Of a stretch of DNA of 64,000 nucleotides, positions 1 through 64,000 are shown piece by piece. The stretch lies in contig JAIXWD010000005.1 in the NCBI GenBank assembly GCA_027482225.1, forward strand, positions 1 through 64,000. Reading direction: 5' to 3'. A program made the position numbers and the translations under genes. Under the pieces are notes generated by a model. The model saw only the letters and a program-made list of their open reading frames with translations. It did no database searches and was not told the DNA's origin. Every line of letters starts with the position of its first letter. The first letter of the stretch is position 1. This DNA comes from Bacteroidota bacterium. GTDB taxonomy: Bacteria; Bacteroidota; Bacteroidia; UKL13-3.

Positions 1-2768
1 GTGGCATAAGCACGGTAATAATATTTAGTTGAATGTGCAAGTCCACCTATATTTTCGATAAATGCTCCTGTAGCCACCAAAGGAATGGTTGTTGAATCTA
101 CCACACCCACACCAAATAATACTGGATTTGGTGTAGTTGAATATACAATACCGCTAGCAGTTACAGCAGAACCACCATTTGAAGTTATATTACCACCTAC
201 TGTTGCTGTATATGCTTGAACATTGGTAGCAGGAGTTTTTAAAACAGTTGGAATCGTATTGGCACCATTAGTAGTGAACGTACTGTCTGCACCATAAGAA
301 GTACCTATAGCATTGACAGCATATGCACGATAATAGTAGGTTGTAGATAAGTTTAAACCTGCAACATTTACAGAAAATACTGAAGGAGCAGCAAATACAT
401 TACTGGCAGAATCAATCACTCCAGCACCTCCGCGAATTGGAGAAGGAGAAGTGCTAACTACAATACCACTAGCTGATATAGCAGCACCACCATCAGCAGA
501 TATAATGCCTCCTAAAGTTACACCACTAGTTGTGATATTACTCTTTGTACCTGTTGCTACAATTGGTGCTTGTGCTACTTCCACTTTAATATCATCAATA
601 GATAAATACCATGGGATACCAGCATCACGCACCTTAAATGCGAATCTATATACACCAGTTGTGGTTGGAGTAAATGAACCAGTTAATTTTTGATATATAG
701 AATTAGATGGCTGAATAAGTGTTGTACCTGGCAATAATGTTGCTGATGCGCCATTAGGAGCTGTGGCAACATAAAGCGCCACCGAATCCCAGCTGCCCGT
801 GAAGCCATCTGTTACAAACCATGTTGAAAAAGAATACGTAACACCTTGGGTTAATTTTAAGCCTTTGGTAAAGAAGAAATCGTTACATCCATAACGAAAT
901 GCCCCAAATTTTGATCCAGTTCTTGCAGTACGGTTATAACTACCTTGAGCAGCAGTGTAAGTGTAAGTAACAGTTCCAATATTAGTAGCAACCATACAAG
1001 ACGGAAGCTGATTGTTAACCGTTATGCTTTCGAAACCTTCTTCATATGCATTTGTTGGCGTTACCACAAAAATATCTGCCTTAACTATAAATGCATTGGT
1101 ATATGCTGGCGTACCCGCACTACATATTACCTCACATCTATAATAAATAGAATCATTACTAACAATAGGTGCAAAAGCAGGAGACTGCGCACCTGTCACA
1201 TTTGTCCATGTTGTACTATCGAGTGATGATTGCCATTGGTAGGTTACACCGCTACCTGCTGTTGCACCGATTAATGATAAGTTAGTAGATGAACCTCCGC
1301 AAACCAATGCATTACCCACAACAGAACCTGCGCTAACAGGGTTGGTACAAGGAGCTGTTTGGTAAGTTACCTCCAAATAATTGATTAAGGCTGCATTAGC
1401 TGCATTCCATCCATACTGATACATGAAACCTGTATTTCCTGATAAGTAAACCATACCTACCCCAAACCAACCACGAGCCACACTGTTGAAAACAGCGGTA
1501 TCGGCTAAAGCGGTATCTAGTAATCCAGTACGCCATTGAAAAGCTGCACCACCAAAAACATAATTATTGTTGTAATTTGGTCCTGTATTAATTTGTGAAA
1601 CAATTGCAGTGTTTAAGGCAGATACAGGATCTACATTAGCCATTCCTGACAATTTTGAAATTTTATCTGCACCAGTAGAGGTATAGTGATAACCCCAATA
1701 GCGTGCACTATCAACCGATGTTACTCCGGTTGATGCTAATCCAGCAAGATTGAATTTTGTCCAAGAAAATGTATTGGCAGCGGCTAAACGTAAAAAACCA
1801 TTGGTTTTTGCACCAGTTGCTGTTGTCATATAACCCGTAGCCATACTTACTGCAAAAGGACCATAGTTAGCAGTTGGGTCTAACCTTACAGGAAAACTTC
1901 TACCAGCCTCTTTAAGCCAATTTAAATCAAAAGAGCTGTTTGTTTGTAGAATATTACCATGTAATGAATAGGATAAGATACCTGAATTGGTTAAATCATT
2001 ATCTGAAGTATATTGTTTATTGCTATTTACTGTCTCAACTGCAATAGGTGCAGGATAAGTTACCAGAAGTTCCTTATTTTTAGTAATCTCGATACCCGAG
2101 TTTACACTTTTCACTTCAACATTATTTGGTAATCTAACCTCTTCAACTATTGCAATTCTTGAGGCATTGGCAGGAATACTTTGAAGAAAAGAAGAAGAAT
2201 TTATAACTAAATCTACTTTCTTACCATCATTGGTTTGGGTATAAACCAAATCAACCCCTGCAAAAATATTTTTATAAGTTAATTGATTTCCGATTGATTT
2301 ACCTGATAACTTTTCTGCAATCGGTAGATTAGATATACTTTTACCTTGCTCATCCAAGAAAACAATTTTTGTAATTTTCTCTTCAAATACGTTACCCATA
2401 TAATCAACCACTATATGATCTATTATTGGATTAACAGGGTAGTAAGTTTTAAAATTATTCGTAACATTTAAAAATGGCTTAGACTGATACTTTGATCCAA
2501 CATTTGGAACAATAGCATTATCGATTTCTAACCATTTTTCGCCACTTTTATAGTGGATAGAACCTGATGCTACATAAACAGTAAAGTTGCCCTGCTGATT
2601 TCTAAAATGCTTCATATTCTGAGAGCGCATGTTCAACATTTCAGCATTCTTGTCAAACTTTTTTTGCCAAGGGGACGATAATTCTTGGCCTGTTGCGCCA
2701 AAGATAAAACCTATACATGCCGCAAAAAACGCAAGCAAATAGGATTTGATTGTAGATTTATTTTTCAT
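1..2768 (-). CDS. Large secreted Ig/fibronectin-repeat protein, C-terminal part outside window
   Basis: The reading frame is open from the ATG at 2768 to the window edge, about 922 codons with no stop, so the 3' end is missing. The N-terminus (MKNKSTIKSYLLAFFAA) is a signal peptide ending near GATGQ. The next ~250 residues are a soluble region with a conserved look (FTVYVASGSIHYKSGEKWLEI). Further on come an Ig-like module with a Cys pair (about 1130-1330 in DNA), a carbohydrate-binding-like beta module (about 600-1060), and fibronectin type III-like repeats marked by STTYYYRAYA at about 325 and STKYYYRAYA near position 10. Proteins of this build in Bacteroidota are usually exported by T9SS and end in a sorting domain, which would lie beyond position 1. 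No enzymatic domain was recognised. It is probably an adhesin or surface protein; the specific function is unknown. Confidence 0.85.
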   Translation of the reverse strand, partial: MKNKSTIKSYLLAFFAACIGFIFGATGQELSSPWQKKFDKNAEMLNMRSQNMKHFRNQQGNFTVYVASGSIHYKSGEKWLEIDNAIVPNVGSKYQSKPFLNVTNNFKTYYPVNPIIDHIVVDYMGNVFEEKITKIVFLDEQGKSISNLPIAEKLSGKSIGNQLTYKNIFAGVDLVYTQTNDGKKVDLVINSSSFLQSIPANASRIAIVEEVRLPNNVEVKSVNSGIEITKNKELLVTYPAPIAVETVNSNKQYTSDNDLTNSGILSYSLHGNILQTNSSFDLNWLKEAGRSFPVRLDPTANYGPFAVSMATGYMTTATGAKTNGFLRLAAANTFSWTKFNLAGLASTGVTSVDSARYWGYHYTSTGADKISKLSGMANVDPVSALNTAIVSQINTGPNYNNNYVFGGAAFQWRTGLLDTALADTAVFNSVARGWFGVGMVYLSGNTGFMYQYGWNAANAALINYLEVTYQTAPCTNPVSAGSVVGNALVCGGSSTNLSLIGATAGSGVTYQWQSSLDSTTWTNVTGAQSPAFAPIVSNDSIYYRCEVICSAGTPAYTNAFIVKADIFVVTPTNAYEEGFESITVNNQLPSCMVATNIGTVTYTYTAAQGSYNRTARTGSKFGAFRYGCNDFFFTKGLKLTQGVTYSFSTWFVTDGFTGSWDSVALYVATAPNGASATLLPGTTLIQPSNSIYQKLTGSFTPTTTGVYRFAFKVRDAGIPWYLSIDDIKVEVAQAPIVATGTKSNITTSGVTLGGIISADGGAAISASGIVVSTSPSPIRGGAGVIDSASNVFAAPSVFSVNVAGLNLSTTYYYRAYAVNAIGTSYGADSTFTTNGANTIPTVLKTPATNVQAYTATVGGNITSNGGSAVTASGIVYSTTPNPVLFGVGVVDSTTIPLVATGAFIENIGGLAHSTKYYYRAYA

Positions 2769-2952
2769 TTTGAATAAATTAATTAAATACAAGTTATAAA
2801 AATATTAAATAAAAACCAAAAATAATATCCGTCCATTGCCATTAGTATTAGAATTAAAAAGCTTTGTGAGTTTTAAACTGCACTTGTCAATAAAAAATTA
2901 AACTGCTTGGGGATTGAAGTGAATCAGGTCTGAAAATTATGAGATAAAAAAG

Positions 2953-2960
2953 CAAACCTA
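2953..2960 (-). promoter_or_regulatory. Possible -7 promoter element of the large secreted gene
   Basis: On the minus strand this reads TAGGTTTG, an exact match to the Bacteroidota -7 consensus TAnnTTTG. No clear TTTG -33 element sits at the usual distance. If used, it would give a 5' leader of about 180 nt before the ATG at 2768. Confidence 0.3.
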
Positions 2961-3015
2961 AATTTGCCTGAAATTTTTATGTATTGTTTAAATAATACAA
3001 AATAAATTTAATTAA

Positions 3016-3927
3016 TTATAGTTGTGTAAAATCTATCTCGTTATGCGCTGATTTTATGGTGGTCAAGATACCAAATTTTATAGGTAAGTTTAAATCTTGA
3101 TGTCCTGCAGGAAAATTAAATAGCACAGGATAAGTAAAATCTTTAACGGTATCCGCAATAATCTCTTCGGCAGTTAATCCAAATGGAATGGCGTTATCTT
3201 TCATATCGCTCATTCCGCCAATAATTAGTCCCGCCAAATGTTCTAATTTACCTGCACGCTTTAGGGCCTGCATCATTCTATCTATATGGTAAAGGTATTC
3301 GTCTAAGTCTTCTAAAAATAATATCTTATTTTTTGTATCAATATCGCTTGCTGATCCAAGCAAACTGTACATTACAGATAGGTTACCTCCAACAAGTTGT
3401 GCAGATGCGTTGCCATTTCTATTTAAAGGGTGATGCACAATTGGATAATGAATTTGGGTGTCATCCATCAACATTGATTTAAGAGCCGCAACACTTTGAT
3501 TGTTTAGGTTATGGTTTTGCATGTTTATGGGCATGGTAGCATGCAACGTGCACCAGTTGGTATTTGCATGAACATGGTTATGCAAAACAGTGATATCACT
3601 GTAACCTATAAGCCATTTTGGACATTTATCTAAAAAAGAAAAATCTATTTGATCAATAATACGAACCGTTCCATATCCGCCACGGGCAAAAATTACGGCC
3701 TTAATATCCGTATTTTGAAGGTAACTATTCAGCACCCTAGCCCTTATATCATCGCTACCTGCAAATTGGTTTTGTTCTGCAAATAATTCGGGATGTAAAA
3801 TAATCTCTAAACCCCAACTTTCAAAAATAGCTATAGCAGGCTTTAGCTCATCTATCGTTATTTTTCTTGCAGATGCGGCAATGGCAATTTTATCACCTGG
3901 TTTTAGTTTGGGCGGCAGGTTACGCAT
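3016..3927 (-). CDS. ldcA: LD-carboxypeptidase (peptidase S66, muramoyltetrapeptide carboxypeptidase)
   Basis: 303 residues, the normal length for family S66. These serine peptidases remove the terminal D-Ala from murein tetrapeptides during peptidoglycan recycling. Visible marks are ARGGYGTVRI (81-90), the nucleophile elbow GYSD with Ser110, the Glu-bearing FLEDLDE segment (204-210) and the His of AGHQDLNLP (His276), which together give the expected Ser-Glu-His triad. No signal peptide is visible, so a cytoplasmic location is expected. The start lies 5 bp after the manC stop, so the two are probably cotranscribed. Confidence 0.88.
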   Translation of the reverse strand: MRNLPPKLKPGDKIAIAASARKITIDELKPAIAIFESWGLEIILHPELFAEQNQFAGSDDIRARVLNSYLQNTDIKAVIFARGGYGTVRIIDQIDFSFLDKCPKWLIGYSDITVLHNHVHANTNWCTLHATMPINMQNHNLNNQSVAALKSMLMDDTQIHYPIVHHPLNRNGNASAQLVGGNLSVMYSLLGSASDIDTKNKILFLEDLDEYLYHIDRMMQALKRAGKLEHLAGLIIGGMSDMKDNAIPFGLTAEEIIADTVKDFTYPVLFNFPAGHQDLNLPIKFGILTTIKSAHNEIDFTQL

Positions 3928-3932
3928 GGTTA

Positions 3933-5051
3933 TTAAGTGTACTTTTCATCGTACTTTATTTTCATGTCAGCTACCATCTGCTTCACTTCTTGCTCTTTAT
4001 TTTTATCGCAAATCATTAATACGTCTTCTGTATCAACAACAATAAGATTGTTTACACTATTCAATACCACCACTTTCCCTTTTCTAGCATGCGAACTTAC
4101 CATGCAATCACTTGTATTGTATACATGTATTTGCTTACCATGAATTGCGTTTCTATTTTCGTCTTTATTGGTAAAATTCTCATACAAAGATGTCCAAGTT
4201 CCCAAATCACTCCACCCAAAATCGCTTGGAATAACAAACACATTATCAGCTTTCTCTAATATGCCATAATCAATAGAAACAGAACGACACTGTTCATAAA
4301 TTGCTTGTATGGCTTTATTTTCATCTGGTGTGCCAAAACTTTGTGATGCTTGATTAAATAATTCATAATGTTCGGGCATTAATTCTTTAAAGGCTGTTCT
4401 TATAGATGATCCGCTCCAAATAAAAATACCTGCGTTCCATAAAAAATCACCACTATCAATAAAAGTTTGTGCAAGCTCTAAAGTAGGTTTTTCGGTAAAA
4501 GTTTTCACTTTAAAAATTCCATCATTTGTTAACAAACCATCATGAAATTGAATATATCCATAACCAGTATCAGGTCTACTTGGTCTGATCCCTAATGTTA
4601 CCAAAACTGGATTTTTTTGAGCATACTCCAAACCAAACGCCAAGTTTATCATAAAACTTGTTTCATCCATAATGAGGTGATCACTTGGTGCTACAACGCA
4701 TAGTGCATGGGTATTTATCTCATGAATTTTTGCACTAGCATAAGCAATGCAAGCTGCAGTGTTTTTTGCAGAAGGTTCACCCAAAACACAATTGCCATCA
4801 ATACCAGGCAACTGTTCCATAACCAAAGGGATGTAGGATTGATTGGTTACAATATAAATATTTTCTTTTTCGAAATGTTTTAAAAAACGATCGTAAGTGC
4901 TTTGTAATAGCGTTTTACCTACACCCAAAATATCTAAAAACTGTTTAGGTTTATGTGTTCTGCTGTATGGCCAAAATCTACTTCCTATTCCACCTGCCAT
5001 AATAATAGCATAGTGATTTTTGTTTTTCTGCATGTGATTGATAAAAATCAT
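3933..5051 (-). CDS. manC: Mannose-1-phosphate guanylyltransferase
   Basis: Makes GDP-mannose from GTP and mannose-1-phosphate for surface polysaccharide and glycan synthesis. The nucleotidyltransferase signature MAGGIGSRFWPYSRT followed by KPKQFLD lies near the N-terminus, with FTEKP and FLWNAGIF in mid-protein. At about 370 residues it is the single-domain type, without the C-terminal cupin isomerase of bifunctional ManC. The frame extends to a TTG at 5063, but ATG codons at 5051 and 5033 are more likely; family members usually begin close to the 5033 position (MQKNKNHYAIIMAGG). It precedes ldcA by 5 bp and is divergent from recQ. Confidence 0.88.
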   Translation of the reverse strand: MIFINHMQKNKNHYAIIMAGGIGSRFWPYSRTHKPKQFLDILGVGKTLLQSTYDRFLKHFEKENIYIVTNQSYIPLVMEQLPGIDGNCVLGEPSAKNTAACIAYASAKIHEINTHALCVVAPSDHLIMDETSFMINLAFGLEYAQKNPVLVTLGIRPSRPDTGYGYIQFHDGLLTNDGIFKVKTFTEKPTLELAQTFIDSGDFLWNAGIFIWSGSSIRTAFKELMPEHYELFNQASQSFGTPDENKAIQAIYEQCRSVSIDYGILEKADNVFVIPSDFGWSDLGTWTSLYENFTNKDENRNAIHGKQIHVYNTSDCMVSSHARKGKVVVLNSVNNLIVVDTEDVLMICDKNKEQEVKQMVADMKIKYDEKYT

Positions 5052-5215
5052 GTTTTGTACCAATATAAGAATAATGCTGATTGTCGCTTTAAAACATTAT
5101 ATTGGTTAGTGCAAATAAAGATTTTAAAAAGCAAATTTTCAAAAAAGGATTTAAGGTGGTAGATTAGCACCGCTTTTTACAAAAAGTAGATTACTTAATT
5201 AAATAAATTGTGGAT

Positions 5216-7405
5216 ATGAAAGTTGCAAAGATAAGTGCAAAGGAGAGTCTAAAGGAATTTTTTGGCTTTGATAGTTTCAAAGATGAGCAGGAAAAAATTA
5301 TAGACAGCGTAATAAAAGGAGAAGACACATTTGTGATTATGCCCACCGGAGGTGGTAAAAGTTTATGCTACCAATTACCAGCATTAATGCTGCCTGGAGT
5401 AACAATCATCATTTCGCCTCTTATTGCATTAATGAAAAACCAGGTGGATCAATTACGCTCTTTTGGAACAGAGAATATTGCTCACTTCTTAAATTCATCA
5501 TTAAGTAAAGGCGATATTACCAAAGTTAAAAAAGATGTTAGCAGTGGCGACACCAAATTACTTTATATAGCTCCAGAGACACTTAAAAAAGAAGAAACGA
5601 TTGAATTCCTAAAATCTATCAATATATCTTTTGTTGCTGTTGATGAGGCACATTGCATTAGTGAATGGGGACATGATTTCCGTCCTGAATATCGCAGAAT
5701 TAAGCAAATGATTAAGGAGATTAAGGATGTTCCGATGATGGCTTTAACTGCTACCGCAACCCCAAAAGTTCAACAAGACATTCAAAAAAATCTTCAAATG
5801 GGAGATGCTTTGGTTTACAAATCATCATTTAACCGTACCAACCTATATTACGAAGTTAGACCTAAAGGGAAAAAGAATGATGTGCTTAAAGATATTGTTT
5901 CTTATATTAATACGCGTAAAGGAAAAACTGGTATTATTTATTGTTTGAGCCGTAAAAAGGTTGAAGAAATTGCAGGTGTGCTAAAAGCCAATGGTATTAA
6001 AGCGTTGCCTTATCATGCTGGTTTAGATGCGAAAACCCGTGCAGCTCATCAAGATGCATTTTTGATGGAAGATTGCGATGTAATTGTTGCCACCATAGCT
6101 TTTGGCATGGGGATAGACAAACCAGATGTGCGTTTTGTTATACACTATGATGTACCTAAAAGTATTGAAGGTTATTATCAAGAAACAGGTCGTGCAGGAC
6201 GTGATGGTATAGACAGTGAATGTATTTTATACTACAACCCAGCTGATATAGATAAACTTGAAAAGTTTATGAAAGATAAGCCTGTTGCCGAACGTGAAAT
6301 TGGCGAATTATTAATTTTCGAAACACAGGCGTTTGCAGAATCATCGGCTTGTCGCAGAAAGTTTTTACTACACTATTTTGGTGAAGAGTTTGACGACAAG
6401 AACTGTAATAAGATGTGCGACAACTGCCGTCATCCTAAAGTAAAAATAGATGCTAAAGTAGAATCAATATTGGCTTTAAATACCATAAATGCTGTAAAAG
6501 GCAAATACATTTTAAACCATATTGTAGATGTTTTAATTGGAAAGAAAACACATGAGGTTACTTTAAGTGGTCATGAAAAATTGGAATATTTTGGTAAAGG
6601 AAAAAACCAAGACGAGAACTTCTGGAAATCGCTAATAAGGGTATTGTTATTAAATGGTTTCATATCTAAGAATATAGAAAACTATGGCTTATTAAGTGTT
6701 AACGAGCGTGGGGAAGCATTCCTAAAGAAACCAACCAAAATTGAGGTAGCGCTTGACCAAAAGTTTGAGAAAGTGACAGACGAAGATGAAAAGGATGTTG
6801 AAGTAGAAAACGTTTATGATGAAGTGTTATTTGCCTTATTAAAAGAGCTCACCAAAACAGTAGGTAAACAGCAAAATCTTCCACCTTACGTTATTTTCCA
6901 AGAGCCTTCGCTTGAAGAAATGGCTAGTAAATACCCAACTACAATAGATGAATTGGCGAAAATTACTGGTGTAAATAAAGGCAAAGCCAATAAGTATGGT
7001 AAACCATATATTGAGTTAATTGAAAAATACGTTAAAGAAAATGATATTGAGAAATTAGATGAAATGGTAATGAAGTCGGTTGTAAATAAATCGGCTAAAA
7101 AAATTGCCATCATCACCAACATCGATAAAAAAGTAAACTTACCAGATATTGCCCGTTCACAAGGTTTAAAAATGGATGAGCTACTTATTGAAATGGAAAA
7201 TATCATTTTAAGCGGTACCAAGCTTAATCTTAAAAACTACATCAATGATATTGCTGATGAAGATTTACAAGATGAAGTGATGGATTACTTTAGAGGAGCG
7301 CAAGACGATAATTTGGATGCTGCCGTTAATGAGTTTAGCTCAGACTTTAGCAAAGAGGAGATTCAACTTTTCCGCCTTCACTTTATAGCTGAATACGCGT
7401 TTTAA
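5216..7405 (+). CDS. recQ: ATP-dependent DNA helicase RecQ
   Basis: A 3'-5' superfamily 2 helicase of recombination and repair. In order: Walker A MPTGGGKSLCYQLPA, the DEAH box VDEAHCISEWGHDFRP, motif III LTATATP, motif VI QETGRAGRDG, then the RecQ zinc module (CRRKFLLHYFGE then CNKMCDNC), a winged-helix RQC region, an HRDC domain at about 525-605, and a further helical C-terminal extension of about 120 residues seen in Bacteroidota RecQ. A GTG at 5210 is two codons upstream of the ATG chosen here and cannot be excluded. It stands first in a plus-strand run, 63 bp before kup. Confidence 0.93.
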   Translation: MKVAKISAKESLKEFFGFDSFKDEQEKIIDSVIKGEDTFVIMPTGGGKSLCYQLPALMLPGVTIIISPLIALMKNQVDQLRSFGTENIAHFLNSSLSKGDITKVKKDVSSGDTKLLYIAPETLKKEETIEFLKSINISFVAVDEAHCISEWGHDFRPEYRRIKQMIKEIKDVPMMALTATATPKVQQDIQKNLQMGDALVYKSSFNRTNLYYEVRPKGKKNDVLKDIVSYINTRKGKTGIIYCLSRKKVEEIAGVLKANGIKALPYHAGLDAKTRAAHQDAFLMEDCDVIVATIAFGMGIDKPDVRFVIHYDVPKSIEGYYQETGRAGRDGIDSECILYYNPADIDKLEKFMKDKPVAEREIGELLIFETQAFAESSACRRKFLLHYFGEEFDDKNCNKMCDNCRHPKVKIDAKVESILALNTINAVKGKYILNHIVDVLIGKKTHEVTLSGHEKLEYFGKGKNQDENFWKSLIRVLLLNGFISKNIENYGLLSVNERGEAFLKKPTKIEVALDQKFEKVTDEDEKDVEVENVYDEVLFALLKELTKTVGKQQNLPPYVIFQEPSLEEMASKYPTTIDELAKITGVNKGKANKYGKPYIELIEKYVKENDIEKLDEMVMKSVVNKSAKKIAIITNIDKKVNLPDIARSQGLKMDELLIEMENIILSGTKLNLKNYINDIADEDLQDEVMDYFRGAQDDNLDAAVNEFSSDFSKEEIQLFRLHFIAEYAF

Positions 7406-7468
7406 AAGTGTGATAGCTATTATTCAATAACTTTATACATTTGTTATTACATAAAATTAAACAGATAA

Positions 7469-9409
7469 GTGAACGATCATAATAAGTTATCAAAAGTATC
7501 CATGGCCGGGCTTTTGGTAACCATGGGTATCATCTTTGGTGATATCGGTACATCACCCCTATACGTTTTTAAAGCGATAGTGGCCGATAAGGTAATTTCA
7601 ATAGAATTAATTCTTGGAGGCTTATCAGCTGTTTTCTGGACCATTACACTACAAACAACGATTAAGTATGTAATTTTAGCATTGCGTGCCGACAACAATG
7701 GTGAAGGAGGTATATTCTCTTTATATGCGCTCATTCGCAGAAGAAGGCCCTACTTAATTTTACCTGCAATTATTGGTGGATGCACCCTACTTGCTGATGG
7801 TATGATTACTCCACCTATTTCTGTTTCATCTGCAGTGGAAGGTTTACTCATTTTAAACCCCGACATTCCTACCATACCAATTGTACTTGCTATTATTACA
7901 GTTTTATTTTTAATACAACGTGTAGGCACCAGTATTGTTGGTAAGGTATTTGGACCACTTATGTTAATTTGGTTCTTGATGTTGGGTATCCTTGGTCTTA
8001 TCAGCCTTGTTTCGCACCCTGAAGTGTTAAAGGCACTAAATCCATATTACGCTTATAACTTGTTGGTTCATTACCCTAATGGATTTTGGTTATTGGGAGC
8101 TGTATTTTTATGTACCACAGGTGCTGAAGCTTTATACTCCGACATGGGACATTGTGGTAAAAAGAACATCCGCATCAGTTGGATATTTGTTAAAACCACA
8201 CTGATTCTAAATTATTTCGGGCAAGGAGCTTGGGTAATTAATAGTATTGGAAAGGAAGTTGATAATATCAATCCATTTTACGCCATTATGCCTCAATGGT
8301 TTTTATTACCAGGAATTGTAATTGCAACTTTAGCTGCCATTATTGCGAGCCAAGCATTGATCAGCGGGTCGTTTACTTTAATAAGTGAAGCATTACGTTT
8401 AAATGTTTGGCCTAAAGTGCGTATTAAATACCCTTCTGAGGCCAAAGGACAGCTATACGTACCTAGTGTTAATTGGATATTGTGGGTGGGTTGCATGGCA
8501 ATTGTATTGTATTTCAAAGAATCATCTAGAATGGAAGCAGCATATGGTTTAGCGATTGTTACCACCATGATGATGACTACCATTTTATTATCTAGTTACT
8601 TACGCAAAATAAAAACACCTAAGGCTATAGTTTTAATTATAACAATTGTATACCTGTCAATAGAGTCGTGTTTTTTAATTGCAAACATTATTAAAATACC
8701 ACATGGTGGTTGGATGACATTGCTTGTAAGCTTACTATTTATAACCATTATGTGGGCTTGGTTTAAAGGAAGAAAAATTAAAAACCGTTTAACAGAGTTT
8801 GTTAAACTGCGCGACTATATTCCTATACTTCAACAATTAAGTAACGATACTTCTGTTCCAAAGTATGCAACTCATTTGGTATACTTAACCAGTGCTGATA
8901 ATACCATGGAAGTAGAGAATAAAGTAGTTTATAGCATCTTGCAAAAACAACCCAAACGTGCAGATATTTATTGGTTTGTGCACATCCATGTTGATGATCA
9001 ACCATACACCATGCAATATAAAGTTGACCACATTGCTAGCCAAGATGTTATTAAAATTGATTTTAGGTTAGGGTTTAGGGTTGAACAAAAAATTAACTTT
9101 TACTTCCGTAAGGTGGTAGAAGAATTAATGAAAAACCACGAAGTGGATGTTACCAGCAGGTATGCATCATTAAGTAAACTAAACATTACAGGCGACTTTA
9201 GATTTGTAGTGTTAAAACGCCATTTAAGTTACGAAAACGAATTGAGTGTTTACGAAAGTTTAATTATGGATGCCTACAGTGTACTTGATAATTTAAGTTT
9301 AAGTGAAGAAAAAGCATTTGGCTTGGATACCAGCTCTGTTACTATAGAAAAAGTACCTATGATAGTAGCCCCTGTTAAAGAGTTTAAACTTAAACGTGTA
9401 TACAAGTAA
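7469..9409 (+). CDS. kup: KUP-family potassium uptake transporter
   Basis: A 646-residue inner-membrane K+ transporter of the KUP/HAK/KT family. The N-terminal GIIFGDIGTSPLYVFKA is the family signature, ADNNGEGGIFSLYALI is the next conserved block, and about 12 hydrophobic segments fill residues 12-430. A soluble C-terminal domain of about 200 residues follows, as in other Kup proteins. The start is a GTG at 7469; the only nearby ATG (7502) would cut into the first conserved block. Its TAA overlaps the next ATG by one base. Confidence 0.93.
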   Translation: MNDHNKLSKVSMAGLLVTMGIIFGDIGTSPLYVFKAIVADKVISIELILGGLSAVFWTITLQTTIKYVILALRADNNGEGGIFSLYALIRRRRPYLILPAIIGGCTLLADGMITPPISVSSAVEGLLILNPDIPTIPIVLAIITVLFLIQRVGTSIVGKVFGPLMLIWFLMLGILGLISLVSHPEVLKALNPYYAYNLLVHYPNGFWLLGAVFLCTTGAEALYSDMGHCGKKNIRISWIFVKTTLILNYFGQGAWVINSIGKEVDNINPFYAIMPQWFLLPGIVIATLAAIIASQALISGSFTLISEALRLNVWPKVRIKYPSEAKGQLYVPSVNWILWVGCMAIVLYFKESSRMEAAYGLAIVTTMMMTTILLSSYLRKIKTPKAIVLIITIVYLSIESCFLIANIIKIPHGGWMTLLVSLLFITIMWAWFKGRKIKNRLTEFVKLRDYIPILQQLSNDTSVPKYATHLVYLTSADNTMEVENKVVYSILQKQPKRADIYWFVHIHVDDQPYTMQYKVDHIASQDVIKIDFRLGFRVEQKINFYFRKVVEELMKNHEVDVTSRYASLSKLNITGDFRFVVLKRHLSYENELSVYESLIMDAYSVLDNLSLSEEKAFGLDTSSVTIEKVPMIVAPVKEFKLKRVYK

Positions 9410-9612
9410 TGGATGGTACCATACGAGCAAATATTAAAAGAGGTGATTTGGTTCATATTATTTTGAAAAAGGACCAACGCAGCGGAGCACTAACAGAAGG
9501 AATTGTAAGAGATATTTTAACCAGTGCTCCCAAACACCATAGAGGTATTAAAGTAAGACTTGAAGACGGACAAATTGGACGCGTAAAAGAAATCATTGAA
9601 GAAGATTTTTAA
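9409..9612 (+). CDS. YwbE-family small protein (DUF2196)
   Basis: A 67-residue protein matching the YwbE family from end to end (IKRGDLVHIILKKDQRSG, then GIKVRLEDGQIGRV). The family folds as a small beta-rich, KOW-like domain; its function is not established. The ATG overlaps the kup stop codon by one base, which suggests translational coupling. A strong hairpin terminator follows within 5 bp. Confidence 0.8.
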   Translation: MDGTIRANIKRGDLVHIILKKDQRSGALTEGIVRDILTSAPKHHRGIKVRLEDGQIGRVKEIIEEDF

Positions 9613-9616
9613 ATAA

Positions 9617-9657
9617 AATAGGCTGTCATCAAATCATGAGACAGCCTATTTTTTTGA
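9617..9657. terminator. Bidirectional intrinsic terminator
   Basis: A perfect 11-bp stem, AATAGGCTGTC (9617-9627) with GACAGCCTATT (9640-9650), 12-nt loop, followed by seven T on the plus strand and a T-rich tract on the minus strand. It lies between the convergent YwbE gene and the acyl-CoA synthetase and can serve both. Confidence 0.9.
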
Positions 9658-9670
9658 GTAAATAAATGAT

Positions 9671-11548
9671 TTATTCTACAATCTTTACATACATGTTTTT
9701 GATTGCCTCTTCGTATTTTTTCTCTACAATTTTACGCTTAATCTTTTGTGTTGGTGTCATCTCTTCTGCTTCTAAAGTAAACGGTTTACGCTTTACAATA
9801 AAATGGCGTACACGCTCAAACTTACCTAAATCTTTTTCAAACTTACGCATGTCTTCTTCAATCCATTTATGCACTTTTTCATCATCAATAAAATCAGATC
9901 CTTCGTTAAAATACTTATCATCCACCCCAAAGGTTTCTTTCATTTCTTCACGACTGGGCACAACAATAGCAGTTAAGTATTCTTGCTTATCGCCTATTAA
10001 AAAAATCTGTTCAATTTTTGGAGATTTTAAATAGGCATTTTCTATTGGTGTTGGGTAAACATTTTTACCAAACGAGTTCACTAATATATTTTTTATCCTA
10101 TCCGTAATTTTTAAATATCCTTTATAAAATTTACCTACATCACCTGTATGCAGCCATCCATCAGCATCTATAGCTGCTGCAGTTTGCTCTGGTAAATTCC
10201 AATAACCTTTCATTACGTTAGGCCCCTTCACTAAAATTTCGCCTTCCACACTTTCAAAGTTAGGATTAAAACTATCATAAGTTTGAATAGTGTAAATCTC
10301 TTTAGTATCTGGATTTTGAATGGCTACAGTGCAGCCATTACCAATACGCCCAACTGTACCAAATATCTGCCTATCTGGAGTGTTTACAGTAACTAGTGGA
10401 GACGTTTCTGTTAAACCGTATCCTTCACAAACCAATACACCAATATTGCCAAAAAACTCACCAACGTGCTGTGGCAAGGCACCTCCTCCCGATAACATAA
10501 CTTCCATTTTACCACCTAAGCGTTGCTTCACTTTACTATAAACCAACTTTTCTGCTATGGCTAATTGAAGATTAAGTAGGGGGCCATTAGCTTTTCCGGC
10601 CTCCTTATTTAACCTGCGTTTTTCTCCAATACTGAGTGCCCAATCAAATATTTTTAGTTTTAAACCTCCTGCCGTTGCAGTAGCTTTTCTTACACGCTCC
10701 TCTATTCTCTCTAATAACCTTGGTACAGTTAGTATTACTGTTGGAGTAGCCTCAATAATATTGCTACTTAACGCTTCTAAACTCTGTGCAAATGCAATTT
10801 CACTGCCAATGTAAGTACTCAAATAATAAGTAGCTGTACGCTCATACACGTGGCATAAAGGTAAAAAAGAAAGGAACCTGTAATTTTTATTTACAATTGG
10901 AATTAGATGCACGCCCATTTGTACATTACTCATAAAATTATTGTGAGTAAGCATGGCTCCTTTAGGCAATGCTGTTGTACCTGAAGTGTACAATAAGCAA
11001 GATAAATCATCAGGTGTTACTGACTTTAACTGCTCTTCAATTTTATCTTTTAATGCAGGATATAGCTTTTTCCCTTCATTTAACATCTCTTCATAAGAGA
11101 TTACATCATCACTTTTTTTATCGTTAAATGCAGTAATAATGTATTTAAGGTGCGGGCAATTGGCTTTTATTTTATTTATTTTTTTAAGTAAAAACGGTGT
11201 GCCTACTAAAACTACAACCGATTGCGAATCATTTAATATATGTTGAATTTCACTTTCGCTTAGTGTAGGATAAATAGAAACATTAACCATACCAAGTTGC
11301 ATCAAACCTTGGTCGAATGCAATGTACTCAGGACAATTTTCAATAATTAAAGCCGCGTTATCACCCTTTTTATATCCTTTGTTTAACAAAAATGCTGAAA
11401 TGGCATTTAGTTCTTCAAAAGTTTGTGCGTAGGTTATTGGTTCGTAACCTGCATTTGATTTTACAAGCAAAAAAGTGCTTTGGGGTGTTTTGATGTTGTT
11501 TGCCGCGTTGCGTAAAAAATAATGTAACGATGGAAATGTTTGTTGCAT
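9671..11548 (-). CDS. Long-chain acyl-CoA synthetase (AMP-forming)
   Basis: A 625-residue ANL-superfamily enzyme that activates fatty acids to acyl-CoA through an acyl-adenylate. Motifs are the phosphate loop CLLYTSGTTALPKGAML (about 185-202), GYGLTETSPL, the adenylate-binding DGWLHTGDVG, and a hinge near KITDRIKNILVNSFGKNVYP. The length and the GWLHTGD context fit the FadD/FACL long-chain group; substrate chain length cannot be read from the sequence. The gene stands alone, and its leader carries two large palindromes (11573-11628), so it is probably controlled by a repressor. Confidence 0.9.
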   Translation of the reverse strand: MQQTFPSLHYFLRNAANNIKTPQSTFLLVKSNAGYEPITYAQTFEELNAISAFLLNKGYKKGDNAALIIENCPEYIAFDQGLMQLGMVNVSIYPTLSESEIQHILNDSQSVVVLVGTPFLLKKINKIKANCPHLKYIITAFNDKKSDDVISYEEMLNEGKKLYPALKDKIEEQLKSVTPDDLSCLLYTSGTTALPKGAMLTHNNFMSNVQMGVHLIPIVNKNYRFLSFLPLCHVYERTATYYLSTYIGSEIAFAQSLEALSSNIIEATPTVILTVPRLLERIEERVRKATATAGGLKLKIFDWALSIGEKRRLNKEAGKANGPLLNLQLAIAEKLVYSKVKQRLGGKMEVMLSGGGALPQHVGEFFGNIGVLVCEGYGLTETSPLVTVNTPDRQIFGTVGRIGNGCTVAIQNPDTKEIYTIQTYDSFNPNFESVEGEILVKGPNVMKGYWNLPEQTAAAIDADGWLHTGDVGKFYKGYLKITDRIKNILVNSFGKNVYPTPIENAYLKSPKIEQIFLIGDKQEYLTAIVVPSREEMKETFGVDDKYFNEGSDFIDDEKVHKWIEEDMRKFEKDLGKFERVRHFIVKRKPFTLEAEEMTPTQKIKRKIVEKKYEEAIKNMYVKIVE

Positions 11549-11572
11549 ATTTTAATCTTTAGTTTAATTTTA

Positions 11573-11598
11573 GTAAAACAGTTTTGAAACTGTTTTAC
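11573..11598. promoter_or_regulatory. Perfect 26-bp palindrome, probable operator of the acyl-CoA synthetase
   Basis: Arms GTAAAACAGTTT and AAACTGTTTTAC are exact reverse complements around a TG centre. The site lies 24 bp upstream of the acyl-CoA synthetase ATG. Size and symmetry suit a TetR-type dimeric regulator; the protein is not identified. The RNA could also form an 11-bp hairpin with a 4-nt loop. Confidence 0.6.
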
Positions 11599-11602
11599 CT
11601 TC

Positions 11603-11628
11603 AGGTTTAATTCTTAAGAAATAAACCT
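11603..11628. promoter_or_regulatory. Second 26-bp near-perfect palindrome in the same leader
   Basis: The arms run from AGGTTTA at 11603 to TAAACCT ending at 11628 around a TTCTTAAGAA core, with only one mismatched base pair. Its centre is 30 bp from that of the neighbouring palindrome, close to three helical turns. The sequence differs from the first site, so a different factor or a different binding mode is possible. Confidence 0.5.
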
Positions 11629-11808
11629 AAATGCATAAATACAAAAAAAAACTAAAGTTGTTTACCCAAATTAATCAACAGAAGCTTCACAATAGCGAAC
11701 TGCTTGATTTAGTTGGGTTAATCCCAATCTGGAATTTGTTATGCATCTATTAAATAATAGCGCTAAAAATTCTTAATTGGTTCAATACTGAACTTGGATT
11801 TAAAGAAG

Positions 11809-12363
11809 TTATCTAGATGCAGGAAATCTCATCTTATAATCAACACGAATGCCACCTTTAGAGATATTAATCAACTTATTTTTTAATAAACGTTTTTTCA
11901 ACTCGCTCAACCTATCTACAAACATAACACCTTTTACATGGTCGTATTCGTGTTGGATAACGCGAGCCACAATGCCATCATAAGTTTCTTCATGTGTTTC
12001 AAAATTCTCATCTTGGTAGCTAATTCGCAACGTATCGTGGCGTTTAACATTTTCACGAATGTGAGGAATACTTAGGCAACCTTCTTCAAAATCCCATTTA
12101 TCACCACTTTCATCTAATATTTCGGCATTAATAAATACCTTCTTTACATTAGGGTATTTTTCATCTTCAAACCTACTGCTATCAATTATAAATAAATTAA
12201 TGGCTTTACCAATTTGCGGTGCTGCTAATCCTACACCATGCGACTCATACATGGTTTCGAACATATTTTCAATCAATTGCTTCAACAGCGGGTAATCTTT
12301 TTCAACCTCTGCTCCTATTTTTCTTAATACGGGGTCACCGTATGCCACTATCGGATATATCAT
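11809..12363 (-). CDS. def: Peptide deformylase
   Basis: Removes the N-formyl group from new proteins. All three metal-site motifs are present: GVGLAAPQIG (43-52), EGCLSIP with the metal ligand Cys96, and HEYDH with His138, Glu139 and His142. Length (184 residues) is normal. It is the last gene of a minus-strand operon (DUF4293, thiL, ruvX, def) with gaps of 18-37 bp. Confidence 0.95.
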   Translation of the reverse strand: MIYPIVAYGDPVLRKIGAEVEKDYPLLKQLIENMFETMYESHGVGLAAPQIGKAINLFIIDSSRFEDEKYPNVKKVFINAEILDESGDKWDFEEGCLSIPHIRENVKRHDTLRISYQDENFETHEETYDGIVARVIQHEYDHVKGVMFVDRLSELKKRLLKNKLINISKGGIRVDYKMRFPASR

Positions 12364-12381
12364 TAAATTACATCTATAATA

Positions 12382-12795
12382 TTATTGAACCATTTGCAAG
12401 TAGGTTTGAAGTATCAAAACAGCACTTACCTGGTCTACATTGCCTTTGTTTGCTCTGTCTTTCTTTTTCAAGCCCATTTCCAATAAACTTCTGGTAGCAA
12501 TTGTTGATGTAAAGCGTTCATCAACTCGCTCTATTGGTATATTAGGAAAATTTTTACGCAACAAATTTACGAAATTTTCTACATGAACAGCCGATTGTGA
12601 ATCTGACCCGTCTAAACGTTTTGGTATACCTACCACAAACCGCTCTACCTCTTCTTTTGTTGTATAACTTTTTAAGTAAACAACCACATCTTTGGAATGC
12701 ACTGTATTTAGTGCACTTGCAATAATTTTTAATGGATCAGTTACGGCCAATCCTACACGCTTTGTTCCATAATCAATTGCAAGTATCCTAGCCAT
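12382..12795 (-). CDS. ruvX: Putative pre-16S rRNA nuclease / Holliday-junction resolvase-like YqgF
   Basis: A 137-residue RNase H-fold protein. AIDYGTKRVGLAVTDP carries the first catalytic Asp (Asp8), GIPKRLDGSDS is the second conserved block, and VDERFTST holds the acidic residue of motif three. In E. coli the orthologue processes the 16S rRNA 5' end. It lies between thiL (19 bp) and def (18 bp). Confidence 0.92.
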   Translation of the reverse strand: MARILAIDYGTKRVGLAVTDPLKIIASALNTVHSKDVVVYLKSYTTKEEVERFVVGIPKRLDGSDSQSAVHVENFVNLLRKNFPNIPIERVDERFTSTIATRSLLEMGLKKKDRANKGNVDQVSAVLILQTYLQMVQ

Positions 12796-12814
12796 TTTTA
12801 TTGATGTAATGTAA

Positions 12815-13849
12815 TTAAAACGCTTTCCAGCCTTGTGCTTTTAAAGCGTGTTTATTTCCCGATTTACTGGTCATATAAATACCTTCAGATGCATCGGTTA
12901 CATATCCAATAATGGATATATCTGGCTTATTTTTTACTTTATCAAAATCAGATTGATCAACCGTAAAAAGCAATTCATAATCTTCTCCACCGCTTAAAGC
13001 TGTCATGGTTGGATCTAAATCTAACTCACGGGCCATGTCATATGTTTGTGGGTCGATAGGAATTTTGTCCTCATATACATTCATGCCTACATTACTGTGG
13101 CGGCACAAATGCATAATTTCTGATGATAAACCATCACTCACATCAATCATGCTGGTTGGCTTTACGCCAATATCTTTTAACAGCTTAATTACATCTTTGC
13201 GGGCTTCTGGTTTTAACTGTCGCTCCACAATGTAATCTTTACCTTCTAAATCGGGTTGTACTTCAGGGTTAGCCAAAAACACACGTCTCTCGCGCTCTAA
13301 CAATTGAAAGCCCATGTAAGCGCCACCTAAATCACCGCTTACACACAACAAATCATTTACTTTTGCACCGCTACGGTAAACTATATCTTCCTCGGTAACC
13401 TCACCCAAAGCAGTTACACTTATTACCAAACCTTGTTTTGATGAACTGGTGTCTCCACCAACTAAATCAACCTCATATCGATTACAAGCCATTAACATAC
13501 CCGCATACAATTCTTCAACCGCTTCTAGACTAAATTTGCTACTTAAACCCAACGAAACAGTTACCTGAGTTGGCTTAGCATTCATGGCATAAATATCACT
13601 CAGGTTAACCACAATGGCTTTATATCCTAAATGTTTTAATGGGAAATAACTTAAATCAAAATGAACACCCTCTAATAATAAATCTGTACTTACTACCGTA
13701 CGGTTATTTAGGTGGTTAATTACTGCTGCATCATCTCCAACACCCTTTAAAGTTGATGGTTGATGTAAATTTATATGTGCAGTTAAAAGGTCAATTAACC
13801 CAAACTCTCCTATACTTTCTAACTCCGTGCGTGTACTGTTTTCTAACAT
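12815..13849 (-). CDS. thiL: Thiamine-monophosphate kinase
   Basis: Phosphorylates thiamine monophosphate to the active cofactor thiamine diphosphate. The PurM/ThiL ATP-binding fold is seen in GVGDDAAVI, STDLLLEGVHF, NLSDIYAMNAKP and the C-terminal ALSGGEDYELLFTV. At 344 residues it is a normal length. No TPP riboswitch is visible upstream; the gene sits 37 bp behind a DUF4293 gene and appears to be expressed constitutively from that promoter. Confidence 0.93.
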   Translation of the reverse strand: MLENSTRTELESIGEFGLIDLLTAHINLHQPSTLKGVGDDAAVINHLNNRTVVSTDLLLEGVHFDLSYFPLKHLGYKAIVVNLSDIYAMNAKPTQVTVSLGLSSKFSLEAVEELYAGMLMACNRYEVDLVGGDTSSSKQGLVISVTALGEVTEEDIVYRSGAKVNDLLCVSGDLGGAYMGFQLLERERRVFLANPEVQPDLEGKDYIVERQLKPEARKDVIKLLKDIGVKPTSMIDVSDGLSSEIMHLCRHSNVGMNVYEDKIPIDPQTYDMARELDLDPTMTALSGGEDYELLFTVDQSDFDKVKNKPDISIIGYVTDASEGIYMTSKSGNKHALKAQGWKAF

Positions 13850-13886
13850 GTTTTTACGTTTAACCTTGTTGGGGTATCAATACTTA

Positions 13887-14414
13887 TTATCTTATCCTAT
13901 CAGCACTTTTAACCATTTCTTCATCTTTACGCAACAACAATAAAGCACGCAAATTAAGGTACAGCATAAATATAATTAATGCCAAGCCCATACTAGCTTT
14001 TAAAGTCATGTTGGCAAAGGTAAAATTGGGTATTTGTGTAAACGCTTTGGCAAAAACGGCAGCCAAGTATATACCTAAAAAAACAAAATTAATTTTGGCA
14101 TGAAATATTTGACGCTTACGGTTTTTGAAACTAAAAATGATATTCAATGTCCAACCAATAATTATGGAAACCAAAATAATTAAACCATATTGAATCTCGC
14201 TGCTTTTTAGTGTCCCATTTACATAATGGTTGAAATAAATAGCATTTAACGTATAGCCAACAGCTTGTCCATCAATAGATGTACTATCTGCGGTAACTAC
14301 ACCTGCTTCGTTTGTTGGGAAACTTGACTGGAAATCGATAATTTTTCCTGTACAAGTGATTAAAGCCAAAACAATAATAGCAAAGAAATAAACTGTTTGA
14401 ATTCGTTGAATCAT
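13887..14414 (-). CDS. DUF4293 family membrane protein
   Basis: A 175-residue protein with four hydrophobic segments (about 8-25, 75-95, 105-125, 135-155) and a basic C-terminus (LLRKDEEMVKSADRIR). The N-terminus MIQRIQTVYFF is typical of DUF4293, a family restricted to Bacteroidota and without known function. It is first in the operon with thiL, ruvX and def and has its own -7 promoter element. Confidence 0.85.
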   Translation of the reverse strand: MIQRIQTVYFFAIIVLALITCTGKIIDFQSSFPTNEAGVVTADSTSIDGQAVGYTLNAIYFNHYVNGTLKSSEIQYGLIILVSIIIGWTLNIIFSFKNRKRQIFHAKINFVFLGIYLAAVFAKAFTQIPNFTFANMTLKASMGLALIIFMLYLNLRALLLLRKDEEMVKSADRIR

Positions 14415-14433
14415 ATCAATAAAAATTTAAATG

Positions 14434-14441
14434 CAAATGTA
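14434..14441 (-). promoter_or_regulatory. -7 promoter element of the DUF4293-thiL-ruvX-def operon
   Basis: On the minus strand this reads TACATTTG, an exact match to TAnnTTTG, 19 bp before the ATG at 14414. The -33 region is T-rich but lacks a clean TTTG. Confidence 0.6.
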
Positions 14442-14471
14442 CCGCAAAATTTCAATTATCTAAAAAGATGA

Positions 14472-14479
14472 TACATTTG
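14472..14479 (+). promoter_or_regulatory. -7 promoter element of the thiolase operon
   Basis: Reads TACATTTG on the plus strand, with TTTC at 14450-14453 as a near -33 element 18 bp upstream. It gives a leader of about 55 nt before the thiolase ATG. The identical octamer faces the other way 30 bp to the left, so the two operons have back-to-back promoters. Confidence 0.6.
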
Positions 14480-14538
14480 CGACATGAAAATGAAACGCAA
14501 TAACTACAAGACGTTGCATTTTAAACCAAATATAAAAG

Positions 14539-15738
14539 ATGAAAACAGTATATATTGTTGATGCAATGCGCACACCTATCGGCAAATATGCCGGAGCTTT
14601 AAGCGCTGTTCGTCCTGATGATTTAGCGGCACACATTATTAAAGCTATTATTGCACGCAACCCACAAATAGATGTAAACGAAATTGAAGATGTGATTTTT
14701 GGAGCGGCAAATCAAGCAGGTGAAGACAACCGTAACGTAGCACGTATGGGTGCTTTAATGGCTGGTTTGCCTACCACAGTTGGTGGCAATACGGTAAATA
14801 GATTATGTGCTTCAGGGCTTCAAGCCATTGTTGATGCAAGCCGCAGTATCATGGTAGGTGATGGAGAAATTTACATAGCAGGTGGTGTTGAAAGCATGAC
14901 CCGCGCACCATTTGTTATGTTAAAATCGGATAGCCCATTTGGCCGTACCCCAGATATTGCTGATACCACAATTGGATGGCGTTTCACTAATAAAAAATTG
15001 GCTGCAATGTATCATCCATACAGCATGGGTGAAACTGCAGAAAACATTGCCGAGAGATGGAAAATTACTCGTGAAGAACAAGATGCCTTTGCTTTTGCCT
15101 CTCAACAAAAATACGCTGCAGCTCATGCTGCGAATAAATTTGCTAACGAAATAGCCCCTGTAGCTATACCACAGAAAAAAGGAGATGATTTACTTTTTGA
15201 TAAAGACGAACATCCGCGTTTAGGTAGTATAGATGACCTTGCTAAACTTAAACCCGCATTTAAAAAAGAAGGTGGAACAGTTACAGCTGGTAATTCTAGC
15301 GGTGTTAACGATGGTTCCGCAGCGGTTATTTTGGCAAGTGAAGAAGCAGTAAAAAAATATAATTTAAATCCAATAGCAAGAGTTGTTGCACGTGGTGTTG
15401 CAGGTGTTGATCCGGCTGTAATGGGCATAGGGCCTGTTCCTGCTACCCAAAAAGCAGTTCAACGCGCAGGTTTAAAAATGAGCGATATCGGATTGTTTGA
15501 ATTAAATGAAGCTTTTGCCTCTCAAAGTATTGCTTGCATCCGAGATTTAAATATAGACCCTACTTTAGTTAATGTAAATGGTGGAGCCATCGCATTGGGC
15601 CATCCATTAGGAGCAAGTGGTGCACGTATATCTACTACCTTATTACACGAAATGCAAAAACGTAATATTCGTTATGGTGTTGCAACCATGTGCATTGGTG
15701 TTGGACAAGGAGTAGCTATAGTTTACGAAAAGATGTAA
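14539..15738 (+). CDS. Acetyl-CoA acyltransferase (thiolase)
   Basis: A 399-residue thiolase that cleaves or condenses acyl-CoA thioesters. The acylation Cys lies in NRLCASGLQA, the catalytic His in GGAIALGHPLGASGAR, and the second Cys in MCIGVGQGVA near the C-terminus. Degradative (FadA/PcaF) and biosynthetic members share these motifs, so direction is open. The distance to truA is 6 bp. An acyl-CoA synthetase lies nearby on the other strand, but the remaining beta-oxidation genes are not in this window. Confidence 0.9.
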   Translation: MKTVYIVDAMRTPIGKYAGALSAVRPDDLAAHIIKAIIARNPQIDVNEIEDVIFGAANQAGEDNRNVARMGALMAGLPTTVGGNTVNRLCASGLQAIVDASRSIMVGDGEIYIAGGVESMTRAPFVMLKSDSPFGRTPDIADTTIGWRFTNKKLAAMYHPYSMGETAENIAERWKITREEQDAFAFASQQKYAAAHAANKFANEIAPVAIPQKKGDDLLFDKDEHPRLGSIDDLAKLKPAFKKEGGTVTAGNSSGVNDGSAAVILASEEAVKKYNLNPIARVVARGVAGVDPAVMGIGPVPATQKAVQRAGLKMSDIGLFELNEAFASQSIACIRDLNIDPTLVNVNGGAIALGHPLGASGARISTTLLHEMQKRNIRYGVATMCIGVGQGVAIVYEKM

Positions 15739-15744
15739 ATCTTC

Positions 15745-16485
15745 ATGCGGTACCTCATTCAATTAGCATACAAAGGCACCAACTACCACGGCTGGCAAAA
15801 ACAACCTAATGTGCATAGTGTACAAGGTGAACTTGACAGTAAATTAAGTACACTTTTGGCTGAACAAATTGAAACAGTAGGCTGTGGACGAACAGATACT
15901 GGAGTTCATGCAAAAGACTTTTATGCCCACTTTGATGTAACTAAAAATATTGACGAACAATTTATCGTATTTAAACTGAATAACTTTTTGCCTAAAGACA
16001 TTGTTGTTTATGATATACAAAAAGTAAGTGAAGGATTTAATGCCCGTTTTGATGCCGTTTGGCGCGAATATGAATATTGGATTACCCGCGAACCGAATCC
16101 TTTTTTACTAGATCAAAGTTGGTTCCAAAATGGCAAACTAAACTTAGAGGATATGAATAAAGCATCCGCTTTACTTATTGGTAAAAAAGATTTTGAGTGC
16201 TTTAGTAAAGTACACACCCAAGTAAATAATTTCATATGCGATGTAATGCATGCCAATTGGGAAATAAAGGATAATAAATTAGTTTTTACCATCAGGGCAA
16301 ATCGCTTTTTACGCAACATGGTTCGAGCTATTGTTGGAACTTTGATTGATGTAGGAAAAGGTAAAATTACAGTTGATGAAGTGAATAATATTTTAGCAAG
16401 TAAAAACAGATGTGAGGCCGGACATAGCGTACCAGCGCACGGATTATTTTTAACACGGATTTTTTATCCTCACATCGCCCAATAA
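15745..16485 (+). CDS. truA: tRNA pseudouridine(38-40) synthase TruA
   Basis: Isomerises uridines 38-40 in the tRNA anticodon arm. The catalytic Asp51 lies in GCGRTDTGVHA, with the N-terminal GTNYHGWQKQP and the C-terminal RFLRNMVRAIVGTL blocks also conserved. Normal length at 246 residues. It follows the thiolase by 6 bp and precedes the ABC exporter by 49 bp. Confidence 0.95.
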   Translation: MRYLIQLAYKGTNYHGWQKQPNVHSVQGELDSKLSTLLAEQIETVGCGRTDTGVHAKDFYAHFDVTKNIDEQFIVFKLNNFLPKDIVVYDIQKVSEGFNARFDAVWREYEYWITREPNPFLLDQSWFQNGKLNLEDMNKASALLIGKKDFECFSKVHTQVNNFICDVMHANWEIKDNKLVFTIRANRFLRNMVRAIVGTLIDVGKGKITVDEVNNILASKNRCEAGHSVPAHGLFLTRIFYPHIAQ

Positions 16486-16534
16486 AACAAACTGATTACA
16501 GGCTTTTTTACTATTTTGCAACTTGATACAAAAT

Positions 16535-18310
16535 ATGCAAACGGCCAACTCATCAACACATCACTCACACGGAAACTTAAACCTATTGGGTCGTGTTTAT
16601 CAATTAGCCAAACCATATAAAGCAAAACTTTATACTGCCATTGTACTAACTATTGGCATGGCATTATTAGGTCCGCTACGGCCATTCATTATTCAGTACA
16701 CCATTGATAATTTTATTGCCAATAACAACCAAATAGGATTAATAAACATGAGTTTATTGCTGCTATTTATGTTGGTTTTACAAGCAGGCATGCAAGTTTG
16801 GAGTACCATATTAACAAACTACTTGGGGCAAAGTGTTATTAAAGATTTACGTATGCAGGTATTTACCTACTTAACAGGTTTACGTCTGCTATTTTATGAT
16901 AAAAATCCCGTTGGTGCATTAGTAACCAGAACCATAAGTGATATTGAAACCATTGCAGATGTTTTTAGTGAAGGGTTGATAAACATATCTGGAGACATTT
17001 TACAAATTGTTTTTATTCTCATTTTTATGTTTGGCACCAACTGGCAACTATCGCTAGTTAGCTTATCTGTACTCCCTTTTTTACTTTATGCGGGTTATGT
17101 GTTTAAAGAAAAAGTTAGGCTAAGCTTTGAGGATGTACGCACACAAGTTTCAAGGTTGAATACGTTCGTACAAGAACACATTCAAGGGATGCATATTGTG
17201 CAAATTTTTAACCGTGAGGACAAGGAGCTTGAACGATTTAAAGAAATTAATGCAGAACACAGGGATGCTAATGTAAGATCGGTAATGTACTATTCGGTAT
17301 TTTTTCCTGTTGTAGAAATCATCGCAGCTTTATCAACTGCTTTAATAGTATGGTATGGTGCCAAAGGAGTGATTCAAGACCATGCATCTATTGGTAGCAT
17401 AACTGCATTTATTATGTACATTAACTTATTTTTTAGACCCATCAGGCAGCTTGCAGATAGGTTTAATACGATGCAAATGGGAATGGTAGCAGCTGGACGT
17501 ATTTTTAAATTGGTTGATGATAAAGAAAATAATGAACCCACAGGAAGCATAAAAATTAATAACCTTAAAGGTAACATCCAATTTAAAAATGTTTACTTTG
17601 GTTATAACCCTAATCAATATGTATTAAAAGATATCAGCCTTCAGGTTAATGAAGGGAAAAATGTAGCATTTATTGGAGCAACTGGTGCAGGTAAATCATC
17701 TATCATTAATTTATTAAGTAGGTTTTACAACATAGAAAAGGGAGAGATTTTAGTTGATGGACATAAACTTGAGGACTTAAATATTAAACACCTACGCTCA
17801 CAAATTGCTGTGGTATTACAAGATGTATTTTTGTTTAGTGGAAGCGTGATGGACAACATCAAACTAAATAACAAACACATTACAAACGAAGAGGTAATTA
17901 CCACTGCAAAACTTTTAGGTGCGCATGATTTTATTTCAAGATTACCCGATGGGTATAACCAAAATGTGCAAGAGCGAGGTGCTAGTTTATCTGTAGGTCA
18001 ACGACAACTTATTTCTTTTGTTCGGGCTATGGTTGTTAATCCAGCCGTGCTTATTTTAGATGAAGCTACCTCATCAGTTGATAATGAAACCGAAGATGTT
18101 ATTCAAAAAGCCATAGAAACCATGATGAAAGGGAGAACATCAATTGTTATTGCGCATCGATTATCAACCATACAACATGCCGATGAAATAATTGTATTAG
18201 ATAAAGGCATGATTGTTGAGAAAGGCTCACACAAAGAATTATTAAACCTAAATGGCTTTTATAAAAAACTGTATGAACTACAATTTGCCCCAAATCAAGT
18301 TGCGAATTAG
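16535..18310 (+). CDS. ABC exporter, fused permease-ATPase (MsbA/MdlB type)
   Basis: About 591 residues. Six transmembrane helices occupy the first ~320 residues, followed by a nucleotide-binding domain with Walker A GATGAGKSS, signature LSVGQRQ, Walker B VLILDEATSSVD and the H-loop IAHRLST. These proteins work as dimers that export lipids, peptides or drugs; the substrate cannot be inferred. The frame reaches a TTG at 16523, but the ATG at 16535 is preferred. A TPR protein gene begins inside its last codons. Confidence 0.92.
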   Translation: MQTANSSTHHSHGNLNLLGRVYQLAKPYKAKLYTAIVLTIGMALLGPLRPFIIQYTIDNFIANNNQIGLINMSLLLLFMLVLQAGMQVWSTILTNYLGQSVIKDLRMQVFTYLTGLRLLFYDKNPVGALVTRTISDIETIADVFSEGLINISGDILQIVFILIFMFGTNWQLSLVSLSVLPFLLYAGYVFKEKVRLSFEDVRTQVSRLNTFVQEHIQGMHIVQIFNREDKELERFKEINAEHRDANVRSVMYYSVFFPVVEIIAALSTALIVWYGAKGVIQDHASIGSITAFIMYINLFFRPIRQLADRFNTMQMGMVAAGRIFKLVDDKENNEPTGSIKINNLKGNIQFKNVYFGYNPNQYVLKDISLQVNEGKNVAFIGATGAGKSSIINLLSRFYNIEKGEILVDGHKLEDLNIKHLRSQIAVVLQDVFLFSGSVMDNIKLNNKHITNEEVITTAKLLGAHDFISRLPDGYNQNVQERGASLSVGQRQLISFVRAMVVNPAVLILDEATSSVDNETEDVIQKAIETMMKGRTSIVIAHRLSTIQHADEIIVLDKGMIVEKGSHKELLNLNGFYKKLYELQFAPNQVAN

Positions 18311-19589
18311 TTTACTGGTACTGTTTTGCAGTGGCCTATTCGCCCATCCTGTTTTTGCGCAAAAGCAAAAAATTATCGATAGCTTAATGCTGGCCATTAA
18401 ATCAACAAAAGATACAGCCTTGGTTGATGTATACAACGAAATATCGTACGAGTATAAAAACATTGATATTGAAAAAACTTTGTTATATGCTGATACCGCA
18501 ATCATAAAATCGAAAAAAATAAACTACACACGCGGCCTTGGTTATGCATATGCCAACCGTGGCAACTACTTTAAAAGTACAGGAGATAATGCGCAAGCAA
18601 GAGCATGTTATGTTTGGGCTTATATTCAACATCAAAAAATAGGTAATTTAAAAGGTATAGCAGCCACTTTAAATAGTTTGGCAAGTTTGCACTTTTTACA
18701 AGGAAAGCTTACCAAAGCGCTGTCAAATTTCATACAATCATTAACCATATCAAGAAAAATAAACGACCCCAGAGGCGAGGCCATTACCTTAAATAATATT
18801 GGTGTAATAAATCAAGAACAAAAAAACTACAGTAAAGCATTAGAATATTTCGAGCAATCTTACCATAAATTTAAAGAAATTGGCGATAAAAAAATCATGG
18901 CTGATGCCCTCAATAATATTGGTAATATTTATCATATTTTGGGTATAAATGATGATGCATTGCGCCATTACAATGAAGCCTTAGCAACATACATAAGCAC
19001 TGGGGATATAAAAGGAGAATCATCTGCTATTAATAATATTGGATTGGTATTTTACGAAGCAAAAGATTATAAATCGGCTTTAAAATATTACCACCAATCG
19101 TTATCTATTGATGAAAAATTAAATGACAAGCAAGCACAAACCATTACGTGTAACAACGTTGCATATTGTTACTACAACCTGAGTATGTTTTTTGCAGCAA
19201 AAAAATATGTATTGCGCGCGTTAAAATCTGCCCAAGAGCAAGAGGATAAAATTGATATGGTTAACTCATACGACTTACTTGCCAAATTAGAAGATAAATT
19301 AGGTAATTACAAAGAGGCGTTAACCTATTATAAACTTTATACAGCCTGTAGCGATAGTTTATACAGTGAAGAAACCAGACAAAAGCTAGAAGATATAGAA
19401 GCACAATACGAAGCCGAGAAAGCTGAAAACGAACGTTTAATAAAAGTTTTAGGTAAAGACCAAGATATAGAATCGGTGGGGAAATTGGCCGGTTATGGTT
19501 TATTCGCAAATCCACAAGTGATTGCCCTAATAAGCATTGCAGCCATCATTTTAGCAACAGGCGTATACTTTTGGATTAAACGCAGATAA
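18273..19589 (+). CDS. Secreted tetratricopeptide-repeat protein with C-terminal membrane anchor
   Basis: Begins with a signal peptide (ISLLVLFCSGLFAHPVFAQ), then about seven TPR units of the paired type (AITLNNIGVINQEQKNYSKALEYF and similar), a short coiled coil (EDIEAQYEAEKAENERLIKV) and one transmembrane helix (VIALISIAAIILATGVYFW) ending in IKRR. This is the sensor layout of Bacteroidota TPR-histidine kinases and TPR-LuxR regulators, but the cytoplasmic effector is absent: only four residues follow the helix. The ATG at 18273 is preferred over one at 18252; both overlap the ABC gene. It may display a TPR scaffold in the periplasm. Function unknown. Confidence 0.82.
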   Translation: MNYNLPQIKLRISLLVLFCSGLFAHPVFAQKQKIIDSLMLAIKSTKDTALVDVYNEISYEYKNIDIEKTLLYADTAIIKSKKINYTRGLGYAYANRGNYFKSTGDNAQARACYVWAYIQHQKIGNLKGIAATLNSLASLHFLQGKLTKALSNFIQSLTISRKINDPRGEAITLNNIGVINQEQKNYSKALEYFEQSYHKFKEIGDKKIMADALNNIGNIYHILGINDDALRHYNEALATYISTGDIKGESSAINNIGLVFYEAKDYKSALKYYHQSLSIDEKLNDKQAQTITCNNVAYCYYNLSMFFAAKKYVLRALKSAQEQEDKIDMVNSYDLLAKLEDKLGNYKEALTYYKLYTACSDSLYSEETRQKLEDIEAQYEAEKAENERLIKVLGKDQDIESVGKLAGYGLFANPQVIALISIAAIILATGVYFWIKRR

Positions 19590-19691
19590 ATAGCTAATTG
19601 CCAAAACATTAAATATGATGGTAGATTTTGCTGAAAAAACCTCATATTTGCGCCTCGTTAGTATTCATAAAAAACAAGATTTAAATATACC

Positions 19692-20576
19692 ATGGCAGTT
19701 TTAGTCGACAAAAATTCAAGGGTTATTGTGCAAGGCTTTACAGGCAGCGAAGGCACATTCCATGCTCAACAAATGATTGAGTATGGTACAAATGTAGTTG
19801 GTGGTGTTACACCAGGTAAAGGTGGTCAAACACACCTTGATCGTCCTGTATTTAACACCGTTAAAGATGCAGTTGATCAGGCACAAGCCAATACATCAAT
19901 TATATTCGTTCCACCGGCATTTGCAGCTGATGCAATTATGGAAGCAGCCGATGCAGGAATTAAAGTTATAATTTGCATTACAGAAGGAATTCCGGTAAAA
20001 GACATGATTCCGGTAAAAGAATACATTAAAGGAAAAGATTGCCGTTTAATTGGACCAAACTGCCCAGGTGTTATTACTCCAGGTCAAGCTAAGGTTGGTA
20101 TTATGCCTGGTTTTGTGTTTAAAACAGGCCGAATCGGTATCGTATCAAAATCAGGAACGTTAACATACGAAGCAGCTGACCAAGTAGTAAAAGCTGGTTT
20201 AGGTATATCAACAGCAATTGGTATTGGTGGTGACCCAATTATTGGAACACCTACTAAAGATGCAGTAGAAATGTTGATGAACGACCCTGAAACGGATGCC
20301 ATAATTATGATTGGTGAAATTGGTGGTAGCTACGAAGCTGATGCAGCTCGTTGGATTAAAGCTAACGGTAATAAAAAACCTGTAGTAGGATTTATTGCAG
20401 GCCAAACAGCGCCTCCGGGCCGCAGAATGGGTCATGCTGGTGCTATTGTTGGTGGACATGATGATACTGCTGCCGCTAAAATGGCTATCATGCGTGAGTG
20501 TGGTTTACATGTAGTAGAATCACCTGCAGAAATTGGTGCTACCATGATAGAAGCTTTAGGTTTAAAAGCAAACTAA
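19692..20576 (+). CDS. sucD: Succinyl-CoA synthetase subunit alpha
   Basis: A TCA-cycle enzyme subunit that carries the phosphohistidine. His248 lies in the conserved GHAGAIVGG, with the CoA-binding [10 protein letters not shown] and [10 protein letters not shown] upstream. Length of 294 residues is standard. The beta subunit gene sucC is not beside it; in many Bacteroidota the two are unlinked. A terminator follows 26 bp after the stop. Confidence 0.96.
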
Positions 20577-20602
20577 GATTTTAGAAAATCCATACATTAA
20601 AC

Positions 20603-20635
20603 ATCCCCGTTTCTGATGAAGCGGGGATTTTTTTA
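20603..20635 (+). terminator. Intrinsic terminator of sucD
   Basis: Stem ATCCCCG (20603-20609) with CGGGGAT (20622-20628), with TTC/GAA pairing extending it inside, followed by a run of seven T. Confidence 0.88.
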
Positions 20636-20652
20636 TGTTTAAAACATTCCAT

Positions 20653-20692
20653 AAAAAAATCCCCCACCGTTTTTAAACGATGAGGGATTTTA
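20653..20692 (-). terminator. Intrinsic terminator of the T9SS cargo gene
   Basis: Read on the minus strand, AAATCCCTCATCG pairs with the later GGTGGGGGATTT (two G-T pairs), followed by T-rich sequence. It lies 27 bp after the stop of the 1271-residue gene. The sequence closely resembles the hairpin at 25781-25816. Confidence 0.85.
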
Positions 20693-20718
20693 ATTCCAAT
20701 AATGATCAAAGTTGATGC

Positions 20719-23700
20719 TTATTGAGTGAGTATTAGTTTTTGATTAACTACGCCTGATTCTGTTTTAACACTTACCGTATAAATTCCAGGAGTTGTTTTT
20801 AATCTTACCTCTAAAACAGATTGTTTTGTTTCGTTTGAAGTGTAGCTCCAAATTAATTGTCCTATGCTGTTAAATATATCTACTTGTTCAATATTGCTAT
20901 TTAAAACATCTATTGCAAAGCTTCCATTGTTAGGATTCGGATAGATTTGAACCTTATTACTTATTGATAATTCATTTGTTCCAACACTACCTACATTCAC
21001 ATTCAAATCTGATGAATCACTGCAACCTCCTGCATTGGTAACTTTAACCGATACCTTACCTAGCATCGACTGTGAACCCCAAGCAACCTGAACCACATTG
21101 GTGTTTTGACCACTTGCCACAACACCGCCTGTAATGTTCCATAAATAATTTACACCTGTTTGTTGCCCTACAATGTAGTTATTCATAGCTAAGGTAGCAA
21201 CAGTTGTTGGGCCAGTTATAATACCAGCCGTTGGTTTAACGCCTGAAGTTATGGTATCAAATTTGGTTACCACTACTTGGTTATTATCTTTTACCCTAAT
21301 TGTATAAATACCACCCGATAATGCATTGAACATGTTACTTGTTTGGTATGATCCGTTATTTAATGCATACATATATGGTGGATTACCTCCGCTTGCTGTT
21401 ATACTAATACTTCCATCATTTTTTCCTGAACACGTCTCGTTTACTTTGGCAGTAGTTAATGATAATGGAGTACCACCAATTGCAACAGTTAAAGTATCTG
21501 CAGCACCACAATTACCTTTAGATACAGCTGCAATGATTCTCCCAACACCAACTAATGAAGGCCATTGTACTTGTATAGAAGTGGTTCCATTTCCAGATAA
21601 CAATGTACCGTTGATCACACTCCATGTATAACTTGCACCTGATTGAGCCGCAATACTGTATGATTGTGTGCTGCTAACAGGTACACCATTTAATCCACTT
21701 ATGCCACCTACGGTAATAGCTGTTGGGTTGGTTAGCGTATCTTTTTTAGATACCACATTATTCTGTGCATCTTTTACATCTATATTATAAATACCAGCTA
21801 TTAAGTTGTTAAAGGCATTGCTCGTTTGATAAGTTCCTCCATTAATACGATAGGTATAAGGAGCAGTTCCACCACTACCGTTTACGGTTATACTACCATT
21901 TGCCTCGCCTGCACATAACGGATTTTGCTTGGTAGAAGTTACACCTAAAGGTTGAGGGCTAATGGAAATGGTTAATGAATCTGTTGCACCACAATTGCCT
22001 TTATTCACTGTAACGATTATTTTCCCAACACCGCTGCTAGCTGGCCATTGTACTTGTATAGCTGTAGTTCCATTTCCTGATAATAGCGTTCCATTAATCA
22101 CACTCCATATGTAACTAGCACCCGATTGAGCCGCAATACTATATGATTGTGTACTACTAACAGGAACATTATTCAATCCAGTAATTACACCCACGGAAAC
22201 CACTGGTGGATTAACCAAGGTATCCTTTTTAGTTGCAATATTGTTTATCGCATCTTTAATATCTACAGTATAAATACCTGCAATAAGGTTATTAAATGTA
22301 TTACTGCTTTGGTAGGCACCTCCATTAATACGATAGGTATATGGAGTGGTACCACCTGTTCCGTTAACGGTGATGCTACCTGTAGCTTCACCACCACATA
22401 ACGGATTTTGTTTGATAGTGGTTAAACCTAAAGGCTGAGGGTTTGCTCCAGAGCAGCTGATGTAGTTCACTTTGGTTATGGAATCTTTACATCCATTAAT
22501 CTTATGCTGTGCAATGAGTTTAACAGTATATTGACCATTGTTGTTATAGGTTTTAAATAGAATTTGATTGTTGGTCGAATCTGTTATTCCATCTCCCCAT
22601 TTCCAAAAATAGTTGTAATCGTTTAAAGGTTGTGTTTGATTTGCAAAAGTAAAATCAAAAGGAGGAGCTGTAACTACTTGCCTGTTGGATGAGAAATTAG
22701 GATTAAAAGTTGAATTTGCTTTACTGATAGAAAAAGTGAGCTCACTTCTACAGCCAGCTGAAGTTGATACTACCAACTTGTATATACCAGCATCAGTATA
22801 AGATTCAATAATATTTTGATTGGATAAACCAAACCCATCTTTACTCCATGATATTTGTTTAGGTCCAGTATTGCTTGTAGTTGCACCAATAGTGAAAATT
22901 GAATTTAATCCACATACAACAAGTGTATTAGTGGCTGAAGAAAAATTCCCTGCTGTACTTATTTGTAAGTTTAACAAGTCTGTTACAGTAACTAAATAGG
23001 TTTTTATGGTTTGACCAGCATTATTTTTTACTAAATAAGTTGTTGTTTGCGAAGGAGCATCTTGTATTAACCCTGTTCCAAGACTGGTTGTACCTTTAAA
23101 TAAATTACAGTTTATAAGATTGAACGTGATTATTTTTCCTTTGCAAATATTGGTATCCGAAATGCTGAATAATGGATTATAGTTTCTAAAACTGCTCATC
23201 TTAAAGTATGCCACAACAGATCGTTTATTAAAAAACGCATTACCAGGAATATGCCCAAGCCAGCCACTCGTTCTTACATAAGAATACATATGAAAAGCTT
23301 CAAATCCACCTGAATACGATTGATTCGTTATTCCGCCCCAACTTCCTTGGCCTTGTTCAGATTTAATAAGATATCCGAAATAGTTAGGTCTTTTAGTTCC
23401 GGGTGGAAGTGGATAAAGTGAAGGGTCTCTTTGGTAAATCATTACTCCAGTATCTGCGCCAATCACTCCTGATCTAAATTGTATACTGTAACCGAATACC
23501 TTGGATGTATCTGCAAATCCAACCTTCATATTATTTGGAGCCTTAAATCGTTTTACATCTAATATCCAGCTGTTTTCAAACCCCCCCATAGAATTAATAA
23601 CTTCGGTTGAGTCATTTCGAGTTAAAATAATGGTGTCTTTTTTAAAGTAATTGGTTTGCGTTAAAGATATGCTATCCCAATTTCCAAGAGGCATACTAAA

Positions 23701-24534
23701 TTTAGTCCCATTACTAAACGTTCCAAGTCTAATATTTGATCTCGTATACCAAGTTATGATTAAAGTATCTTTAACCGCTACTCTATTATTTGCACCAATA
23801 GTAATAGAATCGGTATTTCTTACATAGAGGTATGGAATCTCAATAGAGTCAAGATTCACACTATCTAAAACATTAACCTTAAGGTTTGGGTCGTAATTAT
23901 CTAACATTGGATCTCTAGCATCTATCATCGCCCCGGCAGATAAACTCACAAATCTATTTCTATTTCCAAATTCATCTACTCTATAGGATAAACTATCCTT
24001 CATCAAGAAATCAATAAATCTACTAGCAAAAGGATCAATCCAATCGGCCTGACTATACCAACCAGAATAAAATGGCCCAATTTGCGCAGTTGTATTAACC
24101 ACTAATTTATACCCTGTAATTTGTAGTGGAGCACTTCCACCAGCTTGGAAAAATACAGTAGTGTTTATGGTAAACGGATATGTTCCAGTATTTAAGTTAA
24201 CATTACTTGATTGGATAATTAAACAGCCGCTATTTCCAGCAAAAAGAATACCATTACTAGGGCTTGTTGAAGTGCTAAACCCAGCAGGTAAACCCACAAC
24301 GCCATTTATTACAATTCTGTTAACGGCTATACCACTAATGGATGTAGGAGAAAAGAATTGAATGTTGGATTGATAAGGGCTACCAATTGTTGCTACTGGC
24401 AAATTCGTTACCGTATCTGGATACTGAAGTTGAGAAGAATTAACCATGATGGTTCCACATTGTGCAAATAGCATTGGGCTTATCAAACTAGTGATGATAA
24501 GCAGCAATATTTTTTGAAGTATACGTTTTTTCAT
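20719..24534 (-). CDS. T9SS-exported cell-surface protein with PKD and SprB-type repeats
   Basis: 1271 residues. A signal peptide (KILLLIITSLISPMLFAQ) is followed by a region of about 450 residues of unknown fold, an Ig-like stretch, a PKD domain (WKWGDGITDSTNN, about residue 645) and three tandem units of about 161 residues (699-1183). Each unit pairs an SprB-type repeat (GSITVNGTGGTTPYTYRING) with a second beta domain (YSIAAQSGASYIWSV). The last ~80 residues are a T9SS type A sorting domain (VQIYPNPNNGSFAIDV, then GIYTVSVKTESG), so the protein is exported through the outer membrane and anchored or released. SprB itself is a gliding adhesin; an adhesive role here is inferred. Confidence 0.9.
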   Translation of the reverse strand: MKKRILQKILLLIITSLISPMLFAQCGTIMVNSSQLQYPDTVTNLPVATIGSPYQSNIQFFSPTSISGIAVNRIVINGVVGLPAGFSTSTSPSNGILFAGNSGCLIIQSSNVNLNTGTYPFTINTTVFFQAGGSAPLQITGYKLVVNTTAQIGPFYSGWYSQADWIDPFASRFIDFLMKDSLSYRVDEFGNRNRFVSLSAGAMIDARDPMLDNYDPNLKVNVLDSVNLDSIEIPYLYVRNTDSITIGANNRVAVKDTLIITWYTRSNIRLGTFSNGTKFSMPLGNWDSISLTQTNYFKKDTIILTRNDSTEVINSMGGFENSWILDVKRFKAPNNMKVGFADTSKVFGYSIQFRSGVIGADTGVMIYQRDPSLYPLPPGTKRPNYFGYLIKSEQGQGSWGGITNQSYSGGFEAFHMYSYVRTSGWLGHIPGNAFFNKRSVVAYFKMSSFRNYNPLFSISDTNICKGKIITFNLINCNLFKGTTSLGTGLIQDAPSQTTTYLVKNNAGQTIKTYLVTVTDLLNLQISTAGNFSSATNTLVVCGLNSIFTIGATTSNTGPKQISWSKDGFGLSNQNIIESYTDAGIYKLVVSTSAGCRSELTFSISKANSTFNPNFSSNRQVVTAPPFDFTFANQTQPLNDYNYFWKWGDGITDSTNNQILFKTYNNNGQYTVKLIAQHKINGCKDSITKVNYISCSGANPQPLGLTTIKQNPLCGGEATGSITVNGTGGTTPYTYRINGGAYQSSNTFNNLIAGIYTVDIKDAINNIATKKDTLVNPPVVSVGVITGLNNVPVSSTQSYSIAAQSGASYIWSVINGTLLSGNGTTAIQVQWPASSGVGKIIVTVNKGNCGATDSLTISISPQPLGVTSTKQNPLCAGEANGSITVNGSGGTAPYTYRINGGTYQTSNAFNNLIAGIYNIDVKDAQNNVVSKKDTLTNPTAITVGGISGLNGVPVSSTQSYSIAAQSGASYTWSVINGTLLSGNGTTSIQVQWPSLVGVGRIIAAVSKGNCGAADTLTVAIGGTPLSLTTAKVNETCSGKNDGSISITASGGNPPYMYALNNGSYQTSNMFNALSGGIYTIRVKDNNQVVVTKFDTITSGVKPTAGIITGPTTVATLAMNNYIVGQQTGVNYLWNITGGVVASGQNTNVVQVAWGSQSMLGKVSVKVTNAGGCSDSSDLNVNVGSVGTNELSISNKVQIYPNPNNGSFAIDVLNSNIEQVDIFNSIGQLIWSYTSNETKQSVLEVRLKTTPGIYTVSVKTESGVVNQKLILTQ
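20985..22440 (-). repeat. Three tandem ~483-bp coding repeats
   Basis: Units begin at about 22437, 21953 and 21470 and run towards lower coordinates. The first two are nearly identical over long stretches (for example the blocks at 22321-22340 and 21837-21856); the third is more diverged. The repeats are in frame and encode paired SprB/beta domains. Confidence 0.8.
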
Positions 24535-24570
24535 GGCTCTAACTTATGCTTTTTAAAATTATAAAAAAAA

Positions 24571-24587
24571 TCCAAGTTCGTCCAAGT
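24571..24587. promoter_or_regulatory. Direct repeat TCCAAGT, 10-bp period
   Basis: TCCAAGT occurs at 24571-24577 and 24581-24587, one helical turn apart, in the 85-bp gap between the divergent T9SS cargo gene and the helix-turn-helix gene. It could be a regulator site; no protein is assigned. Confidence 0.3.
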
Positions 24588-24619
24588 AAACTTATATTAT
24601 TAAATATTAATATTGACTG

Positions 24620-25147
24620 GTGAATGTATTAAAAACTAAAATTGAATTGCGCTATGGTAAAACCATCACATTTTCGGCCGAGTGCAATAAATTAGCCTCG
24701 CACATTTATCATGCAATTGGCGTTAAAATAAGTGCACAAACACTACGCAGGGTTTTAGGGTTTATAAACGATGGTTCAAAGCCTGGCAAATCTACCCTGA
24801 AAGTAATTTGTGACTATTGTAATATAGAGCATGTAGAGGAGTTATTCTCAAATAACGAACCTAAGTTATCTGCTATTGATATAGAGCAAATCAATTTTCT
24901 AAAAAGTTTTTATGATATTGATTTGTCTTCTGACTATGACTTTAATTACCATAAAGCTTGTGGGAACATTGCACGCAAAATCATTAATCAACCCAACTAC
25001 TTAGAAGCGCTCTCTGGTTTTTTAACCAAAAGTCCTGTTGGCCAAATTTTCTTTTTCGAGCGCTTCCCATACATTGATGGGATTACAGGTGATTACAAGA
25101 AATATTTTAAGCGATATGTACAAAGTAAAAAAAAACATGAGGCGTAG
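24620..25147 (+). CDS. N-terminal half of an amber-split helix-turn-helix regulator
   Basis: A GTG start and 175 codons ending in TAG. Residues ~15-75 form a predicted DNA-binding helix-turn-helix region (IGVKISAQTLRRVLGF, then SKPGKSTLKVICDYCNIEH) of a kind common in uncharacterised Bacteroidota proteins, where it precedes a TPR-like helical region of 200-300 residues. Here the frame stops after FFFERFPYIDG...KKHEA, but the same frame continues directly after the TAG as LFGNCILFIGAYLNQ. This and the following entry are therefore best read as one interrupted gene spanning 24620-25780. It is divergent from the T9SS cargo gene. Confidence 0.65.
   Translation: MNVLKTKIELRYGKTITFSAECNKLASHIYHAIGVKISAQTLRRVLGFINDGSKPGKSTLKVICDYCNIEHVEELFSNNEPKLSAIDIEQINFLKSFYDIDLSSDYDFNYHKACGNIARKIINQPNYLEALSGFLTKSPVGQIFFFERFPYIDGITGDYKKYFKRYVQSKKKHEA
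25145..25147 (+). other. In-frame amber codon interrupting the regulator gene
   Basis: TAG in the context GCG TAG CTT. The upstream and downstream reading frames are the same (both start positions leave remainder 2 on division by 3), and the 18 bases between the TAG and the next possible start encode LFGNCI, in keeping with the hydrophobic helix that follows. Confidence 0.7.
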
Positions 25148-25165
25148 CTTTTTGGCAACTGTATT

Positions 25166-25780
25166 TTGTTTATAGGTGCTTACCTCAATCAAAACAAAAT
25201 TGAGTTAACTGATTACCTTAAAAGGATAAACAGTATTGCAGTCCATCAGGAAATGCATCCATTTCCACAAGCACGCAAAATCATGTCAAACGTTTTGTAC
25301 CATCATCTTTTTAACAATCAAACTGAATTGGAAAAATGGAAAAAGATTGCTTTTGAAGAAGAGAAAAAGCAACTACGTGGCAATTTACCTAATGCTCATT
25401 TCCCGTTCTTTCAGTTTACCATGGCAGATGCGTTTAATCTTATTGGCGATTATGAATCTGCTTTAAAAATGATTCGTTTAGCTGATCTTGATTACAAGTG
25501 TTATGATAATGGTGTGGTTGAATTGGGATATTTCGAATGTTTTGATTTGGTAAGAGCAATTACTTATTATCACATCGGCAGAAAAGAAGATGCAACAAGG
25601 ATTTTAAATCACATTGAATCAGCGAAATTCATTTTTATCTGTCACGATTACTTTTTAATTCAACAAAAAATACTTGAATTAAACATGTGCAAATCCCCTA
25701 CAGCAAAAAAATACCTAAAGCTTAAAACAGAAGTAAATTGGCTCATCAATAAAACTGGTTTTACATTCTTTAAGATATAA
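25166..25780 (+). CDS. C-terminal half of the amber-split regulator
   Basis: An open frame of 204 codons whose only early start is a TTG at 25166 inside what looks like a continuous helix. It is rich in helical, TPR-like sequence (FNLIGDYESALKMIRLADLD; YYHIGRKEDATRILNHIE). On its own it lacks the DNA-binding region. It may be translated only by readthrough of the TAG, by reinitiation, or not at all. A hairpin terminator follows directly, so the transcription unit is intact. Confidence 0.6.
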   Translation: MFIGAYLNQNKIELTDYLKRINSIAVHQEMHPFPQARKIMSNVLYHHLFNNQTELEKWKKIAFEEEKKQLRGNLPNAHFPFFQFTMADAFNLIGDYESALKMIRLADLDYKCYDNGVVELGYFECFDLVRAITYYHIGRKEDATRILNHIESAKFIFICHDYFLIQQKILELNMCKSPTAKKYLKLKTEVNWLINKTGFTFFKI

Positions 25781-25816
25781 AAAATCCCTCACCGATTTTA
25801 CGCGATGAGGGATTTT
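25781..25816. terminator. Bidirectional intrinsic terminator
   Basis: AAAATCCCTCA (25781-25791) pairs perfectly with TGAGGGATTTT (25806-25816). T-rich sequence flanks it on both strands, so it can serve the regulator on the plus strand and the ribonucleotide reductase (stop at 25868) on the minus strand. Confidence 0.85.
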
Positions 25817-25867
25817 ACTATTATTACTTCTCGATACGCCTTTCAGGCAACTCGAAGTGACTGTTTA

Positions 25868-28800
25868 TTATGAACAACCTGTTTGTGTACCACAGTTCAT
25901 GCATTTGTAACAAGCACCACTACGTATTGTTAAACTACCGCAACTAGGGCAAGCAGGGCTATCGCCAAAGCTCTTTAAGTATGCTTGCGTTTGGTCAACT
26001 GCGGTTGCGCTTACTTCAGGCAATTTATTAGATGGTTCAACCATTGGTGTTGATTTCATAAAACCTATTGATGCAGGTGCTGCAGCGGGAGTATTTACTG
26101 GGTTAATTACTACATTTTGCATGTTTGCTGATGGTAAATTATGTTTTTGATTTACCGCCAAGTGCGAACGTTGCTCTTCAGTAGCAGGTACCTGAATAAA
26201 ATCTTCACGGCCTAAGTATTCAAATCCTAACATGCGGAACATGTAATCGATAATTGAAGTGGCATTCTTGATGTTACCATGACCAGTTACCATACCTGCA
26301 GGCTCAAAACGGGTAAAGGTAAATTTATCAACGTACTCTTCTAGCGGCACACCATATTGTAAACCTAACGATACCGCAATAGAGAAGCAGTTCATTAACG
26401 AACGAAGTGTTGCACCTTCTTTATGTAAGTCAACAAAAATTTCACCTAACGTTCCATCTTCGTACTCTCCTGTGCGAACAAATATGGTTTGTCCACCAAC
26501 GGTAGCTTTTTGTGTAAACCCACTGCGTTTGCCAGGCAATTGTTTGCGTTCTACAATACGAGCTAACTTACGTTTAAACTCTGTATCATGACTGCGGTTT
26601 AGTATTGCTGTAGCAGCATCTAAAACTTGTTCAGGAGTTAATTCTCCAACAGGTTTGTTTGCATCAGCACCTAAAACAGATTCAACAGCTTCTTGTACTT
26701 CTTCCTCTTCCTTAACATCAGATTTGTTGCTAAGCGGTTGAGATAATTTACAACCATCGCGATAGAGTGCATTTGCTTTTAAACCCATGCTCCAACTAAG
26801 ATGGTAGCATTCTTTAATGTCGTCTACAGAAGCCTCATTAGGTAAGTTGATGGTTTTTGATATAGCACCCGATAAGAAAGGTTGTGCGGCAGCCATCATT
26901 CTGATGTGACCAGTAGCAGCAATGTAACGCTCTCCGATGTTACCACATTTGTTAGCACAATCAAACACTGCTAAGTGTTCCTCTTTTAAAGCAGGTGCAC
27001 CTTCTACTGTCATTGTTCCGCATACATAATTGTTTGCTTCTTCAATTTCGGCACGGGTAAAACCTAATTTACGTAACAAATTAAATTTAGGGCTGTTATA
27101 TTCTTCTGGTATAAAGCCTAAACGTTGCATGCACTCCTCACCTAATGTCCAGTGGTTAAATGCAAAGCCAATTTCAAATGCACCTGATGCTGCTTTATCT
27201 AATTTAGCAATTTCTTCTGCTGTAAATCCACGGAAAGCTAAACTCTCTGGATTGATGTGTGGTGCACCAGTTAGGGTAGCATGACCAATAGCATATTTAA
27301 TAATAGCATCAATTTCTTCGGCAGTATAGCCTAAATTTTTTAATGATGCAGGTACTGATTGATTGATGATTTTAAAGTATCCACCACCTGATAATTTTTT
27401 GAATTTAACCAAAGCAAAATCTGGCTCAATACCGGTTGTATCACAATCCATTACTAAACCAATGGTTCCAGTTGGAGCGATTACAGTTGTTTGCGCATTG
27501 CGATAACCATGTTTTTCACCTAATTGAACTGCGTTATCCCACGAAGTGCATGCAGCACTAAGTAAATAATCAGGGCAATATTTAGGATCGATTCCAACAG
27601 GTCTGATGGTTAAACCTTCATACGCATCTGTTGCATTGTAAGCAGCATAGCGGTGGTTACGCATAACACGTAACATATGTGTTTTATTCTCTTCGTATTT
27701 GGCAAACGGACCTAAATGTGCAGCCATCTCTGCCGAAGTGCTGTATGCTGTACCAGTTAAGATAGCAGTAATAGCTCCACAAATTGCAAATGCTTTAGGT
27801 GAATCGTAAGGAATACCTGCTACCATTAAAGCCGTACCTAAGTTGGCATAACCTAAACCTAATGTGCGGTACTCATATGATAACTGAGCAACTTCTTGCG
27901 ATGGGAATTGTGCCATCAAAACAGAAACTTCTAATACAATAGTCCAAATGCGTGAAGCATGTTCAATACCTTTAACATCAAACTCGCTGGTTGCAGGATT
28001 GAAGAAACGCATTAAATTTAATGACGCTAAGTTACATGCTGTATTATCCAAAAACATGTACTCAGAACAAGGATTAGATGCATTAATAGTTCCACCTTCA
28101 GGACAAGTATGCCATTCGTTAATGGTAGAATCATATTGTACACCAGGATCAGCACATGCCCAAGCAGCATCACCTATCATATCCCACAATTCTTTTGCAG
28201 GAATAGATTTCATGATATCACCTTTTGCACGTCCAACTAAATTCCAATTTTTACCTTCTTCTAACGCTTTAAAAAATGCATGAGGTATACGAACTGAGTT
28301 GTTTGAGTTTTGACCCGAAACAGTTGCATAAGCTTCACCTTCGTAATCGCTAGGATATCCAGCAGCTATTAACGCAGCTACTTTTTTCTCTTCGTTCTTT
28401 TTCCAATTAATAAACTCTACAATCTCTGGATGATCTAAATCTAAGCACACCATTTTAGCAGCACGTCTGGTTGTTCCGCCAGATTTAATTGCACCTGCAG
28501 CGCGATCACCAATTTTTAAGAAACTCATTAAACCCGATGATGTTCCGCCACCCGAAAGTTTTTCGCCTGCACCACGTACGCGACTAAAGTTTGTTCCTAC
28601 ACCAGAGCCATATTTAAATATACGTGCCTCACGAACCCAAAGATCCATGATACCACCCTCGTTTACCAAATCATCATTTACAGATAAAATAAAACAAGCG
28701 TGTGGTTGAGGACGTTCGTATGCCGAAGTAGACCTCTCTAATTTACCTGTATTAGGATTTACAAAGTAATGACCTTGTGGTTTACCAGTGATGCCATATG

Positions 28801-29245
28801 AGCTATGTAAACCGGTATTAAACCATTGAGGAGAGTTTGGTGCCGCATATTGGCCAATAATCATAAAAACCAACTCATCATAAAACTTATTTGCATCTTC
28901 TGCAGAAGCAAAGTAACCGTATTGTTCAGCCCACGATTTCCAGCAATGCGCCATACGATGTGCAACTTGCTTGATGGATGTTTCGCTTCCACTTGAACCA
29001 TCAGGCATAGGAACGCCTGCTTTACGGAAATACTTTTGTGCTAAAACATCTGTAGCTACTTGGCTCCAAAATTTTGGAACTTCTACATTGTTTAACTCAA
29101 ATACTTTTTCTCCATTCGGATTTTTAATTACGGAGGTACGGCTGTCGTATTCAAACAAGTCGAATGCGCTTACGCCATCCTTAGTAAAGAAGCGATCCAC
29201 GCGAAGGCCGCTTTGATCAGTTTTTTTAGGTGATTTGGTGCTCAT
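25868..29245 (-). CDS. nrdJ: Adenosylcobalamin-dependent (class II) ribonucleoside-diphosphate reductase
   Basis: 1125 residues, the long class II form. It makes deoxyribonucleotides independently of oxygen with a B12 radical. Class II marks are [22 protein letters not shown], the [10 protein letters not shown] region, and a C-terminal zinc ribbon ([21 protein letters not shown]) that replaces the redox Cys tail of class I enzymes. No nrdB-like small subunit gene is next to it, as expected for class II. No B12 riboswitch was seen upstream. Confidence 0.95.
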
Positions 29246-29661
29246 ATTATTGGAACAATTTTTGGGTTTATAAGTTTTAAAATTAACTCCGTTTTTTTTA
29301 GGGGGTTTTTCATCAAAAATGGTCTAGAATATGTTTCGAATCAAACTGCATTTTCCACACAAACAATTTTGCCAACATTCCACAAGCATACTGCGTAAGG
29401 GTTAAGGTATGTGCATAACCAAATTATTAACACTAAATTACTTGATTTTATTGATTTCACTTGCATAATTAATCACCTATTAATGAGCTCATTTGTTTTT
29501 AAAAATAGACAGTGAGGCACTTACAAAATTACCACAAACGTAATACCCTTATACAGTAAGCTTTTGCAGGTATTTAGATAACAATATATCACTAAATACA
29601 AGAATTAAGCACAACAATTTATTAAAAAGTGCTTTATTTGTAAGGATGCGTAAATGTTAAC
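29246..29661. promoter_or_regulatory. Long divergent intergenic region with DnaA-box-like sites
   Basis: A 416-bp gap between nrdJ and the GGGP synthase gene. On the minus strand TACGTTTG (29535-29542) matches the -7 consensus and would give a leader of about 285 nt. TTTTCCACA (29351-29359), CATTCCACA (29376-29384) and TTATGCACA on the minus strand (29410-29418) resemble the DnaA box TTATCCACA, with one, three and one mismatches. AATGAGCTCATT at 29482-29493 is a 12-bp palindrome. No ORF, tRNA or riboswitch was seen. Confidence 0.3.
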
Positions 29662-30441
29662 ATGTTTACGAGTCGAGAAAATAATAGCTTGAAAAACCTA
29701 GTACTACATACCATAAAGAATAATATTGCCAAAAACCAAAAACATTTGGCTGTATTGATAGACCCTGATAGCATTGAAAGTGAATCGCAATTAATTAACA
29801 TATGCAAACACAGCAATGAGTCTTCAATTGATTTTATTTTAGTTGGTGGTAGCTTAATTACAAATGGTTTTTTTGATAGGTGCATTCAAATTATAAAACA
29901 ACACACACAAATTCCTGTGGTACTTTTTCCAGGCAACATCATGCAAGTGAGTAAAGATGCTGATGCAATATTGTTGTTGTCTTTAATAAGTGGACGTAAT
30001 CCTGATTTATTAATTGGGAAACATGTATTGGCCGCACCTATGCTTAAAAAAAGTGGTTTAGAAATTATTCCTACTGGATACATGCTTGTTGATGGTGGTA
30101 ATATTACATCTGTAAGTTACATGAGTAACACCACACCGATACCTGCAGAGAAACATAGCATTGCCGCATGCACAGCCATGGCAGGCGAAATGTTAGGTTT
30201 ACAAGTTACATACATGGATGCAGGCAGTGGAGCGCAACATCCTATATCAACCAAGATGATTAGTGCGGTTCGCGAAAGTGTAAATGGACCCATATTTATT
30301 GGCGGAGGCATTAAGACACCTGAAGGTGCTATTGCTGCTTGTAATGCAGGAGCTGATGTAGTGGTAGTTGGTAACGCTTTTGAAAAAGAGCCTGAACTTA
30401 TTGGTCAAATTGCAAAGGCCGTTCATGGCTTAAATAAATAA
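29662..30441 (+). CDS. Geranylgeranylglyceryl phosphate synthase-like protein (GGGPS/PcrB family)
   Basis: A 259-residue TIM-barrel prenyltransferase. Archaeal GGGPS joins geranylgeranyl diphosphate to glycerol-1-phosphate, the first step of ether-lipid synthesis; group II members occur in Bacteroidota. Visible marks are LAVLIDPDS (substrate and Mg2+ site), VGGSLITNG, VLFPGN, the GYMLVDGG segment, YMDAGSGAQHP and the phosphate-binding IFIGGGIKTPEG and DVVVVGNAFEK. It stands alone with no other ether-lipid gene near it. Confidence 0.88.
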   Translation: MFTSRENNSLKNLVLHTIKNNIAKNQKHLAVLIDPDSIESESQLINICKHSNESSIDFILVGGSLITNGFFDRCIQIIKQHTQIPVVLFPGNIMQVSKDADAILLLSLISGRNPDLLIGKHVLAAPMLKKSGLEIIPTGYMLVDGGNITSVSYMSNTTPIPAEKHSIAACTAMAGEMLGLQVTYMDAGSGAQHPISTKMISAVRESVNGPIFIGGGIKTPEGAIAACNAGADVVVVGNAFEKEPELIGQIAKAVHGLNK

Positions 30442-30631
30442 TAGGTGTAAACCTCACCCATTAAATCAGCCTAACATTCAAAATATTTAATTATTCCTGT
30501 TGTAATTTTTATTTAAAACTCAATATTAGTTTAGAGTATGAAATTAAACTTATTAATTATTGGCATGTGTGATATTATTTAATCAAATGAATTAAAACTT
30601 GACAAACCGGTTTACATCAAGTAGATTTTTA

Positions 30632-30733
30632 ATGATTCTTGGCAAGGCAAACCAATATAAGCCAATGTTTGAAGCTGATACCAACATAGATGCTTATTTA
30701 TTAGAAAAATATCCGCTAACTACACTTAAATGA
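30632..30733 (+). CDS. Possible 33-residue ORF overlapping the SET-domain gene
   Basis: ATG at 30632 to TGA at 30731-30733 encodes MILGKANQYKPMFEADTNI and 14 further residues. Its stop overlaps the next start as ATGA, the arrangement of translationally coupled genes. The frame is open upstream only to 30596, so it is short whatever start is used. It could be a leader peptide, a gene remnant or chance. Nothing else was recognised in 30442-30729. Confidence 0.25.
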   Translation: MILGKANQYKPMFEADTNIDAYLLEKYPLTTLK

Positions 30734-31179
30734 AAAAATATATTGATAGCAACGCAATACAAGCTCCAGAAAAGCTTTATTTATATAAGGCAATTTCACA
30801 ATTGCAAAATGCAGGTAATGGATTATATACTGCTATTAACATTTATAAAGATGAAGTAATCGCAACTTTTAGGGGCGAGAGACTTACCGATGAAATAGCC
30901 AAGAAACGTGCTAAGAAAGGAAACGACCAGTATTTTATAGCCATGCTAGATGGCAGTATTATGGACTCTATTAAAAGTGATTGTTTTGCCAAATATGCAA
31001 ACGATGCAATGGGCCTAGGAACCTCGGTATTCAAGAACAACAGCAGAATAGCTTTAGATGAAAATAACAACGTTTGTATTATAGCCAATAAAATGATTAA
31101 AAGCGGGGATGAAATTTTTTGTGGTTATGGAAAACGCTATTGGAAAAAATACACAACAACATCAGCAACAAAAATTTAA
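30730..31179 (+). CDS. SET domain protein, probable protein-lysine methyltransferase
   Basis: 149 residues that are almost entirely a SET domain: NGLYTAINIYKDEVIATFRGE at the N-terminus, then FAKYANDAMG and SRIALDENNNVCIIA, and IKSGDEIFCGYGKRYW at the end, which holds the catalytic Tyr region. Such small bacterial SET proteins use S-adenosylmethionine to methylate lysine; targets are unknown. It converges with the RNase H gene with a 4-bp overlap. Confidence 0.82.
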   Translation: MKKYIDSNAIQAPEKLYLYKAISQLQNAGNGLYTAINIYKDEVIATFRGERLTDEIAKKRAKKGNDQYFIAMLDGSIMDSIKSDCFAKYANDAMGLGTSVFKNNSRIALDENNNVCIIANKMIKSGDEIFCGYGKRYWKKYTTTSATKI

Positions 31180-31646
31180 GTATTTAGTATTGTTTCTCTC
31201 ATTAATGCACGCACCATCAAATCTACCCTGCGGTTATGGTTACAGTTAATATTTGCAGGCTGATGCGCAGCAACCTTAATTAGTTTTAGAGGCATCGTAT
31301 CAAAAAGGTTAAATAAAACCTTTAGTAGGTCGGAATTTTGTAATACACTGCCTTTTTTTGTGAGGTAATTATTTTCTAAAATTCGTTGTTTTCTATTTGC
31401 TAAATTAACTGCGTATTGGCTATCTGAAAACACTTCAATATTATCAAAACTTATTCGATGAAGACATAGGTATTCAACCGCGTTAATTATTGCTTGCAGC
31501 TCCATTCGGTTATGTGTGGTATTTTTAGCAATACCTTTAATAATGTGTTCATCATTATTAAGATAAATGATAGCGGCCCAAGCACCACATTTTAACTGTG
31601 TATGGCAACTTCCATCAGTGTAAATGCGAATAGTATTTAGCGGCAA
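31176..31646 (-). CDS. Ribonuclease HI-like protein
   Basis: 156 residues of RNase H fold. The acidic catalytic residues are in IYTDGSC (Asp11), NRMELQAI (Glu) and VFSDSQYAV (Asp), and the last in NRRVDLMVRAL. The conserved KVAAHQ segment carries the flexible-loop His. It lacks the N-terminal hybrid-binding domain found in other bacterial types. It converges with the SET-domain gene with a 4-bp overlap. Confidence 0.85.
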   Translation of the reverse strand: MPLNTIRIYTDGSCHTQLKCGAWAAIIYLNNDEHIIKGIAKNTTHNRMELQAIINAVEYLCLHRISFDNIEVFSDSQYAVNLANRKQRILENNYLTKKGSVLQNSDLLKVLFNLFDTMPLKLIKVAAHQPANINCNHNRRVDLMVRALMRETILNT

Positions 31647-31709
31647 AATATCACATCAATTAAAGGCAATTTGAATTTAGTATAATAGTTGTAATGCAGC
31701 TTTATATGA

Positions 31710-32705
31710 TCACTTGGTGGTGTATATAACTTCCAATAAAGTTTGCCCAACTGCTTTCAATGTATTTTTGTCGATGGCACTCATGTTATCGTTATGTGTG
31801 TGCCAATGGCTTGGAAATCCGGTACGTGAAGCCGCATCATAATGTATAATATCTATGGTTGGTATCTTTGCGATTTTATTTACGTAATAATGGTCATCAA
31901 TAATGCCCGACTTTTGGTAGTACATAAAATAATTACTGTAGCCTAAATTATGACCCATTTGCCAAACACTTTGCAAAACAGGCTGCGCTGCTTCTATAGA
32001 AACTTGTTCCCAAGCAAATTTTGCTTCGGGTGCTCCAACCATATCTAACAAAATACCAAAATTGGTTTTATATCCAGGTTTGTGCATGTTGGCACTCCAA
32101 TACTGAGAACCTAAGCAATAGCTATTATCAAATTCTGGTTTACCTAAATCTTCGGCATCAAACAAAACAATATCAACCCCAACAGATGGCGGAATTTGTT
32201 TTAGCGTTTTAGCAATTTGCATCAATACTCCTACTCCACTTGCGCCATCATTTGCTCCTAAAATCGGCATATCGGTATCTTTGGTATCTTGATCAGCATA
32301 AGGGCGGCTATCCCAGTGCGCGCATAATAAAATCCTGTTTGATGATTGGGGGTTTATTTCTGCAATAATGTTTCTGATGTTTAACTTTTTATTATCAAAA
32401 TTTGTAATAGAAGCTTTTTGTTGAATTACATTATCAGCATATTTTTTTAATTCGCTTACCATCCAATCGCCACACATTTTATGTGGTTCGCTATTGGTTA
32501 CACGTGGCCCGAACGAAACTTGTTTTTCAACAAAATAGTACGCGCTATCTGCATTAAAAACAGGCGAAATTTGTTTGTATGGTGCCGCAACTTCTGTAGT
32601 TGTAGTTTCTTGTTTGGGTTGATTTTTAGGCAACTCATTACAGGAAACTAATGCTAATGTAAACAATACAAAAGTGCTTATTTTTATTTGGGTGTTTTTT
32701 TTCAT
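31710..32705 (-). CDS. M28-family lipoprotein, glutaminyl-peptide cyclotransferase-like
   Basis: From the ATG at 32705 it begins with a lipoprotein signal, ISTFVLFTLALVSC, with the lipidated Cys at about 22; an upstream ATG at 32741 would spoil this signal. The zinc aminopeptidase fold shows LLCAHWDSRPYAD, LGANDGASGVGVL (Asp ligand), LFDAEDLG (Glu) and the C-terminal HWHTHNDN (His). This arrangement matches the glutaminyl cyclases of Bacteroidota, which form N-terminal pyroglutamate on exported proteins after signal cleavage before Gln. An aminopeptidase role cannot be excluded. Confidence 0.85.
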   Translation of the reverse strand: MKKNTQIKISTFVLFTLALVSCNELPKNQPKQETTTTEVAAPYKQISPVFNADSAYYFVEKQVSFGPRVTNSEPHKMCGDWMVSELKKYADNVIQQKASITNFDNKKLNIRNIIAEINPQSSNRILLCAHWDSRPYADQDTKDTDMPILGANDGASGVGVLMQIAKTLKQIPPSVGVDIVLFDAEDLGKPEFDNSYCLGSQYWSANMHKPGYKTNFGILLDMVGAPEAKFAWEQVSIEAAQPVLQSVWQMGHNLGYSNYFMYYQKSGIIDDHYYVNKIAKIPTIDIIHYDAASRTGFPSHWHTHNDNMSAIDKNTLKAVGQTLLEVIYTTK

Positions 32706-32743
32706 TATGCTGTTTAATAACTCAAAATCATATACAATCATTA

Positions 32744-34213
32744 TCAGTTGATGGTATAGCTTGTTCCTTCTTTACCATCCTTAATTTCGAAACCAATCTC
32801 TTTTAATTTATCTCTTATTAAATCAGAGGTAGAAAAATCTTTACGCGATTTTGCATCCGTTCTAACATCTAAAATCATGTTCATTAAACCATCAATTTTA
32901 TCAGTATTAACAGCATTTTCCTCCTTTAATCCCAACACATCAAACACCATGCTGCTCATTAATTTTACCAATTCGCTTTTATCAACTTCGGTAATGCTTT
33001 CTTTGCCATCATTTACACTATTAATAATCCTTACCCCTTCAAATAAATGCGCCAATGTAATTGGTGTATTAAAATCATCATCCATGGCAGCGTATACTTT
33101 GGTATTTAATTCGTTGATATCAGAGGTAGATGTTGTTGATGATTTTAAATCATCTAACAATTTCATCGCATTCATTAATCGAGCAAAACCTTTTTCGGCT
33201 GCTTGTAATGCTTCGTTGCTAAAATCGAGCGTACTGCGGTAATGAGCTTGTAACATAAAGAAGCGCACTGTCATAGGACTATATGCTTTTTCCAATAAAT
33301 TATGGCTACCCGAAAACAACTCAAATGGCAAAAAAGAATTACCTAAACTCTTGCTCATTTTTTGTCCGTTTACGGTAAGCATATTGGTATGCATCCAATA
33401 ATTAATTGGATTTTTAATATGATTACAAGCTACGTTTTGTGCAATTTCATTGGTATGGTGTGTAGGTGCTAAATCCATACCCCCTCCATGTATATCAAAA
33501 TGATTGCCTAAATATTTTTTACTCATGGCCGAGCACTCCAGATGCCATCCTGGAAAACCTTCACCCCAAGGACTAGGCCAGCGCATAATGTGTTCAGGTT
33601 TCGCTTTTATCCAAAGTGCAAAATCTAATCGGCCACGTTTATCAACTTGTCCGCTAAGTTCTCGTGTTCCGTTTAACAAGTCATCCAAATTACGACCCGT
33701 TAATTCCGTATAGTTGTTATCTTTTGCATACTTTTCTACATCAAAATATATGGTGCCGTTACTTTCATATGCAAAACCATTAGCCATAATTTGTTTGGTC
33801 ATTTCTATTTGCTCGATAATATGACCAGTTGCCGTTGGCTCAATGCTTGGAGGTAACGCATTAAAGGAATCCATAACATGATGAAAATCGATGGTGTAAC
33901 GTTGTACAATTTCCATCGGTTCTAATTGCTCTAGTTTTGCTTTTTTGCTGATTTTATCTTCACCTTCATCTGCATCATTTTCTAGATGACCTGCATCAGT
34001 GATATTACGAACATAACGTACTTTATAACCTAAGTGTTGTAAATAACGGAACACTACATCAAACGAAACAAAAGTACGCGCGTTGCCTAAATGAGCATTA
34101 TTGTATACCGTTGGTCCGCAAACATACATACCCACATGGCCTATATGTATTGGTTCAAACTTTTCGGTTTTACGCGTTAGCGTATTGTATATATTTAGGT
34201 TGTGGTTAATCAT
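32744..34213 (-). CDS. cysS: Cysteinyl-tRNA synthetase
   Basis: Class I synthetase of 489 residues. The zinc-binding and HIGH-type block is [17 protein letters not shown] (31-46), the second zinc segment is [13 protein letters not shown] with [10 protein letters not shown], and the KMSKSLGN loop follows. The N-terminal side lies downstream of the DUF3127 gene terminator; the M28 lipoprotein follows 38 bp after the stop. Confidence 0.96.
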
Positions 34214-34253
34214 TATCGCACAAATCTATTAAAAGGATAATGGTATATAAAAT

Positions 34254-34291
34254 AAAAAAGCGTCCCGAATGTAACTTCGGGACGCTTTTTT
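34254..34291. terminator. Bidirectional intrinsic terminator after the DUF3127 gene
   Basis: AAAAAAGCGTCCCGAA (34254-34269) pairs perfectly with TTCGGGACGCTTTTTT (34276-34291), 6-nt loop. It lies 12 bp beyond the DUF3127 stop and 40 bp before the cysS start on the minus strand, so it separates the two. Confidence 0.93.
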
Positions 34292-34303
34292 GCAATGTTT
34301 TGA

Positions 34304-34672
34304 TTAAAACGGTAAATCATCTGATGCTGAATCTGCTGTAAAAGTAGGTTCGTTATCGGGATGAAAAGGATCTGGATCAACATTTGTTCCCCCAGCGCCT
34401 TGTCCTTGAATTTTCCATGCGCGTGCATCAGTGTACCAGCGGCCGTTGTATTCGCGGCTCTCAATGTTTAAAGATGCAGTAATTAAATCACCAACATTAA
34501 AACGTTCAAGGTCATTAACCTTCTCGTTCATAGTGCTAATCATTACCTTACGAGGGTAAGTTTCTTGTGTTTCAATTACAAATTCTTGCTTGCTCCAAGC
34601 CTTACCTGCTTTGCTAATTCCTTCAGTTTTGCTCATTTTCTGAACAATTTTTCCTGTTATGTCTAAAGCCAT
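34304..34672 (-). CDS. DUF3127 family SSB-like protein
   Basis: 122 residues. The first ~90 resemble an OB-fold (GKIVQKMSKTEGISKAGKAW, KQEFVIETQE, then EFN-like DLERFNVGDLITASLNIESREY), and the remainder is a flexible acidic tail ending in SDDLPF. That tip resembles the DDDIPF end with which bacterial SSB recruits partner proteins. DUF3127 is described as distantly related to SSB and has no established role. A terminator follows directly. Confidence 0.82.
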   Translation of the reverse strand: MALDITGKIVQKMSKTEGISKAGKAWSKQEFVIETQETYPRKVMISTMNEKVNDLERFNVGDLITASLNIESREYNGRWYTDARAWKIQGQGAGGTNVDPDPFHPDNEPTFTADSASDDLPF

Positions 34673-34810
34673 ACGTATAAATTATTTATTGTTTTTTACT
34701 ATTTATAGCACCATAAGCGCATAATTTGGTAAATGATGAAATGCGAAAATATTAGAAAAAAGTTTGTTTTGTATGCACGTTGATAATTTTTATGCAATTG
34801 GGTGTTACAC

Positions 34811-34886
34811 TGCGTGCCGGATAGAAGTGGAAAGACCAAAGCGAGAAACGAGTGAGGACTTGCAGCGAATAGCCGGGCTACACGCT
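34811..34886 (+). ncRNA. Structured RNA motif resembling Flavo-1
   Basis: The only GC-rich piece of the 220-bp gap 34673-34892. GCGTG CCGG (34812-34820) can pair with CCGG (34873-34876) and CACGC (34881-34885) around a 4-nt bulge, and AAGACC (34832-34837) with GGACTT (34856-34861) save one mismatch. The spaced words GATAGAAGTGGAAA and TTGCAGCGAATAGC recur between genes in many Bacteroidota genomes and match my memory of the Rfam Flavo-1 motif. A weak promoter (TTTG 34763, TAATTTTT 34784) precedes it. The name is from memory and not confirmed. Confidence 0.45.
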
Positions 34887-34892
34887 CTTATC

Positions 34893-36326
34893 TTAAAAAT
34901 AAATCTTTACCACAAAAATAGCTGTAATGATACAAACTAAATCAACCAACAACATAACACTAAGTGCGTAGCGGCTATCTTTAATATTTACCGAACCAAA
35001 ATATAATGCCACAACGTAAAAGGTAGTTTCGGCTGCACCTTGAAACAAACATGAAAGCTGTCCAGCAATACTATCGGCCCCATAGGTTTTCATTGCATCC
35101 AGCATAAAACCACGAGAACCACCTGCACTAAACGGCCGCATTAATGCAACAGGTATTGCTTGTATGATTTGTGGATCAACACCAAAAGCGGCAAGCAAAG
35201 AGGTTACGCCACTCATTACAATATTCATTAAACCAGAGTTGCGAAAAATACTTAAGGCCACCAACATGGCTATCATATATGGCAATACACGAACACCAGT
35301 TGTGAAACCATCTTTGGCACCGTGTACAAACGAATCAAAAATATTGGTGTTATTGGTTTTAAAAATCTTTTCTTGAAATATACTATAAGCCACAATAGCT
35401 AAAATAATAAACAGCAATACACCATTACTCAAATTACCCGTGAAGTGAAATTTCTGTATACCGGTTAATTGATTGACATAAAATAACAGGAAACCTATTA
35501 CTGCACTAATTATTGTTACAAAACCAATTACTATTGGATTTAATAAATTAATGCGTTGTTTTATACTAACGAAAATTAATGCAGCTATGGTTCCAACAAA
35601 AGAAGTAATAATGGTTGGTAACATGATATCTGCAGGGTTTGCAGCATGTTGTGCCGCTCGATATCCAATAATAGATGTAGGAATTAAGGTTAACCCAGCA
35701 GCGTGCAAACACAAAAACATAATTTGACTATTGCTTGCTTTTTCTTTGTTGGTGTTTACTTCTTGCATGCTTTCCATAGCCTTTAAACCAAATGGTGTAG
35801 CGGCATTATCTAATCCTAAAAAATTGGCAGCAAAGTTCATGGTCATAAATCCATATGCAGGATGACCTTTAGGCAACTCGGGAAATATTTTGGCAAAAAA
35901 TGGTGAAAGCACATTAGCCAATTTAGTGATGGCGTTACTATCGTTTAATAGGTTTAACAACCCACAGAAAAAAGTAAGGTATCCGATTAATGGCAACCAA
36001 ATATCCATAATGGTATTTTTACAAGTTGGAAAAATACCATCAGCAGCTTGTTTACCAACTGCAATTTGAACTATTCCATTATCCATTAATTGATAAGTAC
36101 TATCGCCTGTTGCATTGGTATAGACCTTATTGGCCTGCAAAACTGCATACAATGCCGTATCATTTTGTTGCAAATTTATAGCCTCTAACTCAGATATGAT
36201 AGTTGGGTCGTTTTGTTTGCCATTAACCAAACTACCCAAGGTGTACATTTGGCCTGTACCCAACATGTAAAAAATATAAATCGCGCTGAGTACAATAATG
36301 TACGACCAAAATCTACTTAATGCCAT
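34893..36326 (-). CDS. Fused SpmA/SpmB-like nucleoside-recognition (gate) membrane protein
   Basis: 477 residues with about ten membrane segments. The N-terminal half matches SpmA (NFAANFLGLDNAATPFGLKAME), the C-terminal half SpmB (FVHGAKDGFTTGVRVLPYMIAMLVAL; MRPFSAGGSRGFM; QGAAETTFYVVALYFGSV). In Bacillus the two are separate spore-maturation proteins; in Bacteroidota the fused form is usual and its substrate unknown. A loop of about 90 residues between the first two helices is extracytoplasmic by prediction. Confidence 0.87.
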   Translation of the reverse strand: MALSRFWSYIIVLSAIYIFYMLGTGQMYTLGSLVNGKQNDPTIISELEAINLQQNDTALYAVLQANKVYTNATGDSTYQLMDNGIVQIAVGKQAADGIFPTCKNTIMDIWLPLIGYLTFFCGLLNLLNDSNAITKLANVLSPFFAKIFPELPKGHPAYGFMTMNFAANFLGLDNAATPFGLKAMESMQEVNTNKEKASNSQIMFLCLHAAGLTLIPTSIIGYRAAQHAANPADIMLPTIITSFVGTIAALIFVSIKQRINLLNPIVIGFVTIISAVIGFLLFYVNQLTGIQKFHFTGNLSNGVLLFIILAIVAYSIFQEKIFKTNNTNIFDSFVHGAKDGFTTGVRVLPYMIAMLVALSIFRNSGLMNIVMSGVTSLLAAFGVDPQIIQAIPVALMRPFSAGGSRGFMLDAMKTYGADSIAGQLSCLFQGAAETTFYVVALYFGSVNIKDSRYALSVMLLVDLVCIITAIFVVKIYF

Positions 36327-36480
36327 AATGCGTATTACTTGATTTTCAATTTTACATTTAAAGACATTAGCATTAGCTATACTTTTTTTAAAATAAGTGT
36401 GGATAGTGTAGTTGGTTTTACCGATAAGTGTTCACTTTTATTGATGCATATGGTTATACCAAAAAATAATATATTGCAGC

Positions 36481-36723
36481 ATGAGCAATAACTGGGTAGA
36501 AAAAGACAATAAACTAAGTAAAACATACAAGTTTGATTCGTTTATGGATGCAATTAGTTGGATGAATAAAGCAGCTGTTGTGATTGAAACTTTTAATCAT
36601 CATCCAGAGTGGAGCAATGTTTACAACAAAGTACATGTTATCTTACGCACACACGATGCTGGCTATATAGTAACCAATAAAGATAGAAAGTTAGCACAAC
36701 TACTTGATGATGTAATATTATAA
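36481..36723 (+). CDS. phhB: 4a-hydroxytetrahydrobiopterin dehydratase
   Basis: 80 residues of the pterin-4a-carbinolamine dehydratase family, which regenerates the pterin cofactor after aromatic hydroxylation. The active-site block NHHPEWSNVYNKVHV (39-53) with His40 and His41, and THDAG with His58, are intact. It is slightly shorter than the typical ~95-100 residues, at both ends. No phenylalanine hydroxylase gene is in the window. It overlaps the convergent phosphatase gene by 6 bp. Confidence 0.92.
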   Translation: MSNNWVEKDNKLSKTYKFDSFMDAISWMNKAAVVIETFNHHPEWSNVYNKVHVILRTHDAGYIVTNKDRKLAQLLDDVIL

Positions 36724-37464
36724 GTGGTTATTAATAAGTGGTAATTCACAAATTCGCTGGTAATTATAACTTTTTATTGCGTCATTAAAAACAGGCAAAT
36801 GCCTTTGACCATGGCAATCGCTGCCAATCATATGCACCATTTTATTTTCAATTAGAAACTCCGCTGTTTTTTTTACTTGGGGCGAGTAGTAACCAATCAG
36901 TGAAAACAAGTTAATTTGAAATAATATTCCTTGCTCAAAAAGCTCAGTAAATTTATCCCTGTGCATAGCTAAAAAAGCATAACGTTCTGGATGTGCAAGC
37001 ACGGGTTTATATCCTGCTATACGTAAATTAAACAAGGCGCTTTTAAGATTAGCGGGTTCTTCTGTAAAGGGCAATTCAACAAGTACATGATTTTGCCCAA
37101 AAGTAAGCAAATTGCCTAATGCTATTTTCTTCTCAAATGCATCATCAATCAAGTATTCGGCAGCTGCTTGTATTTCTATATTTATACCTTGATTTTTAAG
37201 TTCAGTGCGTATAATCTCTATTGCAGGTAAAATATTTTCAGGACCATTTTTATAAAAATCGCCCATGATATGAGGAGTAGTAATTACCTTTTTATAACCA
37301 CTTTCAGCAAAATGCTTTAATACTACAATACTTTCTTCTAAACTTTGAACTCCGTCATCAATATTAGGTATAAGGTGACTGTGAATTTCAGTTGTAATTG
37401 GATTTACAAAGTTAAAATCAGCAATTTTAGCCTTGATATTAAAGAGTTTATTAAGTATACTCAT
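36718..37464 (-). CDS. PHP-type tyrosine-protein phosphatase (CpsB/YwqE-like)
   Basis: A metal-dependent phosphatase with motifs TEIHSHLIPNIDDGVQS, TTPHIM, the Glu of AAAEYLID, LAHPERY and GSDCHG, which supply the polynuclear metal site. CpsB/YwqE members dephosphorylate the tyrosine kinases that control capsule export. The ATG at 37464 is preferred; another ATG at 37503 is in frame. It follows the sugar isomerase gene by 53 bp, a context that fits polysaccharide control, though no Wzc-like kinase is in the window. Confidence 0.86.
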   Translation of the reverse strand: MSILNKLFNIKAKIADFNFVNPITTEIHSHLIPNIDDGVQSLEESIVVLKHFAESGYKKVITTPHIMGDFYKNGPENILPAIEIIRTELKNQGINIEIQAAAEYLIDDAFEKKIALGNLLTFGQNHVLVELPFTEEPANLKSALFNLRIAGYKPVLAHPERYAFLAMHRDKFTELFEQGILFQINLFSLIGYYSPQVKKTAEFLIENKMVHMIGSDCHGQRHLPVFNDAIKSYNYQRICELPLINNHL

Positions 37465-37517
37465 GGTTAGGTTTGTTATGGCAGTTTTGTTTTTCCATAA
37501 CATAAAATCGTTAAGTA

Positions 37518-38489
37518 CTATGCCAAGTATTCTTTTAACGACATAATATTTGGAACGTTTAAAGAATCAACTCTTCGCTCATCAGCCACCATCAATGATA
37601 ACCAATCCAAACGATGAATAAGTTCGTAAACGCTAAGTAAATTATAGTGTTCTAACTGCATGATGATTACCTTATGATTTTCTACTTCTAGCAAACCAGT
37701 AATAAAATCAAAACGCATATTTAAACGCTCGTTTTGGTTTGAGTTCATTACAAAAAATACAGAATCTAAAGTGTCATAATAACTCTCAATCACGTTATGA
37801 TTCATTTCAGGCAGAACATGAACAAAGCATTCATGCTTCGCATTTTCTTGTATTTGCTGGGCAAATCTAATTGCAATAGGCTCTAATAAGCCATCTGCTA
37901 GCACCACGAATTTACTTTTAATTCTAGTGCGAATTTCATTAAATAAAGCCTCAGCCTCATCTTGGTAAAGTTTGGTTTCTGCTATAGTTGAAGCAACACT
38001 TTTAAGTTCCTCTTTATAATCTTTTCCAATTAACTCGCCAAGTAGTAACAATAAGTAGGTAAGTGAAAAACCTAAAGCCATTCTTGGTTGAAAACCACTT
38101 TCAATTTTAAGTGTATAGGTACTGGTGCTTTGAGCCAATTGCTCTAATTTACCACCAGTGGTAAGTACTAATATTTTACAACCACGAAGTTGCGCATCAC
38201 TAAAAACAGCAATTGTTTCTTCGGTATTTCCACTGTACGAAGCAGCAATTAATAACGTTTTCTCGTTGGCATAAGCAGGTAAACTATAATCAGCTAAACA
38301 ATTTACAGGTAAAGGCATATCGTTTATAAAAAACGCCTTTGCTATTTGGCCGCCAATACCACTACCACCTAAACCTGCAATAATAATATTGCTATAATCC
38401 GTTGCTTTTAGTCCGTGAGGTACGTAATTATTAATTGCGTAATTAATCTGATAACAGAATTTATTTAGCGCTTGGTGCTGCTCGTTCAT
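37518..38489 (-). CDS. Bifunctional phosphoglucose/phosphomannose isomerase (SIS domain)
   Basis: 323 residues with two SIS sugar-isomerase domains. GLGGSGIGGQIAKAF and AASYSGNTEETI are the sugar-phosphate binding blocks; HVLPEMNHNVIESY in the second half is the family's substrate-site segment, and LDWLSLMVADERRVD ends the protein. It interconverts fructose-6-phosphate with glucose- and mannose-6-phosphate, feeding both dTDP-glucose (rfbA, 10 bp upstream) and GDP-mannose (manC elsewhere in the window). Confidence 0.87.
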   Translation of the reverse strand: MNEQHQALNKFCYQINYAINNYVPHGLKATDYSNIIIAGLGGSGIGGQIAKAFFINDMPLPVNCLADYSLPAYANEKTLLIAASYSGNTEETIAVFSDAQLRGCKILVLTTGGKLEQLAQSTSTYTLKIESGFQPRMALGFSLTYLLLLLGELIGKDYKEELKSVASTIAETKLYQDEAEALFNEIRTRIKSKFVVLADGLLEPIAIRFAQQIQENAKHECFVHVLPEMNHNVIESYYDTLDSVFFVMNSNQNERLNMRFDFITGLLEVENHKVIIMQLEHYNLLSVYELIHRLDWLSLMVADERRVDSLNVPNIMSLKEYLA

Positions 38490-38499
38490 ATTACTATTT

Positions 38500-39366
38500 T
38501 TACTTTTTCTTAATTAAATTCATCAAATATTGACCGTAACCACTTTTTAAAAGTTTTTGGGCCTCTACCTTTAATTCTTCGCTTGTTATCCATCCATTTT
38601 TGTAGGCTATTTCTTCTATACAGCCTACCTTTAAACCTTGGCGTTCTTCTAATACTTGTACAAATTGCCCAGCTTGCATCAACGATGCAAATGTTCCTGT
38701 ATCAAGCCAAGCTGTACCACGCTTTAAAACACCAACTTTTAATTTTTTGCGCTCCAAATAAACTCGGTTAACGTCTGTTATTTCATACTCACCTCGAGGT
38801 GATGGTTTAATATTTTTAGCTATATCTACTACATCGTTATCATAAAAATATAAACCAGGAACCGCATAATTAGATTTAGGATCTGTTGGTTTTTCTTCAA
38901 TACTTAATGCATTCATGTGTTCGTCAAACTCTACAACGCCATATCTTTCTGGGTCGTTAACATGGTATGCAAAAACAACACCACCATCAGGATCATTATT
39001 TTCCTTCAATAATTGACTTAAACCAGCACTAAAAAATATGTTATCACCTAAAACAAGGGCAACTTTATCTTTACCAATAAATTGTTCGCCTATTACAAAT
39101 GCCTGAGCTAAACCATCAGGGCTAGGTTGTTCTGCATACTCAAACCTGCAACCCACTTGACTTCCATCACCTAATAATTTTTTAAACCCCGGTAAATCAT
39201 GCGGTGTTGAAATGATTAATACTTCACGAATACCTGCTAACATTAGCACTGATAACGGATAATAAATCATTGGTTTATCGTAAACAGGCATTAATTGTTT
39301 ACTAACAGCAAGTGTTAATGGGTGTAAACGTGTACCGCTACCTCCTGCTAAAATTATTCCCTTCAT
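38500..39366 (-). CDS. rfbA: Glucose-1-phosphate thymidylyltransferase
   Basis: 288 residues, short RmlA form. Makes dTDP-glucose from dTTP and glucose-1-phosphate. The signature [16 protein letters not shown] is at the N-terminus, followed by [28 protein letters not shown] and [21 protein letters not shown]. It is 85 bp after rfbB and 10 bp before the isomerase gene, so all are probably one transcript. Confidence 0.96.
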
Positions 39367-39451
39367 TTGGTTGTTTTCTATTTGTTTAGCGCACTAATAA
39401 AGTGTACTAAACTACTTTTTATATTTTAATTACGCAATTTTATGGCTAAAA

Positions 39452-40510
39452 CTAATGGCTAGCATACATTTTATTGTAGTAGTTTTGATAATCACCACTG
39501 GTAACTTCATCCATCCATTGCTGGTTATCCATATACCAATCTATTGTTTTTTCAATACCTTCTTCGAATTGTAGCGATGGTTTCCAGCCTAATTCATTCA
39601 TAATTTTGTTGGCATCAATGGCGTATCGCAAATCATGTCCAGCACGGTCGGTAACATAACTAATCAACTTCTCAGATTCACCTTCTTGTCTGCCCAAGCG
39701 TTTATCCATTGCCTTACAAATAACTTTTATCAAGTCTATGTTGGTCCACTCGTTAAAGCCACCAATATTATAGGTTTCACCAACTCTACCCTTATGAAAA
39801 ACATCATCAATTGCACGTGCATGATCAACAACATACAACCAATCGCGTACATTCTCCCCTTTACCATAAACTGGTAATGGTTTATTGTTTCTGATGTTAT
39901 TAATAAAAAGCGGAACTAATTTTTCTGGGAATTGATTTGGGCCGTAATTATTTGAACAGTTACTAATAACCACACGAATTTTATACGTGTTATGATAAGC
40001 ACGCACAAAGTGATCGCTGGCAGCTTTACTCGCACTGTATGGGCTTTGAGGGTCGTATGGCGTGCTTTCTAAGAAGAAACTATCATCATGCAAACTACCA
40101 TAAACCTCATCAGTAGATACATGATAGAAAAGCTTATCACTCATATTTTCTTTCCAGGTGGTTTTGGCTGAATTTAATAAATTTACTGTACCTACTACAT
40201 TAGTCATTACAAAATCCATCGGATTAGTAATACTTCTATCTACATGGCTTTCGGCAGCTAGATGTATAACATCTGTAAATCCATATTTATCAAACAAACT
40301 ATTTATTTCCGCAGCATCAACCAAATCAGCTTTTATAAAAGTATAATTTGGTGCGTTTTCAATATCAGTTATGTTTTTAAGGTTACCTGCATAAGTAAGT
40401 TTATCTAAATTGTAAATATGATAATCTGGGTACTTGTTTACAAACAGTCTTACTACGTGAGATCCAATAAAACCGGCACCTCCGGTAATTAAAATTTTTT
40501 TATTTGTCAT
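39452..40510 (-). CDS. rfbB: dTDP-glucose 4,6-dehydratase
   Basis: An extended short-chain dehydrogenase that makes dTDP-4-keto-6-deoxyglucose. The Rossmann motif ITGGAGFIGSH, the DEVYG block (HVSTDEVYGSLHDD) and the catalytic YSASK (SPYSASKAASDH) are all present. The frame could begin at a TTG at 40519; the ATG at 40510 (MTNKKILITGG) is preferred. rfbC and rfbD, needed for dTDP-rhamnose, are not in the cluster. Confidence 0.95.
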   Translation of the reverse strand: MTNKKILITGGAGFIGSHVVRLFVNKYPDYHIYNLDKLTYAGNLKNITDIENAPNYTFIKADLVDAAEINSLFDKYGFTDVIHLAAESHVDRSITNPMDFVMTNVVGTVNLLNSAKTTWKENMSDKLFYHVSTDEVYGSLHDDSFFLESTPYDPQSPYSASKAASDHFVRAYHNTYKIRVVISNCSNNYGPNQFPEKLVPLFINNIRNNKPLPVYGKGENVRDWLYVVDHARAIDDVFHKGRVGETYNIGGFNEWTNIDLIKVICKAMDKRLGRQEGESEKLISYVTDRAGHDLRYAIDANKIMNELGWKPSLQFEEGIEKTIDWYMDNQQWMDEVTSGDYQNYYNKMYASH

Positions 40511-40635
40511 TTTATTCAATACTTATTGTGCACTTTTAATGGTGCAAATTATTAGGTATAAATAGTTATTTAGGTATATACAACAGTTTACTAAACGCCC
40601 TTTTTATAAATAGCAATATATAAATTGTAAACAAA

Positions 40636-41667
40636 TTATTGGTTAGCCCCTTTTAATGCTTGTAAATGCAACTCCCAATTCCAAGCTGTTTCAAGAGCAT
40701 TTTCCAAACTTCTTTCTGCTTTCCATCCCAATATATTTGCTGCTTTATCGCATGAGGCAAAAATTTGTACCACATCCCCTTCTCTACGAGGACCAAATGA
40801 ATAATTAAGTTGCTTACCGCTTACTTTTTCAAAGGCAGCTACTACCTCTAGCACTGTATTTCCATTTCCTGTACCTATGTTAAAAACAGTAAATCGGTCT
40901 GTTTGCGTATTTAAAAAATCAATTGCTTTTACATGTGCTTTTGCTAAATCAACCACATGAATATAATCACGAATACAGCTGCCATCTCTTGTAGGATAAT
41001 CGTTACCGAATATGGTTAGTTTCTCCCGAATTCCTATGGCTGTTTGGGTTACAAACGGGATTAAATTGTTAGGAACTCCATTGGGTAGTTCTCCTATTAA
41101 GGCGCTATCGTGTGCTCCAATTGGATTAAAGTATCGCAAGGCAACAATTTTAATATTGGATGATTTAGCTACATCAAATAATAACTCTTCACCTATTTTT
41201 TTTGTATTACCGTATGGAGAATTTGCCTTAACCACTGGAGAACTTTCTGTAATTGGAAGAGCATCAACTGTTACATCTCCATAAACTGTACAACTTGATG
41301 AAAAAACTAAATGTTGAATACCATGAGCTTGCATGGCTTGCACCAGATTTAATGTACCACCAACATTGTTTTCGTAGTAGGCCAATGGTTTTTCAACCGA
41401 CTCGCCTACTGCTTTGTAAGCTGCAAAATGAATTACAGCTTTAATATCAGCATGTGCTAAAAAAACTTCATTTAGTGCACGTTTGTCTCTGATGTCAACT
41501 TTTATAAAATCAAAGGGTTTACCCGATATTTTTTTAATATTATCAATTACTTTTGGACTAGAGTTTTCGAAATTATCGATTGCTACCACATCGTATCCTG
41601 CTTGCTGCAATTCAACTACCGTGTGCGAGCCTATAAACCCAGCCCCCCCTGTTACTAATATTTTCAT
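40636..41667 (-). CDS. galE: UDP-glucose 4-epimerase
   Basis: 343 residues. NAD-binding VTGGAGFIGSH at the N-terminus, the catalytic YGNTK (SPYGNTKKIGEE), FSSSCTVYG, and the substrate-binding LRYFNPIGAH are typical of GalE. It interconverts UDP-glucose and UDP-galactose for surface glycans. It is the first gene of the minus-strand sugar block; the gap to rfbB is 125 bp. Confidence 0.94.
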   Translation of the reverse strand: MKILVTGGAGFIGSHTVVELQQAGYDVVAIDNFENSSPKVIDNIKKISGKPFDFIKVDIRDKRALNEVFLAHADIKAVIHFAAYKAVGESVEKPLAYYENNVGGTLNLVQAMQAHGIQHLVFSSSCTVYGDVTVDALPITESSPVVKANSPYGNTKKIGEELLFDVAKSSNIKIVALRYFNPIGAHDSALIGELPNGVPNNLIPFVTQTAIGIREKLTIFGNDYPTRDGSCIRDYIHVVDLAKAHVKAIDFLNTQTDRFTVFNIGTGNGNTVLEVVAAFEKVSGKQLNYSFGPRREGDVVQIFASCDKAANILGWKAERSLENALETAWNWELHLQALKGANQ

Positions 41668-41756
41668 TTATCGAAGATTAAAAACAGGCTGCAAGATAGG
41701 ATTTTAGCTTGAAGTTAATAGCAGTTTTGATTAAGTTTTATGAGATAACAATGGTA

Positions 41757-42920
41757 TTAATAGGTAAATGTTCCGTGTGCAGATTTAACAATAACTTCCT
41801 TTTTATCTGCCAACTCTACATGCCCAATAACCTGAGCATCAATACCAAATGATTTTGCTAATTGTATCAATCCATTAGCTGTTTTTTCGTTAACATAAAA
41901 CTCTAGCAAACTGCCCATATTAAATACTTTGTACATCTCGTGCCAATCACTACCACTTTGCAACTGAATCATTTTAAATAATGGTGGAGTGTCGAATAGG
42001 TTATCTTTAACAAAACGTAACCCATTGGTATAATGTAAAACCTTGGTGTGTGCGCCCCCGGTGCAATGTATCATACCATGTATTTCATTAAAATAATGAT
42101 CAAATACCTGTTTAATAACTGGCGAAAAAGTGCGAGTTGGCGATAAGATCATTTTACCTACGTTTAAAGGGTGACCCTCAACTTTATCAGTTAATTTCAA
42201 ACCACCAGTGTATACCAATTCATCAGGTACCAATTGATCGAAACTTTCTGTTACATTTTTGTAGTAAGCAGAAAGTACATCATGCCGAGCCATAGTAAGC
42301 CCATTACTACCCATACCAGCATTGTATTCTTTTTCGTAAGTGGTTTGTCCGAAACCAGCAAAACCAACAATCACATCACCTGGCTTAATGTTCTTATTAT
42401 CAATGATGGTGCTACGTTTTGCACGAGCAGTAACTGTACTATCAACAATAATGGTGCGAACCAAATCACCCACATCAGCTGTTTCTCCTCCTGTAGAATG
42501 TATATTTACTCCGTAACTACGGAGCATTTCAATAAATTCTTCTGTACCTTCAATAATGGTTTGAATAACCTCACCTGGTATAAGATTTTTGTTTCTACCA
42601 ATTGTGCTTGAAATTAAAATATCTTGATAAACACCAGCTGCTAACAAATCATTTGTATTCATCACAATTGCATCTTGTGCAATACCTTTCCATACGCTTA
42701 GGTCGCCTGTTTCTTTCCAATATAAATAAGCTAAACTGCTTTTGGTACCTGCACCATCGGCATGCATGATGTTACAATAAGCAGCATCACCTCCCAAAAA
42801 ATCAGGAACAATTTTACAAAAAGCTTGAGGAAATAACCCTTTATCAATATTTTTAATGGCAGCATGTACATCTTCTTTTTGAGAAGAAACGCCACGTTTC
42901 ATGTATTTATCGGAAATCAT
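41757..42920 (-). CDS. purM: Phosphoribosylformylglycinamidine cyclo-ligase (AIR synthase)
   Basis: 387 residues, the longer form usual in Bacteroidota. Purine step five. MKRGVSSQKEDVHAAI replaces the classical N-terminus; HADGAGTKSSLAYLY, DAIVMNTNDLLAAG, GGETADVGDLV and IHCTGGAHTKV are the ATP and substrate blocks. It has its own promoter (TATCTTTG) and is divergent from polA. Confidence 0.92.
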   Translation of the reverse strand: MISDKYMKRGVSSQKEDVHAAIKNIDKGLFPQAFCKIVPDFLGGDAAYCNIMHADGAGTKSSLAYLYWKETGDLSVWKGIAQDAIVMNTNDLLAAGVYQDILISSTIGRNKNLIPGEVIQTIIEGTEEFIEMLRSYGVNIHSTGGETADVGDLVRTIIVDSTVTARAKRSTIIDNKNIKPGDVIVGFAGFGQTTYEKEYNAGMGSNGLTMARHDVLSAYYKNVTESFDQLVPDELVYTGGLKLTDKVEGHPLNVGKMILSPTRTFSPVIKQVFDHYFNEIHGMIHCTGGAHTKVLHYTNGLRFVKDNLFDTPPLFKMIQLQSGSDWHEMYKVFNMGSLLEFYVNEKTANGLIQLAKSFGIDAQVIGHVELADKKEVIVKSAHGTFTY

Positions 42921-42941
42921 TGTGCTGAAACTAATTTAATG

Positions 42942-42949
42942 CAAAGATA
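42942..42949 (-). promoter_or_regulatory. -7 promoter element of purM
   Basis: TATCTTTG on the minus strand is an exact TAnnTTTG match, 21 bp upstream of the purM ATG, with a TTG at 42967-42969 as a partial -33 element 17 bp away. Confidence 0.62.
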
Positions 42950-43003
42950 ATACATCATTATCAAAACAATTACCCCGAATTAATCAACAACACACTTTTA
43001 TTA

Positions 43004-43034
43004 TTTGTGTATTGCAGCGGTATTCCTACTTTTG
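43004..43034 (+). promoter_or_regulatory. Textbook Bacteroidota promoter of polA
   Basis: TTTG (43004-43007), 19 bp, then TACTTTTG (43027-43034), both exact matches. Transcription would begin 4-5 nt later, at or next to the polA ATG at 43039, so the mRNA is probably leaderless. Confidence 0.72.
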
Positions 43035-43038
43035 AAAC

Positions 43039-45864
43039 ATGCAGCAACGCAAGAAATTATTTTTATTAGACGGTATGGCTTTGGTTTACCGTGCCTATTT
43101 CGCTTTTAGCAAGAATCCTAGAATTACGTCTTATGGTTTTAACACTTCGGCTATTTTTGGTTATGTGAATACTTTGTTAGATGTATTAAAAAAAGAAAAA
43201 CCAACACACATTGGGGTAAGCTTCGATACATCGGCACCAACAGCTCGTCATGATGAATATGAACATTATAAAGCGCATAGAGATGAGCAACCTGAAGATA
43301 TTACTAAGTCGCTTCCGTATATTTTAAAAGTTACCAAAGCAATGCGAATTCCACTTTTAATAAGGGATGGATATGAAGCTGATGATGTAATAGGCACATT
43401 GGCTAAAAAGGCAGAACAAGAAGGCTTTGATGTATACATGATGACTCCCGACAAAGACTTCGGACAATTAGTTAGTGAGCATATTTTTATTTACAAACCT
43501 GCACGTATGGGCAATGATTTTGAAATTTTAGGTGTGCCTGAAGTTTTAAAACGTTGGGAAATTAACGATATAAAACAAGTAATTGATATTTTAGGTATGT
43601 GGGGAGATGCAGTAGATAATATCCCCGGAATTCCTGGAATAGGTGAAAAAACGGCAAAAGTTTTTGTTCAAAAATACGGCAGCATGGAGGGTTTATATGA
43701 GCATGTTGATGAGTTGAAAGGCAAACAAAAAGAAAATGTAGTTAACTTTAAAGAACAAGCTTTTTTAAGTAAACGATTAGCAACTATTGACACCAATGTT
43801 CCAATAGATTTAGTTGAAGAAGAATTAATTCTTGAAGACCCCGACAGAGAAGAAGTTGAAAAACTTTTTAACGAGTTGGAGTTTAAAACGTTGGCTAAAC
43901 GAGTTCTTGGAGTGGAATTAGATGTTCCTGCTAGTAGTGATAAAACAATTGCATCAGCCTCTGTTGGCTTCGACTTGTTTAATCAAGGAGCATCAACCAC
44001 ATCAACAATAAATGAGGTTGCTATAGAAACCGAAACAACAAACGTAAACCTAAATAACATTGGTAATACACCACACGAATACATATTGGTTGAAACAGAC
44101 GAACAACTGAACAATGTATTGAACGAATTATTGCAGCAGCCTGAGGTTTGTTTTGATACTGAAACATCGAGCTTAGATAAAATTGATAATAACATAGTTG
44201 GCTTTAGTTTCAGCTATAAAGCTCATCATGGATATTATATTGCTTGTCCCGAAAATTTTGATGAGGCCAAACGTTTGCTAGAAATTTTCAAACCTATTTT
44301 TGAAAGTGAATCCATTACCAAAATCATTCAAAATGTAAAGTTTGATTTAAGTATTTTACAGATGTATGGTTTAGGTTTAAAAGGACCCATTTTCGACACC
44401 ATGTTGGCACATTATTTAATTGAACCAGATTTACGCCATGGTATGGATTTTTTATCGGGGGTGTACTTAAACTACGAACCGATAAGTATAGAGACATTAA
44501 TTGGGAAAAAAGGTAAGAACCAATTGAGTATGCGTGATGTAGAATTGGAAAAAATAAAAGAATATGCTGTAGAAGATACTGATATTACCTTTCAGCTTAA
44601 ACAAAAATTAGCCCCTCAGCTTTTTGCATGCGAAGCCGAAAAATTATTGTTTGAATTAGAACAACCTTTAGTTCCTGTTTTAGCTAATATGGAAAAAGAA
44701 GGAGTTAAAATTAATAGGCAATTTTTAATTGATTATTCAGTTGAACTACTAATAGAAATTACCCAATTAGAAAAACGAATTATTGAATTAGCTGGGGTAG
44801 ATTTTAACATTGCATCACCTAAACAATTAGGCGAGGTTTTATTCGATCATTTAAAGCTTGACCCTAAAGCTAAAAAGACCAAAACCGGACAATACCAAAC
44901 CGGAGAAGATGTATTGCAAACACTAAACGAACACGAAATTGTACGCTGTATTTTAGAGGTTCGTCAACTACAAAAACTAAAATCAACTTATGTTGATGCA
45001 TTACCTGAATTGATTAATCAAACTACAGGGCGTTTGCATACCTCATTTAACCAAGCAGTAGCAGCAACAGGAAGATTAAGTTCTAATAATCCTAATTTAC
45101 AAAACATACCCATAAGAACCGAAAAAGGTCGTGAAGTACGAAAAGCCTTTATAGCTCGAAACGAAGAATATGTTCTTTTAAGTGCAGATTACTCACAAAT
45201 AGAATTACGAATCATTGCATCAATGGCTAATGAAGAAGCCATGATTGAAGCATTTAAACAAGGAATTGATATCCATACAGCAACCGCGGCTCGTGTTTAT
45301 GGAATAGAAGTAAAAGATGTAACTTCTGAACAAAGAAGAAACGCAAAAGCGGTTAATTTCGGCATTATTTATGGCCAATCAGCATTTGGATTGTCGCAAA
45401 GCTTGGGCATTCCACGTAAAGAGGCTGCAACCATTATTGAAGAATATTGGAAACAATATCCAAACATTAAAAACTACATGAACATCACCATTAATTTTGC
45501 TAAAGAAAATGGATATGTGCAAACATTATTGGGTCGTAGAAGATACCTACGAGATATCAACTCGGCCAATTTTACAGTGCGCGGATTTGCCGAGCGAAAT
45601 GCCATTAATGCACCAGTACAAGGTAGTGCAGCCGACATGATAAAACTCGCAATGATTAAAATATACAATCGTATGCAACAATTAGGTAACCTTAAATCGA
45701 AAATGATTTTACAGGTACATGATGAATTATTGTTTGATGTGTATAAACCAGAAGTTGAGTTGATGAAGCAATTAGTTAAAGAAGAGATGGAAAATGCCAT
45801 GCCAATACAAGTACCCGTTATTGTAGAATCGGGCATTGGTGAAAATTGGTTAGTAGCGCATTAG
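43039..45864 (+). CDS. polA: DNA polymerase I
   Basis: 941 residues with all three domains. The 5'-3' exonuclease fills residues 1-290 (GDAVDNIPGIPGIGEKTA). The 3'-5' proofreading domain retains its metal motif FDTETSSLD (~373). The polymerase domain has DYSQIELRI (~716), RRNAKAVNFGIIYGQ (~765-780) and the final VHDELLF (~893). The intact DTET motif implies active proofreading, unlike many Gram-positive homologues. Its promoter appears to place the start of transcription at the ATG. Confidence 0.96.
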   Translation: MQQRKKLFLLDGMALVYRAYFAFSKNPRITSYGFNTSAIFGYVNTLLDVLKKEKPTHIGVSFDTSAPTARHDEYEHYKAHRDEQPEDITKSLPYILKVTKAMRIPLLIRDGYEADDVIGTLAKKAEQEGFDVYMMTPDKDFGQLVSEHIFIYKPARMGNDFEILGVPEVLKRWEINDIKQVIDILGMWGDAVDNIPGIPGIGEKTAKVFVQKYGSMEGLYEHVDELKGKQKENVVNFKEQAFLSKRLATIDTNVPIDLVEEELILEDPDREEVEKLFNELEFKTLAKRVLGVELDVPASSDKTIASASVGFDLFNQGASTTSTINEVAIETETTNVNLNNIGNTPHEYILVETDEQLNNVLNELLQQPEVCFDTETSSLDKIDNNIVGFSFSYKAHHGYYIACPENFDEAKRLLEIFKPIFESESITKIIQNVKFDLSILQMYGLGLKGPIFDTMLAHYLIEPDLRHGMDFLSGVYLNYEPISIETLIGKKGKNQLSMRDVELEKIKEYAVEDTDITFQLKQKLAPQLFACEAEKLLFELEQPLVPVLANMEKEGVKINRQFLIDYSVELLIEITQLEKRIIELAGVDFNIASPKQLGEVLFDHLKLDPKAKKTKTGQYQTGEDVLQTLNEHEIVRCILEVRQLQKLKSTYVDALPELINQTTGRLHTSFNQAVAATGRLSSNNPNLQNIPIRTEKGREVRKAFIARNEEYVLLSADYSQIELRIIASMANEEAMIEAFKQGIDIHTATAARVYGIEVKDVTSEQRRNAKAVNFGIIYGQSAFGLSQSLGIPRKEAATIIEEYWKQYPNIKNYMNITINFAKENGYVQTLLGRRRYLRDINSANFTVRGFAERNAINAPVQGSAADMIKLAMIKIYNRMQQLGNLKSKMILQVHDELLFDVYKPEVELMKQLVKEEMENAMPIQVPVIVESGIGENWLVAH

Positions 45865-45888
45865 TAAATCTATTAATATAATTAAATT

Positions 45889-46974
45889 ATGAGTTGGTTA
45901 ATTCCTGATGTTACTTTTTTAGATAATAAATTATTCGATTTACTGCTGTTTGGAGTAATACTATTTATTGGACTTTTATTTAAACGATTTGGGGCCAAGT
46001 TTCTGAGTAAACAATCGTTCCTAATTTTTAAATCTTTTTCTCATAATCAATTCAGTGAGATTTTTATTGATTTACTTCGTAAACCTATAGAGCAACTTAT
46101 TACTGTACTTGTTATCTATTTTGCATTCGAACGACTAAACTTTCCAAGCTATTGGCAATTAGTTTCTATAGATAAAATTGGCATTCGACTAATTATACTC
46201 GTAGTATGGCAAATCGCATTCTTAATTGTTATTTGTAAGATACTATTAAGAACTACCGATTTTTTCACTTTTGTACTTATAAACCGTGAATCTTTACCCA
46301 TCTCTCCTGAGTTAGGTAACTTTTTAAAGGAGTTGATTAAAGTGCTTATAATTGTGCTCTGCATTTTTGCAGGTTTACGCATCATTTTCCATGTAAATAT
46401 TACTGCATTAGTTGCTTCATTAGGTATAGGAGGTTTGGCAGTTGCATTGGCCGCACAAGACACATTAGCTAATTTATTAGGATCATTTGTAATATACCTT
46501 GATAAGCCTTTTAAAACGGGTGATTTAATTGAAGCAGGAGAAATAAAAGGAAGGGTTGAACATGTTGGATTTAGAACCACACGTATAAGAACCTTAGAAA
46601 AAAGTTTGCTTACTGTACCCAATAAAAAGTTAATTGATGTTGCCTTAAACAATATTACACTAAGTGAGGCACGCAGGGTAAAGTTTGAACTGGGGTTAAC
46701 CTATGCCAGCAAATCAAGTCAAATATTAAACATTATTTCAGATATTAAAACCGTGTTATTGAAACACCCCAAAATAGGTGAAGACATTACCGTTCATTTT
46801 ACTGATTTCAGTTCTAGTTCTCTTAATATTTTGGTATTATACTTTGTAATGAGTAACGAATACGAAATAATGGTAGAAGTGCAAGAGGAAGTAAACATAG
46901 AGATAATGGCGATTATAGAAAATCACAGGTGCGAATTCGCATTCCCAACTCAAACCATTTATGTCCAGAAATAA
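45889..46974 (+). CDS. Small-conductance mechanosensitive channel (MscS family)
   Basis: 361 residues with four or five N-terminal membrane helices. The pore helix and beta domain are recognisable from LGIGGLAVALAAQDTLANLLGSF, then DKPFKTGDLIEAGEIKGRVEHVGFRTTRIRT and LTVPNKKL. Such channels release osmolytes during hypo-osmotic shock. It lies 24 bp after polA. The following 410-bp gap contains a separate promoter and RNA. Confidence 0.92.
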   Translation: MSWLIPDVTFLDNKLFDLLLFGVILFIGLLFKRFGAKFLSKQSFLIFKSFSHNQFSEIFIDLLRKPIEQLITVLVIYFAFERLNFPSYWQLVSIDKIGIRLIILVVWQIAFLIVICKILLRTTDFFTFVLINRESLPISPELGNFLKELIKVLIIVLCIFAGLRIIFHVNITALVASLGIGGLAVALAAQDTLANLLGSFVIYLDKPFKTGDLIEAGEIKGRVEHVGFRTTRIRTLEKSLLTVPNKKLIDVALNNITLSEARRVKFELGLTYASKSSQILNIISDIKTVLLKHPKIGEDITVHFTDFSSSSLNILVLYFVMSNEYEIMVEVQEEVNIEIMAIIENHRCEFAFPTQTIYVQK

Positions 46975-47065
46975 TTATCAGCTTAATTTATACATGATGC
47001 ATTCAATTTGAATTGTTTTTTATTGAAAAGATTAAGTCATGTAACGATACTTTTTTTATAATTTT

Positions 47066-47081
47066 TGTCAATATTTTGACA
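47066..47081. promoter_or_regulatory. Inverted repeat TGTCAA-4-TTGACA upstream of the 47.1 kb promoter
   Basis: Perfect 6-bp arms separated by TATT, 24 bp ahead of the TTTG -33 element. The position suits an activator site. The spacing resembles CRP/FNR-type half-sites, but the bases match neither consensus. Confidence 0.4.
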
Positions 47082-47105
47082 TTTACTAAAAAAACTCAAA
47101 TTTAA

Positions 47106-47136
47106 TTTGTGATTAACAAAATTTCATGCACCTTTG
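47106..47136 (+). promoter_or_regulatory. Promoter of the 47.1-47.3 kb RNA
   Basis: TTTG (47106-47109), 19 bp, then CACCTTTG (47129-47136): one mismatch to TTTG - 19 bp - TAnnTTTG. Predicted transcription start is about 47141. Confidence 0.62.
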
Positions 47137-47140
47137 TGTA

Positions 47141-47296
47141 GAGTTAAAAGAGAAATAAAAATATATTTTTTTTAAAACTTCTCCCAAAACCGATTGCGGG
47201 CGTTAAGCGCAATCCACTAAAATTGCCCTCGTGGGGTTTAATGGTTATACAGGCTAATTAAGGGGCTCTTCGGAGCCCCGAGATTAGCTGTTTTTG
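47141..47296 (+). ncRNA. Unassigned structured RNA with its own promoter and terminator
   Basis: About 155 nt from the predicted start to the T-run. An A/U-rich head is followed by what looks like a three-way junction: AAACC (47187-47191) with GGTTT (47235-47239) closes it; GATTGCG (47192-47198) pairs with CGCAATC (47208-47214); CAC (47215-47217) pairs with GTG (47231-47233). GGGC at 47198-47201 and GCCC at 47225-47228 could pair between the two hairpins as a kissing contact. A strong terminator hairpin ends it. No ORF runs through it. It does not show the marks of SRP RNA, RNase P RNA, tmRNA or a TPP or B12 riboswitch. It may be a small RNA, or an attenuator leader of the outer-membrane gene that starts 89 nt later. 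Confidence 0.6.
47252..47295 (+). terminator. Strong intrinsic terminator with TTCG tetraloop
   Basis: GGGGCTC (47262-47268) pairs with GAGCCCC (47273-47279) around TTCG; an outer stem GCTAAT (47253-47258) with ATTAGC (47283-47288) extends it across a 3x3 internal loop; TTTTT follows at 47291-47295. Confidence 0.88.
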
Positions 47297-47364
47297 TTTA
47301 AAGTATTTTCTATTTCATTTTATTTCTTGCTATTGTCATCCTTCCTGCTGAAATTTGGTGTCTG

Positions 47365-47379
47365 TACGTTATTAACGTA
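47365..47379. promoter_or_regulatory. 15-bp palindrome just before the outer-membrane gene start
   Basis: TACGTTA and TAACGTA are exact reverse complements around a single T, ending 5 bp before the GTG start at 47385. It may be an operator, or may fold over the translation start. Confidence 0.35.
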
Positions 47380-47384
47380 ACCAC

Positions 47385-50300
47385 GTGAAGAAACTCATTA
47401 AACTCAATCAAATAATTATAGCAGTGCTATTATTGGCACATATGCCTACCAAGCTATTAGCCCAAGGAATGTACACGCAATTTGGTCAGAACCGTGTACA
47501 ATACAATAAGTTTGTTTGGAGTTTTGTGCGCTCAGAAAACTTTGATGCCTATTTCTACTCAGGAGGTAGAGAACTTGCCTCCTTTGCTGCCAGAACAGCT
47601 GAAGAGCAATTAAACAACCTAGAAAAAATTATTGATCATAGACTTAATAGTAGGGTTGAAATTATATGCTACAATACCCAGCAAGAATACAAGCAAGCTA
47701 ATTTTGGTTTATCAGATCAACCAGCCAATTTAGGAGGAGTAACACAAGTAAGTAACAATCGTTTTTTTATTTATTTTAATGGAAACCGTGGCGATTTTGA
47801 AAAACGTATAAAAGAGGGTTTAGCAGTTGTATTAATTAACGAGTTATTATTTGGTGGAAATATACAAGACCGCATTCAAAATGCTGCCTTGTTAAACTTA
47901 CCCGAGTGGTACTTTTCAGGGCTCACCTCTTATATTGCTGAAGAGTGGAATACCACAAACGACAATAAACTCAAAGACCTAGTAAATAGTGGTAAGCTTA
48001 AAAAATTTAATCGGTTAGTATACAAAGAACCTAAACTAGCGGGCCACTCATGGTGGCGTTTTTTAGTTGAGAAATATGGTATTGAAGTAATCTCAAACAT
48101 GCTTTACATATCAAAGCTTAGTAGGAATTATGAAACAGCTTTAATATACGTAGCTGGTATCGATTTAAAACAAGCTGGAAAAGATTGGCTCGATTTTTAT
48201 AAAGAACAATATACCAAAGAAGATAATCTGCGTACTTTACCGCTTCAAGAAATAAAAGTAAAAAAACGATTAACACCCTACATTGAACCCAAACTAAAAG
48301 TTGCTCCCAAAGGCGATTTTATTTCCTTTACAACAAACAAAGGTGGTAAATACAAAGTATGGATCGTTAACCTTAAAACAGGAAAACATAAACGTATTCA
48401 CAAAGGTGGTGTTAAATACTATCAACGCGAATTAGATCATTCTTTTCCAATGATTGCATGGCATCCAGGTGGTGAAAAATTATCTTACGTGCACGAACGC
48501 AGGGGTAAAATTTATATCACAACTGTTGATTTGTTAACGAAAAAGAAGACCAAAATCTTATTCCTTAAGTTTGATAAAATAACAGGTTTTGCATACTCAG
48601 ATAATGGAGGAACACTTATCATATCTGCAATTAGAAAAGGGCAAAGTGATTTGTACTTGTATGATATGCAAACACGCAGAGAAAGACAAATTACTAACGA
48701 CCCTTTTGACGACTTAATGCCAATGTATGTTGATGGTGGTTCTAAAATAATATTTGCATCAAACAGAAATAGCGACTCATTGGGTTCGGCTGCTCCAATG
48801 ACTTTATCTTCTAACAATAACCTAGACATTTACCTATACGACCTAGAACTTATAGGACAAGTGAATGCTTTAAAACGTTTAAGCAATACTCCAAACATTA
48901 ACGAAACACACCCTGTTGAATTCAATAATCAATATTACAGTTACCTTACAGAATATAATGGTATTGTAAACCGATATGCTGTTAGGGTTGAGGAGCAATA
49001 TGATTACTCCGAACTACAGATATTTAGAAAAGATTCACTTCGTACTATAGATACTTTATACTTTGAGCAGTTAGAAGATAAAGGAATTGAATTTACACAT
49101 AATGGAAAAACAATCCGCTTAGGAAATAATGTAGAAAAAATCGACACCATTATTCATACAAAAGATGTAGTATTTACTTACCCACTAACCAACTACAGCA
49201 GGGGAATTATTGCACACGATATTTGCCGTCAAACTCAAAAGCAATACGACTTTGTATTGAACGATAGGCGTTACGTGATATTTGAAGCACCACTTGAAAA
49301 ACAAATAGTAGAAACAGGGAAAAAAACAGAGACTTACCCAAATATGTATAGGTTAAAAACAGGACATGCAACAAAGCCATTTGTAACTGGAGAAGCTGTT
49401 TTTAAACCACGTATATTACCTGGAGAAAACCAAGTGGCTCAGCAAGTACTTGTTCCAAGTAAAACAAAGGAAGATAGTGCCGATAAATTCTTTTTTGTAA
49501 GCGAATTTACACCAAGCACTTTTACTCCCGAAGAAATAAAACCATCGTTTAAACAAGTGGTTACGACATCAGGTAAATTTTTAAAAGTAAGTGCTCCTAA
49601 GTTTTATAATGTCACTTTCTTTACAGATAAATTAGTAACTCAACTTGACAATTCTGTTATCAACTCGTACTATCAACCGATTACTCCAGGTGGTGAAAAT
49701 TTATTTAATACAGGCCTTAATGGTATGTTTAAGTTTGGGTTGGTTGATTTGTTTGAGGATTATAAATTAGTTGGTGGTTTTAGGTTGCCATATAATTTAG
49801 TAGGGGCCGATTATTTTTTAACCTACGAAAATCTTAAACGCAGACTCGATCAGAAAATAACTTTGTTTCGCCAAAGCAGAGAAGGCGCAGCCGAGGGAAC
49901 AGTAACTAAAAATACCGTACACGAAGTTAGGTATGAATTAAAGTATCCTATAAATCAGGTATGGAGTTTACGTGGTAATATTTTTACTCGAGTTGATAGA
50001 GATGTGTTTAAAGGAATAACAATACCTACACTTGCTAAACCAGATAGGGAAGATATTTGGACAGGTTATAAAGGAGAAGTGGTATTTGACAACACCATAC
50101 CTAAAGGCTTAAACTTATTAGATGGCACTAGATTTAAGGTTTTTTACGAGCAGTATATTAACTTTAATAATGAAAAGATAAGACTTAATGCGGCCGGATT
50201 TGATTTGAGACATTACGAACCCATACATAAAAACATTATTTTATGTACGCGCTTAACCGCCAATACATCTTGGGGCAAGCAAAAAGTTAAATATGTAATG

Positions 50301-50789
50301 GGTGGAGTAGACAACTGGATATTTCCAAAATATGAACAAAGCAATAACCCTTCAACACAAACTAATTACTCGTTTCAAGCATTAGCAACCAACATGCGTG
50401 GGTTTAAACAAAACATACGTAATGGCAGTACTTTTGCAGCAGCTAGTGTAGAAATAAGAGTACCAATTGTATCGTATATAGCCAATAGGCCAATTCGTTC
50501 CGACTTTTTAAATAACTTATTGCTTATGCCATTTTTTGATGTGGGAACCGCATGGACAGGAAGTGGCCCATATAGTGATGAAAATACATTTAATCAAAAA
50601 ATAATTCAAGTTCAAAACCTAAAAGCCACCGTTATAAATGTTCGTGAACCCATTATAGCAGGTTTTGGTCCAGGAATAAGAAGCAAATTAATGGGTTACT
50701 ATGTTAGGCTTGATATAGCATGGGGTATACAAGACTATGAGGTTGCAAAAAAGCCTATGTATCATTTTTCTTTGAGTATGGATTTTTAA
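47385..50789 (+). CDS. Outer-membrane protein: peptidase-like head, TolB-type propeller, beta-barrel
   Basis: 1134 residues starting with GTG (MKKLIKLNQIIIAVLLLAHMP is a signal peptide cut near LLAQG). Residues ~30-270 resemble gluzincin-like peptidase-MA domains, but no HExxH is visible (the NELLFGG helix takes its place), so the head is probably inactive. Residues ~285-520 hold PD40/TolB-like propeller blades (KISYVHERRGKIYITTV type; LYLYDMQTRRERQITND). The last ~350 residues form beta strands of an Omp85/D15-like barrel (FKFGLVDLFEDYKLVGGFRLPYN; NLLLMPFFDVGTAW; final F). Annotated relatives in Bacteroidota are called TolB-like; the true role is unknown. Confidence 0.82.
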   Translation: MKKLIKLNQIIIAVLLLAHMPTKLLAQGMYTQFGQNRVQYNKFVWSFVRSENFDAYFYSGGRELASFAARTAEEQLNNLEKIIDHRLNSRVEIICYNTQQEYKQANFGLSDQPANLGGVTQVSNNRFFIYFNGNRGDFEKRIKEGLAVVLINELLFGGNIQDRIQNAALLNLPEWYFSGLTSYIAEEWNTTNDNKLKDLVNSGKLKKFNRLVYKEPKLAGHSWWRFLVEKYGIEVISNMLYISKLSRNYETALIYVAGIDLKQAGKDWLDFYKEQYTKEDNLRTLPLQEIKVKKRLTPYIEPKLKVAPKGDFISFTTNKGGKYKVWIVNLKTGKHKRIHKGGVKYYQRELDHSFPMIAWHPGGEKLSYVHERRGKIYITTVDLLTKKKTKILFLKFDKITGFAYSDNGGTLIISAIRKGQSDLYLYDMQTRRERQITNDPFDDLMPMYVDGGSKIIFASNRNSDSLGSAAPMTLSSNNNLDIYLYDLELIGQVNALKRLSNTPNINETHPVEFNNQYYSYLTEYNGIVNRYAVRVEEQYDYSELQIFRKDSLRTIDTLYFEQLEDKGIEFTHNGKTIRLGNNVEKIDTIIHTKDVVFTYPLTNYSRGIIAHDICRQTQKQYDFVLNDRRYVIFEAPLEKQIVETGKKTETYPNMYRLKTGHATKPFVTGEAVFKPRILPGENQVAQQVLVPSKTKEDSADKFFFVSEFTPSTFTPEEIKPSFKQVVTTSGKFLKVSAPKFYNVTFFTDKLVTQLDNSVINSYYQPITPGGENLFNTGLNGMFKFGLVDLFEDYKLVGGFRLPYNLVGADYFLTYENLKRRLDQKITLFRQSREGAAEGTVTKNTVHEVRYELKYPINQVWSLRGNIFTRVDRDVFKGITIPTLAKPDREDIWTGYKGEVVFDNTIPKGLNLLDGTRFKVFYEQYINFNNEKIRLNAAGFDLRHYEPIHKNIILCTRLTANTSWGKQKVKYVMGGVDNWIFPKYEQSNNPSTQTNYSFQALATNMRGFKQNIRNGSTFAAASVEIRVPIVSYIANRPIRSDFLNNLLLMPFFDVGTAWTGSGPYSDENTFNQKIIQVQNLKATVINVREPIIAGFGPGIRSKLMGYYVRLDIAWGIQDYEVAKKPMYHFSLSMDF

Positions 50790-50828
50790 TGCTATTCATT
50801 AATTTAGTACACCTAAATTTAAGATACC

Positions 50829-51365
50829 ATGAAAAAGATTTTACTCATAATCGTCATCATAATTATAGCTATACTTAGTTTTCTTTCGTACAAGGGAATG
50901 TGGGCAAGTGCCAATATTGAAAAAAGCGAAGAAGGTGGTTATTTAATGATTGGAATTGAACACCGTGGTGCATATTACAAAATAAGTAACACCATGAAAC
51001 GTTTAGAGGAAGAGGTAAAGGAGGCTGGATTAATAAATCCAAGTTTTGCAGGAGTATATTATGATAATCCCGATAAAGTGACAGAAGATTCGTTAAGAAG
51101 TTTTGCAGCCGTAATAATAAATAACCCTACAGATAGTATAAAGCTTGTAAGTATAAATGGGTATAAAGTGGTTAAAATAGAAAGAGGCAACGCTTTAATA
51201 TGCGATATGAAAACACATGATATGGTTTCATCCATTATTGCAATATACAAAGCTTACCCAGCCTTTACAGCATATTTTGTAAAACATACTGAGGAGGCTA
51301 AAACTATAAAATACACCTACGAGTTGTACAAAGAAGACACAACCCGATTTGTTTTTCAATACTAA
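50829..51365 (+). CDS. GyrI-like / SOUL-fold small-molecule binding protein
   Basis: 178 residues with one N-terminal membrane helix (ILLIIVIIIIAILSFLSY) and a GyrI-like domain: GIEHRGAYYKISNTMKRLEEE, FAGVYYDNP and AAVIINNP are the conserved strands and loop. The family includes gyrase inhibitors and ligand-binding domains of AraC/MerR regulators. With its membrane helix this one probably faces the periplasm. Ligand unknown. It follows the large outer-membrane gene by 39 bp. Confidence 0.72.
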   Translation: MKKILLIIVIIIIAILSFLSYKGMWASANIEKSEEGGYLMIGIEHRGAYYKISNTMKRLEEEVKEAGLINPSFAGVYYDNPDKVTEDSLRSFAAVIINNPTDSIKLVSINGYKVVKIERGNALICDMKTHDMVSSIIAIYKAYPAFTAYFVKHTEEAKTIKYTYELYKEDTTRFVFQY

Positions 51366-51370
51366 TTAAT

Positions 51371-51961
51371 TTAGTTTTTTTCTGTTGCCATTCCATCGTT
51401 AAAACAATAACGACAGCGTGCTTCGTATGTATCTTTTTCGCCCAACATTACTTGGCTATTGTCAGATACTTTTCTGAAAGAATGCGTAGCTAAATCGCCA
51501 CAAACCATGCAAATGGCATTTACTTTAGTTACATATTCGGCAATGGCCATTAAAGCTGGCATTGGCCCAAAAGGTTTGCCCAAATAATCCATGTCTAGCC
51601 CAGCAACAATTACTCTCACACCACGTTGTGCCAATTTTTCGCATACATAAACAACCTCAGCATCAAAAAACTGAGCTTCATCAATACCTACTACATCAGC
51701 ATCTTGACTCATCAATAGTATATTTAATGAGCTAAGCACTGGGGTTGAAGCTACGGCATTGCTATTATGCGATACCACTTCCGTATCGTGGTAACGCTTG
51801 TCAATGGCAGGTTTATAAATTTCTACCTTAAGGTTTGCAATGCGCGCACGGTTTAGCCTGCGAATCAACTCTTCGGTTTTTCCAGAAAACATGGAGCCGC
51901 ATATTACTTCAATCCAACCCTTTTTTTGCGATGTATTTTTTAAACGTGGTTCTAAAAACAT
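51371..51961 (-). CDS. tdk: Thymidine kinase (type II)
   Basis: 196 residues. Phosphorylates thymidine in the salvage pathway. P-loop [15 protein letters not shown] (22-36), Walker B-like [11 protein letters not shown], and two zinc Cys pairs, CMVCGD and CRYCF, define the TK1-like family. It converges with the GyrI-like gene (5 bp). Confidence 0.95.
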
Positions 51962-52042
51962 GAGATTACTGCAAGGTTATGCAAATAGTTTATTTTTTCG
52001 ATTGGTTTCTTTTTCACAAATTTGCATAGATCATATTATACC

Positions 52043-52942
52043 ATGAATTTAAAGGAAGTACAAAATAAACTGAGTGCTGATATATCTCAGCTTTACGAAA
52101 CATATCAGTTAATAAGCAAAAGTAAGCAATACTTCAATGATCTTGATGTGGCACTATTGCAGCAACAATTACTGCATATCTACCACTCGTTGCTTAAGGT
52201 ACAAGGCCAATTGGCACAACTACCCATCAACCAAGAGGAGGTAGACACTAACTTATTAGAGCCAGAAATAAAGCAATACGTAAATGAGGAAATTACCCCA
52301 TTAGAAATTGCGATTGCTGAGGTGGAAACAGTTAAGATCACTCCTGAAGAGGTTTTGTCACCCCTTACAGAAACTGTTGTAGAATTGGAGCAGGAGCCCG
52401 AAACATTAAAAACTATTGAAAAACATTCTGAACCTGAAGTTATAGAGAAAATAGAAACCCCTAAACCTAATACACTTGTTTTTGATTTTAATAAAAACGC
52501 TGAACCAACCTTGGATGATTTGGAAAAATTGATGGAGGAAAAAGAAATAGTAGAAGATCAAGTACCACAAGTACAAGCTACCTTGCCTTTAGAAACATCT
52601 GATGTTAAACCAACTTTAGTTGATGAGCCATCACCCGAGTTGTCGTTACTAGATAAATTATCGGCAAGTATACGTAGCCCTGATGTTTACGAAAAGATTG
52701 CGCGTGAACAACAGCAAAGTTTAAAACAAGCCATAAACCTAAACAAAAAAATTGCCTTTGTAAATAATTTGTTTAACGAAAACACTGTTGAGTATGCAAA
52801 AGCGATTGAAAAATTAAATGCTTCAACTACCGTGCATGAAGCTTTACGTTATTTCAACGAATTGAAGCACCAATACAGTTGGAGCAACGAAAATTTACTG
52901 GTTAAAGAGCTAGAAAGTTTAATTGAAAAACGTTTCGCATAA
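52043..52942 (+). CDS. Hypothetical protein, Bacteroidota type
   Basis: About 299 residues from the ATG at 52043; the frame reaches a TTG at 52022. The N-terminal ~60 residues are helical (QLYETYQLISKSKQYFND), the middle ~110 are Glu/Pro-rich and probably disordered, and the last ~85 are conserved in many Bacteroidota (INLNKKIAFVNNLFNENTVEYAKAIE; EALRYFNELKHQYSW). No domain with known function was recognised. No signal peptide is seen, so a cytoplasmic protein with two folded ends and a flexible linker is likely. Confidence 0.78.
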   Translation: MNLKEVQNKLSADISQLYETYQLISKSKQYFNDLDVALLQQQLLHIYHSLLKVQGQLAQLPINQEEVDTNLLEPEIKQYVNEEITPLEIAIAEVETVKITPEEVLSPLTETVVELEQEPETLKTIEKHSEPEVIEKIETPKPNTLVFDFNKNAEPTLDDLEKLMEEKEIVEDQVPQVQATLPLETSDVKPTLVDEPSPELSLLDKLSASIRSPDVYEKIAREQQQSLKQAINLNKKIAFVNNLFNENTVEYAKAIEKLNASTTVHEALRYFNELKHQYSWSNENLLVKELESLIEKRFA

Positions 52943-52945
52943 AAT

Positions 52946-52985
52946 AAATCCCCGTTTTAGTTAATACCAAAACGGGGATTTTTGT
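52946..52985. terminator. Bidirectional intrinsic terminator
   Basis: AAATCCCCGTTTT (52946-52958) pairs with AAAACGGGGATTT (52969-52981), followed by more T. It lies between the convergent hypothetical gene and gldH. Confidence 0.9.
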
Positions 52986-53000
52986 TTTATAACTACTAAA

Positions 53001-53471
53001 TTACTCTGTTACTTCTTCTACCCTTACACCGGCTGCTTTTATGTGCATTAACGTATCATCGCGCATGTTTTGTTCTAACTCAAACCTATAAAAACCTTGT
53101 TGCGGGAATTTAACTTTTCTAAACACCGGAAACTGATAATCGTATAAATCGCCCAAACCACTACCCAACCATTTTCCGCTTTCGTTGGCCAACTTAATCT
53201 CTATTCTGCGTTGGTCGGTCTTTTTATCGGGATTTAGTGTGTGCACTAACATAAAAACATTGCTATATTTATAATCGGCACCTACTCGTAAGTTAACATA
53301 TACATTATAGAATTTGGTAGTATCCTTAATTCGCACATCAAAAGGAACCCTGTTTTTATAGTACCAAGCATCTCCTTCAATGGTTTTATTGTCATCAAAC
53401 ACCCTTCCAGGGTCGCAAGATGTAACAAGCAACAAAGTAATTATACCAATTATCGATAAAGTATATTTCAT
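53001..53471 (-). CDS. gldH: Gliding motility lipoprotein GldH
   Basis: About 156 residues. The ATG at 53471 begins a lipoprotein signal, LSIIGIITLLLVTSC, with Cys19; the open frame extends further upstream (to 53588), but only through the low-complexity end of ricT. The conserved segment NKTIEGDAWYYKNRVPFDV identifies GldH, which in Flavobacterium johnsoniae is needed for gliding and surface adhesin function. It starts one base after the ricT stop. Other gld genes are not in this window. Confidence 0.87.
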   Translation of the reverse strand: MKYTLSIIGIITLLLVTSCDPGRVFDDNKTIEGDAWYYKNRVPFDVRIKDTTKFYNVYVNLRVGADYKYSNVFMLVHTLNPDKKTDQRRIEIKLANESGKWLGSGLGDLYDYQFPVFRKVKFPQQGFYRFELEQNMRDDTLMHIKAAGVRVEEVTE

Positions 53472-53472
53472 A

Positions 53473-54957
53473 CTATGCCGGTGGGTTATTATTAGTGTTA
53501 TTATTGCCCCCGTTATTGTTGTTACGGTTGCGGTTATTGTTACGGTTATTACGGTTGCGATTTTGGTTGTTACGCGGTTGTCCGTCACCCTCTCTTGGTT
53601 CGCGTGGAGGTTGTGGTGTTCTTACTTCTGCACCATCACGGCTATTATTGGGTTGATTACCCTCACGTGGTTGACGGTTGCGGTTGTTATTGCTTCTGTT
53701 ACGATTTTCACGGTTGCGGTTATCGTTTTGCTCGCGCACATCTTTTGACTCACGAGGTGATGTTGTATTTTCAACACCTTCAATAGTTATATTTCTTGGT
53801 TCGCGGTTACGATCATTTGTATTTCTATTGCGTGTATCACGTCCTCGAGCTTTGTTACGTTTTGATGAAGACTTACGTTCATCCAATCTAGTTAAACTAT
53901 CAACTCCCATATCATTTTGGAAATCGAGATCTATCTTAATCGCTTCTTTTTTCTGAACAATCAATTCGGGTTTTATACCTTCTTTGTTTTGTTCCATGTA
54001 GGCCTTTGCTTCATTTACTTTAAGGCTTAACCACTCGCCACCAAATTCTTGCATTGGTGCAAACCACATCATTCTTTTTAGAATATCAGTTTTAACCTGA
54101 CGGTATGGACCATTAGCAAATTCAAGTACTAAATTATCGTTATCTGGGAATTCTTTCCAAGCCTCTAAATAAGAATCTAACTCAAAATTTAAACAGCACT
54201 TTAACTTGCCACATTGACCCGAAAGTTTTAGCGGGTTTAATGATAAGTTTTGATAACGTGCTGCATTGGTGTGTACTAATTTAAAATCAGTTAACCAAGT
54301 ACTACAACATAAATCGCGCCCGCAAGAACCTATAGCTCCAAGGCGACCCGCCTCTTGACGATAACCGATTTGACGCATTTCGATACGTACTTTAAACGAA
54401 TCTGCTAAGCGTTTTATCAACTCGCGAAAATCAACTCTGTCTTCAGCAGTATAAAAAAAAGTGGCTTTACGCCTATCACCACGGTATTCAACATCACTGA
54501 GTTTCATTTGTAAGCCCAACTCCATTGCAATACTTCTTGCCTTATACATGGTTGGTATTTCTAGCTCCAAATTCTCTTTGTAACGCGCCTCATCATTAGC
54601 ACTTGCTTTACGCAATATTTTAGGGAAAGGATGGGTATCATAATCAATTATCCCCGCCTTTTTTAATTGAAGTTTCACCAATTCGCCCTTAAGTGCAACT
54701 TTACCTATATCGAAACCACTTTCGCTTTCAACCACAACAAACTCGTTGTTGGTAATATCAATGTTATTTACATTTTGATAAAACTCTTTTCTTGTTCCTT
54801 TAAACCTTACTTCAATAATATCGAAAGGCTTCATATAGGCAGGTAGATCCATGTCTACAAGCCAATCGAACGTATTTAATTTGTTACATCCACCGGTGCT
54901 GCAACCTCCGCTGCTACATCCTCCGGTACTGCATCCTCCTCCTGAACCACAACCCAT
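53473..54957 (-). CDS. ricT: RicT/YaaT-like PSP1-domain protein with Cys-rich head and Arg/Asn-rich tail
   Basis: 494 residues. The PSP1 core (~30-300) keeps the Cys groups GSCGRDLCCSTWL and SGQCGKLKCCLNFE, which in Bacillus RicT ligate an iron-sulfur cluster of the RicAFT complex acting with RNase Y in mRNA maturation. The N-terminus is a repeat of GGCS units with Cys at 3, 9, 14, 19 and 24. The last ~125 residues are low complexity (RNRNNRNNNRNRNNNNGG), a likely disordered nucleic-acid-binding tail. ricA and ricF are not visible. It sits between holB and gldH. Confidence 0.86.
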   Translation of the reverse strand: MGCGSGGGCSTGGCSSGGCSTGGCNKLNTFDWLVDMDLPAYMKPFDIIEVRFKGTRKEFYQNVNNIDITNNEFVVVESESGFDIGKVALKGELVKLQLKKAGIIDYDTHPFPKILRKASANDEARYKENLELEIPTMYKARSIAMELGLQMKLSDVEYRGDRRKATFFYTAEDRVDFRELIKRLADSFKVRIEMRQIGYRQEAGRLGAIGSCGRDLCCSTWLTDFKLVHTNAARYQNLSLNPLKLSGQCGKLKCCLNFELDSYLEAWKEFPDNDNLVLEFANGPYRQVKTDILKRMMWFAPMQEFGGEWLSLKVNEAKAYMEQNKEGIKPELIVQKKEAIKIDLDFQNDMGVDSLTRLDERKSSSKRNKARGRDTRNRNTNDRNREPRNITIEGVENTTSPRESKDVREQNDNRNRENRNRSNNNRNRQPREGNQPNNSRDGAEVRTPQPPREPREGDGQPRNNQNRNRNNRNNNRNRNNNNGGNNNTNNNPPA

Positions 54958-55054
54958 GTTGTTATATTTATTTTAAAATACAGTTAAAAAAATTTGGCTG
55001 GTGAAAATGTTATCGCACACAACCAACAATATCAATTGGTACTTAAAACCAATA

Positions 55055-56185
55055 CTAATTAGTTTTCGGTTTATCCAATAGCCTGCCAATATACAAAGAA
55101 AGATTTAAAAAGGTTATTTTCAAATCGGCATTTCGCTCAAGTTGCATGGCACTTCTGTTTAACTCTAGCACTATCGGACTAATGTTTGTTTCTGTTAATG
55201 AAGCACTAAATCTTTTTATAAATGCAGTCTCTTGTTCGTTAAGCCTTAGCAATTTAGGGTCGCCAAACTTATATAACAAACCTGCTCTAAGCATGTGCTG
55301 AGCATAAGTAAGGTAGCTTTTTAGCGATTCCCTGCCCTCGGCTGCAGCCTTCTCAACCCATGATGTAAGACTTTCAATTTCTTTTCTTGAATTGTAGCAC
55401 AACCTCATCCAATTAACAAACATTTCGAAATAATTGGCATGGCCCGCTTTTAAAAGATCAGTGGCTTGCACTATACTTCCTTCTGAAATTGCAGCAATTG
55501 CAGTGGCAACATCAGGTGTAGCATCAAATTTTCCACTTAAATATTGGGCAATTTCTTGCTCTTGTAACCTTGGAATGCGCAGGGTTTGTGCACGAGACAA
55601 AATGGTAGCAATAACCTTGTCTGCATCCTGAGCAACAAGAATTATCAGGGTTTGTGCAGGCGGTTCTTCCAATAATTTAAGTAAAATATTGCCTTCGTTA
55701 CGCATGTATTCAGGTAACCAAATAATTACTGTTTTGTATTTGGCTTCATATGGTTTTAATCCTAATTTCCTGATGATATCGCGGCACTCTTCGGCAGTAA
55801 TATTTCCCTGTTTTTTACCTTCAGAATCAAGATTTAAAATCCAGTCTAGCTCGCTTAGATAAGGGTTTGCGATAAAAGCATCACGCCATTCGGCAATAAA
55901 TTCATTGCTTAGTTTTTTCTTTTCGATGGCAATGGTCGGAAATGTGAAATGTAAATCGGGATGTACCAATTTGGTAAATTTTATGCACGAAGCACATATT
56001 CCACAACTGTCTTCATCTGTTGCATTTGGGCAATTTATATATTGTGCATATGAAACTGCCAGAGGAAGTGCTCCCACACCTTCAGCTCCTAAAAATAGTT
56101 GCGTATGGCTAATACGACCATTTTTTACGGTTTGAATTAATTTGTTTTTTATGTGTTGTTGACCAACAATATTTTTGAACTGCAT
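55055..56185 (-). CDS. holB: DNA polymerase III subunit delta'
   Basis: 376 residues of the clamp-loader AAA+ family. GQQHIKNKLIQTV begins it; the phosphate loop reads GAEGVGALPLA and lacks the Walker Lys, as is normal for delta', which does not hydrolyse ATP. The zinc module (CPNATDEDSCGICASC) and the sensor region LLKLLEEPP and LSRAQTLRIP follow. It is the first of a minus-strand group with ricT and gldH. Confidence 0.9.
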   Translation of the reverse strand: MQFKNIVGQQHIKNKLIQTVKNGRISHTQLFLGAEGVGALPLAVSYAQYINCPNATDEDSCGICASCIKFTKLVHPDLHFTFPTIAIEKKKLSNEFIAEWRDAFIANPYLSELDWILNLDSEGKKQGNITAEECRDIIRKLGLKPYEAKYKTVIIWLPEYMRNEGNILLKLLEEPPAQTLIILVAQDADKVIATILSRAQTLRIPRLQEQEIAQYLSGKFDATPDVATAIAAISEGSIVQATDLLKAGHANYFEMFVNWMRLCYNSRKEIESLTSWVEKAAAEGRESLKSYLTYAQHMLRAGLLYKFGDPKLLRLNEQETAFIKRFSASLTETNISPIVLELNRSAMQLERNADLKITFLNLSLYIGRLLDKPKTN

Positions 56186-56436
56186 AATTTAAGTGTGTAA
56201 AAATAGCGCAATGCAGTGTTGCATAAAAGAAAAAATTGCTAGTTGATGTTGCTTGTTGGTAAATAACTGTTTGCTAGATGTTTTGTGTTTGTGATATAAC
56301 ATGCATCAATACACCACAAGTTAAAAATGTGAATGAAAACCTTAATTGTAATTAACTAAAATCGTGTTATGTATCAATCGAATAGATTCAGGCTCGAAAA
56401 AAAAACAAAAAAGTAAAATGGGAAATATAAATGCTG

Positions 56437-56459
56437 AAAAAGATATTATTATCTTTTTT
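56437..56459 (-). terminator. Weak AT-rich hairpin after rpoN
   Basis: AAAAAGATA (56437-56445) pairs with TATCTTTTT (56450-56458), just after the rpoN stop on the minus strand. The stem has only one G-C pair, so termination would be weak. Confidence 0.4.
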
Positions 56460-56462
56460 GCA

Positions 56463-57941
56463 TTAAATTTCTTTACGCAACCTGGCCACAGGAATGTTTA
56501 ATTGTTCCCTATATTTTGCTACTGTTCTGCGGGCTATATTATAGCCTTTTTCTTTTAAAATATCCATCAATCGCTCGTCTGGCAAGGGTTTATGTTTATC
56601 TTCCGCCTCAATGGCATCCTTTAATATTTTCTTTACCTCTCTACTGCTCACCTCTTCGCCTTCATCATTAGTTATACCCTCACTAAAGAAGAATTTTAAT
56701 GGAATCACGCCAAAATCTGTTTGTACATATTTACTATTGGCTACACGGCTAATGGTAGAAATATCCAACCCTACTTTTTCTGCAATATCTTTTAGTATCA
56801 TGGGCTTCATTTTAGTTTCATCGCCCTCCAAAAAGTATTCATATTGGTGATGTAAAATGGCGTTCATGGTAATTAACAATGTATGTTGACGTTGTCTAAT
56901 GCTATCGATAAACCAACGTGCACTATCAAGTTTTTGTTTAATAAACTGCACAGTTTGTTTTAATTCTTTACTTGGATTTGGATTAGCATCATAACCCTTT
57001 AATGTTTCCATGTAGTTACGGCTAATTCTTAAATCAGGGGCATTACGTGCAGTTAGTTGCACCTCTAAATTACCATCATTATCAACCAAAACAAAATCTG
57101 GATTGATAAACTGTGGCTTTCCTGCAGATGCACTTTCTCCTGGTTTAGGGTTAAGATGGGTGATTACTGTAATGGCTAATTTTAAATCAGCTTCAGTAAT
57201 TTTATATTGCTTGGTAAGCTTATCATAATGTTTCTTAATAAAATCTTCAAAATCGTTTCGTATGATATGCTCAGCCAAAACAACTTCATTTCTGTCATGA
57301 TTTTTACGTTTAAGTTGAAGCAATAAGCAATCTTGCAAAGATGTTGCAGCAATACCTGCTGGGTCTAGTGATTGAATTTTATGCAAACAAACCTGCATTT
57401 CATCTATCGTTGCTTCCACATTTTGCCCAAAGGCCAAATCGTTAATAATGGCATCAAGCTCCCTACGCAAATAACCGTCATCATCTATGGTACCAATAAT
57501 CTGTCGGCCAATCATTTCCTCTCGCTCATTAATTGCAATAGCAATAAACTGTTCCAATAAACTATCATGAAAACTAGCTGTTTCAGCAAAAGGAATATCC
57601 TTGCGGTCTTCATCGTTCCCTTCATCACTCAGGTGGAAACCTTCAGAATCATAATCATCATTTACGTATTCTTTTACATCAAAAGTATCATCCGCTAAAT
57701 AATCTTCAACCGACACATTGGCCTCTGCTTCTGTTCCCTCAGCAATTTCTACCTCATTTTCTACCTGTTCTTTAGGGGCAGCATCCTCATCATCCCCCTT
57801 TAATAAAGCAGGATTTTCAATCAATTCATTATCTATACGTTGCTGTAAATCAACAGCATTAAGCTGCAACAACTTAATAAACTGTATCTGTTGAGGAGAA
57901 AGCTTTTGTAGCTGCTTTTGTTGTAGTCCTTGCTTTAACAT
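56463..57941 (-). CDS. rpoN: RNA polymerase sigma-54 factor
   Basis: 492 residues. The Gln/Leu-rich activator-interacting region I (LKQGLQQKQLQKLSPQQIQF, then LLQLNAVDLQQRIDNELIENPAL), an acidic region II, the core-binding region III and the RpoN box ARRTVAKYRE near the C-terminus are all present. Sigma-54 needs bacterial enhancer-binding ATPases; none is encoded in this window. The gap 56186-56462 before it holds nothing recognised. Confidence 0.95.
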   Translation of the reverse strand: MLKQGLQQKQLQKLSPQQIQFIKLLQLNAVDLQQRIDNELIENPALLKGDDEDAAPKEQVENEVEIAEGTEAEANVSVEDYLADDTFDVKEYVNDDYDSEGFHLSDEGNDEDRKDIPFAETASFHDSLLEQFIAIAINEREEMIGRQIIGTIDDDGYLRRELDAIINDLAFGQNVEATIDEMQVCLHKIQSLDPAGIAATSLQDCLLLQLKRKNHDRNEVVLAEHIIRNDFEDFIKKHYDKLTKQYKITEADLKLAITVITHLNPKPGESASAGKPQFINPDFVLVDNDGNLEVQLTARNAPDLRISRNYMETLKGYDANPNPSKELKQTVQFIKQKLDSARWFIDSIRQRQHTLLITMNAILHHQYEYFLEGDETKMKPMILKDIAEKVGLDISTISRVANSKYVQTDFGVIPLKFFFSEGITNDEGEEVSSREVKKILKDAIEAEDKHKPLPDERLMDILKEKGYNIARRTVAKYREQLNIPVARLRKEI

Positions 57942-58047
57942 AATGGTGCTATACTAAAAATTATGCCAATCTTTGTTAAAGTACGTAAACACTAGTATGT
58001 AAATATTATTATTTTCGCACTTTCAAATCAGCTAACAAAAGTAATAA

Positions 58048-59562
58048 ATGTATATTAAAGATTTAAGCAAATACGAAAGCCAAGAAATTACACTTAAAGG
58101 TTGGGCAGCGAATAAACGGGAGAGTAAAGGTTTAGTATTTATAATTTTACGCGATGGCACAGGCCTCTGCCAATGCGTTGTAGATGCTAATAGCGTAAGT
58201 GAAACTATTTTTAATGAGGCACGCAAAGCGACCTTAGAAACATCTTTAAGCATAACAGGTAAAATTGTTAAAGATGAAAAACAAATAGGAGGTTACGAAT
58301 TACAAGCCACCAATATTGAGCTAATACAAGTAGCGGTTGACTATCCAATTGCGAAGAAAGAGCATGGAATTGAGTTTTTGATGGACAATCGCCATTTATG
58401 GCTACGCAGCCAAAGACAATGGGCTATTATGCGCATTCGTAACACCATCATTTTTGCCATACATAAATTTTTTCAAAATGAAGGTTTTTTACAAATGGAT
58501 GCCCCTTTATTTACAGGTAATGCTGTAGAAGGAACATCTACTTTGTTTGAAACTGATTTTTACGGAGATGCGGCCTACTTATCTCAATCGGGTCAGCTAT
58601 ATGGAGAGGCCATGGCTATGGCGCACAACAAAATTTATACTTTTGGTCCAACTTTCCGCGCAGAAAAAAGTAAAACACGTAGGCACTTATCTGAGTTTTG
58701 GATGATTGAACCCGAAATCGCTTTCCATGATATTTTTGATAACATGGATTTAATTGAGCGTTTTTTACGTACTGTAGTAACCGAAGTTCTAAATACCAAC
58801 AAAGCCGAATTAGAACTAATTGGACGTGATACCGCAATTCTTGAAAACGTTGTTAAACCTTTCCCTCGTTTAACATACGATGAGGCAGTGAAAATAATAA
58901 AAGGAGAAGTTGACGTGAATGGAATAAACGCAATTACCAGTTTGGAGCAAGAACTTGCCGAGGTTAAAAACAGCATTGAGGCAACCAAAAAAGAAATTGA
59001 CGAGCGCGAAGAAAAAATTAAAACTCCTGGTATGAAAAAAGGAGAAATTGGTTTTAACCAAGCAAAAATAGATAAATTAAAACAAGAGCTTTCTGATTTA
59101 GAAGAACAAGAGAGAAATATTCCGGGTTGGTTAAATAGCGCTCGTAATTTTGAGTATGGTAACGATTTTGGCGGAAGCGATGAAACGGTTTTAACCCGTT
59201 TGTTCGACAGACCAATTATGGTTTATAATTGGCCACATGAGGTGAAAGCATTTTACCTAAAACGCGATCCTGAAAATAGTAATTTCGCTCGCGGTGTGGA
59301 CACATTAGCCCCTGAAGGATATGGGGAGATTGTTGGTGGAGGAGAACGAGAAACAGACCTCAACTTATTGGTAGAAAAAATTAACGAACACCAGTTACCT
59401 ATGCAAGCATTTGAATGGTATTTGGATTTACGTAGATATGGTTCTGTTCCACACTCAGGTTTTGGTTTAGGCTTGGAACGCCTGGTAACATGGGTTTGTA
59501 AATTACCACATGTTCGCGAGAGTATTCCTTTTCCACGCATGTACGGTCGTTTAATGCCTTAA
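58048..59562 (+). CDS. asnS: Asparaginyl-tRNA synthetase
   Basis: Class II synthetase of 504 residues. OB-fold anticodon domain at the N-terminus (ITLKGWAANKRESKGLVFIILRDG), motif 2 in TFGPTFRAEKSKTRRHLSEFWMIEPE, motif 3 in GFGLGLERLV. Residues ~293-356 are a charged coiled-coil insertion (VKNSIEATKKEIDEREEKIK; QAKIDKLKQELSDLEEQE) not found in E. coli AsnS; similar insertions are known from Bacteroidota enzymes. Its stop overlaps the next ATG. Confidence 0.94.
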   Translation: MYIKDLSKYESQEITLKGWAANKRESKGLVFIILRDGTGLCQCVVDANSVSETIFNEARKATLETSLSITGKIVKDEKQIGGYELQATNIELIQVAVDYPIAKKEHGIEFLMDNRHLWLRSQRQWAIMRIRNTIIFAIHKFFQNEGFLQMDAPLFTGNAVEGTSTLFETDFYGDAAYLSQSGQLYGEAMAMAHNKIYTFGPTFRAEKSKTRRHLSEFWMIEPEIAFHDIFDNMDLIERFLRTVVTEVLNTNKAELELIGRDTAILENVVKPFPRLTYDEAVKIIKGEVDVNGINAITSLEQELAEVKNSIEATKKEIDEREEKIKTPGMKKGEIGFNQAKIDKLKQELSDLEEQERNIPGWLNSARNFEYGNDFGGSDETVLTRLFDRPIMVYNWPHEVKAFYLKRDPENSNFARGVDTLAPEGYGEIVGGGERETDLNLLVEKINEHQLPMQAFEWYLDLRRYGSVPHSGFGLGLERLVTWVCKLPHVRESIPFPRMYGRLMP

Positions 59563-60554
59563 TGAAAGCAACACAATCTGTTTTCATCCTAATTCTTTTT
59601 AGTATCACCCCATATTTAGCATTTGCAGATGGAGGTGATACTACCTATATAAAAACTTTTAAGCGCAAGTATAACGTGCAGTTTAACTCGTGGTTAACAG
59701 ATATTGATGTATTGGTAAATCCAATTGGAAAGGACAAAGATTTTGGAATTAAGTTACAGCCCAATGTAAAAGGTCAGGCGGGTTTTGCATTTGGATTCAA
59801 ACATTTTACTGTTGCATTAGGTTTTCAACTGCCCGGTACAGAAAGTGATGTAAATAAGCGCGGTAAAAGTCAATACTACGATTTTTCGTTCGGGTACTTT
59901 CAGCGTAAATTTGGTGGCGAAATATATTACAGATATTTCCAAGGTATGCAACGAGGGCGAAATGATTTTGCATTAGCAACCATACGACCTGATATTTATG
60001 TTTCGAATGGAGGATTTAATTTTTTTTACGCAGCCAACCATAAAAAATTCTCCATGCGCTCGGCATTTTCACAGCAAGAACAACAAATAAAATCTGCAGG
60101 TTCTTTTTTATTATTAACCAATTTTCAATTTAGAAACTTATTGGCCGACTCATCCATTATTGCTCCCATTATTGATAACGAACCCACATTTTCTGATTTA
60201 GCAGGATTAAAACAAATGCGATTTATTACCTTTAGCTTAAGACCTGGTTACGGTTATAATTTCTTATCAAAAAACGGCAGATGGTTCTTTTCTCCATCAA
60301 TATTTTTGGGTTTTGGTAGTGGTTGGTATACCTCGCAATCAAACATAGGTTTTAAAACAGGTTTACCGATTGATGCCGCTTTACACGCCAAAATATTTGT
60401 AGGCTACAATCATCCAGAATGGTACATTAGTGCTTTTTATGCGCACGATAGTAATCTTAACATTTTTAAAAGTAGTTTTGTTAACCTTGACACACGTAGC
60501 GTTGGTATAAATCTTGGCTACAGAATAAACAGCATAGGTACAAAATGGCTTTAA
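59562..60554 (+). CDS. DUF4421 family outer-membrane protein
   Basis: 330 residues with a signal peptide (FILILFSITPYLAFAD) and amphipathic beta strands throughout, as expected for an outer-membrane barrel. The conserved region DFGIKLQPNVKGQAGFAFGFKH and FGYFQRKFGGEIYYRYFQGM fits DUF4421, a Bacteroidota family of unknown function. The start overlaps the asnS stop by one base and the end overlaps the next gene by 10 bp, so the three are coupled. Confidence 0.8.
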   Translation: MKATQSVFILILFSITPYLAFADGGDTTYIKTFKRKYNVQFNSWLTDIDVLVNPIGKDKDFGIKLQPNVKGQAGFAFGFKHFTVALGFQLPGTESDVNKRGKSQYYDFSFGYFQRKFGGEIYYRYFQGMQRGRNDFALATIRPDIYVSNGGFNFFYAANHKKFSMRSAFSQQEQQIKSAGSFLLLTNFQFRNLLADSSIIAPIIDNEPTFSDLAGLKQMRFITFSLRPGYGYNFLSKNGRWFFSPSIFLGFGSGWYTSQSNIGFKTGLPIDAALHAKIFVGYNHPEWYISAFYAHDSNLNIFKSSFVNLDTRSVGINLGYRINSIGTKWL

Positions 60555-61684
60555 GTTTTAAATACGTAGTAGCAACTGCACTTATTTTATGTTACACCAA
60601 TACATTTGCACAACAAAAAAACTTTGTATTGCGTACCATGGATTGGGGCTATAGAATTGTGCAAGGCGACTCTGCAAAACCTAAAAAAAAGTACTTATTT
60701 ATTGTTCCAATTGTTTCTTATAAACCAGAAACTCGCTGGCAATTTGGCGTATCAACATCACATTTTTTTAGAGCTAAAAACAACGATAGTGTTACACGAC
60801 CCTCTGTTGTTAGGCTAAACATTAGTTACACGCAAAATAACCAACTTAGCATTCGGCCTATGTTTGAAGTGTTTACAGCAAATAACAAATACAGCCTTCG
60901 AAGTTTATTACAGTATAGTAATTTCATTGAAAACTACTGGGGCATTGGAAACAACACACCCGAAAGCAATAAAGAAGTTTACAGTTTTAATCAATACAAA
61001 GCCAATATTAAAGCAACACGACAACTAAAAAAAGGAGTCTATTTAGGTTTGCAAATAGATTACGAAAAGTTGTACAACCTAGAATACGAAAGTGGGAGCT
61101 TAATGGCCGTATCAAATGTAACAGGGGTTAATGGCTATTATTATTCTGGATTAGGACCTGTTTTAACTTTAGACAATAGAAATCAAATTTACTTCCCAAC
61201 AAAGGGACATATCGTAGATATTTCGGCATCTGTAAAAGACAAAAACATTGGTAGCAGCAGTAGTTTTGCTAATATTACAATTGACGCAAGGAAATACATT
61301 AGGCTTTGGAATGAAAACGTTTTGGCAATGCAAACCTTCATTTCATTTAATGATGGAGATGTGCCATACAGAGCAATGGGCACTTTGGGTAACGAAAGTT
61401 ACTTTAGGGGCTATTATTTTGGTCGCTACCGCGATAAACACGAAGTTAGCCTACAAGCAGAATTGCGCAAACAAATATGGGGACCATTAAGTATGGTTGC
61501 TTTTGGCGGTTTGGGAAATGTGGCGTCAACCCCAGAAAAACTGAACAAATTTATTAAGCCGATGTATGGCTTAGGATTGAGAATTAAGGCTATACCTAGA
61601 GAAAAAATTAACTTTAGGTTAGATTATGCTCGCGGTAGCAATGGATTACATGCTTTTTATGTTACATTAAACGAGGCCTTTTAG
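60545..61684 (+). CDS. Omp85/D15-type surface antigen barrel protein
   Basis: 379 residues: signal peptide (YVVATALILCYTNTFAQ), then a barrel ending in Phe. YYYSGLGPVLTLDNRNQIYFPTKGHIVDI and the GNESYFRGYYFGRYRD segment (the RGY-type motif of D15 barrels) identify the bacterial surface antigen family; no POTRA domains precede it. It is therefore not BamA but a stand-alone barrel, of a kind often found with phospholipase or transport roles. It overlaps the DUF4421 gene by 10 bp. Confidence 0.82.
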   Translation: MALSFKYVVATALILCYTNTFAQQKNFVLRTMDWGYRIVQGDSAKPKKKYLFIVPIVSYKPETRWQFGVSTSHFFRAKNNDSVTRPSVVRLNISYTQNNQLSIRPMFEVFTANNKYSLRSLLQYSNFIENYWGIGNNTPESNKEVYSFNQYKANIKATRQLKKGVYLGLQIDYEKLYNLEYESGSLMAVSNVTGVNGYYYSGLGPVLTLDNRNQIYFPTKGHIVDISASVKDKNIGSSSSFANITIDARKYIRLWNENVLAMQTFISFNDGDVPYRAMGTLGNESYFRGYYFGRYRDKHEVSLQAELRKQIWGPLSMVAFGGLGNVASTPEKLNKFIKPMYGLGLRIKAIPREKINFRLDYARGSNGLHAFYVTLNEAF

Positions 61685-61720
61685 CTGATTTTAAATTAGT
61701 TCTTAAAGTTATTCTAAACC

Positions 61721-61752
61721 GTTGCTTAATCCATTACTTTTTTACACCTTTG
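61721..61752 (+). promoter_or_regulatory. Promoter of the DHH phosphoesterase gene
   Basis: GTTG (61721-61724), 20 bp, then CACCTTTG (61745-61752), the same -7 octamer as at 47129. Transcription would begin near 61757, about 17 nt before the proposed CTG start. Confidence 0.5.
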
Positions 61753-61773
61753 CACACTTAAAAAATTCATTCT

Positions 61774-62784
61774 CTGAACAATATTATAGAAATAAAACCG
61801 CTGCTCGAAGCTGCTGTTAAGCCTAACATTGTAATAACAACACATCATAAACCCGATGCTGATGCCCTTGGATCATCTTTGGGTTTGTACAATTACTTAT
61901 TGTTAAAGGGCCTACAACCTATTGTTGTATCGCCTACAGATTATGGCGATTTTTTAAAGTGGATGCCTGGAGAACCTACTGTTATCGATTTTGAAGCAGA
62001 AACAGATCACTCAGCAAGTTTAATTGCCCATGCCGATTTAATTTTTTGTCTTGACTTTAATGCACTAAAACGCATCAACCAAATGGGAGAATTGGTAGCT
62101 GCAAGCAAAGCTAAAAAAGTAATAATTGACCATCATTTAGAGCCTGAAAATTTTGCTGCCTACCAATTGCACAATACACAACGCAGCAGTACTTGCGAGT
62201 TAATTTATGAGATGATTGATTTGTTTGGAGATGCCGATTTGGTAAATGAAGACATTGCCAATTGTTTGTATGCAGGTATTATGACAGATACCGCTTCGTT
62301 TAAACATGGAAGTACATACCCTTCTACGCACCATGTTGCAGCACAGCTATTAGCAAAAGGTGCAAAGCCCAATTTAATTTACGAACACATATATGATAAC
62401 TACTCGTTTGACAGGATGCGTTTTATTGGATTTTGTTTAAACGAAAAAATGCAATTGCTACGCGAGTTCAATACGGCTTTAATTTGTGTTACAGCAGACG
62501 AACTAAAACGTTACAATATTATTACTGGTGATACCGAAGGTTTGGTAAACTATGGTTTAGCTATTAGGGATATAAACTTTTCTGTATTGATTGTTGATAG
62601 AACTGTTGCTAGAAAAATGAGTTTTAGAAGCAAAGGAAAGTTTCCAGCCAACGAATTTGCAAAAACATACTTTAGTGGCGGGGGCCATTTTAATGCAGCA
62701 GGTGGAGAAAGCCATGATGCTATAGAAATTGTTGAAACAAAATTTAAAGAAGCACTAGCTGCTTATAAACACTTATTAATTTAA
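61774..62784 (+). CDS. DHH-family phosphoesterase, NrnA-like (oligoribonuclease/PAP phosphatase), unusual start
   Basis: 336 residues if started at CTG 61774. Degrades short RNA and 3'-phosphoadenosine phosphate. Motif I THHKPDADALGSS (His24, Asp28, Asp30), Asp in FCLDFNA, the DHH motif IIDHH, and the DHHA1 end GGGHFNAAGGES are all present. The frame is open only from 61762, and between there and motif I it contains no ATG, GTG or TTG. The first normal start, TTG 61879, lies after motif I and would remove metal ligands. CTG 61774 (LNNIIEIKPLLEAAVKP) gives the N-terminus normal for the family; ATT 61765 is another option. Confidence 0.82.
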   Translation: MNNIIEIKPLLEAAVKPNIVITTHHKPDADALGSSLGLYNYLLLKGLQPIVVSPTDYGDFLKWMPGEPTVIDFEAETDHSASLIAHADLIFCLDFNALKRINQMGELVAASKAKKVIIDHHLEPENFAAYQLHNTQRSSTCELIYEMIDLFGDADLVNEDIANCLYAGIMTDTASFKHGSTYPSTHHVAAQLLAKGAKPNLIYEHIYDNYSFDRMRFIGFCLNEKMQLLREFNTALICVTADELKRYNIITGDTEGLVNYGLAIRDINFSVLIVDRTVARKMSFRSKGKFPANEFAKTYFSGGGHFNAAGGESHDAIEIVETKFKEALAAYKHLLI

Positions 62785-62790
62785 ACAAAA

Positions 62791-63627
62791 ATGAAAAAAT
62801 CAATATCCCTACTTGCTGCTGTAGCAGCTTTATTTACCGTGGCATGCGGTGGATACAAAACAACAGACAACGGTGTTAAATACCGTATTATTACAGATAA
62901 CACCGAAGGTCGCGCTGTAGATGGCGATACCAATGCAGTGTTATTTATGAATTACAAACTTGCAATCGAATCAACCGATTCTACTTTGGTTGAAACCTTT
63001 AGCAAAAATAGCCCAGTTTATATTCCAGTTGCCGAACCTAATTTTAGAAAAGCGTTTGAATTATTAAGCGTAGGTGATAGTGCTGAGCTATTAATTAATG
63101 CTGATACTTTCTTTATGAAAAGCTTTGGTCAAAGCAGACCAACCTGGATTAAGGAAGCCGATAACATTAAGTTTATTGTTAAGGTTGTTGATATCATGAA
63201 TCAACAAGAAATTATGAAAAAAGAACAAGAAGACATGTCGAAGTTACAACAAGCCGATTCTCTTGCTTTTACTCAAATGATTTCTACATTACCTGATGCA
63301 AAGAAAACTGCAAGTGGCTTATTTTATGTAATTCAAAAATCAGGAAACGGCAAAACACCTAAAAAAGGTGATAAAGTTAAAGTGCTTTATAAAGGTACCT
63401 TACTTAACGGACAAGTTTTTGATGAGAACTTAAATGAAGGTATATCTTTCCCAGTTGGCTTAGGACAAGTTATACCAGGTTGGGATGAAATATTACAGTT
63501 AATGAAAGAGGGTGATAAATTTAAGGCTGTAATTCCTTGGAATTTGGCTTATGGTAACCGTGGTAACGGACCTATTCCTCCTTTCAGCACTTTGGTGTTT
63601 GAAATGGAATTGGTTAAAGTTAACTAG
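62791..63627 (+). CDS. FKBP-type peptidyl-prolyl isomerase lipoprotein
   Basis: 278 residues. Lipoprotein signal ISLLAAVAALFTVAC with Cys19. Residues ~25-130 form a domain of their own (VLFMNYKLAIESTDSTLVETF; FELLSVGDSAELLI), which looks like a degenerate FKBP half. The C-terminal FKBP domain (~175-278) is complete: VKVLYKGTLLNGQVFDENL, QVIPGWDEILQLMKEGDK, IPWNLAYGNRG and IPPFSTLVFEMEL. It likely assists folding in the periplasm or at the outer membrane. It follows the DHH gene by 6 bp. Confidence 0.92.
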   Translation: MKKSISLLAAVAALFTVACGGYKTTDNGVKYRIITDNTEGRAVDGDTNAVLFMNYKLAIESTDSTLVETFSKNSPVYIPVAEPNFRKAFELLSVGDSAELLINADTFFMKSFGQSRPTWIKEADNIKFIVKVVDIMNQQEIMKKEQEDMSKLQQADSLAFTQMISTLPDAKKTASGLFYVIQKSGNGKTPKKGDKVKVLYKGTLLNGQVFDENLNEGISFPVGLGQVIPGWDEILQLMKEGDKFKAVIPWNLAYGNRGNGPIPPFSTLVFEMELVKVN

Positions 63628-63645
63628 AATTAAAACTACGTATTT

Positions 63646-64000
63646 ATGAAACACCTGTTATTGGTAATAATCAGTTTGTGTTATTTGGTGAGTTTAAAAG
63701 CCCAATACGCGCCTGCTATTACTAAGGCAGGTGTTTTATTTTATGATATTATTCCAATTAACGATAGCTTAAATAAACGTAAAACTAAAGTTGATGATTT
63801 ATTGGATATTGATTATCATATGTCCATAGCTTCTAACGATTCTCTTTTGGCCGAAACGTTCACCAAAAATCAACATGTAACTGTACCTGCTACACACCCT
63901 AGTTTTAGGGGTATTTTTAAAGAAATGGAAAAAGGAGATCTGGTTAATATTGTTATCTCGGCCGACTCGTTTTACAAGTACACCATTAACGCACCTTTAC
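63646..64000 (+). CDS. Paralogue of the FKBP lipoprotein N-terminal domain, truncated by window end
   Basis: Opens at ATG 63646, 18 bp after the FKBP gene, and runs off the window. It has a signal peptide (HLLLVIISLCYLVSLKAQ) without a lipobox. The next residues (DYHMSIASNDSLLAETFTKN, then VPATHPSFRGIFKEMEKGD) align with the N-terminal domain of the preceding protein (NYKLAIESTDSTLVETFSKN; VAEPNFRKAFELLSVGD). It is evidently a tandem duplicate; whether it has an FKBP domain lies beyond the window. Confidence 0.82.
   Translation, partial: MKHLLLVIISLCYLVSLKAQYAPAITKAGVLFYDIIPINDSLNKRKTKVDDLLDIDYHMSIASNDSLLAETFTKNQHVTVPATHPSFRGIFKEMEKGDLVNIVISADSFYKYTINAPL

Follow-up and report, generated by a model that had tools for sequence, protein, structure and literature searches.

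The gene at 24620-25780 of the analyzed window (the whole stretch of 64,000 nucleotides from a Bacteroidota bacterium) is best explained as an accessory gene that has probably recently acquired an ordinary nonsense mutation, Gln176 to TAG, with probable loss of function. A single 386-aa gene, coding for an HTH-like N-terminus and a helical C-terminal domain, would have gained this one substitution, and ribosomes would then stop after 175 aa. The resulting product would keep the HTH-like domain and lack most of the C-terminal domain; it would be cut inside the best-kept motif of that domain and would most likely be non-functional. We infer that the T at 25145 is real in the organism. The features of the region are as follows.

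20719-24534, minus strand: divergent gene for a secreted protein that has SprB repeats, PKD domains and a tail for type IX secretion
24535-24619, no strand: divergent spacer of 85 nt, holding a direct repeat (candidate operator)
24620-25147, plus strand: N-terminal half, 175 aa, with the HTH-like domain (residues 1-78) and the first part of the C-terminal helical domain
25145-25147, plus strand: in-frame TAG, codon 176; Gln (CAG, CAA) in two congeneric orthologues
25148-25780, plus strand: remainder of the split gene, 210 codons and TAA, with most of the C-terminal helical domain, undecayed
25166-25780, plus strand: second-half ORF with a TTG start, the only start-to-stop ORF listed there
25781-25816, no strand: terminator-like hairpin, flanked by the convergent genes for the regulator-like protein and ribonucleotide reductase
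25868-29245, minus strand: class II (B12-dependent) ribonucleotide reductase, convergent neighbor

The plus-strand region 24620-25780 is a single 387-codon frame, opening with GTG at 24620 and closing with TAA at 25778-25780, and its sole internal stop is the TAG at codon 176. A previous reading made from the sequence alone described two open frames in one phase separated only by this TAG, and both the coordinates and the stop were exactly as it gave them. The 210 open codons after the TAG would arise by chance with a probability of about 7e-7 (first-order Markov model of the window, 0.065 stops per codon). TAG ends 9 of the 45 long non-overlapping ORFs of the window, i.e., the first half of the split gene and 8 of the 44 others. 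The next in-frame stop follows after 0-25 codons in these eight, and only the split gene runs on. The TTG start of the second-half ORF lies within the motif FGNCILF and therefore probably does not mark the natural start of a gene. The split gene is single-copy in its own genome. A caution for annotation follows, as automatic callers would annotate this single interrupted gene as two, one for a short HTH protein and one for an orphan helical protein.

Orthologues at the same locus were detected in two of eight congeneric genomes, in both cases as uninterrupted 386-aa genes (91% and 85% identity) with no stop and with the same two neighboring genes as in the window. A search of 58 genomes (its own and 57 relatives) gave four matches: its own genome, the two full-length congeners and one genome that matched over residues 3-72 only. 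A profile search of 64 family genomes gave seven, i.e., the same three full-length genes and four matches to the N-terminal domain only, and a contig search returned the same two orthologues, both in metagenome-assembled Bacteroidetes genomes. Codon 176 is CAG in the nearest orthologue (L006) and CAA in the other (L005), so that one C-to-T transition leads from the codon of L006 to TAG, and the stop occurs in one of the three orthologous loci, that of the window. The sequence-only reading held that one gene is split by an in-frame amber codon, and indeed both halves align end to end with single 386-aa proteins; the orthologous residue, which it proposed to compare, is Gln in both congeners. 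Orthologues in the form of two separate genes were sought and not found, as the two congeneric orthologues and a 403-aa homologue (see below) are uninterrupted; the former rule out two separate ancestral genes. It was also observed that substitutions cluster just before and at the stop (25133-25145; codons 172, 173 and 176), producing a run of nine A.

More distant homologues also have a sense codon at this position. A profile built from the three sequences matched 30 of 395 genomes of the class, its own included. L043, a homologue in another family, is an open frame of 403 aa whose alignment covers residues 1-360; the other matches in the class correspond to the N-terminal domain only, or to both ends set apart within longer proteins. 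Among nine distinct more distant homologues that reach column 176 (L044 and L071 are one place and were counted once, and the alignments of L063 and L054 are weak), seven have Gln (L043, L044, L045, L046, L049, L054 and L063), one has Asn (L047), one has Val (L053) and none has a stop. Codon 176 falls in EAQ(I/L)FGxCxLF, the motif that is best conserved in the C-terminal domain. The homologue in genome G376 (L044, from another family) is frameshifted a few residues beyond this motif, and its second part holds two TAA. Its state, a frameshift followed by two TAA, is not that of a natural gene split; the gene would thus have been lost independently elsewhere, unless this too is an assembly error.

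To estimate the age of the stop, we counted changes on the window's branch and on the sister branch (L006), using L005 as the outgroup. Before the TAG, the window's branch had accumulated 12 nonsynonymous (N) and 3 synonymous (S) changes, and after it 8 N and 7 S; the corresponding counts on the sister branch were 4 N and 6 S before this position and 10 N and 10 S after it. After the stop the two branches did not differ (Fisher p = 1.0). In the N-terminal half the comparison gave p = 0.087, partly owing to clusters at codons 77-80 and 172. Neutrality over the whole window branch was disfavored (one-sided p = 0.015, 0.037 and 0.058 with transition weights of 1, 2 and 3, respectively). Relaxed constraint after the stop was not seen, as expected for a young lesion, and no other stop or frameshift occurs after the TAG in this gene, in agreement with the view that the gene shows no decay elsewhere. 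Because the part after the stop is undecayed, the stop is probably young. These counts would fit a stop that is young or one without consequence. The faster change of the N-terminal half on the window's branch is not accounted for by a young stop.

The main rival, which we consider unlikely, is an error of sequencing, assembly or strain mixture, in which most of the population would carry a sense codon and TAG would be a minority allele or an error in the consensus. The otherwise undecayed gene, the full frame that is kept apart from codon 176 in all three genomes with the locus, and the origin of the contig from an assembly of 24 contigs are all consistent with such an error. However, the change is a substitution that keeps the frame, whereas indels would be the more expected error at a run of nine A, and single nonsense substitutions are presumably common in the accessory genes of real genomes. 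A literature search for premature stops in metagenome-assembled genomes of Bacteroidota found nothing, which says little.

TAG is read as a stop in this genome. RF1 gave a match above the cut-off with no internal stop, and prfB itself ends in TAG. No CUA, UUA or UCA anticodon was detected among the 30 matched tRNAs (150 of 236 candidates were scored, and some expected isoacceptors are missing from the set), and a search for PylS gave no match. The intact RF1, the lack of a CUA tRNA in this set and the TAG ends of prfB and the eight other window ORFs together indicate that TAG is a stop codon, and they rule out a recoded genome in which TAG has a sense meaning. The prfB gene (L042, about 1437-1452 and 2473-2475) begins with what resembles a typical RF2 frameshift site (AGGAGGTATCTTTGA), and its terminal TAG is an RF1 stop; the one TAG that the prfA search had flagged inside prfB is this terminal codon. 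Frameshifting or slippage on the nine-A run before the TAG was rejected by reasoning: it would leave frame 0, where the second half lies, and therefore could not rescue the protein.

Functional readthrough is a further alternative, in which near-cognate tRNAs (Gln, Tyr, Lys) would rarely read UAG and the cell would make much short and little full-length protein. According to the available text of PMC11126739, reporters in E. coli grown in rich medium show mean TAG readthrough of 0.49, 0.80, 0.03 and 0.01% at 18, 25, 37 and 42 C, with UAG decoded as Tyr, Gln or Lys; thus, rates of 0.49-0.80% are reached at 18-25 C and only 0.03% at 37 C. The constraint after the stop is not lost (8 of the 15 changes there are N) and would also suit a functional readthrough gene, and in-frame stops with dN/dS <1 are described in the available part of PMC7918605 as widespread in bacterial genes, including a TAG/CAG example. 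However, a young stop accounts just as well for this constraint, the stop is kept in neither orthologue, and neither a suppressor tRNA among the 30 tRNAs nor PylS was found. The stop is followed by C and then five T. TAG followed by C had been called a leaky context in the sequence-only reading; this is contradicted for E. coli, where, in the same portion of PMC11126739, G after the stop raises readthrough and T lowers it, and C at +4 is not a leaky context. The authors of that study note partial agreement with previous studies, according to which T and C favor termination. RNA structure after the stop was not notable either (z = -1.24 for pseudoknot-free folding, matched by 20 of 200 shuffled sequences). 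Readthrough is thus very unlikely, and nothing marks the TAG at 25145-25147 as a recoding site. Of the three options raised at the outset, a fresh nonsense mutation, a sequencing error and readthrough, the first fits best and the last found no support.

The in-frame stops surveyed in PMC7918605 resemble the present case, to the extent covered by the available text, in that a single TAG stands where orthologues have CAG and the flanking frame is still constrained. In contrast, a stop entered that survey only if at least two genomes shared it, whereas here the stop is present in one of three orthologues.

The intact 386-aa protein is plausibly a transcription regulator, a role that we infer from its architecture. 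Pfam HTH families matched the single sequences below the cut-off (best E = 0.016-0.023). A profile of the N-terminal domain (24 sequences) searched against PDB gave the HTH regulator ComR as the best match (E = 0.0066) and phage CI as a weaker one (E = 0.76-0.78). AlphaFold2, run on three sequences, predicted an all-helical C-terminal part, with a mean pLDDT of 43.9 that marks the model as poor. Of the HTH and helical C-terminus that had been proposed, the helical part is predicted in this model, and the HTH is weakly suggested by the Pfam and ComR matches. PDB searches with the full-length profile or with the C-terminal domain yielded no significant match (best for the latter, E = 0.55), and no Pfam repeat was matched in the protein. 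As for a possible role in defense, AbiJ_NTD3 (E = 0.034-0.11) was below the cut-off, and Csn2 (E = 0.008) appeared in only one of the three orthologous proteins. RRNPP-type regulators consist of an HTH domain and a helical-repeat sensor. The window's protein is similar to them in having a short N-terminal HTH-like domain, with the weak match to the ComR N-terminus, followed by a C-terminal domain predicted to be all-helical; it differs in that its C-terminal domain has no significant match and in that it comes from Bacteroidota rather than Gram-positive bacteria. The ComR and CI profile matches and the helical model make a regulator composed of an HTH domain and a helical sensor plausible.

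The same two ends recur in larger proteins. In L053, and by eye in L045 and L046, an AAA/STAND-like NTPase lies between them, whereas the window's protein has no NTPase. In L053 this is an AAA domain (Pfam, below the cut-off, E = 7.9e-5); L045 and L046 have GxGKS and LLDGLDE or LIIDALDE stretches, which look STAND/NACHT-like. An HTH-like start as in the window's protein is found in L053 and L045, and the C-terminal domain is common to all three; L045 and L046 retain its EAQxFG motif, which is altered in L053. The C-terminal domain directly follows the HTH-like domain in L047 and L049 and follows the NTPase in L045 and L053; in L046 it also follows the NTPase, and an HTH-like start was not detected. 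These five proteins (L045, L046, L047, L049 and L053) apparently form an unnamed modular family of Bacteroidia. Pfam, NCBIfam and PADLOC gave no family at the cut-off or with a convincing E-value for the scanned proteins of this architecture, PADLOC had no match for L053, L047 or L049, and a literature search for a STAND NTPase with an HTH in Bacteroidota found nothing, which says little. The wider gain is the outline of an apparently unnamed architecture with an HTH-like start, an optional NTPase and a C-terminal domain with EAQxFG.

In nine ORFs of 137-227 aa, the match to the profile is confined to residues 3-110, and one might suppose that the 175-aa product is likewise a working short protein, similar to these stand-alone HTH-like ORFs. 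The faster change of the N-terminal half on the window's branch would agree with this. However, L048, L050 and L055, which have the longest tails among the ORFs shown, carry by eye a different C-terminal part and not a piece of the helical domain, and the 175-aa product ends within a conserved motif, probably within a helix (low-confidence model). A working short protein is thus extremely improbable.

The nonsense mutation would have fallen in an accessory gene. Close orthologues of the regulator-like gene occur in three of nine genus genomes, the window's included, so that its loss would be tolerated, and its presence is patchy in the genus, family and class. Four congeners lack the gene but have a ribonucleotide reductase end that could be located, and no part of the gene was seen beside it. 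Close orthologues of the divergent surface protein (E <1e-84) occur in the same three genomes; among the other six, four have only weak matches (best E from 1.1e-6 to 1.0e-4) and two have none. Owing to this shared distribution, the two genes look like one accessory pair, in which a member of the EAQxFG architecture stands divergent to a surface protein. The spacer between them has a direct repeat, TCCAAGT-tcg-TCCAAGT, at 24571-24587 (10-bp period), which is kept in all three loci except for one base and is a candidate operator, and perhaps the regulator-like protein controls the surface-protein gene. At the other end, the terminator had been described as intact; the terminator-like hairpin is present at 25781-25816, with its sequence largely kept in all three orthologous loci.

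It is conceivable that TAG is maintained as an on/off or dosage allele, with a short HTH-only main product, and that rare near-cognate decoding (favored by cold), or a population that switches between CAG and TAG, would supply the full-length regulator and tune the divergent type IX-secreted surface protein; we regard this as highly improbable. A separate observation concerns the middle of the surface-protein gene (22684-24126), which has no blastn match in L006, although both ends match at ~94%, and which L005 does match. From these alignments, it appears to be a swapped module relative to L006.

Follow-up and report, generated by a model that had tools for sequence, protein, structure and literature searches.

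Among the closest described systems are FopS and GibS of Bacteroides, which use a conserved single-stranded seed, located ahead of a terminator, to repress mRNAs close to the start codon; this repression is modulated by the RRM protein RbpB, and FopS has also been found on a phage (PMC11697453). Pairing-based repression of SusC-type mRNAs is among the features that mark these sRNAs. A further close system is Rfp18 of Flavobacterium, a structured sRNA that is conserved in a Bacteroidota genus and has predicted mRNA targets (PMC9723704).

The locus compared here with these systems lies in a 64,000-nt stretch of Bacteroidota DNA (contig JAIXWD010000005.1), referred to below as the window. A complete small transcription unit occupies the + strand of the 410-bp gap that separates mscS (45889–46974) from a large gene for a secreted or outer-membrane protein at 47385: an RNA of about 155 nt that, as judged from the sequence, is flanked by a Bacteroidota promoter and an intrinsic terminator. 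The features of the region are as follows.

47106–47109 (TTTG), 19-nt spacer, 47129–47136 (CACCTTTG), + strand: promoter, with identical layout in all ten primary copies.
47141–47180, + strand: AT-rich 5′ hairpin, variable in sequence among genomes and retained as a hairpin.
47192–47214, + strand: P1 hairpin (GATTGCG/CGCAATC), with changes on both sides in six of seven pairs.
47214–47234, + strand: P2 stem (CCAC/GTGG) around a GCCCTC loop, kept in nine copies and compensated in genome G003.
47225–47258, + strand: nearly invariant 34-nt core, GCCCTCGTGGGGTTTAATGGTTATACAGGCTAAT (alignment of 12 copies; comparison with coding sequence).
47250–47295, + strand: intrinsic terminator, CAGGCTAAT..GGGGCTCTTCGGAGCCCC..ATTAGCTG-TTTTT (sequence, fold and alignment).
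47327–47357, + strand: putative promoter-like site that would serve the gene at 47385, TTG-N20-GAAATTTG (read from the sequence).

The core and the AT-rich 5′ hairpin are additions to the initial annotation of this DNA, which had placed a promoter at 47106–47136 and a very strong terminator at the end of the unit. Both of these signals were borne out. A (T)TTG/TTTC-N19(21)-(C/T)AnnTTTG arrangement precedes the RNA in all nine genomes of the genus, as well as in a Pedobacter copy described below, and the window promoter appears close to the sigma-ABfr consensus, which comprises TTTG around −33 and TAnnTTTG at −7 (PMC7366714). The terminator, not listed by a simple terminator scanner, consists of a long G+C-rich hairpin (47250–47290) followed by TTTTT; it dominates the predicted fold and is kept in every copy of the RNA. 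None of 200 dinucleotide-preserving shuffles was as stable as the predicted RNA (z −3.9). An own promoter combined with an intrinsic terminator, taken here as the mark of an independent sRNA gene, is thus present and is kept in the homologues.

The RNA family had not been recognised in the initial annotation, and a comparison of the whole window with Rfam 15 gave no family reaching the gathering score. A search of the region at lax E-values returned chance matches only, and a tRNA/tmRNA search of the window found none. The unit looks like a genuine, previously undescribed small RNA gene.

The RNA had been described as a junction of three short stems, of which two were upheld by the homologous gaps. 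As listed above, P1 shows two-sided changes at 6/7 pairs, while P2 shows one compensatory change: in G003, CCAC/GTGG is replaced by TCAT/ATGG. P2 is absent from the Pedobacter copy and from copy G007a. The third element, the outer helix AAACC/GGTTT, shows no two-sided change, with approximately 75% of its cells paired and about a quarter unpaired. The covariation score of the whole structure exceeded those of all 500 column shuffles and was well above slid controls; since the 12 copies compared are related, this shuffle count is not a probability. A full three-way junction is consequently plausible for most of the genus only. The 5′ part evolves fast yet folds, the 5′ domains of ten copies giving z values from −1.1 to −4.0.

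Two further pairings proposed for the RNA were not sustained. The GGGC of the P1 loop, which was to form a kissing pair with GCCC, occurs in 7/12 copies. The alternative GCAAT/ATTGC-type fold is possible in 6/12, the closest relatives only. A two-state switch is unsupported: the conserved, mutually exclusive pairings that would characterise a riboswitch or an attenuator were not found.

These observations bear directly on the second reading offered in the initial annotation, according to which the RNA acts in cis, as an attenuator or riboswitch governing the outer-membrane gene at 47385 via conditional termination. Such a role would agree with the strong terminator, the structured leader and the position of the RNA, which is located directly upstream of the same gene, in the same orientation, in 9/9 genus genomes. 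It is nevertheless disfavoured, and we regard it as improbable, since a separate promoter-like site (47327–47357), readable in most of the genus, lies between the terminator and the gene, neither the alternative pairing nor the kissing pair is conserved, and the Pedobacter copy is not upstream of any gene. Moreover, orthologous genes in other genera occur without the RNA: none was seen upstream of orthologues of the downstream gene in the nearest genera. On the other side of the RNA, its neighbour in G007 is a divergent glutamyl-tRNA synthetase-like gene, and the sequence upstream of it in G003 also looks divergent; the RNA therefore does not represent an mscS 3′ UTR. On balance, the sequence data favour an independent RNA.

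The most strongly conserved part of the RNA is its core (GCCCTCRTGGGGTTTAATGGTTATACAGGCTAAT; 47225–47258), in which only one substitution was found among 12 copies (alignment A2). This sole change (G to A, in G003) restores P2. In the same genomes, the protein encoded downstream is 69–97% identical to that of the window, and the four-fold sites of its gene show 33–40% identity in distant members; over nine genomes, 0/57 four-fold columns are invariant and the longest invariant coding run is 8 nt. Since the four-fold sites of the neighbouring gene are saturated and the core is nearly constant, the core is under very strong constraint at the nucleotide level. The view that the locus represents a new Bacteroidota small RNA, also put forward in the initial annotation, is thus well supported by its own promoter and terminator, the covariation, the deep conservation of the core and the lack of an Rfam match.

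The core can also be read as a mini-ORF (GTG/ATG GGG TTT AAT GGT TAT ACA GGC TAA), whose leader peptide or tiny protein would then be the actual product. That the single core change turns GTG into ATG is in keeping with this; however, this substitution is the one that compensates for the change on the other side of P2, every synonymous site is invariant, and both start and stop are lost in a sibling RNA of genome G002 (see below). A peptide product is accordingly considered highly unlikely.

Analysis of the distribution of the RNA (DNA and core-pattern search) revealed its presence in all nine genus genomes examined, in a total of 11 copies, with tandem copies in two genomes. It was detected in 0/55 other genomes of the same family (allowing up to 3 mismatches over 28 nt). 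A covariance model comprising the core and terminator (R1, built from alignment A5) identified no further member among 395 genomes of the class; in 145 Pedobacter genomes, it found none besides a copy in P. insulae. Weak matches elsewhere in the family were unconvincing, and one-mismatch matches in other families lacked terminators and were taken as chance. Scanning 84,980 species for exact 21-mer matches yielded eight records that are other members of the genus, all metagenome-assembled genomes, plus one outsider, Pedobacter insulae DSM 18684. Among plasmids and phages, blastn found no homologue, only look-alikes of the terminator hairpin, and viral contigs gave 0 matches to 19- and 21-nt pieces of the core. 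In one viral contig (L135, 681–1451), 20 nt of the core occur in frame (GFNGYTG) within an HNH-like endonuclease gene; this 18-mer match was likewise attributed to chance.

The P. insulae copy (L033, 1001–1162; accession no. NZ_FOPP01000010.1), the sole copy outside the genus, has its own TTG-N19-CATATTTG promoter. It converges with a T4CP gene, towards whose 3′ end it points; this gene adjoins a relaxase gene, and there is no gene ahead of the RNA. The 195-kb Pedobacter contig contains no second copy, and the core is not directly repeated in it.

In the two genomes with tandem copies, G001 (L008, 1501–1735) and G007 (L007/L037), the units are identical over approximately 71 nt (core and terminator) and differ in their 5′ halves. 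The variable bases of their terminators are shared by the two units of one genome but not by those of the other, as if homogenised. A separate observation concerns G028, from a sister genus, which carries five copies of GGGTTTAATAGTTATCCA (e.g. L132, 1501), probably a repeated element; at the one site examined, no terminator hairpin was found.

An 18-nt piece of the core (GGGTTTAATGGTTATACA; 47234–47251) recurs in the sister genome G002 immediately 5′ of a different terminator, a perfect AAGCCGCGGAA-GGGG-TTCCGCGGCTT hairpin followed by a T-run, and the 5′ part of this sibling differs from that of the genus RNA. By rough estimate, an exact 18-mer would occur by chance in nine such genomes with a frequency of about 1e-3, the adjacent terminator not being counted. 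The motif lies within a phage-like island with an endolysin-like gene, an anti-restriction-like gene and a tyrosine integrase, a short distance downstream of a gene pair for an AAA_15 ATPase and a PIN-domain protein (L144, 9804–11756). This pair is possibly a defence system; the best PADLOC match of the ATPase is NsnB (4.6e-41).

Some copies lie close to mobilisation genes or within a phage-like island. Together with the identical tandem blocks and differing 5′ halves in G001 and G007, this might indicate that the core and terminator form an integrase attachment site duplicated by integration, the RNA being incidental. There is very little probability of this, given that the 195-kb Pedobacter contig has no such direct repeat, the G002 motif is situated about 5 kb inside the island, and the promoter and compensatory stems are conserved. 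A further reading of the same distribution is that of a mobile RNA module, in which an invariant 3′ part (core and terminator) is joined to changeable 5′ halves, and which is carried on a chromosome, next to conjugation genes and, in the form of its central 18 nt, in the phage-like island. Such a module would act via a dedicated protein or RNA partner outside the described sRNA classes; we give this rather little credence.

On the evidence of the sequence comparisons, the unit is probably a small RNA gene in its own right, about 155 nt long, whose product is a regulatory RNA acting in trans. Its working part would be the core, which is partly unpaired (TTTAATGGTTATACAGG, together with the GCCCTC loop); the hairpins would protect and present the core, which may base-pair with conserved target mRNAs near the translation start. 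The order of parts is the same as in FopS, which provides a precedent for this trans-acting reading. The pairing might be assisted by the RRM-domain protein of the genus, as with FopS/GibS in Bacteroides: an RRM_1 protein is present in 7/9 genus genomes and was not found in G007, a genome rated 98% complete in which the RNA occurs twice. No Hfq was detected in the genus. The linked outer-membrane gene would, in the case of a trans-acting RNA, be a neighbour rather than the regulated gene. The RNA is, against this, always upstream of that same gene within the genus.

A core this constant also fits a protein-binding site. A serious rival to the trans-acting RNA is therefore an RNA whose core is not an mRNA seed and is instead bound by a conserved protein that the RNA titrates or escorts. 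The constancy of the core down to synonymous positions and the reuse of its 18-nt piece before another terminator are in line with this, as are the searches for complementary targets, in which no 21-nt complement (long antisense target) was found in the genus and a small duplex test against the window genes gave no target enrichment. There is, however, no candidate partner that tracks the RNA, RRM_1 being missing from G007, and we consider protein binding the less probable function, although one to be taken into account. The RNA is of wider interest, as the workings of small RNAs in environmental Bacteroidota are little known. Being fixed in the genus, with a near-constant core, and found also near mobile genes, it offers a well-defined entry point to targets and RNA partner, and it could be put forward as a new Rfam family.

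Comparison with known systems, in the case of Rfp18 by description only, shows a likeness in that both are structured sRNAs conserved at the genus level. Purine-type riboswitches, which have a three-way junction and kissing loops, likewise combine an outer helix with two hairpins, and the loops of the window copy may be complementary to each other. In contrast to them, the present RNA has no Rfam match, its kissing pair and outer helix are not conserved, and not every copy precedes a gene.

The likeness to FopS (RF04319) and GibS (RF04182) comprises a Bacteroidota promoter, a highly conserved, mostly single-stranded segment, an intrinsic terminator and the occurrence of the family on mobile DNA too (PMC11697453). 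The present RNA differs from them in its extra 5′ hairpins and in having one or two copies per genome, compared with about 14. Neither RF04319 nor RF04182 matched the loci tested (L001, L007, L008, L009, L033 and L055) at E-values up to 1, while both matched a control phage locus (L143), and the similarity to the R1 seed of FopS/GibS (TTTAATGGTTATACA versus TTTAAGGTTAACA) was not significant (p 0.03–0.14). The best reading of these comparisons is that the RNA may work like FopS and GibS without being a member of either family.
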